This document shows, piece after piece, positions 1-64,000 of a stretch of DNA of 64,000 nucleotides (positions are counted from its first letter, which is position 1; the number at the start of each line of letters is the position of its first letter). A program made the translations under genes and the position numbers. The stretch spans positions 65,072-129,071 of the forward strand of contig NW_001798996.1 of assembly GCF_000165425.1 (NCBI RefSeq), written 5' to 3'. Source of the stretch: Paramecium tetraurelia (Eukaryota; Ciliophora; Oligohymenophorea; Peniculida; Parameciidae). Under the pieces are notes generated by a model. The model searched no databases. It had not been told where the DNA came from and worked only from the letters and a program-made list of their open reading frames with translations.

Positions 1-2999
1 TAGAGGATTTAAAAAGATATTTCGGAGATACAAAGGCAGTCGATGGATTGACTCTCTCCATATATGAATCCTAAATTCTCTGTTTGTTGGGACACAATGG
101 AGCTGGGAAGACAACTGCAATTTCTTTGTTGACAGGTCTAATCAAGAAGGATTATGGATAAATTAAATATTATGGAATTTCAACTGATGAAGATTTGGAT
201 GGCATTAGAAGCTTTTTAGGAATTTGTCCCTAGAAGGATGTCTTGTATAATAAAATGACTGTGGTTGAACACTTGACCTATTATGGCAGGATCAAAGGAC
301 TTGATGGTTAGACTTTAGAGAATCAAATTGAAGAAGTTATAGAAAAGTGTGCATTGGCATCAGAGAAAACAAAACAGGCGAGTTAATTATCAGGTGGAAA
401 TAAAAGGAAATTGTGTTTGGCTATGGCTTTGATTGGTGGATCTAAAGTGATCTTCTTGGATGAACCTACTTCAGGAATGGATCCAGTCACAAGAAGGAAA
501 ATATGGAATATTCTATTGCAAATGAAAAATGAAGGGAAATGTTTAATCCTGACAACACATCATTTGGATGAGGCTGAAGTGTTGTCTGAAAGAATTGCCA
601 TCATGGCCAAGGGAAAGTTGTTGACTGTGGGAAGTGTTGATTTTGTTAAGAAGAATTTTGGTATCGGTTATCATTTGAATATTTATAATTTAAAAAATTC
701 ACTAGAGATTTGGGAAGATAAAGTTGAGAAAATCAAGTCATTAATAATGAATTAAATAAAAGATGCTCGCTTAGAACCTTAAACAGCCAATTTGTGTGTA
801 AGCTTCTCAGTTCCATTTGATAGCAAATCCAGCTTATTAAATATATTTGAAATTCTAGAGAATGATCAATCTATTTAAATCAATTTATTGATGAACACTT
901 TAGAAGAAGCCTTCATCAATATTGGTATGGATGAGGAAGCATTCTTAAAAAAAGCTCAGATGAATGGATCAATTTAAATTAACAATTAATTTGAATAAGA
1001 GGTAAATCTTAATGATGAATTTGCAAAAATCATCCCTCCTAATTGTCTTAAGAATGATCCCGTCTACTCATTCGCTTTGCAATTCAAAGCCTGTTTCCTA
1101 AGGAAATTATTTGGAATGAAGGGGAAAAGATTGGCAGTTCAACTATTTTTTTCATCAATCTTTTGTGTCCTTGGTCCACTATTAGGTAGCCTGACTAAAA
1201 GCACTGTTAAACCAATTGATGACGAAGATGATCTTAAATCGTACTATTTAAGAGAGTATATCATCTCATTTAGTATTTACCTTTGTGCTTTCATTGAACT
1301 TGTGATGGCTATGAGTATATCCAGCACTAGTATTGGTAGTGTGCCAGTTCAGGAAAGATAGCAAAAGCAAAAATATGCTCTTAATGTAATGGGATGTAGA
1401 ATCGAACCTTACTGGATAGCTAATTTCGCATTTGATAGTGGTGTGGCTACTATTCTGTTTCTAATTTACTCACTAACAACACTAGCACTATAAGTGGAAT
1501 AACTTAACTACTTCGTTGTATATGCTTTGTTCTTCTTTTGCTTTTTAACCTATGTAGCCTTATCATACCTATTATCATGGCTATTTACAGAATTCCTGTC
1601 CTCTTTGAAATATATGATGTTACTGATGATCTTTATATTTTATATGCCAGGCATGATCTGCTTCTTTTTGGTGAAGTAAACAATTTTCAAATGGACTCTT
1701 TGTTTCCTCTTACCAAGTGTTTCATTATTATCAGGATTAACAGCAGTCTTGGATCTCAACTATAATCCCTCCATTATTGAAGTTCCTAGTTTCTTTATTG
1801 AATACCCATGGGTGTTTGTTTGCATACTTATATTTCAAACCTTGCTCTACTTAGCATTGGCGATTCTTATAGATCATCGACAATTATTATCAGTAAATCA
1901 ATAACCAATCATTGTCGAATCCAAAGATGGAGATGTCATCTAAGAAGCCAAAAGAGTTTAAAATGAATCCTGTTAAGATAGAGTCATCGCTAGGAGGATC
2001 TCAAAAGTATATGCTAATGGTTTCTAAGCATTGAAAGGTACATCATTTGGAGTGGAATCCGGTTAGATATTTGGATTGTTAGGTCCCAATGGAGCAGGAA
2101 AGTCAACCACTTTTAATATGATAACCTGTAGACTCAAACCAACTACTGGAGAAATTAAACTAATGGGATAATTGATTGAAAAGGGTAAAGGAGAACTCTT
2201 TCAAAATGTCGGCATCTGTCCCTAATTCGACAGCTTATTCGAATTGGTGACTGTCAAATAGCATCTGATCATTTGGGCATATTTGAAGGGTTTGAATGGA
2301 ACCGATGCCATTTAATCAGTGGAATACTTTATGAAAGTTATGTAATTGGATGCATATGAGAATGTTCATTCAGATAAATTGAGTGGAGGAAACAAAAGAA
2401 AGTTATGTGTTGCATTAGCATTAATGGGTGGTACTAATATGCAATTCTTTGATGAACCTTCCTCTGGGGTTGATCCTATTGCAAGGAGATTCCTTTGGAA
2501 TGCTATTTAAAATGGAGTCAAATTAAGGAATGGTGCTGTTATTTTGACTACACATACCATGGATGAAGCTGAAAATTTATGTTCCAAAATTGCAATTCAA
2601 ATCAATGGACAATTTTCTTGTCTTGGAACACCTTAACACTTAAAATAAAAATTTGGTGATGGATACAGAGTAAGTCTAGAATTGGAGGAAAATTTTTAAA
2701 GCTAGCAATTGATTTCCTTAATTAAATAAGAGTATCCCATGTGCGATATCTTAGAGGAAAATAACTATAAAGTTGTTGTTCAATTATAAAAATAAGGATT
2801 CTCCTTCTTTAAAGCATTTAGCTTCTTTTTAGAGGTTATCCAAAATTAACATAAATATATTAAAGATTTTTAACTAAATTAGGCAACATTAGAATCAGTA
2901 TTCATGTACTTTGCAGGTTAACAAGAACAAATTGAATAAGATGAACTCAAAAAGAAAAAATGTGTGATTGCTTGTTGTGGTAATGATGAAGATGATTGA
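1..2999 (+). CDS. ABCA-type ABC transporter, 3' part (partial)
   Basis: The reading frame is open from base 3 to the TGA at 2997-2999 (998 residues) with no intron needed. It holds two nucleotide-binding domains. The first has Walker [10 protein letters not shown] near residue 30, signature LSGGNKRKL and Walker [14 protein letters not shown]. The second has GPNGAGKST near residue 691, again LSGGNKRKL, and [13 protein letters not shown]. Between them lies a hydrophobic stretch with several membrane segments (about nt 1,140-1,870). The order NBD-TMD-NBD and the LSGGNKRKL signatures fit the ABCA subfamily, which moves lipids or related substrates across membranes. The N-terminal membrane half must lie upstream of the window. 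The protein ends in a Cys/acid-rich tail (CCGNDEDD). Substrate and membrane cannot be told from sequence. Confidence 0.93.
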
Positions 3000-3141
3000 A
3001 ATTTATATTTATGTGATTATTGATTGTTTTATATTTTAAATATGATTGTCAATTAACTACCAATTCAGTAATAATGTGTAAATACTTAATTACATATTTA
3101 TATATTACCATTTTTTGTGAATTTATGTTAAATTTGATCTA

Positions 3142-3525
3142 ATGATTCAATAAAGCATTGTATTGGAAATAGATAAAGGTAAATAAATTCCATAATAAAT
3201 TAGAGTTTGTTTTAAAGTTTCAATATTTTAAGATTATTCCACTAAGGTTCCTCCATTTTATATTGCAGATATAGGAGAATTGAAATATATGCCTCTATTA
3301 TGTAATAGTATCTAAATATCTGGAATTGTTAAGCTAGAATATTATTACAATTATGTAATGATTGGCTGGAGAATTAGATTAGTTTTATAAAAAATCTTGT
3401 TTTTTCGATATGCCATTCAAAAGAACTAATTCTTAGCACTTTAGAAATTATTAAGTGAATGCTAAGGCTCTATATTAAACCAACTTAAATTCATTTAAGA
3501 AATTGAAATCATAACAATTAATTGA
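3142..3525 (+). CDS. uncertain ORF, 127 residues
   Basis: An ATG-to-TGA frame of 128 codons, without introns, lies 142 bases after the ABC transporter stop. Its composition is more protein-like than the flanks. The middle part (KVPPFYIADIGELKY, then MPLLCNSIQISGIVK and alternating hydrophobic residues) is faintly like the C-terminal beta-sandwich of arrestin-fold proteins. That likeness is weak and is my inference. With only TGA as stop in AT-rich DNA, open frames of this length also arise by chance, so this may not be a gene or may be an exon of one. Confidence 0.3.
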
Positions 3526-3996
3526 TCAAAGCATTTTGTGACTTTTGAGGTGATAAAATTTTTAACTTTAAAATATCTTAAATATTAAGCTTTTAAGATA
3601 TTATTCCATATACATTTAAAATTTCTTATAATATTTCATAGGTTGATTTATTTCATATTCCATAAATAGTTTATATTATGAAAATACTTTTCTTATGATT
3701 TTATCTATAATATTCTCTTTTATTTTTTTGTACTTTTTTGATAGACATCTACCAAAACCCTATTATCTCCTTATTTGATAGATCATCCAACATTTTAATA
3801 AGAAATGCAATTAGTTCAATCAATTAAAAATTCTTTAAGATAGTAGTTGTTCTAGGCAAATTAAAATTAATAATAACACAAATGGTAATTATAATACTTA
3901 TCCCTTTTTAAGTGATAGATTTTAAAAGAATATGTTAAAATAACTGGCTTGTATATTTAAATTAAACAATTATTATTTTTTATTATTTATTATCAA
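3526..3996. other. intergenic, AT-rich
   Basis: Between the uncertain ORF and the protease start I see only AT-rich sequence with short frames. No RNA gene or repeat is recognised. It probably holds the protease promoter and 5' leader. Confidence 0.5.
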
Positions 3997-5328
3997 ATGA
4001 AAGAGATGAATATTTTTAGACCAAGAATTCCATCAGGTCATTAATTAAGACCTATCAATGAAAGTAAACAACTTAAAAACTAATTTTATAATTAGAGAAC
4101 AACTGTTTATAGTACAAAAAATAAAGAAGATGTTTACATTTAATCTAATAAAGGAAAATAAAAATAAGAATATAATCAAGGAAGCTAAACTAAATAATAA
4201 ATTTTGAATAGGCTTTGCGACTTAGAATAATTAACTTTTCGTAATATTAAAGAATAGGAAAAATTAAAACAACAAAAATATGATTCCCTTATTCTATCAA
4301 AGAATCAACTATTTTATTGTAAATCAGAAAGCTATGAGAAAATTGATGATAAAAGAATTAAAATTTAAGGCAAACGATATTTAACAGAGCTTGATATTAA
4401 TTTCAACCCAAGATATTTAATTTAAGAAGGGAAATTTTCTGCAAATTTAAATACGAGAGACTTCAAATTTGAGGAAGGTAATGAATATTTAGGGAAATCT
4501 AATCAAATAAAACCTTAGGAGAAAATTGAAAATTAATTATAATAATAAAGTGAATAAAATAAAACTAAAACCTCACAATTTAGGGCTTAAAGTTTGGCAC
4601 CATCAAGAATTATTATCAGAGAACAAGGAATAATTGTTAATAATTACCGAAATTTATAAATTAAAAGAGTAAATAAAAAAGTTTGGTGTAAATATAATCA
4701 ATAAATAAATGAAAGAGATGAAACAATATTAAAATCAAAAAATTGGTTAACAAGTAGTATAATTGATAGTTTTGTGTTTTATCTCAATCTAGAAAGCGAA
4801 AATCAATATTTTAAAACAAGTTTAGACAAGCAAGAAGATATAAAGCGAATCTTATTTTTACCCACTACTTTAACCACATGTTTTGGAAAATCATATGATT
4901 TTAAAAAAGCATAAGATTTATTTTAATAAGAATTACTTTAATTTTAAGAAATGAATTTCGAAATAAAAAACTTTTATACAAAAGTAGGATTTCCTATAAA
5001 TAAAAATAATTATCATTGGCAATTTATATTATTTGATTATGAAAAGAACACTGTTGAACTTTTTGATTCCTCTAAATATCTATTTGATCAAAATCTGATT
5101 AAAACATTATAAAAATTATTAAATTTAGAAAATGCACAAGTAATAGAAAATACTGATTTTGGTGAATAAAATAATGGCTATGCATGTGGTTATTATGTTT
5201 GTACATTTATGCTTTATTTCTATTAACTTTAGTTTCCATCTTAATTTTAATGTCCTCAAAAAATTTATGATGAAGAGAATATTACTAAAAAATTAAAAGA
5301 GATTATTAAAAATATGGAACCTTAATGA
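3997..5328 (+). CDS. Ulp1/SENP-like (C48) cysteine protease
   Basis: A single intronless frame of 443 residues runs from ATG 3997 to TGA 5326. The first 220 residues are Lys/Gln/Asn-rich and probably disordered. The C-terminal part matches the C48 catalytic core: NWLTSSIIDSFVFYL (substrate-side helix), NNYHWQFILFDYEKN with the catalytic His, LFDSS giving the Asp, then GEQNNGYACGYYVCTFML with the Cys in the expected CG setting. A Gln or Asn just upstream of the Cys would form the oxyanion hole. Ulp1/SENP enzymes remove SUMO (some remove NEDD8) from proteins, often at the nucleus. The family is clear from the His-Asp-Cys order and spacing. The exact modifier is not. Confidence 0.85.
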
Positions 5329-6237
5329 AAATTATTTATTTTAACTATTCTAATATTATAGCATTTGAGTTAATTTACAATATCTATATTTTAAATATCT
5401 ATTAAAATCATAATTTTTTTGAATTTTTAATTGTTCATTTTTGCTTAATTTAATAATATCAATTATTAAAAAAAATCTACTTTTACTTGTAAAGCATATT
5501 TTAAAGCTTGAACTATTAAATATTTATATTAAATAAATTAATTATAAATAATAAATATAATAAAATATAAATTTTTGATAACGAGTGATTAATTGAATTA
5601 AACATTTTGGAAAAATATGTAACTTATTCGCAAAATTAATCTAAAGTTATTGACCACAATCTTCTATAAAGAAGATTTTAACATTTCATCATATATAATT
5701 AGTTCGAAGCATTAGATTTAAAAACTTAATAAATATGTTTATTTTTATTCAATATATCGAGAATTATAAATTTTGATAAAATATCATAGAAAATTCTTCT
5801 GAAATCACACGGATAGGGCTTTGAGTAATTTATTTGGGAATGAAAAATTTACTAAAATTACTGATAAATTATCAATGATTGCTGAGCTAAGATTTTCTGC
5901 AGAGTTGGTTGAAACATCAAGTTTATAGATATTCACGTTTCTATTCTTCTTTTGTGTAAAAGAAATTAATTTTCATTTATTGAATAATATATTTCAAAAA
6001 TAGTAATAAATGCAATTTAATTAAATGGGTGTATTTTCAATAACTTTAATAAAGTTTTGAGGATGGACAATAATTGAATTTGAAATCTTAAGAAGCTCAA
6101 CTGGAAGTAATATACTTGAAGTGCTCATGAGATTGATACAATTATTTGATTTATCATATTCTGAAATGATGAAGAAATTTCCATTGAATTAGTCTTACAT
6201 TTCTAGATAGTATTATATAATATTTATAATATGAATC
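5329..6237. other. long AT-rich stretch with a decayed-looking ORF
   Basis: No secure gene. A minus-strand frame stays open from about 6,340 down to a TGA at 5994-5996, directly downstream of, but in a different frame from, the small helix-turn-helix gene. It could be a missed 3' exon or a decayed extension. On the plus strand a frame around 5,820-6,060 (containing TDKLSMIAELRFSAELVE) also looks protein-like but meets TGA codons. I cannot assign either. Confidence 0.4.
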
Positions 6238-6525
6238 TCAAACTCCTTCTGTCTGAGAATATTCAAACGAGTTTTAAGAGACATCATCGCCTCCAACCCT
6301 TGTAATAATAGTAATCTTGCACTTTTTAAAATTTATAGAAACTATCTTGCATTCTTAGGGAGATTTAAATTCAAGTTTTTGTTTCATAACATTGTTTCTA
6401 TGACATACGATGATAGTTTTGGCTGCCGCATACTTGATATTCAATTGTTTGGCTGCCTAACGATATGGAATGAGATTAGAAATTACATGTTTTATTTTAT
6501 ATCCCATAAGGAATACCATATTCAT
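6238..6525 (-). CDS. small helix-turn-helix (psq-like) protein
   Basis: Starts at the ATG at 6525 and ends at TGA 6238-6240. Removing a 30-nt GTAATT...GTTAG intron (6457-6486) gives 85 residues beginning MNMVFLMGYKIKH, then AAKQLNIKYAAAKTII. The second block has the spacing of a helix-turn-helix of the psq/homeodomain-like type (AA-x-x-L-x-I-x-x-x-x-A-x-x-I), as in short DNA-binding proteins and some transposase N-termini. No transposase catalytic domain is visible nearby. The intron is a multiple of three and has no in-frame TGA. The tail (SQNSFEYSQTEGV) has no family. It may be a truncated member of a larger family, because an open frame continues downstream in another phase. Confidence 0.5.
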
Positions 6526-7411
6526 AAGAGTCTTTTTTTTAATGTTTGAAACTTTTTAATAGGTTCTAGTTTATTGGGAATTTTATTTCATTTTATTAAT
6601 AAAGGATTTGAAAAATTTAAATTTTTAGCTACTTTTAATGAGTTTATAATATTGAGTTGATTTTAAAATAAATGTGAATAGTTAAGGCTTATGCTATTCG
6701 AGAACAAGCCAAATTAATTTAATAAATAATCTTGTGGTCTTATGTTTCAAAGGCTATTTCTAATCTATTACATAGAACATCTTTATTATACTATCTCTTC
6801 TATCCAGTAACAATAGCTGTCTTAAATATGCTTCAAGTTTGAAATTTTTTAAACCTTTTCAAACTTCCATATTATTTATGATAATTTATATAGTAAGGAA
6901 TGTGATAAGAAGACCTTTCATTAACAACAGGTTATTTTTAAATTTAATATATGTAATAATAAAATACAATATATAGAAAAGAGAAGTGAATTATATTGGC
7001 ATCAGTTTTATTAGAAAAACAATATTGAATAATCATATGGTTCTAAAAGTTGTAAAGTGAGACATTAGACATATAAATTAGTCTGTGGCTATTTTTAGAT
7101 TTTGAACAAAAGTGAAAATTTAGATTAGGAGTAGAAAAAGAAAGAGATGTTGATGGGATTCGAATGAATATTTCAGTTTAGTTGAGGGTCGAATAAAACA
7201 TGATATCAGATGGTGTTTTATCTGAATATCTATTAAAATATAAATTTTTATATATTAATTTTAGGTTTTCTGTTTATGAGTTGATAATTAAAATATTGAT
7301 TTTTAATCCCGCAATTATTAATTATACTTTTTTGTCAAGAAAATCTGTAAGAGTGAGAAATATTATATAATTTAAATTTAAATGAAAAATATCGTGGTTT
7401 CTTATTATATT
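6526..7411. other. intergenic, with a 53-codon membrane-like fragment
   Basis: Mostly AT-rich. One plus-strand frame from about 6,681 to TGA 6840-6842 reads like the end of a membrane protein (hydrophobic core SLLYYLFYPVTIAVLNML) but has no ATG and no upstream exon that I can find, so it may be a gene fragment. The rest, up to the 3' end of the EF-hand gene, shows nothing. Confidence 0.4.
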
Positions 7412-10400
7412 TCAACTTCTAAACAATTTTTATGGCGTTCCAAAAAAGAAACGATTGGTTGTATTTTGAAATGGCAAATTTGTAAACAGTGCACAGATTG
7501 GATCTAAGAGTTTAGCTCGATATTATTCTTCCTTCAATAAGGCATGGTATTCATAAAATGAAATATACCCATCTTGGTTTTGATCTATCTTAACAAATAA
7601 ATTGGAGCCCCATTCATTAATTTATTGTTCATAAATGATTTAGTTTTAAATATCCTAAAGTAAAATTTACTAATTACAAAAATTGTTTACAAATATTCAC
7701 ATAATTAATCCTTGCCGAACTTTCCTTCCTTATTTGCATACAACAAATAAGTAAACTTCATGATTATGGTTTCACTAAAACTGTATTATTTCATAAATCA
7801 AAGAAATTACCTCTATTGATAAAAGATAGAAACAAAGCAAATAAAATCCTAGAAGTCAATTGGATTCTTGAGTCCATTTCTTGCTAAAAAGGTGGCAATC
7901 TTATGTCCCAATAAGGGAGGAATCTTCATATCCTATAAATAATCCATAAAATTATCTTGAAGTATTTATCTATACTACTATTACAGATTATTTTTATCAA
8001 AGAATTGATTGATTGACTAGGTATTATATTAAAAATACATCAAAAAGATTCTCTATATATGTATATGGGAGTTTAGTCAATTGAAATATTTATTGCAATT
8101 ACTACCCTTTGTCTTTGGTATCTAAATGCTTACTTTGAATAAATACCTGAATTGTTCTCCAAAAACCACAACATCTGATTGTCTTGAATTTATTTGAATT
8201 AAATATAGGTAGACCCTTTGTTCAGGATTTCATAAATTTTCTTCATTGAATAATCTTCCATCTTTAATCTGAAGAGTTCTACAGCTATGACCTCCTGAGA
8301 GACCTTGACACTTCCAAATTGAGTTTCAATGAATTAATCTGCAAGTTCCTTGAATTTCCTAAAGCACATTTCATCTATGATCGAAAAGTCATCATAAGGT
8401 ATTTTGTTGGGGTGATTCTAATTAATTACCAAGTACAGAAGAGGACCTGATGTCTACAGGCCTTATTCTACATGCTTTTCAAATTCTAATAAGGTAAGCT
8501 AGGTTTTCAACACTATCTTGCATCTGGAGGAGTTTTAATAGGTATTCAAATACACTGTGGTTACTACACAACCATCATAGGTGGCTTCAGTGCCAATTAT
8601 TAATAGAGTATCATCAATTAATTCCTTTTTACTAGTTAAATACTCCTAAAACAAGGCAAGATCATTAACCATGTATTGTAAGAAGGAGATGAAATTATTG
8701 TGGAACACTTGATTATTCTTGATGAGGTCGTTCAATGACAAGGTCAAATGAGTGAGTTAAGTCACGATCTCACAAACTGACTGGTAAAGGGGTTTCAAGT
8801 ATTTCTTTAAAATCAAAGGTTAATATTTATCTATGTTCTCTAAGATCTTAACAAAGTATTGCTTAATCTCATTGATAGCTTATTGATTTGGAAGTATCTA
8901 ATAGATGGTTTCTAAGGCTTGAAAGGATAATTAAGGTTTTTGTCTCAACATTGGTTAAAAATGGAGATTAAAGGTGATGCAATACTCAGTAATTTCATTA
9001 ATCACAAGATAATCATATTGGCAGTTAACCATAACTTAATTATTCGAAGTAAAGACTTGGTTATTATCATTAAGTGCTTTTATGAGTAGTTTGAATAGCC
9101 ATTGATCTGTGGATAGGATTTAGAAGGTATTACTATCTTGGCTCATTAATCTTAAGATTGTGAGTATCTTATATTTGAAATATTTCTAGAAGTTGGCATC
9201 TACATTTTAAACGAATTGACTCTCAAGAACAAAGAGGAAGGACTATAGATTGTTGGATTCTTACAGATATTTTAGGAGTAATCCTGAATTCTCAAGACAG
9301 AGGGTCTTAAAAAATAACTTTTTTGCCTTATAACTAATTTATGGATTAGGATCTGTAATAAGTTACATTAAGATATTCAATAGATTATTGGATAGGAGGA
9401 TATTTTAGGCAGTGAAATTTTGATAATTTAATTGATAAGGCAATTTGAATATCTTTTTAAGAGTGCTTAAGATTTGCAATTTGAATCTGTTATCTGTTGT
9501 TTAATTTTGTAATTATTAGAGTAGAGCAATAAGAACGTCTTGGTGTATTTATGTAGCCAATAAAGGTTGAATGATGATGAGCATATTGATTTGAATTTGA
9601 ATTCTGATTTGATTTTTTTCAATAGATTAAATTAATCCATATTGTTGATAGTAGTTGAGAATACTCTGGAGCCAAAGTAGGTTATCAGGTAAGGCATTCA
9701 TTTAAGTCATAAATTTGCTTGCTTGATTATTTTCATATCTTGAGAATAGACATCCAACGAACCAACTGTGATAAAATATCTTTTCGTCATCAGTTTATTA
9801 GATCTCTAGAATGGCTTATCTTTTGGTAAACAATATTTATTGAAATGATTTGTCGTATAAAATTAAATGTCCTAGTAAGATGTAACCTTATTCAATGATG
9901 AGATCATTTTGTGTTTCTGAGATGATATTTAATATGGTATCTACCAATAGACTGCTTTGAATGGGGATGAGTATTTGGATGTCGTAGATGTGAATGGTGG
10001 CTGCAATTAAGGTGAGTGCTTGCATTCCCATAATTTGATTTTAATCCTTTTCATCTATGGAGCCTTGATCTTTTTCATCATCAACCAAAAGCAATTTGAA
10101 TAGGTGATTGCAATACCCATTATTGATGATCTAGACGATCAATGAATTGACATAATCTATTTTGTTGATTTTCACATGGGGTAATCTTTATAATAACACA
10201 CTTTTGAGAGATTAAATAATTTGTGCTGTCAAAATATTAAAGTCTTAAAAAAGAATGATGTCTTAATGAAGTTGGTTTAAGGAGGGTTCAAAAGAATCTC
10301 TGCAGATGAAATAGTATTTTTTGATTTATTTGTTTGATGATCTGTTTTCAAAGGATGCTAGAGTTTGTTCGACCTATTACAAGTTTTAGGTTGTGAACAG

Positions 10401-10828
10401 TTATTTGAATGGAGAAGCCAAAAATGCTATTTGTAATTATTGGAGATATCTAGAAATTAATTGTAATCCATTACTAGCTCTATTCCTCAAGGGAGGACAA
10501 TGATTTCAAGTATTTTAGACATTGTACTTTCTTGAGGTATTCTACAAACAACTTCAAATATTCATTCCAATCAAGTTTCCCATCTTTGTTTTCGTCGAAG
10601 ATGTTAAAGCATTCTTGGATAGTAGATTATGACACCTGATTATTTTCTGCCAATCTGTATATTAGATTGGTGAAATCAGCAATTCTTGAGATTATTTTAG
10701 AGGTATTACCCAAAATGAGTTTTGTTGATTCCCAGAATGCTAATGAAATTGCTTCGTATTTCATTTATATGAAATTCATTGAGGATTCGCTGACTAAGTA
10801 TGCGCGACTCTTAATCAATAATTTCCAT
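7412..10828 (-). CDS. large helical-solenoid protein with EF-hands at both ends
   Basis: Start ATG at 10828, stop TGA 7412-7414. Six introns (25, 25, about 55, 22, 30 and 23 nt) leave 1,078 residues in frame; the 55-nt one is unusually long and its borders are uncertain. Near residue 80 there is an EF-hand loop DENKDGKLDWNE, and near the C-terminus another, DQNQDGYISFYE, preceded by a poorer one (YANKEGKFGKDQL). Between them about 850 residues are leucine-rich amphipathic helices in the style of HEAT/ARM or importin-like solenoids, with no transmembrane segment. This suggests a calcium-responsive scaffold, but I recognise no named family. The upstream start at 10828 follows an AT-rich leader. 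Part of the leader is also open, so the N-terminus is a choice rather than proven. Confidence 0.75.
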
Positions 10829-11308
10829 TTATTTATTTTATTAATTTATTTACAAAGAGAGCAAACTTATTTTTGTTTCTAATTCAGATTATTACAATCC
10901 AATTTCTAAGTTTTAAACTAAGCATTTACTTTATGAATTTGATTTCATTGCTTCATTGATTTCTTAAACTTGATTTCATTAGATCTTCATCAAATGTTCA
11001 AAACATTCCTCTTCATTTATTAATTATTATATTTATACAATATAACCTTGAATGTTCCATATTAAGACTCAATTTGTAAATGGAATCTAATTCATAAACA
11101 ACATTCTGGGGATTTCTTTTGACTTGATGATGATGTTAAAGAGAGAGAGAATTTAATTAATACTATTTCAATTCATAGTTATATGAAGATATCACAATTA
11201 ATTATTTGATATCGGAAATAGAATCAAAGAATTAACAATATATTTTTCAATAATAATTCCATTTATAAAGAATGGGCTATTTCATTAAATTAATAATTGA
11301 GTAACAAA
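10829..11308. other. intergenic with a possible small spliced ORF
   Basis: About 480 bases. On the minus strand a frame from about 11,240 down to 10,981 joins across a 28-nt GTATAA...GAAG intron and ends with YQECFEHLMKIQ, which is protein-like, but there is no matching upstream ATG. A short GA repeat lies at about 11,141-11,150. I would not call a gene here. Confidence 0.35.
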
Positions 11309-12800
11309 TCAATTTGACACAATTATGTCCACTACTTTAACTCTATGATTCTCTGCCTTAGCAACTTTCAAGATTGCCTATATTTACTAATAATTATCAA
11401 ATTAATAATATTACACTTCTACATATTAAACATTCCTTTCGTTGTTTGAACCAATCAACAGCACAATTTGAACAGACTCCTCCATGACCACATGGTATAT
11501 TGACTGTACAACTTTGTTATTGAAAACAATTAAAACATTATTTCATAGTTTCATCATGTTAGACTACTTCAGTTAAAGTGGGAGATTTTATGTTAAGAGC
11601 AGCTGAATTTATTTCAGTTTAATTCCTTTGATCCTCTGGTAGATAGTAGGTACTTGAGATCCTAATAAGTTGTTTAGGAAAATCATTTAAAATGTTATCC
11701 CTACATTAATGAACAAATTTCTTTTGATTTCTAGAACTTGGAAAACTGATGATTTCCAGTTCTCCCTCAGGATATGTTTGAGTTTGTGGTTTTAATTCAT
11801 TTAATATAAAAGCTGATAGTATTTTTTTGCGATATAAGGTGTATACCGAAAAGACCAAAGTATAGAACACACTAGTTAATATTGAAAGGTAATAATTATG
11901 TTCCATATTTTAGTCCAAGAAAATACACATTTTACAGAGGGTATAGGCAGGCATACCACAAAAACCAAAAAGAAATAAATTGACCCAAATCATCCCAATT
12001 ATGTTAATCATCAGTTTTTGCCTTTAATCCGCTCTACTATTGAAATATTGATTTATTAGATTTGACAATCTGAATAGAGAAAACAATTTCAAAAGTATCA
12101 CAATTAATAAAAATATCCATAATATCGAAAATGTGTAGATCCATCTAATTGACAACCAATTTATAAGTTTCATATTTATGAACATTAACTGAGTAACAAA
12201 ACAAAATCTTATTAATACTACAATCTATGGCCATTATTTATTTAAATACTAATTTCTGTTGATTGGCTTGATCTTTGTTCCTATATAACGAAATCATCGA
12301 TTGCATCAACCATATGGTTGTATAGAGTGTCAAAAACATTGACAAGTATTGCATTTAGAAGTCGTTGTTATCAACAAAATAAATCAAGCAACTCTGATCA
12401 TATTTATTAAACATACATAATAAGATATTAATCCAACACCCCACAACAATTCAAAGCAGAAATCTGGACTACTTCTGGTTCTGACTAATACACGATTTTT
12501 TATACATCTAGTGAAAAGAAATACAAATTTTGATCAAATATAGGAGATGTCCGATGCTGAGAAATAGAATGGGTATTCTAAGGCTCAGATTAAATGTGAA
12601 GGATGAAAGTAACAAGGTCAAGAAACAATTAAATAGTATCATTATCAAAAGAGCCTAAATAGAATAGCTCTTACTGTAGTTAGCCAACTATAGGCTATCT
12701 ATAAATAGTTTATTGATTCAGATTCTACTGGTAGAGCCTCGATACTAATTTCTGAATTATTTCTCCTGGGAGTTGAACCTTGGGATTATTATTAATTCAT
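11309..12800 (-). CDS. multi-pass membrane RING-finger protein (probable E3 ubiquitin ligase)
   Basis: Start ATG 12800, stop TGA 11309-11311. Five introns (20, 28, 23, 25, 28 nt) give exactly 455 residues. After a short polar N-terminus there are several hydrophobic segments (for example ALLIMILFNCFLTLLLSS and LWIFLLIVILLKLF), then a polar linker. The C-terminal RING runs CFNC ... CTVNIPCGHGGVCSNCA ... CLICRS, a C3HC4-like set of zinc ligands, followed by QIQAILKVAKAENHRVKVV. Membrane-anchored RING proteins of this build usually recruit an E2 enzyme and ubiquitinate membrane or ER substrates; that role is inferred. The last intron is needed to continue past a TGA just after CRS and gives a natural C-terminus. 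Confidence 0.85.
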
Positions 12801-12937
12801 TAAAAATATATTGCATCAAATTCAAATATTTATTACTTTAAAGGCAAAAATGTTATAAGGTATATATTTAAATATATTATAAAAAATTCTAATTTCATAT
12901 ATCGTTATTAATTTTTGAATTTCAAATAATAAAATAT

Positions 12938-13237
12938 ATGAATAGTTCTCCCTACATAGTAAAGAGAAAACAGAGAGTTGGTGATTGGATCTGTGGTGTA
13001 TGTAAAAACTTAAACTTCTCATTCCGAAATCAATGTAATTCCAATGAACAATATCCAGGTAATCGATGCAATAAGTTCCCGCATAGAAAATCTTCAAAGC
13101 AATAATTTCGAGGTTTTCGAACATTGGTTCTCATCCATTACGAGGAACCAATAGAAAGCGTAGATGAATTACTAGAAAACCAAATTGATCCAATAGTTAA
13201 ATCAAGCCTTTTGGTATTGGATTTGGATCAATTTTGA
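12938..13237 (+). CDS. small RanBP2-type zinc-finger protein
   Basis: Start ATG 12938, stop TGA 13235-13237. Removing a 24-nt intron (13035-13058) gives 91 residues. Residues 14-33 read GDWICGVCKNLNFSFRNQCN followed by RCNKF, which is the RanBP2/ZRANB zinc finger (W-x-C-x2-C-x3-N-x6-C-x2-C). Such fingers bind single-stranded RNA or ubiquitin/Ran depending on the protein. The Arg-Asn pair before the third Cys resembles the RNA-binding subgroup, but this is inference. The rest of the protein is short and acidic. The gene is divergent from the RING gene, with 137 bases between the two ATGs. Confidence 0.85.
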
Positions 13238-13308
13238 ATTTACAAATTTTGTATTTTTTTTTCTGCTCTCATTGAGAGTATAATTATATAATAAATTTAT
13301 TTACGAAT

Positions 13309-13982
13309 ATGAGTGATTTGAGACCCTACTTGTTGAGTCAAAATAAAAGTGTGCATCATTTCCAAAACGCCTTCTTCAAACAAGAACCATCACCTAGCAA
13401 GTCCCATCGTAAATAACTAGAATAACATGGATCCCCTAATCATTTGTCAACCTCTCTTTCCTTTTCCAAGTCATTTGCCAACAAGCCACAACAATCCCAA
13501 TCCGACACATCTTATGTCTACTACCTTATCCAGTAAATCAAACAGATGGAGTAGACAATTGAAGAATTGAAATAGGAGAATCAGTTATTGAAATCACAAC
13601 AGAAGATAGGATTCCTGGTATGAATCACTGTAATATCAAATAGGATTTACAATTTCAACACAATTAAATGAATAAATATCATAGTATATTGAAATCTGTG
13701 CAACAAGTCAAGTTGGATAACATTAAATTAAAAAAAAGCATAGAATAAATGAATCTGATGATGAAAATCCATATGGCACCTGTGAATGAAATGCTCTCAT
13801 AATTGATTCATCCAGAAAGCACTGTAATTTAACAAAAAGAATTAAAAAATCACTAGTAGAGTGATTCAATTAATGAATCAACATTAAATGTCAAAATACA
13901 CGCCAACATTAGCAAATATTAATCTAATTATAACAAGTATTCAAAATGTAAAACTGAAACCCAATTCAAGGATTAAAAATGA
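13309..13982 (+). CDS. coiled-coil protein, unknown function
   Basis: Start ATG 13309, stop TGA 13980-13982. One 26-nt intron after the codons for KIGFLV-type sequence leaves 215 residues. The N-terminal 60 residues are Ser/Pro/Gln-rich. A heptad region starts near residue 68 (IKQMEQTIEELKQENQLL) and continues after the intron (QMNKYHSILKSVQQVKL). No catalytic motif or known domain is visible. It lies 72 bases after the zinc-finger gene on the same strand and ends 58 bases before the 5S rRNA gene. Role unknown; a structural or adaptor protein is plausible. Confidence 0.7.
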
Positions 13983-13984
13983 AT

Positions 13985-13999
13985 ATATATATATATATT
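13985..13999. repeat. short AT microsatellite
   Basis: A run of (TA)n just after the coiled-coil gene stop and about 40 bases before the 5S rRNA gene. It is simple sequence with no other structure. Confidence 0.7.
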
Positions 14000-14039
14000 A
14001 AAACCAACCATATAAATAGTAAACCATATAGTAAATATC

Positions 14040-14159
14040 GTTGTCGGCCATACTAAGCCTAAAGCACCGGATCCCATTCGAACTCCGAAGTTAAGCGGCT
14101 TAAGGCGAGGTTAGTACTAAGGTGGGGGACCGCTTGGGAAGTCCTCGTGTTGACAACCC
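14040..14159 (+). rRNA. 5S ribosomal RNA
   Basis: The 120 bases start GTTGTCGGCCATACTAAGCC and contain the conserved loop C/helix block ATCCCATTCGAACTCCGAAG and the TAGTACTAAGGTGGGGGACC region typical of eukaryotic 5S rRNA. The ends pair as helix I: GTTGTC (14040-14045) with GACAAC (14152-14157). The internal promoter elements for RNA polymerase III (TFIIIA region) lie in the block GAAGTTAAGCGG and following. It is a single copy here, flanked by protein genes, not a tandem array. Confidence 0.95.
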
Positions 14160-14167
14160 TTTTTTTT
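14160..14167 (+). terminator. RNA polymerase III T-run terminator of the 5S gene
   Basis: Eight T residues follow the 3' end of the 5S rRNA directly. An oligo-T run on the non-template strand is the normal Pol III stop signal. Confidence 0.85.
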
Positions 14168-14248
14168 ATTTATTTATTTTTTATTAATTTACTTTAAAAA
14201 TAGGAATATCAAAAATGTTATTATATTAATTAATATTAAAGTGGGTTG

Positions 14249-15600
14249 ATGGTTAAATTAGGTATAATTTAATTGAATCTTTGAGCACCAATATTATATG
14301 GAATCACGCAAATCTATTTGCTGAGCATTTTTAGCATTGTAGATGATGGTTTATTTGAAAGTTCAAAATTGGGTACATATTATCTGTATTTGATGATAAT
14401 GTTTACTTTAATTTTCTATGGGTTCACTGCATTCAAGGATGTAAATAATAATGATATGATAAGCCAGGATTTGTTACCATCAGTGATTATTAGTACACAG
14501 ATAGTTCGAATCCATATTAAAAAAAGCGATAATCATTTCATCCACTTCCAGGCAATTCTCAACTGAGAACAAAGGAGCAAGTTCCAGAAGAACGAGTCGA
14601 TTTAAAAGTTGTTGAATAAGCTAAAGAGAAGCCTAAGTACAGTCTATTCATTATTTGTAGGAATAAAGATGAATTTGAAATGGAATGCGAGGCTTCGGTT
14701 GATGAATAGAATTTCCCTGACAATGATATTCATAATATGGACAATAATGCCAAGTCTTATGAGAAAACCCCAGAGAAATCAAGGACTCCGTCTAAAATGG
14801 TTTCGCAAATGCAAAGTCCACATCAGAACAATGCTCGAACCTCTTAAGTGCTTTCTCAAGGGAGTACAAAGCCTGATATCAATAACAATAACAATCCCAA
14901 CACACAAACAGAACCTCAATTCAATTATCAATAGGAAATCAATGTTGAATAAGTTGAACATCAATAATCACCCAAATCTGCGAACAATGATAAAAACATA
15001 GATCAAAGTGTACATCACGGGAATAGTATGTTTATTGAGAAGAGATACTGTCCCATTTGCAATCAAGATTAAATCATACGCTCTAAACATTGTAGAAAGT
15101 GCAATAGATGTATAGCATTGTATGATCATCATTGTCCATGGGTATTAATACACATTAATATATTTAAAAGACCAGCAATTGCATTGGGGAACGGAATAGA
15201 TGTGTGTTTTATTGGTTTCTATTTTTCTAAATCTAAGAAATCATATACGTTATGAGAGCAGTAAGTGTTTTATTCTATGCAGGCTTTTCCACACCTTGAC
15301 TTCTCTTAATACAGCGGATGGTTTTCATTGATGGTCATAATCAGTATAATAGTATCAATATTAATGGGATTGATGGTTCTCAGTTTATTTCTATTCCATT
15401 CTTTATTGACTTGTAAGAACATGACCACCTGGGAGTATAAGAGTTGGAAGAGGATATCATATCTTAAAGATTTTCCATAATAATTAGGATCACCCTTTAG
15501 CAGTGGATGGAAATAAAATCTTCGCTAGTATTGTCGTTTTTCTGTGCCTAAATTGACTAATTGGGAATATAATACATAAAATCTGAATTTTATAAAATGA
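14249..15600 (+). CDS. DHHC-type palmitoyltransferase
   Basis: Start ATG 14249, stop TGA 15598-15600. Introns of 24, 23, 29 and 22 nt leave 417 residues in frame; the first sits ten bases after the start codon. Two membrane segments come early, then the DPG motif (FKDPGFV, restored only by splicing), a long polar Asn/Gln-rich cytosolic loop, the cysteine-rich domain beginning [20 protein letters not shown] with DHHCPW, then NCIGERN, two further membrane segments and a TTxE motif ([12 protein letters not shown]). These are all the hallmarks of the family, which S-acylates cysteines of membrane-bound proteins. The unusually long loop before the DHHC domain is a ciliate-style insertion. Possible substrates in this window include the AGC kinase with an MGLCLSK start, but that link is only suggestive. 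Confidence 0.92.
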
Positions 15601-15884
15601 ATAATTAATCAATATAGTGATAATCAATGTATCAATTTGAAGGAATGATTACCCATTTGAAATGTGATTTTGTTTACAACATATTCTACAAAGTAATTCT
15701 TGTTAAATTTAATTTATTAATAATTTAATCTCAATTGTAAACACAATCACTAATTAGAAATCTAATAAATAAATAAGAATGCTATTACTTAAAAAAGTAA
15801 GACATTTTAAAATTACCATTTTTTTATTGTACTTTAACTCAATTACAATTAAGTTATTTATTAAATTGAAACAAGAATAAAATT

Positions 15885-16520
15885 ATGGAATTATATTCTG
15901 AAACTTAATAGAAATTATATTGTTGTTTCTTAGTGATTATTATTAACAAATTTAAAGGAGGGGAGCAATTATTTAAATTCTCAATTGACAATATTGCATT
16001 TTCCATAAAATTGATATTTGTGGAGTACAAATATATGAGATCAATGGGATCAAGTACAAAACCGTGCTGTTCAAAGAAATACAATGAAATGCGTAGTTGT
16101 CACTTGACTAGAATTAAGGAAAAAGAAAGGGATGATTTAAAAAATGAATATTCAAATTATATTATTATTATTAATGGAATAGCACAAACATATTTTGAAT
16201 GAACAAGATGATCATCTTAATGAAATAGCCGATATTGCAAATAGGTTACACAATGCTGCTGTAAACATTAATGTTGAAATTGATCATCAAGGAAAGTATG
16301 TTCAATCTTTTTATGACTTATAGATAGATTACCTAATTAGATGTAGAAATGGATAAAACATAAAAGAAGATGAATTTCGTATAAAAAAAATTAGGAGATT
16401 TACTAAAAACTAATGGTATAAATTAACACATATGGAATTCTAGATTAAAGTTAGATTTGCACAATCCTTATACTTTTTGGGACGCTTTGTGCATTAATTT
16501 TCCTCTTGATCTATACCTGA
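15885..16520 (+). CDS. Qc-type SNARE (syntaxin 6/8-like)
   Basis: The C-terminal part is secure. A SNARE motif runs NEQDDHLNEIADIANRLH, through EIDHQGK, and after a 28-nt intron QITQLDVEMDKTQKKMNF, VQKKLGDLLKTN. After another 28-nt intron a tail anchor TILILFGTLCALIFLLIY ends at TGA 16518-16520. The zero-layer position carries Gln (HQGK), as in Q-SNAREs. The pattern E-x-D-x-x-L and LDVEMDKTQ favours the Qc subgroup, which acts in endosomal/Golgi fusion. The N-terminal half is less certain. ATG 15885 plus a 19-nt intron near 16,090 gives a frame-consistent protein of 186 residues, but the true start could lie further in. Confidence 0.72.
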
Positions 16521-16688
16521 TTTTGAATACATTATATAATAAAATGATAGCATACAAATAATAATTGAAATCGTCTAAATTTGATAAGGATCACATTATG
16601 ATAATCCTTATAATTATTCTAATTTTTGATTTAGATATTTAATAATTAATTATAACAATGATGTCTTATTGAAATAAAATAATAATTA

Positions 16689-17963
16689 TCATTTATTAAG
16701 TGAGAAACCTTCATTCATAGTCACAAACAATTCTGGTTCTTGATAGGAGAACCTATCATAATTGTCCTCTTGTGCCATAGATTGCATGGGTGTATCTTGC
16801 ACTACTTCCTGTGTAAATGTCTAAATGAAAATTCATAAATAGAATAGTGATACCACATCAAAATTTCTAAGATCTCTATCTCCAAACAATTTAGGTTTGA
16901 AGGGAGGAGCGACCTTTTTATCCATGACATCATTCCAATTGACACCATTAAAGAATGGATGTGACTTCACTTCATTGGAACCATCCGATCCTAGTCTATC
17001 TTTGGGCTTTGGAGGTTAATTAATAAATACTTACATTATTCTTAAGTAATTACTTAATAAGATCAGAAGCTTCTTCTGAGATGGGAGTCTTGATTTCAAT
17101 TTGTCTCTCTAATCTACTCCGAATCATTTGTCTTTTATTCTGGGAATAGAAAGGAGGGATGCCTTACAACATCACATACAAGAGGATCCCTAGGGAATAC
17201 CAATCGGCACTTTGATTGTGACCCTAAGTAAATTAGGATGGGGAATAAGTTTACTTTTTTCAAATATATTTCTGGAGCCATGTAATCATAGGTGCCACAA
17301 ATGGTAGTCGTGAAGTCTCCTTCTTTGATGTCTACTTTGCAGAGACCGAAGTCAGTGATTTTGACATGTCCATCTTGATCGAGGAGGATATTTTCTGGTT
17401 TTAAATCTCTATATATGATATTTTGACTATGGAGATATTCTAGAGCCAGGATAATTTCAGCACAATAGAATTTAGCCCATGATTCTTCCATTTTGCCTAT
17501 TCGCTTCAAGTGGTAAAACAATTCTCCTTTGGAATAGGATAATGATTAATACCTCCGATCATAAAATCAATTACAAAATACAATTTCTGTTTTGTTTAGA
17601 ATGCATAATATAAATTCACTATAAAAGGACACTTAACCAATGCTAAGATATTTCTTTCTGTTTCCATATAAATTCGAGAATTCATTTGTTGAATAAGATC
17701 TTTTCTTAAAATTTTCATAGCATATAGTTTGGATTAACTCTTGTGATTAACTAAGACTACCTTGCCATAACCACCTCTTCCAAGAACCTTTTCTAGAGAA
17801 TTCATACTTTAAGAAACTCAAAATCCTTTAGAGATACTTTTTCCTCATCACTCAATCTGATTTGCTCGACTTACAGTCCATCAAGTTCATCTTCCTATTA
17901 GTACTTCTCTTAAGATAAGGTTGTGTGCTATTCTGCTTCCTACTTTGAGAGACACAGTCCCAT
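16689..17963 (-). CDS. AGC-family serine/threonine kinase with N-terminal acylation signal
   Basis: Start ATG 17963, stop TGA 16689-16691. Five introns (20, 26, 31, 28, 33 nt) leave exactly 378 residues. The start MGLCLSK has Gly2, Cys4 and Ser6, the pattern for N-myristoylation plus palmitoylation. The kinase domain has the glycine loop LGRGGYGKV, catalytic Lys in [22 protein letters not shown], activation loop [14 protein letters not shown] with a T-x-C-G-T site used by PDK1, and the AGC tail segment [14 protein letters not shown]. The C-terminus has a hydrophobic-motif-like sequence YDRFSYQEP. It most resembles PKA/PKB/S6K relatives. A membrane-tethered kinase is inferred. Other orthologue names cannot be settled from sequence alone. 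Confidence 0.9.
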
Positions 17964-18044
17964 TTATATTAATAATCTCTTTGTAAATATATATTTTAAA
18001 TAACATCATATGTGTTATGATTAAATATCTCCGATTGATGCTAT

Positions 18045-18763
18045 TCATAATGCTTTCAATTATTAGAATATGAGTTTAATTTGATTGGGATTCTATTAAA
18101 TGAGATCATTGAGCAAGCCAAGATTGTCATTCAATTCAACCTTTTATTTTAGCTCATCAATATTTGTTGATAAATACCTTAAAAGTTCCCTTTGCTGAAT
18201 GAAAATATTATAAAATAATATATACAGTAGAAGTATTCAGGTTTCCAAAAGGGAGACGATTGAATCATAAATTGTTTATGTTAATCTTACAATTGCAATT
18301 GATCTCCAATCTATGATACTTAAATACAACAATACACAATCATTCTTAATTTTTTCTATTTCTTCACTCTGGATGTATCTGTATTATTCATCCTGATCTC
18401 TAATTAATTGGTGATCACCTATCTATCCTATCAAATAAATGAAATCTTGAAATTATTAAGTGCTCATTATCTTAACAACCTTTATTTTCTCCTCAGTAAC
18501 ACTGTCTTGCTGTTTGTTTTCAGCCTTCAATTACTGGGGTCTCCCCTTCCTACCCTTGATTGACTCAGATGATGGTCTTTTAGTCCCATTCTATAATCCT
18601 ATTTAATTCATACAGGTGTAACTCCAAGATGTTTATTTTTGATGTGGGTATACAAAGCAGCATTGGTCCCATACTTCTTTCTACACAGGGAATCCCCGCA
18701 AATATATTCTTTGACTCTTTTTTTAACTTCAGAATCACTTGAAGATTATGAAGTTGTTATCAT
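18045..18763 (-). CDS. C2H2 zinc-finger protein with AT-hook-like motif
   Basis: Start ATG 18763, stop TGA 18045-18047. A Ser-rich start (MITTSQSSSSDSE) leads to one finger, YICGDSLCRKKYGTNAALY then THIKNKHLG, a C-x4-C-x12-H-x4-H arrangement. After a 23-nt intron comes KGRKGRPQ, close to the minor-groove-binding AT-hook core (GRP). The C-terminal part is a predicted helix (QRELLRYLSTNIDELKQKVE onward). One further splice is needed between about 18,195 and 18,260. The only frame-consistent solution I find is a 63-nt GTCTCC...CAG intron, far longer than its neighbours, so this part of the model is weak. Role: probable DNA-binding protein. Confidence 0.7.
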
Positions 18764-18871
18764 AATTAATAATTATTCTAATTTATTGCATCTAAAATCA
18801 ATACTGTCAATTTTCTTTATTATAAAATATATGTTAGATGAATACCAATCTTTATAATAGCATAAAAATCA

Positions 18872-19828
18872 TCATTCATTTTCTAGCCATTTTGTTCTTT
18901 TACCTTCCACCCAATGTCCTTTTTTTCTTTATCCATTTGCAGTGATATACACTCCTTCTCCGTGTTATTTCCCATTTTCCCATAATCCCTCATATGATCT
19001 TCCATCAGGCCATAAAAACTTCCCAAATCCCTGTTTCTTATCTTCTTTGTACTACCCTTTTTAATAATATATACATTCCCAGTGTATTATCTCCCGTCTG
19101 ACCAAACAAAATTACCATATCCATCCATTTTGTTGTGTTTCCATTGTCCCTCATAAATTCTTCCATCAGCCCATTTATAAACGCCCTCTCCGTGAATATC
19201 ATTCTGACTAAAATCTCCTTCATATCTACAAATAAGATAAAGTTCAATACACAGATCCGTCTGTCCATGAAAATTTCCCCTTCCCATCTTTCTTCCCCTA
19301 TTTATATTGTCCTTCATAGATTGCTCCGTCTGGCCATTTCTCAATTCCCTTTCCATCTTACTTATCCTCATTCCATTCCCCCTTATAAACTGCTCCATCC
19401 AAATGAAAGTATTCTCCATAGCCGCTTGATTTGTCCCCGTTCCAATCTCCTTAATACAAATCTCCATCTGCATGAATCAATCTCCCAAAACCAAATGCCT
19501 AGCCATCTAACCAAGTTCTATTTATAAATTATAGATAAATACCCTTCATATATAGATCCATCCTTCCAAATCTAAGTTCCTCTTCCACATCTGAGATCAT
19601 TTCTCATTTCTCCAGTGTAAAGTGACCCATTGTCCATTAATATATCAGACTTATATGTTAATTCGTGAGAGTCAATTATTTATTAAATAACTTATCATAT
19701 TGATTAATTGTACCATCGTTGACTCTGTGCTCAAACTACCCAAATTTTCTCATTGTTTATAACACTTATTCATTTGTAATTTTTTGTTCCAAGTCTGTCC
19801 AATATGAACTCTTTGCTAATTCAGTCAT
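18872..19828 (-). CDS. MORN-repeat protein
   Basis: Start ATG 19828, stop TGA 18872-18874. Introns of 23, 25, 25 and 23 nt leave exactly 286 residues. After about 70 residues there are at least nine MORN repeats of the form YxGxWxxxxxxGxGxxxxxDG, for example [18 protein letters not shown] and [21 protein letters not shown] repeats bind lipids or form membrane/cytoskeleton junctions, and many ciliate members sit at the cortex or cilium. No kinase or other C-terminal domain is fused. The protein ends [16 protein letters not shown]. It is co-oriented with the kinase and zinc-finger genes, with only 108 bases to the latter's start. Confidence 0.88.
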
Positions 19829-20076
19829 TTAAACAATAAATAATATTAATACTTAATAAGATTATATTTCGAAATATCCAACTTAATCCGATCTTCAATT
19901 TCAAATTATAATTCTGTTAGATTCAACAACTTATTCAAAAATCCAATCATTAAATTATATTTCAATAAACATTCCTCTATGTATTAATAACAATTTTACT
20001 TCAACTGATATTTATAAACTCATAAAATTTCTAAACTTTTAAGCAAATTAAAAAGTAATATTCAATTAAAAATAAT

Positions 20077-21108
20077 ATGTATAAATTAAATACCCAGTAG
20101 GGCCATTCCTTCTTCAATCTTCAAACTCCAATCAATTATTTCTCAAAAAAGAACTTATTTTAATCAGCTACTGAAATTAAACCTAAAAGAATGGATTCTT
20201 ACGGGAGATCAAATCTAGCTCCTCGATCATTACCCAAAGAATTTTGGTTTAGAGACCATCCCAAATCCAGTAGGAAAAAAAAAAAAGAATTGCTTAAAAT
20301 ATTTAGATATTTAAACCCTATGTATTATGAAAGAATGGAATAATACCAGCATTTACAAGATTATCAAAATCAAGTCTGTACACCAAGTCCATCGAGAAAA
20401 TGGAAGAAGTGTAGGAATATCACTCTAACTAAACCCTCATAAACTAGAATGACGTCAGGAATAATTAAATAAAAATTTCAAGAGACTCTTCATCTCTTAA
20501 TTCCATAAAAGTATTCATCTCCTAAAATTGCTCGATCTTAAGTTTAATCCCCAAATAAAAATAACAATAAACCAAGTAATGAAACTAAAAATATTAAGCA
20601 ATTCTAGCAATTTGATATATTGGAATCAAATCATACAAATTATGTACCAAGTCTATTATCAATTGATAGATACAATAAAGAAAATAGTATCAATTAAAGT
20701 AATACCAATAACATATCGTACATATAACACAAAGATATCTCTTCTAGTCAAATCACTCCCAGAAATAAATTTATCAAAGACTGTTGCAGATTGTATGGCT
20801 TAGATTCGCATAAGATACCTACAATAAATAAGTTGGTTTTCTAGGATCAAATTCCCTTAACTGAATCATACGAAACTAAAAGTGATAAAATTAAAATGTT
20901 AGCAAAATCAATTGAGAAATCAAATTATCAACAGAATAATCTACTGAATTTAAGAAGAAAGCAGAAAGAATTACAACTGAATCAAAAATAAAGATTACAC
21001 TCTAATTCACTAAAAAGAATATAATGCAATGTATATAATAATAGTGTGAATAGAGTGATGAGTACATACTTTCCCTCTCTTAAACAGATTAGTAAGCGTA
21101 ATCTGTGA
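20077..21108 (+). CDS. unrecognised basic, low-complexity protein
   Basis: One intronless frame of 343 residues runs from ATG 20077 to TGA 21106-21108. It is rich in Asn, Gln, Ser and Lys, with short conserved-looking blocks near the start (SNLAPRSLPKEFWFRDHP, then KKKKELLKIFRYLNPMYYER). A run of twelve A residues (20275-20286) encodes the Lys run. No membrane segment, coiled coil of length or enzyme motif is visible. It faces the ankyrin gene tail-to-tail, with 62 bases between the two stops. I do not recognise it; it may be a cytoskeletal or basal-body component, as many such ciliate proteins are, but that is a guess. Confidence 0.7.
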
Positions 21109-21170
21109 TCAAATCTTGCATGAATTATTTCATAATTATATCTGAATATAGAGTAAAATTAATTAGCAAT

Positions 21171-24022
21171 TCATTTTTATTCCTAATTGTCTTTATTATT
21201 CTCTGATTCTTTTTACGATTATGCTTTTTATTTTAGATAGAAAAAGTTATCTCTCTCCTTCTTGGTATAGAATGCTCTCAATGACGTTATTTAATCTTGT
21301 TACCATTTGATTTCATCATTGACATTCAACATGGGTTCCATTTTCATTTCAGCATATGGTGAATAATTCTATTCCAAATTCGATTAAGTTCTCCTGCTTT
21401 TCTATCTATGTGTTTACGACTTGCTATTAACAGGATTGTATTATAAATTGAGTTCCTTCAATATTGAGATTGAACAATAACAGAGAGGATTCTTGCCTTC
21501 ATCATTGAGGATATCAATGTCAGCTCCATTTGATATGAAGAGATTGATTAACACAATATTATTCGTGATGAATGCAGCAAAGGTAGGAGTAAGGCCTCCT
21601 TAGCAAGGCATGTTGACATCGGCTCCTGCATTGATGAGGAAGTTACAAAAAGTTATACTCTATAATTGAGCTGCATGATAGAGAGGACAAAACATGTTTG
21701 TATCATAACAATTAACATCTTGGGGTTCAAATTAAAAGCCTGAATACTCTGCCCAATTGGTATTGCCTACTTTCAAAGCCAAAAAGAGCTTTCTCTATTT
21801 TAATTTCAATTAAATCATTGAATGAGGCACTTTGACTTTTGAATAATCCATTTAGACTCCTTTTTAATATTATTATTTGGAATTGCCAGCACTTTAAGCT
21901 ATGGCTTATTTAAGACTCTTATAGCATTCCTCTATATCAAGTCCATTATAATTTTTAGATTTCATTCTATTAAGAATTCTGAAGAACTTAGGATTTTTGT
22001 CCTTCTCTTAATATTCCTTCTATCGTTTCCTTTCTCTTTCTCGAATGTATCTCTTTCTGGATACATAAGCTTTTAATGCTCTCTTAATTTTATTAATAGC
22101 AATTAATTCAATTTCTGGAGTAATCCAATCTGATTTAACTTCACCTCCTTCAATTCCTTACAATTAAGGACTCGCATACTTTCTAGGTTTCTTGGGTCCT
22201 CCAGTATAGAAGTTCAGAAAATTAGATTAGTTTTTCTCGAATTCCTTTTTCTAGACTTTCAATTTATATTCACTAAAGACCTTGGCTGGAGTAGGGAAAT
22301 ACTCCAATTGTTACTATGGAGTTAAACGTAATTTGGATGACGGATGAGTTTTTCTGATGACATTCATCAATGTTAAAGGTTCTTCTTTGGATGGGAAGAT
22401 AGGTTTATGGACTTCACTTTTAACTCCTAGTTTTTAATCTCTTCTTTCATTTTTCTAGGAAGATATAAAAAGAGTAAGATTACCTTTCGTTTAATGACAT
22501 TCATCATAATTTCCTTGAATTTCCAGACATATGGATTTGCTATTGGATTTCCTTATTTGTATTCTTAATAATATAAATTATATTTTTCTGAATCTTATTT
22601 CATAGTAGTTTTAGTTTTGTCCTTCATTTCCCTCAAAATAGTGCACATCTTAATTTATAACTTCTTGATTGAATTTTGTTTTTGCTATTACTCTTGTATA
22701 TTTTTGGCTTATCTATTTTTAATGAATTACACTTCATTTCTTTCTTTAAGAAAATCATGTCTTGTTTGATTCACTTATTTTTAGATATCAAAGTGACTTT
22801 TCAAAATATTCTCTGCTATCTATAGTTCAATATCACTGATAATATCTTGATCTAAATGATTGATTGCACTTTGAATGAATCTAATTATACTATTTAATTT
22901 AATACTTTTTATCAGAACATCGATTTAATAATACACTAGTATTTATGAGATACAATAAATCGTCCTCATTCATTGATTAATATGATTCAAATTTCGATTC
23001 TAACTCTTATCGTTTCTATTTATTCTATTGTCCCTTATCTAGATTGCTTACAAATTCACCAATAGCTATACTGTTCCAAGAACTACTATTGATCAATTTG
23101 CTTAATCTCTATTTTGCAGACAATCTTTTAGCTAAAAATTGTTCTTCTTTGCTTTAGTTCCATTTCTCAATCCTAACAGATTTTGGTGAATTCAATTATC
23201 CATTAGGAACATTTCTTTTATTCTTAATGGTTTTTAACAAATTGGTTAATTCATCAATAATTTATCTAGTATCTGGTTTCTTGTAAAGTAAATCTTAGAT
23301 TGTATCACCAGTTCGATTAGACAATTAGAATTGTATTTTACTAGAATTGTTTTTATCATTGATCATTTCAACCAATGCAAATTTCAGTCTTTTTTTCAAT
23401 TATCTGAACTTCGTATCAATTTCAATCCAATCAAAAATATCCAACATTTTATCTTAACCATTTGTAATAATTGTAATATTATCGCTCTTTCTTCTCTGTA
23501 TCTCTCTCTAATCAATTCTCTATTTCCATTACTTAAGTGAATCGAGTACTTAATTTTGTAACTAACTCAATATATATTATTCTCTTTCTTAAACAGTCTC
23601 AAATTGTTATATTCTATGTAATGATATTCTTAAATGTTATCATCTATTAAATACCCTAATTCTTATGCAACTCTATTCAATTCTTTGATTACTACTTCAT
23701 TTTTATCGAAACATTGAGTACATAAATATTCTACTTTTTCAGCGAAGAGATTCATGCAGAATTCATCATTATAGATTTCACAATGTCTGCGTTTAGGAGG
23801 ATTAATTTCTAATTGTGATATAGTTTATTTTCTGCTTGCATGAGCAGATGAATTTATTGCAGTACTAACTTAGCTCTAAGCAAAACTGTTTGATCTCTTT
23901 AAAATCTTTTATACAGGATATCTTTATAATTGTCTTCTGAATTGATGTTATTGTGAGAACTGCTTTATTTTCTCATCGAATTATTAAATAGTTTCCAACC
24001 CTAAAAAAATGTCATCATCCAT
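21171..24022 (-). CDS. B-box-like zinc-finger, coiled-coil and ankyrin-repeat protein
   Basis: Start ATG 24022, stop TGA 21171-21173. Three introns (26, 25, 29 nt) give exactly 923 residues. Near residue 75 is a Cys/His cluster RRHCEIYNDEFCMNLF ... EYLCTQCFDKN resembling a B-box, followed by long helical regions (TRIM-like order). Around residue 600 a basic stretch, INKIKRALKAYVSRKRY, resembles an IQ-type helix that could bind calmodulin. The C-terminal 250 residues hold ankyrin-type repeats (LINAGADVNMP, LFISNGADIDILNDEGKNPL). The layout suggests a scaffold binding several partners. The ubiquitin-ligase RING of true TRIM proteins is absent, so ligase activity should not be assumed. Confidence 0.82.
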
Positions 24023-24541
24023 TTATTTTTATTATAATATATAAAATATTCTTAATCAAAATCATCTATATGCAAATTATTGTTATTTGATTGAAGACAT
24101 AAGAAATTAAACAAATACAACACAGAACTCTAAGAAATTGAATTTATGAAATATTTGTAGTATTCATATAATGATAATTTTTTAACAATCAAATAAGTTA
24201 CCTAAGTTATTGATTATTTTCAATTAAATAAAAATTTCTAATTTATTATATACTGAATCTTATTGAGTGTTACAATAAGTTAAAGATATAACCTAAAGAA
24301 TTTTGCAATTGTTATTAAATATAATTAGTTCTTGCTAAATAAAAGTTGGATTTTATAGAGTAGCATGACACTTAAGTAATAATATGTAATTGATATTTTA
24401 TTTGTAAATATAAGATGAGTATGATTTCCTTAAAGTAAATTTGAGCATGAATAGGTGATATAAATTAGATTAAAATGAAATTAATTAATCACTTTTAATT
24501 ATATGTATATTAGTTACAATATAATTAAATAAGTAATTAGA
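24023..24541. other. intergenic between divergent genes
   Basis: About 520 bases, very AT-rich, between two divergently transcribed genes. I find no ORF, RNA gene or repeat. It presumably carries both promoters. Confidence 0.5.
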
Positions 24542-25105
24542 ATGAAAAAAAATTATAATTAAGCTAGATAACATTCATTCTAGATTCCTAAGATTACATC
24601 ATTATAACCCTTATTTACTACTTATAATGAAAATCATACTGAGCCCACAACTCCAATAAAAATTGATTTAAAGGCAAAGCAAGAATAAATGAAGTTAGAA
24701 TTAGAACAAAAAAATAAATATTTAGAATAGATTCTTTGTCTAAAATAAGAACGTTATCACCACAATCGAAAAGAATTACTGTATCATAAATTATAAAATA
24801 TAGAGTAATAATTACATAAATGGAATCAGACTCGCAAAAATATTGAATTGTAAACTGATTTTCCTATTCTAGCATAAAAAAGGCAAAACAACAATATTTG
24901 TGTGAATATTACAATTCACAACAATCCTCTAAGCCTATCTAAACTAGATAAACTTAATACAAGAATACCAGTTTTCAAGATTTCTAATAAACCAAAACCA
25001 ACGTCAGAAATACTCAATCTCAACCTAGAAAGTAATCCTTCTTCAACATCCAATATCAAAAGAAAATTAACGAAGTAATCATATTATGCGACCCTTTTAG
25101 ATTGA
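24542..25105 (+). CDS. short coiled-coil protein
   Basis: One intronless frame of 187 residues runs from ATG 24542 to TGA 25103. After a polar N-terminus with many Thr/Pro, a coiled coil spans roughly residues 40-90 (KAKQEQMKLELEQKNKYLEQ onward). The second half is Asn/Ser/Pro-rich and basic. No known domain. The downstream PX gene is co-oriented, 173 bases away. Function unknown. Confidence 0.65.
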
Positions 25106-25278
25106 AAATAGAGTGCATGTGATGTAAAGAAAACTCAAATTGGGTAATTTGGATTCACAAGTCTCCAATTCCTTTCAAATACTCATTTAAGATTATTCCT
25201 AATGATGATGCTACATTAACTTATATTTCATAAATATTTATTTTTAAATAAAACTGCAAATCCTTCTTACCTAACACT

Positions 25279-25822
25279 ATGATGCAAGCTCACCTTCATG
25301 TATTCTCTACCATTAATAAACATCACTAGGTCGGATAATCACAACCCCATACCTCAGAAGCCCCAGTCCTGTAATTCTTAGGTAAATCTAAGAAGCGTAA
25401 ACGTCGTTCACTTGACACCAACGATTGGATTTCTTTACATGACCACAAAATAAAAGGCAATTCCCATACCTAATACCTCATTAGACTTAAAGTCGACAAT
25501 GTTGTATGGTCTTTCTGGACTAGATATAGTATGTTATCTGAGCTCCATTAAACCCTTGATGAAGTGATCAAGTCTCAATTGCCCACTTTCCCAGAAAAAC
25601 GACTCTTTGGTAATCTGAACCCCAATTTCATTTAAACCAGGAAATCCTAACTTGATATATATCTTTAGGTTCTAAATCAATCTCATCTATATTTAGGCCA
25701 TCTTTAACGACCCATGTGTTCGTGATTCCAAAGTATTCCGAGACTTCATTGATAATTCCAAATAAAAAGCCTTCAAAAAAGCTGACCTTGATTCCCTTAA
25801 TCGATTTAAATTGGATGTTTGA
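25279..25822 (+). CDS. PX-domain phosphoinositide-binding protein
   Basis: Start ATG 25279, stop TGA 25820-25822. One 28-nt intron beginning GTTCTA is removed to give 171 residues. The PX core is clear: YLIRLKVDNVVWSFWTRYSM, LHQTLDEVIK, LPTFPEKRLFGNLNPNFIQT, then RKSQLDIYLQ and, across the intron, AIFNDPCVRDSKVFRDFID. The Arg in TRYSML and the PxFPxK proline loop are the expected phosphoinositide contacts. PX proteins read PI3P on endosomes. No BAR, SH3 or kinase domain is attached, so this is a stand-alone PX protein with a basic N-terminal KSKKRKRRS patch. The intron starts GTT instead of GTA, unusual for this genome. Confidence 0.88.
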
Positions 25823-25848
25823 AATATATATATAAAATTAGAGTATTA

Positions 25849-26217
25849 ATGTTTTTATTGCTTCTCTTAGCATTTGTCCATCCAATTCCAATTTCAGATC
25901 AAATCTAACCTACCTTCCTTAACAATCTTGACACATCGGAAGCCAGTAAACCTATTTAAACCAAAGAAGTATTCTTATTAGAAATTGCAGATTATTTCTA
26001 AGGGACTCCTTTCTACAATTTTTTAGGTAACTTTTCATTTCTTATTTATGTAGACTTAGAAAATAAGGACAATCAAACCAAAAGAATAGTGATTGCCACT
26101 GTTTTGTCAATTTTTCTAATAGTCGTTTTGTGCGTGATTATCTAATTTATCTTGGAAATAGCCAAACAATCCAATATTTAATTAAGTATAGAAAAGAAGT
26201 CAAACTTGTCTGATTGA
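25849..26217 (+). CDS. small type I membrane protein
   Basis: ATG 25849 to TGA 26215-26217. With a 27-nt intron (26027-26053) removed it has 113 residues. It starts with a signal-peptide-like FLLLLLAFVHPIPIS, has a short polar ectodomain, and a single membrane helix (IVIATVLSIFLIVVLCVII) near the C-terminus followed by a short polar tail. No recognised domain. It starts only 26 bases after the PX gene stop. The intron has no in-frame stop, so retention would simply add nine residues. It could act as a cargo adaptor, but that is speculation. Confidence 0.6.
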
Positions 26218-26863
26218 TGAGTTTTACAACCATGAATCATGGTTTAGTTTTAATTATAATTATCTTAAAATAAACCTCCTATTATAATTTTCGTATAATT
26301 TTTGAATTCAAATTATAACTAAGCACATTTGATAAAAAGTATTATCCTTTATGTTTTATCAAATAAGTATTCTTACAAATAACATTCTTAGTGTTTTAAA
26401 ATATTAAACTAATTATTTCCATTAAGAGAATAACTATAATATTCTAAAATAGATAAGATGAACACTTCTTTAATTATAATAAAATTAAATCAATATTATT
26501 GTTGCTTTGGTTTATGAAACAAAAAGAAATGGTAAAATTTATTAATAATGGATTTTCGGCTAATTACATAGGATATAGGTGTAAGATCTCATACATTTTA
26601 ATCCGAATCATTATTGATGAATAATTTATATTTGTTCATATTATAATTGAAAAATCCCTTATTATCTTTTTGGAAAAACTCAACTCTGCATCATAAATAA
26701 ATAAGGTTTCAAATCCTATTGATAATCATCTAAATTTAAGAGACATCATAAATTGATGAGTTCATTAATGAAACTTCAACTTACAATGCAAATTAATTTA
26801 AACTATAAATTATATATTATGATATTAAAATTAAATTAAAGCAGGAATTATATTTTAATATTT
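26218..26863. other. intergenic, AT-rich
   Basis: About 650 bases between convergent genes. I see no ORF of note and no trace of a further TLDc copy on either strand. Confidence 0.5.
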
Positions 26864-28169
26864 TCAACATAGTTTTACTTGATAAATCTCACATTCTACT
26901 ATATTTGGGGTTGTCTAACCAAATAAATGGGTGTTCTTAGTAGCAATCTAGTATTAATCACATTAATATGAAGTCCCTAAATTAGATGAACCACTTTGAA
27001 AATCCGCACCAAAATAAATATCATAAGCCCCAAAAGTAGGTCCATATGATTAATGACAGTAGATAGCCTATGTTTTATTTGCCTCCTTTAAATGATATAT
27101 TTAATCATGAGTCTATGAAAATATGAATGATGACATTGTATTATCCTGAACATAAGCATTCACATATTATTGCCATTAACATGGAGAAAACCCCCCAAAA
27201 ATATATCCACTTTTGGATTTAAATATCATTAATAAATTTGTATTTCCTTGGACTTTACTCCAAAAACTTTATCCATTTAATCCATCTCTGGTGCCCAAAT
27301 ATATTTGTTAAAAGTTGATTACTTTTTTATTCAATCTAGACTAAAGGATACTCATAATCTTTTATTATTAATAATATGACATCAACCTTCCATCATAAAT
27401 TATTGCAACTTATACAAAATATATTAAATTGAATTACTAAACAAATTCTGCTTAGCTAAAATTCAAGGATTTAAATTATCTTTCTAATTCCCTATATTAA
27501 GGGTAAAATTCCTGATTTGGATCCTCTGGTTCCCTTTTTATTCTATCTAGCACATCAATCAATTTTTAATTTAATTCATTACAATCATTTTTTGTAAGAT
27601 CTTCTAAATATTAATGAAGAATCTTTTCATTTTATATTATATCTTCATGTTTAATGTTATCTCCTAGTTATTAAAAATTAATTGCAAACTATTTAAATTT
27701 ATCAAATTGGGTTATCTAATTTAATTGATAATATACCTTTTGCAATTCATCTCTAATTTTATTCTTCTTCTCTAAAATACAATTAACTTAGTTTTTTAAT
27801 TCTTATTATACTTCTAGAAGGATATTTTATATTTAAGAAATTTTAGTTTCAAATTCCTCAAGAATATTATCCATGGCTTATTTATTACATTTATCTAATT
27901 TAATTAAATATTCTTAAACAGGTGTTGATATTTTCAATTTTGATAAAAAAAATTCAGGGGACTTTAAAGCCTTTTATAGTATATTATAATTATACATTTT
28001 TAACATGAATCAATTCTTAATAATTCACATTGACTGATTTAGTTTATAAATCCAAACAACATTCATCACAAACAAATTCTGTTTTGTCTTTTTCAACTTT
28101 AATGAAAAGTATAAAGGATCCTTCATGTTTAAAACAAGGAATTTATTTCATTTTAGTTTCTGTTTCCAT
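26864..28169 (-). CDS. TLDc protein A: zinc-binding module + coiled coil + TLDc
   Basis: Start ATG 28169, stop TGA 26864-26866. One 25-nt intron (27971-27995) leaves 426 residues. The N-terminus has CFKHEGSFILF ... FVCDECC, a C-x2-H ... C-x2-C zinc-binding module like a reduced B-box. A helical/coiled-coil region follows, then a complete TLDc domain: TRDGLNGQSFW, LLMIFKSKSGYIFGGFSPC, SSFIFSQTHDQIYHL, AIYCHQSYGPTFG and NTHLFGQTTPNIVECEIYQV. TLDc domains occur in proteins that protect against oxidative stress and in V-ATPase regulators; which role applies here is unknown. It is the shortest of three tandem paralogues and has one zinc module where B and C have two. Confidence 0.85.
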
Positions 28170-28351
28170 TAGAAAATCAATTAATTATTAAATAATTTGA
28201 TATTAACAATCATAAATCTTAATATATAATATTTAACTAAAAATACGAAAGAGGTCTATTATATTATAACTAACAAATATTTTAATAGATAAATTGAATT
28301 TCATGAGAGATATTTTGAAATTATTATTAAATTATTTATTTATTATAATCT

Positions 28352-30730
28352 TCACAAAAATGTTAACATGATTATTTCACATACTTCTATATTTGGAGTA
28401 AGTTAACCAAATAAATGTGTACTATTAGCATATTAATAACCATCCCAATTATAATGGTATCCTAAGTTGGAATAACCAGATTGAAAATCAGATCCAATCT
28501 ATAAATCATGTCCATTGCCAAATGTTGGCCCAAATGATTGATGACAATAAATAGCATACAATTTATTTTCTTCTTTTAAAGGATATATTAGATCGTGAGT
28601 CTATGAGAATAAAAATGATGCTGTTGCATTATCTTAAACAAAAGCACCACCCATTTTAACCCATTAGCAAGGCGAAAATCCACCAAAAATATTACCACTT
28701 TTAGATTTAAATATCATTAATAAATTAGATGTTTTTTCAACAGCCTTCCAAAATGCCTAACTATTTAGTTCCTAATTTTATCCAGAAAATATCAAATATT
28801 GATTCTTAATTTTTTTCTTCATCTTTACTTCTATATTTGTTAAGATTTTTGTACAAAAATCACTTTTTAATATTGTGTTTGTTCCAATTTTCCATGATAT
28901 ATTTACAAATTAATAAACACATTATAATTCTTTCAATCCTTCATCATTCTTTTGTAATTTAGAAGTAGCATCCGTTAAATCGGCTTCATTTTTCTCAATT
29001 CTTTATTTCTATTAATTTATTGTATTCGCTTAAGCTTCAACAGTTTATTGCAATATTTTATTTGCATTTTCCTCTTCTTTCAATTTTTTTTATTAAATCT
29101 CAATTTAGGAAATGTCTTCTTATATTTTCGCTTAAAGTTCTATTTATTTCTCTTTTAACTAAACTAATTCATCATTCATTTGTTTTATTTGTAGTGTGAA
29201 TTATTCAATTTATTTTTCATCATCTAGTAATCTTTACTTTTATTATAAAGTTTCTTCTTGTAATAATTTCAATTACTTTTCATTATCTTCAGCTGTGATT
29301 AATGTAATCATTTTAGTTGAATTAGACTAAAATTATTGAAATTCTTGTTCAAATTTTTAAGGTTAAGATTAATTTCTTTCATCTACCTCTTTTTTTAAGT
29401 CATTATAAAAGCTAAAAGAATATTCAATTATAGATAAATATTGTTATAGTCTTTAGAATTTTTTAATGAATTAGTTATCATCTAATTTAATAATACTTTC
29501 ATTATTTTCAATAAAATCTTCAATGTTTAATAAATTTAATTGATCACCTTGTAGTATATTCATTAAATTATGAATAGTTAAGATATCATATTACATTAGG
29601 CATTCAAGATTTTTCTTTAACATTTTATAAACCTTAGAGTCGTTTTCATCTTATGTTTTTTATTTTTCTTTTAACTCTGCATGCTAATCTTTTTTACACA
29701 AAATATCCACTATATCCATTACTTCTTTTTCATCCAATTCCTAAATATCCAAAATTGAAAGATCATTATCTTTCTAATCCAAATATTCCTATTCTTTAAA
29801 TTATTTATCAAGAGATTAAACGATATCAGAGATTTCTTAGTTGTATTTATTTTTCAATTAACTAAGCATTTGACTAGTATTTTTAAATTTTCCTTTTCTT
29901 TAAGTATGATATGATTCATTGATGCTTTCCTTTTCTTCATTATATTTGCGGAATCTTTAAATAACATCGCTTAAACTAACATATTGATTATGAAATTCTT
30001 AAATGCATTAAACACATGCAAATCTATTTTAGGGTTCAGACTCATATAGATTTAAATCAACCATAATAATCACTTAGTTATGTATTTTACAATTCTACTT
30101 CAAACTTAGGGTTTTCTATATAATTTATTAAAAACTTACATTAATCTCCATTTAAAATGGCTCTGATTTGATCTAAAATGATTATTCTATTTTTTTGATT
30201 GATAATATTATTTGTAAGTATTCTTGTGAACCTTACATTTGCTTAACCTATTCCTTAATGGACCGAAAGAAATTTGAAATTATTTTTGATTTCTCTTGTT
30301 CATCAATATTACCTGAAGTGCCTTCTTGTATTGAATTATTTTCATCCAAGCTTTTTGATTCTCCTTGAGAATCTCCTTATTCTATTTCTTTCTAACTTTG
30401 AGCAATTTTTTCACCAATATTATTTTACAACTAACCAATCACTCCCTTCATAAGTTGATCAAGCTTATCAACTGATTATTAGAGTTCCTTCATATAATTG
30501 ACTCGTTACTAAGTTTATTATTTAATTTCCATTTCGCATGTATTTCTCTTTTCCTTAGCTTTTATAAAATCTTCATACAAAATGATGTTTTGAATTCCAA
30601 TCATTTATATAAGGCATTTTACACACAGATATTTGATATCTTATGAATCAGATTAGATCTCTTAGACAGCGATGATTTCAAAATTAGCATGATTTTGACA
30701 TATTCTTTTTCCAAATTCTTGATCAGACAT
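28352..30730 (-). CDS. TLDc protein B: two zinc-binding modules + long coiled coil + TLDc
   Basis: Start ATG 30730, stop TGA 28352-28354. One 24-nt intron (30116-30139) leaves 784 residues. Module 1 is RICQNHANFEII ... YLCVKCL; module 2, after the intron, is NCKIHNQVIIMV ... FACVQCI. Both are C-x2-H ... C-x2-C. About 400 residues of coiled coil follow (for example LDDEKQIEQFTLQIKQMNDE). The C-terminal TLDc domain has LLMIFKSKSGNIFGGFSPC, SFLFSQTHDLIYPL and YCHQSFGPTFGNGHDL, ending in EVCEIIMLTFL. It lies 182 bases upstream (in gene order) of copy A, same strand. The order resembles TRIM-like scaffolds with TLDc instead of a SPRY end domain. Function inferred only. Confidence 0.85.
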
Positions 30731-31442
30731 TATTTAATTTATTAACCTTATAAATACTTTAATTACTTTATTTGTATACCCTTCAACGTTTAATCTATTT
30801 AAGTGATAGCTCAGAAAATTATGTATTATTTAGAAATGTACTTTTTTACAATTATTCTACCTATTCGATAAAAGTATGAATATTAAAATAAAAAGGTTAA
30901 GCCAAACGGTTAATCTATTTTATATTTTCTTATTCCAATTGTTGTAGCATACTTAAATAGAAGAGTTTCTAATGGAATATCTAAACAAATAATTATTGAG
31001 AGTATATAGAACTTAATAATATTTTTAATTGGCACTGTTGTTAAAATTTAAACCCTCGAAAAGGCAATTTGATTTTTACCAAAACAAGATATTTTTCATT
31101 ATATCTTTTTAATATAAAATTGTCAAACACAGATAATGTAAGGAAAAATCCAATTTTGGCAGCAGTTTTTTGTGCAAGATCCTTAAATCATTAATTTAGA
31201 ATTTCAAATAATAATTTGTTGCTTAATTATATGTATTTCAAAATATTGTAACATGAATTTTTTGGAGGTTTTTAAATCATTCTATCTTTACTATTATCAT
31301 TTCTATTAAGGCAAAAATGTATAATATTATTTGATTTTTTAGGTAAATTTTGTTTGGATTAATGCAATTGCATAAATATTAAGAATTCATCTATCAAAGT
31401 TATTTTTTATTTATATTTGATTTATTTTATATATATATAATA
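30731..31442. other. intergenic between TLDc copies B and C
   Basis: About 710 bases of AT-rich sequence with no ORF, repeat or RNA gene that I can support. It is the largest spacer inside the cluster. Confidence 0.5.
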
Positions 31443-33915
31443 TCATTTTAAAATAAGTTCAAATACTTCACATTCATCTAAATTTGGTGTTGCTTAACCA
31501 AACAAATGAATATTTTGAGTTGTAATTTTATGTTAATCAATTTAATAAGATGTCCCTAAAATGGAAGTTCCACTTTAAAAATCAGTACCAATTTAGAGGT
31601 CATGTCCGCTTCCAAAAACAGGACCTTAATTGGAGTGACAATAAATAGCATTAGCTTTATTAGCTTCTTTCAAAGGGTAAAATTAGTTATGAGTCTAAGA
31701 AAATATAAATGATGATAATGTATCATCTTGAACATATCCATTAATAGTTTATAACCATTAACAAGGAGAAAAACCACCAAATATCCTTCCATTCTTAGAC
31801 TTAAATATTATCAGTAAATTAGATTTTCCATTTATTTTATTCCAAAAGCTAGTCTGATTTAGTCCATCCTTAGTTGCTTAATAAATAAGTAGTTAACACT
31901 TAATTGTCTTTTTTACTTTAGTCTCTATCTAATTAAATACTTAACCCGAAAAGTAAGTACTGAGAAGTTTAGATTATTCTTTTAATTACTTAAGGTCTTA
32001 TGATGACTAATTGTATTATTACTGAATCCTTGCAATGTCTTGATCCTTTATGGTTAATTTTCCTTAGGCATCTTACTAGATTCTAGTATTTTCTTATTTT
32101 AATTATTAGATTTCCTATTTTAGTGGTTCAATCTACTTAAAATATTCATCTTTTTTCAATATTTCCTCTTTTTTTTCTTATTTTAATTATTCTATTTACT
32201 AATTTAGGATTTCAACCTTCTAAGTAAATTTCTCTTTTTCCTCTAAATTTTTTTTATTTTCTTGTTTTGCTTGTTCTATCTACAAATTCATTGTTTCAAC
32301 CTGCTTATTCTAATTATTCAGTTATGTTTGGATAGTTTATTGTTATTACTTATTTTAAGTTAATTATTCTGTCAATGTAGATAGTTATTTATAGTTTGCT
32401 TCAGCCATCATCAATAATTTGATTTTATCCGAATTTTATTTGAAAGTTTCATATTATTATTTGATAATTTATGATTGAGTTTCTTATTTAGAATTCAATA
32501 ATTCAGATAATTTTCCTTTTTTCTATAAATCGTCTATTTCTTGTTGTAGAGTCTTATAAAAATTAAATACATCATCAAGGATTGAAATATATTCAACCTG
32601 TAATTCAAATTTTAAAAAAAATAAATTCATATCAGGAGCTTTCTCAATTTCTTTAACTTATTTAATCTCATCTACCAATTATTATTATTAATTTTAATTC
32701 TATATTCTTAATAAATTATGTTTTGTTAGCAAGTCATATTTCATCAGATTCTCCAAATTTTATTTTAGATTCTAAAAGAAAATTGCATCAATTTAATCTT
32801 ATTCAACTTACTCCTTTTTTAATTTTTTATGATTATCTTTCAAACAAATAATTTCAACAGCCTTCTAAATTTCCTGGTCATTTAACTCGTATAATTCTCC
32901 AACCACAGTTTAATTAGCTGATAACATATCTTTATTAATTATTCTCTTTCTTTCTAATTATTGTATGATATCAGTTAAGGTTTAATTATAAATATCCTTT
33001 AATTATTAAATAGATTTAATGGCAGAAGTAAACTTATTAAATCTGTTATTATTGTAATTAGTAATCATCTAATTTTATTACCTTTTGAATTCTTTCCATT
33101 TTATATTTGCATCTTCTATGGTTATATATTTTCTTTTTGGATATTGCTGAATACATCTTGAACAAGCCAATCTACTTTGGTTGGATTCGTTTTTTTTTTC
33201 ATTGAGATGAATCATAATGATTTCTAATCCATGATCATTATTAATACATCTTTAACTTAAGCTAAGAGTTTTCTAATTAATTTAATGTAAAACTTACATG
33301 TTTATCAACCTCTTTTTGAGGGATAGGTTGCTCTATTTGATATTAGGATTTAATTTTTGTAATTGACCCAAATATTTGAGAGAATTATTATGCATTTGCC
33401 ATATACGACAGTTGGCTTTAGACATTTTCCATTAACTCTTTAAATTCATCAATATTTACTTTTTCTTTGGGAATATCATAATTCAAATTTCCCTTATAGT
33501 GAATAGATAAAGTTTCAAAGTCTTAATCAAATTTTAACTCTTCTACAGATTACTCCTTAAATTAAATTTCTGATTTATTTGAATTCTTAATATTATCATC
33601 AAAATTATCTTAAAGCTTCCTAAATGTATCTGAAAAAAGTTTATTAATTTCAGAGACAGATGTTTAAAGATTCTTTATATTTTCCAATGTTTTTTGGGTA
33701 TCGTTCATTACTTATATTTTACACTTTTATTTCATATCCTAAATCATTTTAAGCCCTTCTTTTAGAAGTACGATGTAATTTTCGTCAACTCTCTTAATCA
33801 AACATTTAACACATAAAAATTTCTCTTTCTTTTCTTTTGCTGCTTTTAGATCAACAGCAACTATTTCTAATTAATGAGTTTCACAAATTTTTATTTCAAG
33901 CTCGATAGATGACAT
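31443..33915 (-). CDS. TLDc protein C: two zinc-binding modules + long coiled coil + TLDc
   Basis: Start ATG 33915, stop TGA 31443-31445. One 25-nt intron at the same place as in copy B leaves 815 residues. Module 1 is KICETHQLEIVAVDL ... FLCVKCL; module 2 is RCINNDHGLEIIMI ... LACSRCI, where spacing to the His is longer. A coiled coil of about 450 residues, very rich in Gln/Lys/Glu, includes several heptad runs. The TLDc domain has TKDGLNQTSFWNKI, SKNGRIFGGFSPC, SSFIFSQTHNQFYPL and GPVFGSGHDL. It is the longest of the three tandem copies. The matched intron and module order show that B and C are the closest pair in structure. Confidence 0.85.
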
Positions 33916-33959
33916 TCTAAGGTATATATATTATCTAAATATTGTTCAAAAATTGAATA

Positions 33960-34432
33960 TCATCTCAATATGCGAATTAAATATAATAGAATTATAAACT
34001 ATTTCTATTAACCTTTGTTAAATTTTATTTAAATTCCCCAATTTGACAATTAATGATACTCTCTTTTTATATAATATAATTGAAAATTAATAAACTAATA
34101 GAAAAGTTTAGAACATCTAAATGAATGCTCCTTGTAAACGATTCTCAAATTTTCATAACATGCAGCTGGGTGTTCAATTTTCTTGTCCTCCTAAATTTTT
34201 GATACCCTTCTTATTTATTTAATCTCTCTAATTTGTTTAATGAGCCTAATTTTCTTAGCTGAATTTTGCTCTTTTAAACTAAGATTTTTTTATTTAATCT
34301 AAGTGCATTTTTGATAAATCTATTTTTTAATTTAAAGATGATTCTTCCGATACTTAATAATTACTTTGTTTGAAGCGCTAATAATTTCAAATGGTCATAA
34401 TTAGTAGGAGGTGGAAATGATTTTGGGTCCAT
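33960..34432 (-). CDS. small uncertain protein
   Basis: From ATG 34432 the frame starts MDPKSFPPPTNYDHLKLLAL. Removing a 26-nt GTTTAA...CTAAG intron joins it to a second block containing EDKKIEHPAACYENLRIV and KEHSFRCSK, open to TGA 33960. That totals 148 residues. The blocks look coding, but the intron begins GTT and the last 45 residues read like AT-rich non-coding DNA, so the true end may be earlier. It ends 45 bases before copy C begins. I do not recognise a family. Confidence 0.4.
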
Positions 34433-34839
34433 TTTGCGTCTTTCTTATTATCTCAAATTTCATTTCTTTGATCATTTATAAGTGAGTATCTTATAATATA
34501 GAATAGGTTTCTTGTTGTTGTCATTGATTGGAAGAATTATTTAAATATTTTTTTAGTGAAAATATTGTTGATCTAAATTAATTTTTAAATATATTATCCT
34601 ATTTCCCTATTTTGATTGAGAATTGCTTTGTTCAATTGCTAATGATCATTAATTTCGAATTCTGGTTCTATTCCGAGGAGTTAGAATTTAAATGATTGAT
34701 TATAATTTTATAGATTAATAATGATATTAGTTAAAAATAGTAATGGTATGAATATATAGAGTTGACCTAATAAAAACTATAACAACCGGATAATTATGGA
34801 AATTATGATTAAAAATAGGACAAAAATAAAATAACCAGA

Positions 34840-35854
34840 TCAAAGAATTAAATTAGTTTGCTTTTTGGAGTGCTGCTTTCTTAAAACAATTTTTCCAAGG
34901 GAATTTTGCTCTTTTGGTAATGGTTAGGGGATTGAAATAAAATTTATTTTTTCGAATAGATTTCTAAGTGGTAATATGATATCGTCTTGAATGCTGAAAT
35001 CATTATGTGTCTAGATGAATAATATAGAATTACCATATTTTCAGAGAGGTGATACTATTTAATTTTGGATTTGGTTTATGATATCAATCTTTTAGAGTGA
35101 TCACACGTGATGAATTAGTCTTTTTATCCATGTATAACTAACATGGGACATGTTACATTTGAAATGATTTTTAAATTATCAAATTTCTGATCTATCAACT
35201 TAGCCAACACGGATCCTAGTTAGTATTATTTATCATACCTATAAAACTTTGAGCAACTTCTTTAAGACTGGTGTAACCACTAATCGTTATGAGAGCAGCA
35301 GGATTGAATAAGGAAGCCAATAGACATGCAGGACCACATCCCATGCTTCTTCCCATGAGAATAATGTTATCTTTTTTGATTCTTCTTTTGTTGATGAAAT
35401 ATTAATAGACAGCTATGGCATCTTCAGAGATGATGTCTGCAGAAGCCTAGTTTATAATTATATGGTACTGATTGATTTTAGTAGATTCCATAACTAGGAT
35501 ACTCGACTAAGATTAGATTTACGTTAAATGTAGAAATGATTGGATACAAATATTCATAGCAATTATATCTAGATAAATGAATTATTTCTTACATGTCTTC
35601 ACTGTTAGAATGGAAAAACATTATGTATTTATTATTGAGGTCATCTAGGAAGTTCTCATGCTTAACTAGCAGAACTGGAACTTAACGATTTTATGGTACA
35701 CCTGAGACTTTATTTAGAAGTGATTACTGCATGTAAAACATTACTCTGAGTTGCCTGATTAAATCTGGAGTAGTTCAACATTTGGTAAAAGTGATATGGA
35801 TACTTTGGTGTAAGTTGACTTTGAGCTAGGAAAGAAGAGCTTGTTTAGTTGCAT
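34840..35854 (-). CDS. ABHD17-like serine hydrolase
   Basis: Start ATG 35854, stop TGA 34840-34842. Introns of 20, 22, 23 and 23 nt leave exactly 308 residues. The N-terminus (NKLFFPSSKSTYTKVS) is like that of ABHD17/FAM108 proteins. The alpha/beta hydrolase fold shows IMFFHSNSEDM (oxyanion side), VEYPSYGIY, the nucleophile elbow LMGRSMGCGPA with Ser, VTCPMLVIHGQKD carrying the Asp region, and MTHNDF with the catalytic His restored only by splicing the last intron. Human ABHD17 proteins remove palmitate from membrane proteins. The same window encodes a DHHC palmitoyltransferase, the opposing enzyme type. The N-terminal Cys cluster of mammalian ABHD17 is not obvious here. Confidence 0.87.
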
Positions 35855-35899
35855 CACTGTTTAAATATGCTTAACAAATAATTAAATAATTATTAAATT

Positions 35900-38800
35900 A
35901 TGCATTCCAAATTTATACATCAAGCACAATCGACAAAAACAAGTGAACCGGCTGCTCGAATATTCCGTTTTGAGAAGCAATCATCTTTGAGATAAAAACT
36001 CAAATCAAATGAAACTGACAATGATGCAGTATCAAGAAGAGATAGAGCTATCAAGTCAGTCGTAATTATTATTACTATGTTAGACAATCCTATAAGAGAT
36101 TACAATTACGGCTAACAATTCTAGCAATTCAAAAAAACTCTTCAAATTAATTAGTTCATTTATGTCACAAGAACAACAGATGCAACAAATTACTGAGTAA
36201 TTAGATAAAACACAGATTGTAACATTGTTCCTTAACATCCACCTTTTTCAAATACCTCAACTAGTCCACTTTCTACATCTACTATATGACTGTCTCTTAT
36301 AATTGGATACACAATTTCAGGATGTTTTTAAATATATTTTGTTACTTAACTACGAACTTTACCAAGGTTAAGCTGGATAATTAACTAGAATACTTGAAAT
36401 CTTGTCTGAAATGCAAATGCTCAATCCTGATTTTAGTGCTTTTGAAAATGAGTTCTAATTTGATATTGAAGATGTAAGAGATTTCTAATTCAATCTAGGT
36501 TTCTAATTCATTTAATCGAGTTTAATTGAGAATTCTATTCTTAGCTAGCTCTATTGACATTTTACATGCATTAAAGGGTTCTGTTTCTCTCTTTGAGTAA
36601 TTAGAGTCCTTTGTCTTTTCATCTATCAAAAAAAATGAAATTCCTAATATCAATGATCTATAAACTCTTGTTATAGCTTATATCTTATTAAGTGAATAAT
36701 TAGATATCTCAAATAAATTAGGCTATGCTAAGCAAGCACTCGAGATTATAGGCAAGAATCCTGATTATTCAATTTTTGAATTGAAGAAGAGATTCATTAT
36801 GAATGCAACAAAATTATCATAAAAGTACTTAGGACAACAAGTTTATGATTAATTATTGAGTATCAATAGATCATTCAGTCCTGGATTCACTAGATAATCA
36901 CTCACTAATCTAATTCCAAAAGACAATTAATTCTTCAAGTTCCTAGTGTCATAATTAAAAATTACATATGCAATTGATAATGATTCAAATTTTTAGATTG
37001 ATTCTAAGTGCAATAGTTTATTGACTGAACCTATGATCAATCAACTCTTGGATAGGTAATTCAAATATATAAACAATAGAGTCATTCCATAGGCAATTAA
37101 AAAGGAAAAAGTTAATTCAACATTTACTGAACAAAGCTAATAAGACAAAAAACCAATAATCATAAAGAAATAATTTTCCATTAAATAATTAAAGCAAGAA
37201 AACATCATTTCCTCTTAAGTTTAGGTACAAAATTAAGTTTAAACTCCCTCATAAAAAACACAACCCTAATAATCATCACAATTCAAATAAACTACTACAA
37301 ACAAGTTGGATTCAAATGAGTTTGAAATCTTATAAAATAAATTGGTTCATCAATAACAAGAACTTCAAGATTTAAAGTAATTATATTCTAATTAAATGTT
37401 GCAAAAGAAGTCAGATCAAACAGCATAGCAAAGCTAATAGAATGAATAATTAAAAAAAAAAATAGAGTCATTAGAAGGAAATCTTGTTTAATTAAAAAAT
37501 GAAAATGTTATTTATAAGAAAGAGAAAGATTAAAAACAAAGTGAAGTGTAGGAACTGAGATCATTCATTCAAGATTTATAAGATAAACAATAAAAATTAG
37601 AAAAACTGGTGTAGCAATAATATCAACAATAGCAGCAATAGCAATAAATACAATAATAATAATAAACTCTTCTTTAATAGTAATTATCGAATCCGGCACT
37701 GCAATATCTGAAAACTCAGTAAAGTAGCTACTCAACAAAGGCAAATACTAATATGAACATCTAAATCCCAATAAGTAATTCTGAAATTAAGAACAGACTC
37801 TTAGTCAGGGGTCAAAGTTAAATGAGCCATTCTCCTGGCGAAGAATTCAAAAATGAAATGGATGATACTAGTCCTAGAATCATAAGATAAAATTAAACTT
37901 ATTTACTTCAATTATTGGATCTCCTTGATATAAATACCGGTTTTACTAAAATATATAATAAACTACATTCTTCAAATGAAAATAATCCTTGGGAAAGTGA
38001 AGTAACAGTAATTCATAACTTCAAAGTTGATGCCATGATAGCAGAATCAAGCGAAGGAAAGGTGCTGATGTTAAAGGCTTTTAATTCATAAAATAATTAA
38101 ATTTGTTCAGAACAAATACAATTTGATCTCTTAAAAAGTTTACTAGGTTATGTAGATTTCCAAGACTCTTTGCCAACTAATTTACCAAATATAAGTACAA
38201 CCCATCAATTCTTCAAATTCTTAATTTTACCATACACAGCAGTTGTCCAAGATGAAAACACTTAGTAATATAAAATATAACTTTGGCCTAAACCTTATGG
38301 ATTATTGAATGGATTAAATTTAAAATTAGATTTCCTTGATTTTAATTGTCTTGTTTATGTACATCATTTGGAAACTGATTAATTTAGAGTCATAATTTTT
38401 GATCCTGCAAATTATGACTGCTTTAAGCTAGATTTAGAATTAGATTACTCAACTATGGACATATTCTTCCAAGATGCTAAATCTATTAAAGATGAATTCA
38501 ACTATTATTGCAAAAGTAAATTATTAAGGCTAACTGAAAAGTCTCCTAAATTTGGAGAAGATGATGTGGCTGAAGCCCTGGTTGAACGACATTTCTCTAA
38601 AGAGAAAGTCAAAGCAGTCATAGAAGAAGCTAAACCGAATTAATCCTTTTCATAAGAATAAATTACTTTGAAATCCCCTCAAGAATTTCTTAAATACATT
38701 AAATCTATTGTTTAAGCTTTTGAATAGTAACTCAAAGCATAGCAAATCACTTTTGCCAATAGTATATTTGGAATGAAGTATTTCAGGTGTAAAACTTGGA

Positions 38801-39573
38801 ATGCAGGGACAAAAAGTTAGATCTAAATTATTAAAGAACAAATAGATTAATAATAAATATCTATCCATCTAGCAAATTGCTTTGAATCATTTGGACCAAG
38901 TAAAACTAAACTCAAAGTTAAAGGTAATACTCTTATTAACTTCTCTGCAATTCAAAGGGAATTTGCTGTCTCTTATGATAAACTGCAGAATGAAGAGAGA
39001 GCAACCATTTTATAAACTATTTTATACTCCTACAACCTTAACATATTTGAAAAGTAATGTGAATAGGACGAGTAATAATTTGATAAAAACCCAATTATTT
39101 AAAGTATTTATGATTGTGGATCATACAAAAGGTAAATTATCTTCAAGTATCATAAGAGTTATTGCCTTTGACAATGGGAAAATAACTTAAGTTAGTATTT
39201 AAGTTATTGGGTCCAATAGGAGAATGTGTGGTATTAAATTCTCAGTATTTAATATTGATGAAACTATTGAGCATGGAGTGTTCTTGCCAGTTTCCCAAAT
39301 TGAATGGGACACTAGAGCTATGGAAAAATAGAAGATTAAGGCATCAGTATAAAATGTACCATTTGCAGAGTATCTGCTAACTTAGATTCTAAAATGTCCA
39401 ACTACCTCAACTGTAAAAATTAAAATTTACAAATATAGATATTATTTAAGAAAATATTAAATTCTGATTTTAGATCAAATCAAATTAATAGCAATGAAAT
39501 TAAAAATCGAAAAACATTCATTGAAAGAATTGACAATATATTAACTTGGTAAGAAGTGGTTGCAAACTTATGA
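35900..39573 (+). CDS. large unrecognised protein with Gln-rich coiled-coil centre
   Basis: Start ATG 35900, stop TGA 39571-39573. Four introns (22, 25, 25, 26 nt) leave exactly 1,191 residues. The first 350 residues are mostly helical. A central low-complexity and coiled-coil region (about nt 37,080-37,730) contains a Gln run written with CAA, CAG, TAA and TAG codons. The C-terminal half has well-formed blocks such as LWPKPYGLLNGLN, RVIIFDPANYDCF, NSIFGMKYFRCKTWN, YKRVIAFDNGK and LPVSQIEWDTRAMEK, which look like a folded domain. None matches a family I know. It starts 45 bases from the ABHD17-like gene in a divergent pair. Confidence 0.72.
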
Positions 39574-40031
39574 GTATTAATTTATATGTTATTTTTATTC
39601 ATTATATTTGATTTCTTACGTTACATTAATTTGATTTGATCATTTCTGTTTCATCTAACGGATAAAAATCTTTAATAGCAAATTATTAATAATATCCAAA
39701 GTATAGGTATGTTATGGTAGTTATACTTCCTCCAAATGAAGCATTCTATTAATTACATGTATTTATTTATATTCAAAAGAAACTAAATAAAACACTTTAT
39801 TAAATATTGGAGAAAAAAAGGCTAGAATTTGAAAATTAAGAATAATTCTTAAAATTGTAAGACTATTCTCATCATATTTCCTTTAAACACTATTAAATGA
39901 TTTAATCTTTCTAATCTAATTTTCCGAATGTTCTGATTAATTAGAGATTGAATCTAGAAAAATAAAATTGATTTGACATCATTGGACTTAGAGCAGAGAA
40001 AACAATCAAAAACAGTGAATAAATGTATTAG
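39574..40031. other. intergenic
   Basis: AT-rich sequence with no supported gene. The last part may include further decayed sequence belonging to the relic TLDc piece that follows. Confidence 0.45.
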
Positions 40032-40411
40032 GGAACAAGAGATGGGTTAAGTGATCATTTTCGATATTACATTAAAGGCAGATTTAACTTGCTAATAATT
40101 TTTTTATCCAAAGATGGATATGTATTTGGCGGATATACTCCTTGTTTATGGATTCCAACTTTTTACAGGGAAATATGTTTAAGATGATTCATTATCCTCA
40201 TTTTAATTCTCGTAAACTCATGAATAGATTTATCATATAAAAAACAATCAAAGAGATAAAGCTATTTATTGTAATTATTATCATGGACCATGTTTTTGTA
40301 GTTGGGATATCAAAATACTATCAGATTTTTAAAAAGATCTTCTTATCATATATGAACGACTAATAAGTGTGATTAATATTTAATTCATAAAAAAAAAACT
40401 CATTTATTTCG
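40032..40411 (+). pseudogene. decayed TLDc domain (relic of a fourth paralogue)
   Basis: Plus-strand pieces match the TLDc domain of protein A: GTRDGLSDHF, FNLLIIFLSKDGYVFGGYTP, then in another frame QDDSLSSFQFSQTHEQIYHI and KAIYCNYYHGPCF, then in a third phase TNKCDQYLIHKKKTHLF. The first frame change sits at a five-T run (about 40,161-40,165), and an in-frame TGA follows the SSYHI block. No TLDc ATG, zinc module or coiled coil precedes it on this strand. The CDQY...THLF block is closest to copy A. A real gene with introns cannot explain the breaks, because no GT...AG pair fits them. It is a dead copy or a sequence with several assembly errors; decay is more likely. Confidence 0.78.
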
Positions 40412-40669
40412 TTAATGCAATCCCAATAAATGATTTTTTAAATTTATTTATCCTTCAGTCTATAAAGCAACCCATTAGTCATTACTTATCAATATTAATA
40501 TTCAGTATTGATTGGATATTTAAAAATTACAGCTCATTTTAAATTATATAAAAAAAACATATAAATTCACTGATAGCTAAATAAAGACTACGAAAAAATC
40601 AAATAAGAAGAGCCAAAAAATATATAGAAACATTTTAAAAGGGTTTAGAAACTTCAGATCCAATGAAAT

Positions 40670-40856
40670 CACCTTGGAGAGAAAATATTCTGGTGATTTT
40701 GTAGTGCCTTTGATAATTTTAAGAAGTTCTAAATACTTCATCAGTGTAGATATTTTTCTCGAATACACGCAGCATTTATCACAAACTAAGCTCAGTTTTG
40801 TTTATATTTTGTAAATTCAATCCAGCATGCTTCAAAAAAGGTAGATTTTTAATCAT
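40670..40856 (-). pseudogene. decayed zinc-module N-terminus of a TLDc paralogue, inverted
   Basis: Minus strand from an ATG at 40856: NLPFLKHAGLNLQ, then NKTELS, then after a frame change VCDKCC and later TTKSPEYFLSKV. Protein A has the same order: IPCFKHEG, DKTEF, VCDECC, ALKSPEFFLSKL. One zinc-ligand Cys has become Phe and the frame breaks before VCDKCC. The 25-nt intron that protein A carries just before ALKSPE is absent here. This piece points towards the TLDc relic at 40,032-40,411, which is on the other strand. Confidence 0.7.
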
Positions 40857-41735
40857 CTACTAAAAATAACTAAAACAAAAATTGAAGTAAATGGCTTTAA
40901 TATTAATGTGATTTTTCTAATAGATTCAGCTTCAATAATATTTTTTATAGTTTGATATTTTAAATTCACATTTTACAATTTGGAATCAAGTAGTATAATG
41001 ATTCCATAAGTCTTCATAAATAAATGTATTTTGAGAATTAGGTTATGATTATTTGAGGAAATAAACTCATAAAATCGTATTAAATACAGATGTATTTCTT
41101 ACATTCGTTTACCATCACAAGGTATTCTAATAAATTAATATCTAACAATCATATTAGATTCTAACAAAGAACTCTATATTAATATTAGATAATTTTTTGG
41201 ATTTCCTCTCCGTTATCTCTATTTTTTTTTTGAGTTAATGGAGTTCTTGGTTGATTCAACATTTTAGGACAGAAAGAGTTAAACAATTGTGAAACTAATT
41301 AGATCTAGGAAATAAATTGAGAGGATATTAATTGAGTTTGGAAATCTAAAAAAAATATATTCAATTCACTTTTAATTCTATTTAATAATGAATTAAATCT
41401 CGATAGGCTCACACATCATTATATCAATATTAAAAATCTTCATCTCAATTTTCAAAACAAATAAACTCATCGTTTATCCGATTTCTGAAAAATAATTTCA
41501 TTAATGGCGATTATAAATTATCTTTAGTAAAGACAAATCATAATTAAAAAGTGAAGTTATGTTAAATTTAACAGATTCTATATTATTTTAGAAAAAACCT
41601 CTTTATTTATATATATGAATTATTTAAATTAGTTAAATTTATAAGTAGGATAAATATAATGTTAAATTATTTTATAAATATAATCTTATATCCATATCAA
41701 AGAAAATAGATATTTTTTATTAAATAATAATAAGA
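40857..41735. other. intergenic, very AT-rich
   Basis: About 880 bases with homopolymer runs and no ORF I would defend. It presumably includes the promoter of the large coiled-coil gene. Confidence 0.5.
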
Positions 41736-44700
41736 ATGGCAGAGAATATCATTCCATAAAAAACTGAAGGAGATGAACGACCCAGTCTGTGTTTCTAATA
41801 AGAATTGGATGGAGACAGTATTGTGTTAATTGTTATATTAAGAAATAATCTATAAGGATGTTAGAAAAGCAAATATTCCAAATACAGCAGATATTGCATA
41901 CTGTGAGATAAGAATAACTGAATTATAGGCTGAACTAGATGCCTAACGTGAGTAGGTTTTCAAGTTAGAACAACAATAAGATTTGTATGTAACATATGAA
42001 TAGACAGTAAATATTACAATAATAACTTTCTAGATAAATTAATTGCAAGAAAGAAACTAGATTTTAAATGATGAAAATAAATAGCTGACACTTTTGCTGC
42101 GTTCTAGAACGAAAGAGTTAGATTTAGCAAAATTTAAGATTCTTGAATATGAGTAGCAATTAGAGAGATTAAGGGATGTAGAATAAGATTATAAAAATAC
42201 TTATGACTAATTGTAGGTGAGAGATAAAGAACTAAGAGAGGTAATAATTTTTTACTAAGTAAAAGTTGACAGAAAAGTACGGATAATTGGAATTGAGGCA
42301 CTCACAATAGAAAGTACTTGAATTAGAGAATTTTGAACTTCAAAACAAATTATCCAATCTCGAGAGTGATTTGAATGTGTATAAGGATAGGAACATCAAA
42401 TTAGAAGCTGAGAGAAAGAAACTTACAGATCTGAAGACGGAAGTATCTACAATTTCAAAGATTGAAGCAACTAAGAGTGAGGTCAATATTTCGTAAGTTG
42501 CTATATCATAGCCAGCATAAGATTATGCTAAATTCAAGGCACAGATATAGGAATAATCTGATCTTATTAACTAAATGAAAAATGATATTCAGGAAAAAGA
42601 TCATAGATTAGGATTGCTTAATCATGAACTTATTAATTTATAGGAAATATTATCAAATAAGAATGAATTAATATCTTAATTACAATCGTAACTAGATTTA
42701 TCTGATTCTAAACTAAAGGAATTAGAAGGCATGGCTGATAAATATAAATCTAAGCCTACTACTATAATTAAAACTATTGAAAAAATAGTTAAAGTCACCC
42801 CAACAGATGCAGACGAAGAAAAGGTCAGGCTAAATAATGAATTAGAGAGAGCAAACTTTGAAATCGAAAGATATAAGTTTGAATTTAACTAATTGTAATA
42901 AAAATTAGAAACTCAAGAGAAAATAATATCTGATGTAATTGTCATTAAAATATCATTTTAGTTAACAAGAGATATCAGATAAATAATTTCTTTAAATGAA
43001 GAAATTGAGTTGTTAAAGATAGACAAGGCCAATCAAATAAATGCTTTAAATTAAAAGGAATAAGATTATGAATTTACTTTGAATTTATTAAATTAAAAAA
43101 CACTAGAACTCTAGAATCTTGATAAACTTAGGTTTAATTTAGCATTTGCTGAAGATCAGATTCAAACAAAACAAAGAGAGATTATCTCTTTGAAAAGAAG
43201 GGTTGGAGATGTTGAGAATTCAAATAACTAATTAAAATAGTTATAACCTGAATTACGAGAGGCAAAGAGACTTATTGAAGAATTAAGATCTGAGAATGAA
43301 AAATAAGATTAATAAATTAAGTAACTCAAATCCAATTTGATGGATGCTGATGTTGTCATTAATTAGTTAAAAAAATTAGAATAAAGAATCAAAGCATTAT
43401 AAAATACAAATTCTTTATTAAGACAAGAAATAACATAAACACTTACTGAATCTGAATAGTGGAGACAAAAGTACAATCAAGGATGCTCTGAAATTACTAG
43501 ATTATAGAGACTATTAGAAGTGAATTAATAAAGATAATAACTTCTTAATGAATTAAATAAGAATTTCAAAAATGACTTTGAAGTACCTGATATCAAAGTA
43601 GACCCACTTCAATCTCCCCAAAGGTTAACTAAGCAAATTATTTAAGATGATTCATAAATTTAAAAAATGAAGAATAATTTAGTTGCAGTTGAATTATAAC
43701 TAGAATCAGTATTTAGAAATAAAATACTTGAATAATAAACTTATTAAAGCTAGATTGATGAAATTAATTCCAAATATCAACTGAAAAAGGGAGAAAGCGA
43801 ATCATGGAAATAAAAATACTTAAAATCGGAATAAGAAAATGTTAAATTAATGAATATCAATGAGAAATACACAGTATTATTACAAAGATATAATTCTTAA
43901 GAAGTTATTATAACTAGTCTTAACGAAAAAGTCAAATTATTGACTTTAGAGATGGATAAGAGCAGAACTGAAGTTTTTAATTTGCATTTGCAACTAAGTC
44001 AGTTGGACGTTTATATATAAGAAAGGGATTAATTCAAGCAGAGAGCAGACGCTTATTATTCAGAGATTTAAAATCAATATAAATAGATTCCACTTTTAAA
44101 AGCATAAGTATTAGATTTAACAAGATAATTAAAATTGACTGAAATCCCTGTGATTCATGTTGCTTAAAAAACTGATGCCCTTGAAAAACTAAGACAATAA
44201 AACGTGGAATTAGAATAAAAAATTGATGATACATTAGAGGATTAAATTGATGAATTGTACTAAACTAATCAGGTCTTAAGGTAAGAATTGACTAAATAAA
44301 TTGATATCAATACCCAATTGATGAAGGATTTATCTAATGCTGATAGAAAGAAGCAAGATATACTTATAGAACTTTAGTTATTATAAGCAGTTGAAATAGA
44401 TTACTAATAATTAAAAATTGCATACTTAAACAAACAAAAAGAAAATGATAAAATTAAGATGCTAAGTGACTAAGTTGAATTCAATTAAAGAGATCTTGAA
44501 AATGCTATACATTCATCAAATCAATTAGGATTAGAATAAAAAAATGAAATATTAAAATTGAGAGAGAGAACAAATAATTAAAATGATTAAGTAAATTAAT
44601 TATTAGTCAAACTTAATAGTTTATAATAATTGAACAATGATTATAAATTTAAATTAAAGATGTTCCCTGAATTATAAGAGAAAGTGAATACATAAGCCAA

Positions 44701-46340
44701 ATAGATTGATGATTTGAAGAAGGCATTACAAAGTTCAAATGAGATAAGGGATGAATTAACTGCTAAATGCACTTTATAATAAGTCAAACTTTAAAGTTTA
44801 GGTCCTCTTTAATCAAAGATTGAGAGTCTATAATTGATACTAGATGAGAGATCAAGATAATTAGAGATATAGTAAACAAAAGCTTTAGAATTGGAGGATA
44901 GCAAGTCAAAACTCAACTAAGAATGGAGAAAGAAATTTGATGCTGTTGAAGTCTAATTAAAAAACCAAAAAGAATTAGAGTAATTGTTGAAACAATAAGA
45001 ACATGATATTAATGATATGATTAATTTGAATAATAAATTAAATGTATAGAATAAAGAATTAAATGTTGCTAATTAACTACTGAATAAAGATGTTGATCAA
45101 AGAGATATCGAAATAAAGAGACTGTCAGCGATTGAAACCGATTTCAGAAAATTAAATGAGAATTTATTAATTGAATTGTAGAGAATTGCAGATCTTACAG
45201 ATAAATTACAAATTTCATAAAATCAATATGATGCTGCAAAGAGAGATTAAGAGAGATTAGAAAATAAGTGTGCTATGATGTCTAGTGAAATTGAGAGATT
45301 ATCTGTTATGGTTAAAAATAAAAATATAGAAATATAAGGAAATAAAGCTATTTTACATTAGAATCAATCACAAATTGATCAAGTTCAACCAATATTTGTC
45401 GAGAATAAGAGATTATTTGATGAATTAAATAATGTATTAAAATCGAATGAAGAATTGAAAATACAGTCAATATAATTGTAAAAATAAATTGATGAATTAA
45501 AATCAACTATTAGTAATGGTAGTAGCTACGAAAATTAATTAAAATATGAATTAGATTAACTTGAATAGGTATTAAGAAACAAAGAAAATGAAATCAGTGA
45601 GATCAAATAATTATTAAGACAAAGTGAGAATTAAGTGAAAGAGACTAAGAGAGATGATTAATAGTGGATAGATTAATAGACAGAAAAAGAGAAATTAACA
45701 AATCAATTCAATTATGTCAATGAATTGTTGAATTCTAAAAATGTTGAAAATGAACAATTAGCTAAATAAAATCACTTATTGTAATCCAAATTATTGGATA
45801 ATTAAAAATTAGATTTCGAACATTTGGAATTAGCATTGAATACAAGAGACAAAGTAATTGAAGAATGGAAAGGCAAATTTTAGAGATTATAACAAGACTT
45901 ATAAAAAGTTATAGAAGATAAAGTAGAATTGGAAAACAGGTTCAGTACAGTAGATTTAGAGATTGAAAGATGGAAAAGAAAGGCAAATTCTAATTCAGCT
46001 GAAATTGAAATGTTAAGAGTAACCATTGATTAACTGAATGATGAGATTGAAAGATTAAATAAAAATACATAGGACCTCTTAAATGTAATACTTATCTTAT
46101 ATATAAAAGGAAAATGATTCATGGAGGCATAAGTATGGTAATTTATAATAATTGATACCTTAAATGGTACATCATTAACCAAATCCAGAAACTTAAGCAT
46201 ATTAGGTTACTCCAGGAAACAGTTTCAGAATTCCCCCAGGAACTGAAAGAAATTAGGGTAGCTTTAGAAATTAGCCACCTCCTCTTGATTCTAGAAGGTC
46301 TTTTAGAAGAGCTACAACTATCGGTCTAACAAAACCATGA
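41736..46340 (+). CDS. very long coiled-coil protein (~1,490 residues)
   Basis: Start ATG 41736, stop TGA 46338-46340. Introns of 25, 27, 19, 27 and 25 nt leave 1,493 residues in frame. Apart from a short N-terminus (MAENIIPQKTEGDERPSL) and a Pro/Arg-rich tail (RIPPGTERNQG, SRRSFRRATTIG), nearly the whole chain is heptad coiled coil with regular Leu/Ile and Glu/Lys/Gln, without ATPase, motor or membrane segments. One short Pro-containing break, KPTTIIKTIEKIVKVTP, divides it. Such proteins in ciliates build basal bodies, cortical fibres or Golgi tethers. The Ser/Arg-rich tail could be phosphorylated. The first intron begins GTT; the 19-nt intron is among the smallest here. Confidence 0.85.
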
Positions 46341-46526
46341 ATAGTAAATAATAAAACCATATATGATATAATGAACATAACCAAGCAATTTTGATTTTAA
46401 GTTCTATAAATTATTGCTATTTAATTATTTTTGAGTTAAATCTCATAGAATATAGATGTGAAACTGCTCCAATGTGAGATGATTAAACATTTAATATATG
46501 ACAGAACACTTTTTATAATATATTTA

Positions 46527-47909
46527 TCAATCATCTGTAGCAATTCTAATCTAAAATATAGGATCTTTGTCAAATTGTTATTTTTGGGTGTAAATTGGAA
46601 CTAATGCTTCAAGCTACATTCCTCCAATTGGCATTGACACTCCAATACCAAGAGAAGATCTAAAGTTTTATAATAATGACTTTGGATGTCCAAAAGTTAA
46701 TAATGAACCATACCAAAATAATTAATATGATAAATTTTTTTCTTTCATACCTGAAAGATTGTGAATATTATATTTAAAATCGAATTTAGCAAAAGTGTCA
46801 TATTTTCTATTATACAATTTGCTCATCTCAATCATTTGATTAAAGCCTCTAAATTAAAGATTGTGAAATGTATCATTTAAATCTAAATGAGTTTGACTAA
46901 AGGCTAAACCATAGTTAAATGATAATTATATTGATGAATTGGCAATCAACTTTTTAATTTTTTTAATTCTATTTCTATGTTCATACAATGGAATCCATAA
47001 TTGATGAGACATCCATACTTTGATAAAGGGATTTAAAGTTAACTTAGGTATTCCTAAACTACAGTTGAATTTGTTGTTATGACCTTCTATTATCCCTTAA
47101 TCTGCGTATATTTTTGAAGAAAAAGGTCTAGAATAAGATATGATAGTGGATTAAGTTGGAAGAAAATCTAAATTATGCATGTATTTTCGAAGAAGATACC
47201 TCCCTTATAACGATTCTTCTTCTTCAATTTTATTAAATCTGAATTAGTTTGAGATATTCAATTAAGTAGTTTCATTATTATATGCAAAGCTAAATTCACT
47301 AAGATTTTCATCTATATTTTAGATTTACGACATTTGAGCTTATCTATATGCAAACGAGTAACTAGAATCTTTATAATCTTTGTAGGACCAACTTAACGAC
47401 CAATTTGATTTATTAGTACTTAAATTTTAATCATATTCGAAGGCTAATTAATCGTGGATTCCAAAAAAATTTTTATTTCCAAACTTCATCTTTAATTAAT
47501 AGCCTTGAGTATCTATTTCATTCGATGCAGATAGAAAATAGGGTAATTTATCTTAGATATCAAAATGTAAGATGATTCCATGTGGATACTTCTTTTAGGA
47601 TGGAAGGATGAGTAATCTAATTTGGGAATATAATTTTGTTCTTTCAAGGGCATCAATAAATGAAGATGAGATTGCCATGAAATTTTCTAAAGATAAGGAT
47701 TTATCTTTGATGTGCTTTTTGTGTTCCATATAGTAAAAATAAAACAATTTTCTTAAGTAATTTTATTAGGTTTTGGTTGATGAGAAAGTGGCTCCAAAAT
47801 AGTTAAGTTTCATTTCTGACGCTGGTATTCCATGCTTTTATTAGAAATGATTAAGACAATCTATAATTGGTTCTTTGTCGCCATCATTATTGTATTCTTC
47901 TATAATCAT
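46527..47909 (-). CDS. SAM50: Omp85/SAM50-type outer-membrane beta-barrel protein
   Basis: One intronless frame of 460 residues runs from ATG 47909 to TGA 46527-46529. An N-terminal POTRA-like unit (ALERTKLYSQIRLLILPSQ, then HGIILHFDIQDK) is followed by alternating beta-strand sequence (KMKFGNKNFFGIHDQLAFEY, NWSLSWSYKDY, SFAYNNE) typical of a 16-strand barrel. The C-terminal strands include FRGFNQM and SSLGIGVSMPIGGMQLEALV, as in Omp85 proteins. In mitochondria this is SAM50, which inserts beta-barrel proteins into the outer membrane. There is no cleavable signal. Assignment rests on barrel pattern and the C-terminal signature, not on an alignment. It shares a 22-nt gap with LSm5. Confidence 0.78.
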
Positions 47910-47931
47910 AAATATATTTTTAATTTTTATA
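47910..47931. promoter_or_regulatory. 22-nt divergent promoter gap between SAM50 and LSM5
   Basis: The two start codons face away from each other with only 22 A/T bases between. Promoter elements and 5' leaders must therefore overlap coding sequence or be extremely short. No motif is distinguishable. Confidence 0.5.
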
Positions 47932-48213
47932 ATGACTACTATTCTTCCATTAGGTAATATTGTTGTTAAAAAGATTAGGTTTATTGGATAAGGCAATATC
48001 ATCAAGAGTATGGATTCTAATGAAAGATGATAGAGAATTCGAAGGGACTTTACGTGGTTTTGATGATTTCTTTAGTATTAAATTAATGATTGATTAGATA
48101 TGGTTTTGGAGAATGTGATTGAGTTGGATGGTGGAAAGAAGAATAAATTGGAATCAATTCTTTTGAATGGTACTCAAATATGTTTGATTGTTCCTGGAGG
48201 GGAAATAAGTTGA
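47932..48213 (+). CDS. LSM5: LSm5, U6 snRNA-associated Sm-like protein
   Basis: Start ATG 47932, stop TGA 48211-48213. Introns of 25 and 23 nt leave 77 residues, the usual size. Sm1: MTTILPLGLLDKAISSRVW then ILMKDDREFEGTLRGFDDF. Sm2 after the second intron: NMVLENVIELDGGKKNKLES and ILLNGTQICLIVPGGEIS. The GFDDF...NMVLE and LLNG...VPGGE pattern fits LSm5 best among LSm1-8. It is part of the nuclear LSm2-8 ring that binds the U6 3' end and the cytoplasmic LSm1-7 ring in mRNA decay. Confidence 0.9.
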
Positions 48214-48227
48214 ATAATATTTTTAAT

Positions 48228-51200
48228 ATGTTAATAATCATATTATTGTTTTAATCCTGTAGGACTTAATGTTACAATAATTCATTGATTAATGTGGATT
48301 AATAGACTTATTACTACAGTATAGATTGCCAACCTCCTACTTCATTAGAGCTTAATTGTTCATCATTATCTAGTTATGTAGAGATCAATGTCGACTCATC
48401 GATTTCTTGGAATTTATCTAGTTTTATTACAAATTGTGGTGGCGTAAAAATAAATACATCCTAAATTGAGATTGGAAATATACATAGCAATCAAAAGAAA
48501 GCTGGATTTATTGAGAACAAATATATAATAATTGTAGCATCTTAAGACTATTCATTTTTTGCAAATGCGTAAATTAATATGAAGAATTATTTACTTGCAT
48601 TCTTTCTTAATAGCACTCAAAATTCTACAATTCACAAATTAAATGCTACTTCTAATAAGATGCTGTTTGTGTTTAATAATTCTGTGACTTTTGAAGACTC
48701 AAATTTTTTGATGACGACATAAACTTGTACAAATAATGTGAATATATTACCAGGAATGATTAGTATTTTCAATGTCAATTTCGAGTCTATCGAAGATTAT
48801 TTATTGCACAATTAATTTATCAATTTATAGCAACCTACTCGTTTTACTGCTTTCTTTCAAGTTTCTAACTACACCTTCTTTGTTTTTAGCAACTCTTCTT
48901 TAACATTAATAAACTCTTAAGTGATTGCAAGTCAAATAGGAGTATTAAATAATGGCACCATAATTTTGGAAAACAGCAACTTAAATACTTCGTTTTCTGG
49001 TTGTTACATCAATTAGGGGTATTTTAATGAGTTATTTTCTAATTAGGAATGCAAGAGGTCCTGAGTTCATTAATTATAATCAAAAGTGTTTTGCAAATGG
49101 TGGTTCCAACTCTGGATATGGAGGAATTGGATTGAATATTGGGGACTCTTATTTAAATGATTGCATATTTTTAACTAATTCAACTAGGTTCATGTTTGAT
49201 TTATATCCATATGGTTATTTGCTAACTAATCTTTATCAAGGATCAGGTGGCAGCTCTGTAAACCTCATTGAATTAGTGAAAGAATTTGGAACTGTTTCCA
49301 AAAATCTATTATATGGATTTGGTGGAGGTTCCATATTTATATATGCAAATCAATCAGTAAGCATGAGTCATTCACAGTTGCTTGCTAATGGATCGCCAGG
49401 ATATGTTGATTCAGAGACTAATTATAGTATTGGTGGAGGTGCAGGAGGATCGATTAAAATATATTCCACTTAAATTATTAGCGATCTGACAAGTAATATT
49501 TCCATACAAGGAGGAGATAGCGATTCTAAAGGTTTAGTTGGTGAAGGAGGTGGAGGAGTATTTTAATTCAAGTGTTTAACAACTCCTTTGAATATTAATC
49601 AAGCTCAAAATTTATCCTCTTACTGTTCAAGTAGCTCTTATAATGGAAACATCCTAAATGGACCTGGTTTAAGATATAAATAACTAGGAGCAGGGTTAAT
49701 TGGATAATAAGGAAATCTAATTGAACCTTTGTGTCCCCCTGGTTATAGAATCTCCAATTTCTAATGTGTGCTCTGTAATCAGTAATAATACTCTATTTGG
49801 TGGAGTTCATAATGTGTACCTTGTCCATCTACCTATGTACTCTTTTTATAATTATCAATAGGGGAAATTTTCTTAAGATAATACATTTTGTAATTAAGCA
49901 CCAAGTTGTTAAACTGCAGATTGCTGTATTGAAGATTTTAAAATTCTAAGGAATACTGGAATTTAATTGGTAGTTTTTATGCTGCTGATCATTATTGGTT
50001 ATGCATTAAGAAGATAATACAAAAAGAAAGATTCTACTACCGAAAAAAACTTTAATTTTGAAAATGCCACCAAAGAAATCATAGCAGATAAGATAATCAC
50101 TGAGAGTTTGTAGGAAACTGATCAGTTTGTATTAGGAGATCTAATGTATCATGCACATAGAATACCAGTCATAGGTAATAATACTTTTCTTAATCCGTGG
50201 TTTTTGCATTCTGAACCCCCAGTTGAAATAGATAAGGCAGTAAATAAAGAAGAGTATGAAAAGTTTGCAAAGAATTTCAATGAGATTGCAGCTTGGAGTA
50301 AGACAAAATATATTATTTTAAATTTCTTGGCTATATTATATTATCCATTATATTGGGGTTGGCAAACGAAAATTAAAAAGGATAAGTATAAATCATTAGC
50401 TGCTTTACTAAATAAAAATGAAATACCAAAATTCTGGAAATAATCATCGGATCAAACTTATGGTAGATTCAAAATGACTAAAAGTGCAGATTACACTCTT
50501 CTATATATCGATATATTTAATTATAAGAATTGTGATCTTAAATACATTTATCTAACCTGCCCCTTCATTATTTATCTGTCTGGTGAAGGTAATTATTTAC
50601 GACCATTTTATTTATGTGAATCAGACTAGTTTTTAGTCTCTCTCTTCTTTGCTGTCAATTAAACAAAAAATTCTATTTAAAATAGATAAAATATATTGAC
50701 TAATCTTGTCTGTAAAGATGAGAGAGAAGAAAACTCCAAAGAGATCAGAAGATTCTTAAAGAAATTCAATAAAGTAGCTATGACTTTGGATTTAGGAGCA
50801 CTAGATTCGAATTTCATATCAAATTTTAAAAGATTATTTGATTTATTAGAGAAATGGAATAACTAATTCTTTAACAATCATGATGTAAAATTGCAATTAT
50901 TAGTTGCTCAATTTCCATTTGATTCTCAACATCAATCATCCACAATCACATTGATTGAAATGAAATAGGAAGCTTAATTCAAAGAGTTTATGAGAGAACT
51001 TCATAAGAATCTGATCTTTTAAAAATTACAGGATGTTAAATTTGGGGTGTTTATTTTTAATACGGAATAAGATCCTGCCGAAGTTGATTAGCAACTGAAA
51101 AATCAGAAACTCAGTTTTAATGATATTGAGGATTTTTCTATTAGAAATATCGAATATGACTATGATGATGAGAATTCAATTGATGTAGAATTGTTGAGAG

Positions 51201-51875
51201 AATAATTTCTATCTAAAAGTACCGACAAAGATCACCTATAGATGGGACACACTAAACATTAATTCAAATAAATAACCAAGAAGTAAAGTCAAAGACCGAA
51301 TTCTTTTTCAAAGACTTATCATCTAATCATAAGAATCTTTGATTATATCAGATTCCAATCATTTTCTCATAAACGGACCTTTTTAGATAAGTATACGCTG
51401 ATCATCATGATTTGTATACTAATCTTAATAGATAATGTAATATTTTATTACAATATTTAGTTCTTGTTACAAAGCATTTTAAGTTTGATCATAGAGAAGT
51501 ATCATCAAATGAGAAATTCTGAAAATCATTCCAAAGAAGATATCATAATTTTATAATTAATTTTATTCCCTTATCCACTCACTATAATACTATCCAATTT
51601 ATTTGAATCAATTTGGGTATTTAATTATATTATATTAGATACCAAGTCAATCTTATGGTATTTTGAAATTGTATTTGATCTTTAATGCCATGGCCACATT
51701 TCAATACTTTGTCAGTTTGTTAATCTTTGTTTGTAATCCCAAATAACAAATATGCATTCAAGATACCTTGACCTTTTTGTCATTTCTAATAAAGATCACA
51801 CTAAATCAATTAAGTGAGAGATTAATACCTATGAGCACCAAATTGAATTAATTGAGCAATGAAAAATAAATGTGA
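48228..51875 (+). CDS. large membrane protein with Gly-rich ectodomain
   Basis: Start ATG 48228, stop TGA 51873-51875. Introns of 28, 25 and 22 nt leave exactly 1,190 residues. An N-terminal signal-like helix (MLIIILLLFQSC) leads to an ectodomain with many Asn/Thr/Ser sequons, a Gly-rich section (GGSNSGYGGIGLN, GGGAGGSIKIYS, GEGGGGVFQF) and a Cys-rich unit (CPPGYRISNFQCVLC, CVPCPSTY), which looks like an extracellular beta-helix followed by a GCC2/TNFR-like repeat. A membrane helix VVFMLLIIIGYAL comes next, then a ~450-residue cytosolic part, and several hydrophobic segments near the C-terminus. It belongs to the broad ciliate class of large surface proteins. It starts 14 nt after the LSM5 stop codon. 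Confidence 0.8.
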
Positions 51876-51908
51876 TTATTAATAATATAAAATATACTTG
51901 TACACGAA

Positions 51909-54900
51909 ATGCAAATCACTTAAGATATGTTTAAATGGTTGAAGTCATTAAATGTAATCTAAAATGGAATTCCAAAATAAAATGGGAGAATTGAATTAGA
52001 TCCTGAAACCACATCAGCCTTCTACAACGGTTTCAAGATGTCAGAACTCTTAGATAAATTAGTAGGTACTTACAATTAACAAATCAAAACACAAACTAAT
52101 CCCACAGCTAGATTGTATAATTGGAATATAATCACAGAACGATTACATTAAATTAAAGTGGAATTGGATACTGAAATTAAGAAATTAATTATTGATGGTG
52201 ATTTAGAAATGATTGTTGAAGTCTTGAAGGATATACAATCAAAATTCGTCAAAGAAATCACTTCCAAAATTGAAAACCCAAAGAAAAACTTCGACATTGA
52301 AACTCTCAATTCTGCAAAGCCAATAAGTTCTTGTGAAACCGTAATTGAATATGTAATCGTAGCCTTGAGTCAGAATCTTATCTTGAAACCTAAATAATCG
52401 TAATAATTACTTAATAACAATTTTAAATTACTTACGCATGTCTTTATTAAAGGAGTCAAAGGGTAGTACATTTAACTAGTAACACTACTATAAGAAATAT
52501 ATAATAATATGCCCAGATTAATTGAACTCTTAAGGGAAGAAGAACATCAAATTGGATTCTTTGTTTCATTTCTTAAACTCTCTATATTCTCTAAGGACTA
52601 AGAAGTTGTCCATTGGGGATTAAGATTACTTGGTAAATTAGCATATGATCTTGCATAATATGACTTGCTATTTCATATGTTTTAATGGTTATTAAGTATT
52701 TAATAGAATTCATCTCTTTAGGTTCTGGTTTATCTAGTCTGATTATTACACTCTAAAGATAACCCTAATTGGCTGAACCATTAGCAACTGCCTTAACTTA
52801 AATTGCATATTATGATTATAGTCAAGTGTTTGGACAATAGAAATATTTCGAGAATCCAAAAATCCTATATAGAATTCTATGGAGCATTGCTTCCTTATTT
52901 GAATTGTGATGTATTTTAGAATACTATTGATTTAGCTTATCAATTATAATTTGGAATAATAAATTCAGATAGCAATAAGATTAAGTGATAATCAAAGTAC
53001 AAGAGATGAAAAGAATGTAGCCATCCAATTTCTTTGTAATGCATGGATCCATTATAATACATTTTTGGAATAAAATATGTAATATCAATAATCAATTTTG
53101 GCTATGCTTTAAAGAACTGCAAAGGATAGTTCAACAATATTGAAAACATACTCGATTACGCAAGCATTTAAATTGCTAGATGGATTGGCTTAGAAGAAAG
53201 TGGTTACAGCTGTATCCGTATACAAGAAGTTGATTTCAATTCTGATTGAGAGTCAGAATAATGAATATATAGTGAGATAATTCACTTACATTATTCAAAA
53301 ATATCCAAGCATTCCAATAGAATTGTTGATTGATGGTTTAATTAAGAATCAACACCTTAATATATCTGATTGTGACACTTTATTATGTATTGAGCGCACA
53401 TCAGAATTTAAAAGTATAATCAGCAATAACAATGTTGGAATTATTAATTAGAATTTATAATAGTAGTGTTTTATTTTAAAGTGCATTATTTCCAACTATA
53501 TAACAAATCATTCAAAAATTCATAGAACTTTCAGAATTTTAAGAATATATGAATAGGATGGCGTAGACATGTTTAAATTTATACGTTAATTCTGTCAGAT
53601 CTAAGAAGACAACCACTAATCAATCAAATTACTAAGATGATTCTGTAATAAATTCTTAAAGAAGAGCTTAAACTATATAGTTATTTAAATACATCATTTA
53701 ATTGAGATGTTTTTAGATGAACAATATGCTCAAACCATTATTTGTGGGAGCACATCTAGAACTTAGAAGTATTGAAAATAGAGACAATAAGGGTATCATA
53801 TAATTGTTGTAAATGCTCGGAGATCCAAATACAATTGTTGATGAATATGTGACCAAAGATCAATAGATGACTTCTCAATTATTTCTCGAAAAGAAAATGT
53901 AGTAAATGGAAGGTAGTTAATCATAAGCCTTGGAAGATCAATATCTTTAGAAAAATAAGAAACTATTTGAAAAAGAAGAAGATTTAGTAAAATCGTTATT
54001 ACTTGAAGAAAAAAATGAATCAAAAAATCCTCAATAAACAAAAAAGAAGAAAAGAAATTATGACTTTGATGAATTTCAATGCGTTTACGAAGAAGGAGAA
54101 TTGGCATACAAACCTTAAGATGTTTTCTTGATTGATTTTTCATTAGAAGAAGATGTTGATAGAGAATCCATGAATATTGCCATTAAGCATTTTTCTAAGA
54201 CCTTCAGATATTTATTTAATAAGTATGCTTCAACTCCCCAAGAGGCTGCTAAGAATAGATTAAGAAGTTTAGATTAAAACTAGTTAGAATTAAGATCATC
54301 TGATATTGTTAAGATACTTTAAGATTATGAAATATTTAATTTTAGTACTTATGAGGAAATTATAAATCTTATCGCAACTGTTAATCATAAGTTTAATCTA
54401 TTTAGTTTGAGTTCTCAAGTTAGACATCTACCATTAGACAATTAAACAGAAAAATAATCATCAATTTCAGCTACTACATCTAGAACAGTCAATTATAGAT
54501 TAGATTTTGAGAATTTCAAAAAGTTTTTAATTTAATTTGCTGTCCTTATTTTTGGTAGACCTCCTAAAGATTTTAGAAAAATGCCTTCTGGACATGTTTT
54601 GGTTGAATTCTTTAAATATTTCTCCTTTGTTGCTAGAAGAAGGAATGATAATCATCTAATTTTTGATGATCCCGATGGTGTTACAACTGTGGCTGATAAA
54701 GGTACAATTCAAAAGTGGAATGCTTAATTATTGTAGAATCCACACATAGAAGTACCAGCTGAAACTAGATTAAAAAAAGTATAAATTGAAAGGGTATCTT
54801 TACAATATTAAATGAGAGATGTTATGAAAAATTTAAATAAATCCTATTTAACTTGTTTCGAAATTGTCAATGAACTTATCTAATCTAAATTTAAGTAATT

Positions 54901-56501
54901 TAATTGAATATATAATAATAGAACTAATATTGTAGAACCAACATTTAAAATCAATTTAATTTATGAAGTCAAACCGATTGCAGCAAAAGGAGTGCATTCT
55001 GAACTCAAAGTGGACCCTTTAATTGAGAAGTAAGAGCAATTAAAGAATTCTCTAACTTTATTGCCTATAGAGAAATAAGAGATTATGAATAGATCCTTAG
55101 ATTTATCTTAATTATCTGAAGAGAAGATCATTAACAAGAGTATAGTTGAAAAGATTGTATCAAAGCAGGAAGAGGCTTTAAAGAAAGAATTGAAGGATCT
55201 CAAATGGCAAAAAAGAAAGGATTATCTAGACAAATAATAAGATAGAATTCAATAATTTAAGGAGAAGAAGGAAGAAACAAGATTTAATGATTCTCAATTA
55301 GTTGGTGAGTCATTGAGAGAGTAGAAACCAAGACATATAGATTATATGAATAATTTAAAGAAAGAGTTAAGAAAGAATTAATCAGAAGTTATTCTTAAAA
55401 ATTCATAACCGCAACATGAAGAGAAAAAGGATAATAAAAAGAAGCCTTAGCCTTTATAATAATAGGATAATAAATAAAAATAATAACCTTAGGCACCCGA
55501 AAAGAAAATCTCAAAAGAAGAAAAGGCGGAAATTAGATTTAAAGCAAGAACCACTGAAATGGCTGCTCATTACAAAACATCTTTAGAGAAAAAGGAAAAA
55601 CTAAATGAAAAGTTTTAGAATTTTTATAAAGATACAAAAGTTTAGGCTGAATTCAAACACTTTAGATCATCTGGAAGTGTGGTATTAAATTTAATAATTT
55701 ATTGAGGCATTTAATCATTATCTTAAGTATTCTGATGCTTGGAATTATAGTGGTAAAAAGATTGTGTTGTAGGGATGGTTAGATTTTGCAAATGCTTTCA
55801 ATTTAATGTAGGTATTCAATGAAGAATAATTGATAAAAGTGTTTACTAATACTTTAAAGTAAAAGAATTATGTAGCTCATCGGGAAGCAGTCTAAAAGAA
55901 TTTAAAGTATCAAGATGAAATAGGTTTAACATATTTTGAATTTGAATACATGTTATTGAAAATAGCCATAATGGGTTAGGACTACTTTAATGCTATTTAA
56001 AGTGGCAAGAAACTAGATGACAATTTAAAATAATTAATTATTTATAAGGAGAAATAAAGTAAAAAACCCAAAATTAAACACAAATATGTTGAAATGTTGG
56101 AAGAAAATATGAATAAAACTACGAGCTTTACTTTAGCAGCATGCTTAGCTTATTTGGATATCCCTTAGAATAAGGATCTGTTTGCCGGTAAACTGAGATC
56201 GATTGAAGGTGATGATATTATAGAAGAGACAAAGCCAAAATACTAATCAGTTGGTAGATATTTACATTTATTATGTTGATTAGACTTATAATCATTGAAA
56301 AAGAAACAAGGACTACCAGAGAGTCCATAATTAAAGAAGAGTAGTAAATGGTCAGAGCCAGGAACACATGGAAAGGCTTAACCAGAGAAGAAACCCATGT
56401 CAGAATCTTAATTTAAGTTGCCTTATCTTCCTAAAGACGCTAAGACTAAAGAGTTGCTTGAAGTAACAAAAAAATGGGAAGAGGAGAAGAAGAAAAAGTG
56501 A
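51909..56501 (+). CDS. CH-like/helical protein, probably ciliary; ORF crossed by one in-frame TGA
   Basis: ATG 51909 to TGA 56499-56501. Five introns (25, 28, 27, 25, 30 nt) give a consistent frame of about 1,485 codons. The N-terminus (DMFKWLKSLNVI, FYNGFKMSELLDKLV, LYNWNIITERLHQI) resembles the CH-like domain of SPEF1/SPATA4-type ciliary proteins. ARM/HEAT-like helices follow, then a charged coiled coil (SKQEEALKKELKDLKWQKRK) and a Lys/Glu-rich end. At 52740-52742 a TGA interrupts the frame inside a helical block (LQVLVYLV before, LLHSKDNPNWLN after). No normal-sized 3n intron covers it. The gene could be broken, be recoded, contain an unusual 48- or 63-nt intron, or carry a sequence error. 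Confidence 0.7.
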
Positions 56502-56527
56502 TTCAGTTTTATAAATTTATATTAATA

Positions 56528-57050
56528 ATGAAATATTAAAGAGATTGTTTATATTTAGAATAGATTGATTGAGAAACTAATTAACATAAATGTAATATTG
56601 ATGATGATGAGTAAGTTAATTATAAATGGATGTATTAATACTTTGAGATATTAATTGGAGGTTATGGAAGAAATTTGTTTATTAAAAAAATAATCAGAAA
56701 TAATAAACGATCGTTTAGAAATGAGAAGAAAATGTTGACATTACTAAAGCAATTAACCAACAAGAACTAATCATTTGCATGTATGAGATATTATGAAAAT
56801 TAAGTTGATAATAGTGGGAGTAAATTAATAATTAAATCCGTTCGATGTAAATTTGTATTTATGTTTGATTCAATCGATTATGAAGTTATTCCACAAATAA
56901 ATATAGCCGCAGTCTCTCTATAACTATTAGTATCTCACAATTATCGATATTATAGCAATCAATCAATAGAAGAAACTCTTAAACAATAAAATCATCTAAA
57001 CTCAATTGTAGAGATTTGGAACATAAACCAATACTAAAATTCAAGCTTAA
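56528..57050 (+). CDS. uncertain ORF upstream of the stomatin gene
   Basis: From ATG 56528 a frame opens if a 27-nt GTTTAT...TTGAG intron is removed. It contains plausible blocks (DDDEQVNYKWMYQYFEILIGG, NQSIEETLKQQNHLN). It runs without a stop into the stomatin gene, so its 3' end is unknown; an internal intron starting at GTATTTATG could also re-frame it. No family recognised. The end given is a rough limit before the AT-rich leader of the next gene. Confidence 0.3.
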
Positions 57051-57105
57051 TATTATTTAATTTATTCTATATTATTTTTTTTATATTCTTCTATATTATT
57101 GAGAC

Positions 57106-58140
57106 ATGCGATCTGAATCTATCTCTTACGAAAAAGAAATGGACATTATAAAAAAAAGAGAATCCAGAAAAGAAAGAGCGAAATTTGAAGATATTATGTA
57201 TTAATCACATAAATCTATCCTCAGAGAGGAAAATGAAAATTAGAAAATGACATGTTATGAAAGCACCAGAAATTGTTTAGGTTCATGCTTTGGAACACTA
57301 CGAGCATGGCTTCCTTGTTGCTTTTGTTGTTGTCCTTATCCATTTTTTCTTATTACCCAAGGTTAAAAGGGATTGCTTCAAAAATTTGGTAAATACCAAA
57401 GAACCTTAGAACCTGGTCTACATGAAATCAACCCGTAATTATTTTATTCATTATTTGTAGATTTACTGACAAAGTGATTCCTGTCAGCACTAAAACTTTG
57501 TATCATTATCAAATTATAATTCAGTATTATCGATTTAGAAAGATAACTTGTCTTAACCAAAGACAATATAACTGTTAATATTGACACTATCGTTTACTAT
57601 CGAGTAATAGATGTCATGAAGTCTGCCTATAGAGTTAAAATGATCGTTGAGGCAGTCAAAGAAATAACATATGCTGTATTCATGCATCTCTCTATTCCTA
57701 TAGACTTTACGTACCATTTGCGGAGAACACACATTACAGGACATTATTGAAAATAGACAAAAAATAGCTGATGAAATTGAATCGTTCGTTTTTGATGTTG
57801 TTTCTGAATGGGGTATTCATTTACTATTATTAAGGTATTTATTTGGAGCATATTTTTATTAAGGATATGCATATGGGGGAAGAATTATAAAGCTCATTAT
57901 CAAATGCTCCAAAAGCTTAAAGACTTGCTTAATCAAAAATTATTTCGGCCCAAGTATTTTTTAGATCACATTCTATAGAGTGATGTCGCTGCTGCCAAAT
58001 TAATGAGAGAGGCTGCCGATATGTTGGATTCAAGAGCTGCTATGTAAATTAGATATTTTGAAACTGTTTAATTGATTGCGAAAAATCACAATCCTAAAAT
58101 CCTTTTTCTAAATGTGGATTAATAAAATCAAAAAAAATGA
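57106..58140 (+). CDS. stomatin/prohibitin-family (SPFH) membrane protein
   Basis: Start ATG 57106, stop TGA 58138-58140. Introns of 26, 25, 28, 22 and 25 nt leave exactly 302 residues. After a charged N-terminus and a Cys-rich, probably acylated hairpin segment (LPCCFCCCPYPFFL), the SPFH core follows: GKYQRTLEPGLHEINP, IDLERQLVLTKDNITVNID, YYRVIDVMKSAYRV, TLRTICGEHTLQDII ENR and WGIYLEHIFIKDMHM. The C-terminal helix ends AAAKLMREAADMLDSRAAMQ IRYFETV. Stomatins are hairpin-anchored scaffolds that organise microdomains and regulate ion channels. A channel-like gene lies 2.3 kb downstream, but no functional link is shown. Confidence 0.92.
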
Positions 58141-58166
58141 TTATTTAATATATTTTTAGAAAATAC

Positions 58167-58474
58167 ATGTTAAAATAGATTATTTTACTCTTATTTATTA
58201 CATCCATTCTTACAATTGATTGCGATTATTGTAAAGCTGAATTGTTAGATAGTCTTAGAGTAATTTCAATAATATATTTTAGGTTAAAACGGATAGCGTG
58301 ATTGTCAAATGCTTAGATTCTGATTTCTCTAAAAGTTCGGTTGGAACCATTTTTGGAAATTGTTTATCTATTTAAGGAGTGGATTCTGCCAAAATCAAAT
58401 AGCTTGTATCTTGTGTGAGTTCAAAATGTTGGGATCAATGGATTAATCAAAAGAATGAATAATTTTTATTCTGA
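58167..58474 (+). CDS. small secreted cysteine-containing protein
   Basis: ATG 58167 to TGA 58472-58474. One 23-nt intron leaves 94 residues. A signal peptide (MLKQIILLLFITSILTIDC) is followed by a mature chain of about 75 residues with an even set of Cys (DCDYCK, KCLDSD, GNCLS, VSCVSSKCWDQW). No membrane helix follows, so secretion or a lumenal role is likely, with the cysteines probably paired in disulfides. I do not recognise a family; saposin-like and defensin-like folds are possible but not supported. Confidence 0.65.
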
Positions 58475-58538
58475 AATTGTTATTAATTTCTTTATTCAGA
58501 CCTATAATCTAAAATTATAATTAATAACATCTTAATTG

Positions 58539-59359
58539 ATGAACATCCAAGATAATTTAGAACTCTTAAACCATCAATTAAACGTTTCAAATAATAAACT
58601 TTTGCTTTAAGTTGAAGTACTCTCCCAACAAAATAATTTATTAAATAAGAAACTTGAGGAGTAATAACATATCACCAATCAAATTCAATACTTGCAAAAT
58701 GAAAATAACTAACTTAAATAAGATATCTTAATACTCCAAGAGTCCTTATTTAATTTAAAGAATGAGAAATATAATGATATTGAATAATCCTACTCATCAA
58801 TGCTTTTAGTTTAATCAAAAGAAAATGAAAAGGAGCTTTCTTATTTGAAATAAGAATATAAGGATCATATTTTTAAATTGTAATAAGAGAAAAACCAATT
58901 TTTTGAATAAGCAGTGTCTATCGGTATTTAAAATTAAACAGCAAAAAACTTGGAACTATAAACTACTAAAATCATCTAAATTGCATAAAAATTGGAGTAA
59001 GAGATTATGATTATTTTTACTATAGAAAAATTATATGTGAATCACAATATAATTAAGAAAATAAAATAGAAAAAGCAAAGACTGCTAGAGAAATTTACGA
59101 TAACTTAATAACTTAATTAAATACAGATTTGAATAAAAACCAAAAAGAATACGAAAAAAATGACAAATTTAATCAGTATCCCATTTATTTTAAATATATT
59201 AGTACTTAAACATCCACTAAGAACTTTAGCTCTGCGAAATATAAAGATAAACCTATTAATCTCACAAGATTGTTATCTCTCACTAAAACAAATGAAACTC
59301 CTAAAAGTCAAGCATACCTTAATGGGCTTTCATTACAAATCGTGAACAAAAACAATTGA
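58539..59359 (+). CDS. coiled-coil protein, unknown function
   Basis: ATG 58539 to TGA 59357-59359. One 29-nt intron leaves 263 residues. The first ~190 residues are a strong coiled coil (LQVEVLSQQNNLLNKKLEEQ, IQYLQNENNQLKQDILILQE). The C-terminal 70 residues are polar, with STQTSTKNFSSAKYKDKP. It follows the secreted-protein gene by 64 bases, same strand. No motif identifies a role. Confidence 0.7.
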
Positions 59360-60411
59360 TTTATTTATAATAAAATATGAATTGTGTTATCTATCTTAAT
59401 AATAGTAATTATAGACTAGATCATTAAATTATATAAATAGAGTAACATGCTATTTTGAGGATATATTTATTAACTCATATGTATTAGATTTGATTTTAAT
59501 ATCAATTCATAAAAGTTATAATATTAAATATAAAAGTATTTTATAAAATTTCTGATTTTCAAGTCTAATTAATTAGGAGTGATTATCTATAAGTATTTAG
59601 GAAATAAGTCTTAAAGATTCAAATGTTTAACAGAATACTCAAAAACTACTAATTTTCATATATTAAATTTTAAGAAATTAATAATGATGCAATATATAAT
59701 GAAATAATGTAAAAGGATTATTTAACATAGTTATCGAAAAAATAGTACAGTTCTATTGATTTTAGCTACATCAACTATATAATTAGATGTGCACATCTAT
59801 CACTTGAATATAATTGTCTTTTTATTAATAAAAATGGAAATTAATAAATAAGAAAAACTTGAGATTTAAAAGCATATATATTCATCTGTTCTATTCTTAA
59901 TGTACTATAGATACAAAATGATTTGTAATTACATGCACTCCAAAAAAATAAACGAAGCAGAGTAACAAAATAAGTCAATTAAATTTAGATATTTTATCAA
60001 ATATTTCTAGTATGAGTACATATTTTTGATCTCATACAATCGATCACATTTTTTTATTTACTAATTATATTTATTAGAGTAAGAAGAAGAGTTATAAGTT
60101 TTAAATATTAATTTTTATTGATTCAAAATTATAATTATATGAACATCCTATGATTTAAGGTAATCCAAAGCATGGAATCAATTCTTATGATGGGATTATG
60201 ATAATAATTATATAGATTTTGGAAAATGGATTGATTGATATATGTTAACAGTCTTATTGCTATTTTATATTCTTCGTTATTTTTTAATGATAAGATTTCA
60301 ATGATCTTTTAAATATTAATTCCCAAAAACTATTATATTTGCACCTATTTTGTAATTAATTTTATGATTGAAATTGGATCACCTTCCTGCAACACAGCTC
60401 GAAATTTTCTA
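59360..60411. other. long AT-rich intergenic stretch
   Basis: About 1,050 bases. Two ORFs of 80-95 codons, at roughly 59,623-59,875 and 59,834-60,121 (the latter ATG-initiated, MEINKQEKLEIQK), have composition expected of chance frames in AT-rich DNA. No intron pair joins them cleanly, so I do not call a gene. Confidence 0.45.
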
Positions 60412-63062
60412 ATGTCTAATGTTGAAATAGTACATCCTGAATAACCTTAAGACATTTCTTCCCTCAGAGAATCAGAAAATGAATTTGAAAAGTAATTTAA
60501 ATTATCATCAGTCCCTCACATTACAAAAGGCAAATTAAAAAGAAATGTTTATATATTTGTATTCTTTTATAGGAGCATACTCGAACTAAGCAATCCTTCT
60601 TTTCGTTGATTAAAATCTAATAATTGGTTAACAAATTTAAAAAAAATTTAAGGAAAAATGCCAATTTATGCACTATGTATCCGAAATCACCTTACGTAGA
60701 TTATTTATTACTATCTGCTTATAAAGGGAATTATGCAGCATAATAAAATTCTATGGTTATACGATTAAAACTGAAAATCAAATTTATTTGGGAAGTATTA
60801 TTATATCTAATCAATTTATTGTTAATTTTATTACTACCTTTTCATTTCGAAGCAAGCTAGGATGAGATTGTGAAGTTGAATTTTTGTGTATTTGGTTTAG
60901 AAATGGGGATTAAATTTGTTCAGTCATTTTATTCTGAAGGTCGACTGATACGAGGAAGATATGAAATTATTAAGCATTATCTTAAAACGAGTTTCATTGT
61001 AGATTTCATAAGGATAGCAATTCTATTATCAACAATCTTAGAGATTCCTAATAGAGTAGAAGTAGAAATCATAAAAGATATAATCTTATACTCTATATGT
61101 TTATTTAAGTTGCATTTGAAATTTATATGTACAAATTACTATATAGTTAAATTTGGAGAGTTAATATTTTTAGTATTATTTGTTTGTCACTTTTTCACAT
61201 AATAATTGTTTTATTGGGAGGAAACCGATTACATATATAGATTTGGTATGAGTTTGGATATCTTTTTGAGTAATTCCCTAATATAATTTCGATAAGAAGA
61301 ACTATATCAATTGTTAAACATATTCTTTGAGATAGTATCATTGATAGTTAAAATTTACATATTATAGTAAATAATGAGTTATTGTTTGATTAACTAAGAG
61401 ATTATGAAGAAGAAAAAGGACTTGTTTGATTTACATGGACATTTAAAATACTTGAATGTGTCAAATTTGATTTCTAATCGAGTGATATCTTATTATAAGA
61501 CCATAATGAAATAGGATGAGAAAATTAAGACACAGGATTTTCACCTCTTCTTCAATGAAAAATTGAAACCAAATTTAGCTAAAGAACTGAAATTGTAAAT
61601 ACAAGGGAATTTCCTTAAGAATTTTAAGGTGTTCAATAAATTCACTGTTTAAACAAAAAAAAATTTAATTTGTAATATGGAGGAAGTAGATTTCAGTCCA
61701 AATCAAAAGATTTATTGCAAAGAGGAATAAGACGATTAATCCATCTTCTTTATTACCTAAGGTAAAGTGATGATAATGTATGGAAATAGTGAATTATAGA
61801 TATATCATGAGAATTCTTCATTCGGTGAGATTAGTTTTTTCACTGGTTTACCAAGAGGATTTACAGCAATTAGTTTAGGATATTCAAGATTGTATAAAAT
61901 ACAAAGACTTGCCTATTTGAATACTGTTAGTAGTATTAATCAAGATTTGGTAAATAATCTCATAAATTTAGAGGAAACAGCCTAGATGATCAAAGACTAA
62001 ATTGTTTTTTAAGAAAAATTCAACATAATTGGAAGGAAATGCATGTGTTGTTAAGATCAAAATCATTTGATTTAAAATTGTCCTTTCCTTCATTATAAGC
62101 CTAACAAAGATATAATTTTGAGTAAATTTATTTTCCCTGTAAAGATGCGTAGAAACAAATGTAAATGAGTTTATTAATTAAATAATAGATGAGAGGAGAA
62201 GACTTCGTTATTAGAATGTGTTAATCAATTAGTTCTTCAACCATATGAGAGCGTAAGAGTATTAAGAGAACAACGATTTAATTAATATAGAAGACTAGTC
62301 TGAAAATTATTTAGTTGATCCTTAGTCCTCCTCCTTCTCAGGTGAGTTTAAGATGAAAAATTCATCATTGTCTCCAGATCCAATAATTGCTATTTCAATG
62401 AGTCATAAGAAAGCCACTCTTGATTCAGAAGAACATTTTAGAAAGAACAAGTAAGCATTCATCCATCCGATTCCTGAATACAGCGATGAGATACAATCAT
62501 TGGCTTCTTCTGATATCTAAGCACCTTAATTTATGGATAATAAGTCAGAAGAACCTCAAATAAGGATCATCTAAAAGTAAGTAAAACCAAAAGGAGATTT
62601 ATTAAAATCCCAAGGAAGTCAATTAAGCCGATCAATTTCTTAATAAATATTTTAGCAAAGATCGAGATCGCAATCTTAGAATGTTTTAGACATTTCTCAA
62701 AATCAAAATAATTAAATAAATAAAAAGTAAATACTTCGATCACTCTCGTAATTGAGTTATGATGATAAGACGTTTCATAAATAGAAATCTAAAAGAACAA
62801 GCACATCGTAGTAGAATGTTCAATCTTTGATCTAACTATTTTAGAATGATTTGGTATAGATATTATTAATAATTAGAATCCAATTTTGATGGATTTCATT
62901 TAGATAGATTTGGACAGGGGATGCAATTTCAGAACTTATTTGCCTTAAAATAATATGAAAGTAGTGTTAAGATAGAATAAGTATGTGACTGCGTAAAAGA
63001 GAAGCAAATACACCTTAAATTATGAAATTAGTAAGAAACTAAAAAAATTAACTAGATTATGA
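60412..63062 (+). CDS. cyclic-nucleotide-binding channel-like protein with zinc knuckle
   Basis: ATG 60412 to TGA 63060-63062. Introns of 26, 31 and 23 nt leave exactly 856 residues. Hydrophobic segments at about nt 60,790-61,380 correspond to the membrane part of CNG/EAG-type channels (FIWEVLLYLINLLLILLL, KFGELIFLVLFVCHFF). The intracellular part has a C-linker-like helix and a cyclic-nucleotide-binding fold (NQKIYCKEEQDDQSIFFITQ, GKVMIMYGNSE, SSFGEISFFTGLPRGFTAIS), then a CCHC zinc knuckle (CMCCQDQNHLIQNC) followed by PFLHYKP, and a long Ser/Gln-rich tail. The stretch where TVGYG is expected reads YRFGMSLDIFLSNSL, so a standard K+ filter is missing. The PBC Arg position of cNMP proteins is also only partly matched (LPRGFTA). 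Confidence 0.8.
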
Positions 63063-63112
63063 GATAGTTTTATAGAATTAATTAACTTAAAATTTTGATA
63101 TATTTAATATTT

Positions 63113-64000
63113 ATGTATAATAATCATTTTGAACTAGTTGGTGATGATCTATTTGTAAACTTTTTGATGGATTAGCCACAGTAATATATAAATCTAATAT
63201 CAAGCAACAATTTTCCTCATGTTAATAGCAATTCCAATATTCATTATCCATTCTGGGATAATGAAGGTCAACCCTAACAAGAATTATTATTAGCCAATTA
63301 ACTTCCACCCCAGAATCTTAGTAAAAAATAATAGAAAAAAAAGAAAATGGATGAAACTATGTTCAATAACAAAAACAACCTAAAGAACACTTATATAAAT
63401 AAGATTACTAATTTAATACAAGAGACCAAATCAACCGTCACTCCAAAATATGAAAGAAAAGCTTCTATTTACACTGAAGATTCAGCTTAAGCAAAACTCA
63501 TTCGCAATAGAGAATGTGCTAGGAACTCTAGAAAGAGAAAGAAGATCTATATTGAATTATTAGAGACTAGGGTTAACACTTTAAACGAAGAACTTGAAAA
63601 GTGCAAGAGAATCATTAAAGGACAAACAAGTTGCTAGCAGCAATTAGGCTCAAATCACTTGGTATAACAACTCAATTTACTTAGTTATAAAACTTTTTTT
63701 TGGGCAGATAACAATTGTTTGAAAAACTAGAAAATGCTCTCAAAAATCAAACAGACAATAATGAAATCAATCTTCTCTTAGATTCTATGAGATTTAGAGT
63801 TGGAGGAGGAGGAAAAGAAAGAGTCAATGCTTCCAACTATTTCTTTCAATAAATCATGGAAATCTGTTTCCCCATACATGTTAGATATATGTTGTGGGCA
63901 GCAACTTCTGAAAACTAAGAACCTACTTGGCTTACTAATTTATCTAAAGAAATCAATCTCACTGAAGCATAAAACAAATCATTAAAAAAACAATATAAGC
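63113..64000 (+). CDS. bZIP transcription factor (5' part)
   Basis: ATG 63113; the gene runs past the window end. One 23-nt intron (GTATAA...TTAG) keeps the frame open. A polar N-terminal region leads to a basic region AKLIRNRECARNSRKRKKI, matching the N-x7-R bZIP core (Asn ... Arg), then a short leucine zipper (IELLETRVNTLNEELEKCK). After the intron the protein continues with LFEKLENALKN and ANYFF-type sequence (SNYFFQQIMEICFPIHVRYM). It is a sequence-specific DNA-binding factor that should dimerise. It starts 50 bases after the channel gene stop. Confidence 0.87.

Follow-up and report, generated by a model that had tools for sequence, protein, structure and literature searches.

A Paramecium tetraurelia gene family with cysteine/histidine modules, coiled coils and C-terminal TLDc domains: possible TRIM-like scaffolds

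TRIM proteins, which are known chiefly from animals, carry a zinc module, a coiled coil and a C-terminal domain in that order, and the B-box has eight ligands. A TLDc domain (PF07534) lies at the C-terminus of OXR1, NCOA7 and yeast Oxr1p, and is also found in mEAK-7 (TLDC1), where, as described in PMC9263379, an EF-hand-like domain precedes it and a helix follows. Binding to the V-ATPase is described for the TLDc domains of yeast Oxr1p and of mammalian mEAK-7 (PMC9263379; PMC11094088), and mEAK-7 also uses its C-terminal helix (PMC9263379). TLDc genes are expanded, together with a WD40 family, in Paramecium bursaria, which has a genome of 26.8 Mb (PMC7702705, Table 1); the passages of that paper on the TLDc genes make no mention of zinc modules or coiled coils, and, of the three species compared, assign the duplication to P. 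bursaria alone.

The window analysed here (64,000 nucleotides of a Paramecium tetraurelia contig) contains three tandem minus-strand genes, called A, B and C, which have the following features, in positions of the window.

31443..33915, minus strand: gene C, long type, 815 aa, exons 33298-33915 and 31443-33272
33802..33885, minus strand: gene C zinc module 1, C-x2-H...C-x2-C, by pattern and alignment
33153..33248, minus strand: gene C zinc module 2, variant spacing C-x4-H...C-x2-C, by alignment
32160..33059, minus strand: gene C heptad-patterned (coiled-coil) region, residues 278-577, interrupted, by heptad versus shuffle test
31455..31982, minus strand: gene C TLDc domain, residues 637-812, Pfam PF07534 E 7.7e-35
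28352..30730, minus strand: gene B, long type, 784 aa, exons 30140-30730 and 28352-30115
30614..30700, minus strand: gene B zinc module 1, by alignment
30005..30091, minus strand: gene B zinc module 2, by alignment and AF2
28916..29842, minus strand: gene B heptad-patterned (coiled-coil) region, residues 289-597, interrupted, by heptad versus shuffle test
28370..28882, minus strand: gene B TLDc domain, residues 609-779, Pfam PF07534 E 6.5e-31
26864..28169, minus strand: gene A, short type, 426 aa, exons 27996-28169 and 26864-27970
28059..28136, minus strand: gene A single zinc module, by pattern
27410..27913, minus strand: gene A heptad-patterned (coiled-coil) region, residues 78-245, interrupted, by heptad versus shuffle test
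26876..27391, minus strand: gene A TLDc domain, residues 252-423, Pfam PF07534 E 7.9e-37

The genes were translated with code 6 after splicing of short GTA...AG introns. The intron of gene C is 25 nt long (33273-33297), that of gene B is an in-frame intron of 24 nt (30116-30139) at the position matching that of gene C, and that of gene A (25 nt, 27971-27995) was chosen among four stop-free options; the gene finder favours introns near 25 nt in its scoring, so that the peak of intron lengths is partly built in. The gene finder had joined B and A into one gene of 1268 aa; as B contains an entire TLDc domain and a separate start is present in A, this join was rejected. Gene B also offered a second candidate intron, but the residues that it would remove can be aligned with gene C, and it was left unspliced. 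Module and domain coordinates agreed upon re-translation. The preliminary description had placed the three genes correctly, and the plan it proposed for them, of zinc module, coiled coil and complete C-terminal TLDc domain, was borne out by re-translation, Pfam, ligand conservation and the heptad test. In the profile search PF07534 was matched in all three proteins, over 164-168 of its 170 positions and with scores of 108-127 bits against a cut-off of 24.5; in an NCBIfam scan of C the sole match was to a bacterial TLD family and fell far short of the cut-off.

Each protein has one or two modules of the form C-x2/4-H...C-x2-C (two in C, two in B and one in A), the first beginning at residue 11-12, and none of these modules has a Pfam match. 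In an alignment of eight of the nine long-type proteins found, three of them close C16 copies, all eight Cys/His ligand columns were invariant, in a region before the TLDc domain where only 24 of 589 columns were invariant overall (hypergeometric probability 2e-12). The ninth protein (C205:241263) was omitted, as the gene finder had not joined its module and TLDc domain. For the seven other Cys and His residues of B in the same region, the commonest residue of the column reached at most 38% of rows. Since all ligand columns are found among so few invariant ones, the module pattern is not a product of chance. The modules are predicted to bind zinc; a separate module alignment (A8) is itself no evidence of invariance, as its rows were mostly picked by pattern. 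AF2 prediction for 100 residues around module 2 of B, made with the five window modules, gave a beta hairpin, a short helix and a long helix of 52 residues (48-99), with a mean pLDDT of 77.5 and a pTM of 0.42. A full-length model of B was too poor for use (mean pLDDT 46).

Between the modules and the TLDc domain, each protein has more heptad-patterned residues than any of 200 shuffles of the same composition (A, 110 against a shuffle maximum of 97; B, 225 against 194; C, 177 against 170). Together with the AF2 helix this places a coiled coil after the zinc modules, as in TRIM proteins, and the proteins may dimerise through it.

The 69-Mb P. tetraurelia genome has 63 TLDc places, of which 40 were read and 23 left unread. 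A module was found upstream on the same strand at all 20 places with a TLDc domain of the type seen in the window genes and at none of the 20 other places read, for six of which (C200, C202, C187, C168, C183 and C47) the upstream reading covered only 1.4-1.5 kb; the antisense control gave 1/20 and 3/20. The module pattern had been widened to C-x1-4-H once gene C and L034 had been seen. A BLAST search with the TLDc domain of gene B alone ranked exactly the 20 module-bearing places first, the next in rank being C75:87860, C72 and C71, which belong to the unread places, and two C75 places outside the 63. For six of the 20 genes (C205:241263, C205:291909, C207:91267, C128, C159 and C212) the gene finder gave no single joined model; in these, module and TLDc lie on a common strand within 2.6 kb. 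The family is expanded in P. tetraurelia, and its size of at least 20 genes is a lower bound.

The relation of these TLDc domains to those of known proteins was examined in a tree, from which 8 of 34 proteins had been dropped beforehand as unmatched by the TLDc HMM. A 100/100 branch separated the module-bearing rows from six rows of OXR1 type out of the same genome (20 versus 6 rows), the OXR1-type label being based on the joint presence of LysM and TLDc in Pfam for two of the six (L001 and L004) and on tree position for the rest. Eleven module-bearing domains were only 12-21% identical to two OXR1-type domains, and at 27 of the 41 positions conserved in at least five of the six OXR1-type rows the commonest residue differed. 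Long-type and short-type domains were intermixed within the module-bearing side, which suggests exchange of tails between the types, but this was not significant by the AU test, in which a separate clade for each type was not rejected (p 0.082 and 0.105).

The preliminary description had also considered a V-ATPase, vesicle or stress role, for which it had nothing but the TLDc name, and the separate, divergent clade tells against it. Regulation of the V-ATPase, in which TLDc would bind V1 as it does in Oxr1p, NCOA7 or mEAK-7 while zinc modules and coil direct the protein to a vesicle type such as the food vacuole or contractile vacuole, would agree with the binding described for yeast and mammals and with a TLDc profile that matched NCOA7, OXR1 and mEAK7 structures (best E 1.4e-28). 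However, this was a mixed profile of three OXR1-type and three window rows, and a profile from window rows only reached just skywalker (E 0.041) and mEAK-7 (E 0.49). Proteins of OXR1 layout are also present elsewhere in the genome, as the two with LysM, whereas the window proteins have no LysM or GRAM match; and they end with TLDc, unlike mEAK-7 with its helix. Given these differences and the lost OXR1-type positions, we consider V-ATPase regulation rather unlikely. Two other proteins, L009 and L062, were guessed by eye to be of a mEAK-7-like type; Pfam finds TLDc alone in L009.

The proposal made for the duplicated P. bursaria genes (PMC7702705), that they are OXR-type antioxidant proteins expanded against oxidative stress, is very unlikely to hold for the family described here: most OXR1-type conserved positions are lost, and the proposal comes without a functional test in the relevant part of that paper. 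The same source calls the duplication P. bursaria-specific, yet there are at least 20 module-TLDc genes in P. tetraurelia. As to the architecture being undescribed, this agrees with our literature searches; TLDc duplication as such had already been published for P. bursaria, in passages that do not go into the architecture.

Related front halves were found joined to other tails. Residues 1-303 of B matched two genes with SPRY-like tails, C66 (E 1.7e-10) and C104 (E 1.3e-9), and two with WD40 tails, C20 (E 7.7e-9) and C28 (E 1.2e-5); residues 1-238 of A matched C12, with a SPRY-like tail (E 5.1e-8). The WD40 tails were recognised by PF00400 in three genes (L024, E 1.3e-11; L040, E 3.7e-12; L041, E 5.5e-27). 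For the SPRY-like tails, also in three genes, the evidence is weak: the best match of the L063 and L038 tails was SPRY (E 4.9e-4 and 1.4e-4), below the Pfam gathering score. The C104 tail matched the C66 tail (E 1.5e-13). Pfam had no match up to E 0.1 for the L039 tail or for L038 taken whole, none of 12 stretches found by a genome-wide PF00622 search lay at C66, C104 or C12, and when the tails of L038 and L039 were searched as a profile against the PDB, no SPRY was returned, just FAM3C at E 0.58. The C-terminal domain is thus variable among relatives, with TLDc and WD40 on homologous front halves and SPRY-like domains by weak scores, and TLDc is probably one of three interchangeable tails.

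The TRIM-like layout noted in the preliminary description therefore stands as a layout: the order of zinc module, coiled coil and C-terminal beta domain is that of the RING-less TRIM members, and WD40 and SPRY-like tails are found on related front halves. TRIM membership does not follow: the window proteins have single four-ligand modules and a TLDc tail, their Pfam matches up to E 1 include no RING, and no homology of the modules to B-boxes could be demonstrated. Pfam did not match PF00643 in A, B or C, and of the 43 PF00643 stretches in the genome none is nearer than 21 kb to one of the 63 TLDc places; PDB profile searches with the modules gave no B-box, hhalign of module against B-box gave a probability of 2%, and Foldseek of the module had a best E of 2.9, with the TRIM29 B-box third (E 4.1). 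TRIM B-boxes did not outscore shuffles with preserved ligands under a module HMM (77, 32 and 54 of 300 shuffles reached the score). The likeness of the modules to B-boxes is kept as a resemblance only. A SPRY-like neighbour in the contig (L025, C43:22009-23057; SPRY E 0.041) appeared by eye to have an eight-ligand, B-box-like N-terminus; Pfam and PDB searches gave no B-box there.

We propose, with a probability of about 0.45, that A, B and C are scaffold proteins of a ciliate family that is TRIM-like but has no RING. One or two single-zinc modules would cap a long coiled coil, which would drive assembly into dimers or higher forms, while a swappable C-terminal domain (TLDc here, WD40 or SPRY-like in relatives) would bind a target; the proteins might then cluster on, or bridge between, whatever the tail recognises. 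The repertoire could have arisen by local duplication, perhaps with tail exchange. If such a family is real, the combination of zinc module, coiled coil and interchangeable target domain arose, or persisted, far outside animals, and TLDc, otherwise known mostly through V-ATPase and stress work, would have a second setting. This raises the question of whether the tail selects the target while the front half merely clusters. A more specific possibility, which we consider improbable, is a TRIM-like recognition repertoire, built from a reduced zinc knuckle and coiled coil, in which tails are exchanged between neighbours in duplicating, partly chromosome-end clusters and which may serve recognition of invaders, symbionts or self.

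Two further remnants were found in the window:

39984..40335, plus strand: decayed TLDc fragment of the module-bearing type in two frames, C43:105055-105406, E 3.1e-6 and 2.2e-6
40670..40801, minus strand: decayed fragment of a short-type front half, C43:105741-105872, E 0.0016

The first is identical to A at 29/58 and 29/53 residues, and the second at 19/42 (A residues 29-70). Across the genome, front-half matches lean towards contig ends, as judged from 42 matches, many of them unread and with C128 absent from the list, at a 30-kb cut-off picked after looking; contig ends need not be telomeres.

The heptad regions are very long and of variable length, and WD40-tailed relatives exist, as might be expected if these coiled-coil proteins had a structural part in the cytoskeleton, basal bodies or cortex of the ciliate, where the zinc modules and TLDc would serve assembly as end caps. 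We think this unlikely, as the module ligands and TLDc core are far better conserved than the rod, and an expanded family with decayed copies would be unusual for core structural parts. The decayed fragments and the lean towards contig ends would also fit a largely neutral birth and death of redundant copies with little present function. This seems a poor prospect given that the genes keep open frames of 426-815 aa, and that ligands and TLDc core are invariant in copies otherwise so divergent, the front halves of four other long-type TLDc genes being 28-38% identical to B in their best stretches and the TLDc domains of 11 module-bearing rows 39-72% identical to one another.

The three neighbouring minus-strand genes, here called C, B and A, encode spliced proteins of 815, 784 and 426 residues, each of which was found with Pfam to end in a nearly full-length TLDc domain; the same searches gave no match for their Cys/His modules, of which C and B carry two (the long type) and A one (the short type). 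The genome to which they belong (69 Mb in 231 contigs, with the window at 65072-129071 of contig C43) reads as that of a ciliate nucleus, with genetic code 6 and short introns. One intron position is common to B and C, and the intron of gene B, listed below, is in frame and free of stop codons, so that the unspliced message would still be translatable throughout:

30116-30139, minus strand, intron of gene B (24 nt, in frame, no stop)

A genome-wide search with PF07534 gave 69 matches, which merged into 63 places, a lower bound, and 40 of these were read. A module was present upstream on the coding strand in 20 of the 40 and in none of the other 20, with the antisense control giving 1/20 for the module-bearing and 3/20 for the module-less places. 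When the TLDc domain of gene B alone was used as a BLAST query, the top ranks were exactly the 20 module-bearing places, and the next five lay outside the 40 read; thus, TLDc subtype and module occur together. In a tree of 26 TLDc rows the 20 module-bearing domains were separated from six OXR1-type domains of this genome with 100/100 support. The long (nine) and short (eleven) types were intermixed: the short-type gene at C205:244100 shared a clade (support 91/94) with five long-type rows, including its tandem neighbour C205:241263, to which its TLDc domain is 67% identical, compared with 61% to that of gene A, also of the short type. One clade per type remains compatible with the TLDc data (AU p 0.082 and 0.105). 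The long/short tandem pairing of the window is seen again at C205:241-245 kb. Separately, three tandem genes at C75:87854-91937 have TLDc domains of the module-associated subtype, as judged by BLAST with that of gene B, and two of the three are outside the Pfam-based 63.

The combination of module, coil and TLDc domain is a real, conserved and expanded architecture. It was not found in the titles and opening parts of abstracts retrieved from the literature on TLDc or on tripartite motif and B-box proteins in ciliates, and single members may already be listed as TLDc or B-box proteins in other protein databases. In PMC7702705, strong duplication of a TLDc gene family and a WD40 family is reported for P. 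bursaria only, with an antioxidant use proposed; the genome studied here also has a TLDc expansion, and it is much larger than the P. bursaria genome.

The modules follow the pattern C-x2-H-x3-[EQ]-I-x2-[VI]-x-L ... [FLY]-x-C-x2-C, then a helix, in which the four ligands are the only strict positions; the spacing is C-x4-H in the second module of gene C and in the first module of three copies on contig C16. To keep the test free of circularity, full-length sequences were aligned for all but one of the nine long-type proteins, three of the eight rows being the close C16 copies, and in this alignment only 24 of the 589 columns before TLDc were invariant, including all eight ligand positions (p about 2e-12). 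At the seven other Cys/His residues of B before TLDc, the commonest residue reached at most 38% of rows. In an AlphaFold2 model of 100 residues around the second module of B, built with five window modules aligned, a beta hairpin is followed by a short helix and then by one of 52 residues (mean pLDDT 77.5, pTM 0.42). Foldseek gave no significant match to this model, and its weak matches include zinc ribbons and TRIM B-boxes. In the linkers of A, B and C, heptad-patterned residues exceeded all 200 of 200 composition shuffles in each case. The preliminary description had called the coiled coils very different in length, and the linker of A indeed differs strongly in length from those of the long types.

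The first 303 residues of B, used as a query against the genome, also matched contigs that have no TLDc match, among them C66 (E 1.7e-10), C104 (1.3e-9), C20 (7.7e-9) and C28 (1.2e-5). The C20 and C28 genes have WD40 repeats as tails, as does a further gene that shares their zinc-coil front half and stands beside a long-type TLDc gene (stretch L024, 4749-6541, about C43:15390-17182, plus strand). The C66 and C104 tails are related to each other (E 1.5e-13) and look SPRY-like by eye. SPRY was the best Pfam match of the C66 tail (E 1.4e-4) and of the tail of a short-type relative on C12 (E 4.9e-4), both below the gathering score. Against this reading, a Pfam search with the full-length C66 protein gave no match up to E 0.1, nor did one with the C104 tail. 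None of 12 stretches found genome-wide with PF00622 lay at C66, C104 or C12, and a PDB profile search with the C66 and C104 tails returned no SPRY. The long front half thus occurs with TLDc and WD40 tails and probably also with a SPRY tail; the short front half occurs with a TLDc tail and, again probably, with a SPRY tail. Adjoining and converging on a short-type TLDc gene there is also a gene (stretch L025, 286-1334; C43:22009-23057, plus strand) that by eye has an N-terminal eight-Cys/His pattern like a full B-box and a SPRY-like C-terminus, both below the Pfam cut-off.

The likeness of these proteins to TRIM proteins is one of layout, and we do not claim kinship by descent. By analogy with TRIM, the module, presumably binding zinc, would cap the coiled coil, the coil would assemble the protein and the tail would select, and so bind, a target. 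That the module-bearing TLDc proteins act via the V-ATPase is a weak reading: there are 41 positions conserved in five or all six of the OXR1-type rows from this genome, and the commonest residue in the module-bearing rows is the same at 14 of them; in the window proteins, moreover, TLDc is the end of the chain, whereas mEAK-7, according to PMC9263379, holds the V-ATPase also through a C-terminal helix. Two of the OXR1-type proteins have LysM before TLDc, so the OXR1 layout is present separately in this genome.

At a distance of 6-7 kb from gene C there are two decayed fragments of the family, near each other and on opposite strands:

39984-40335, plus strand, decayed TLDc fragment
40670-40801, minus strand, decayed short-type front-half fragment

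Front-half matches seem to be enriched near contig ends, with 21 of 42 (25 contigs) within 30 kb of an end against 20% expected, or 16 of 33 by cluster, the 30-kb cut-off having been chosen after inspection and C128 (36.5 kb from an end) being outside the list of 42. On C16, where PF07534 gave no match beyond 294936, two pieces that carry a first and a second module of a further long-type copy were seen from position 8476 of stretch L015 (C16:295405 to about 296100, plus strand), about 1.5-2 kb from the contig end and in separate gene-finder models.
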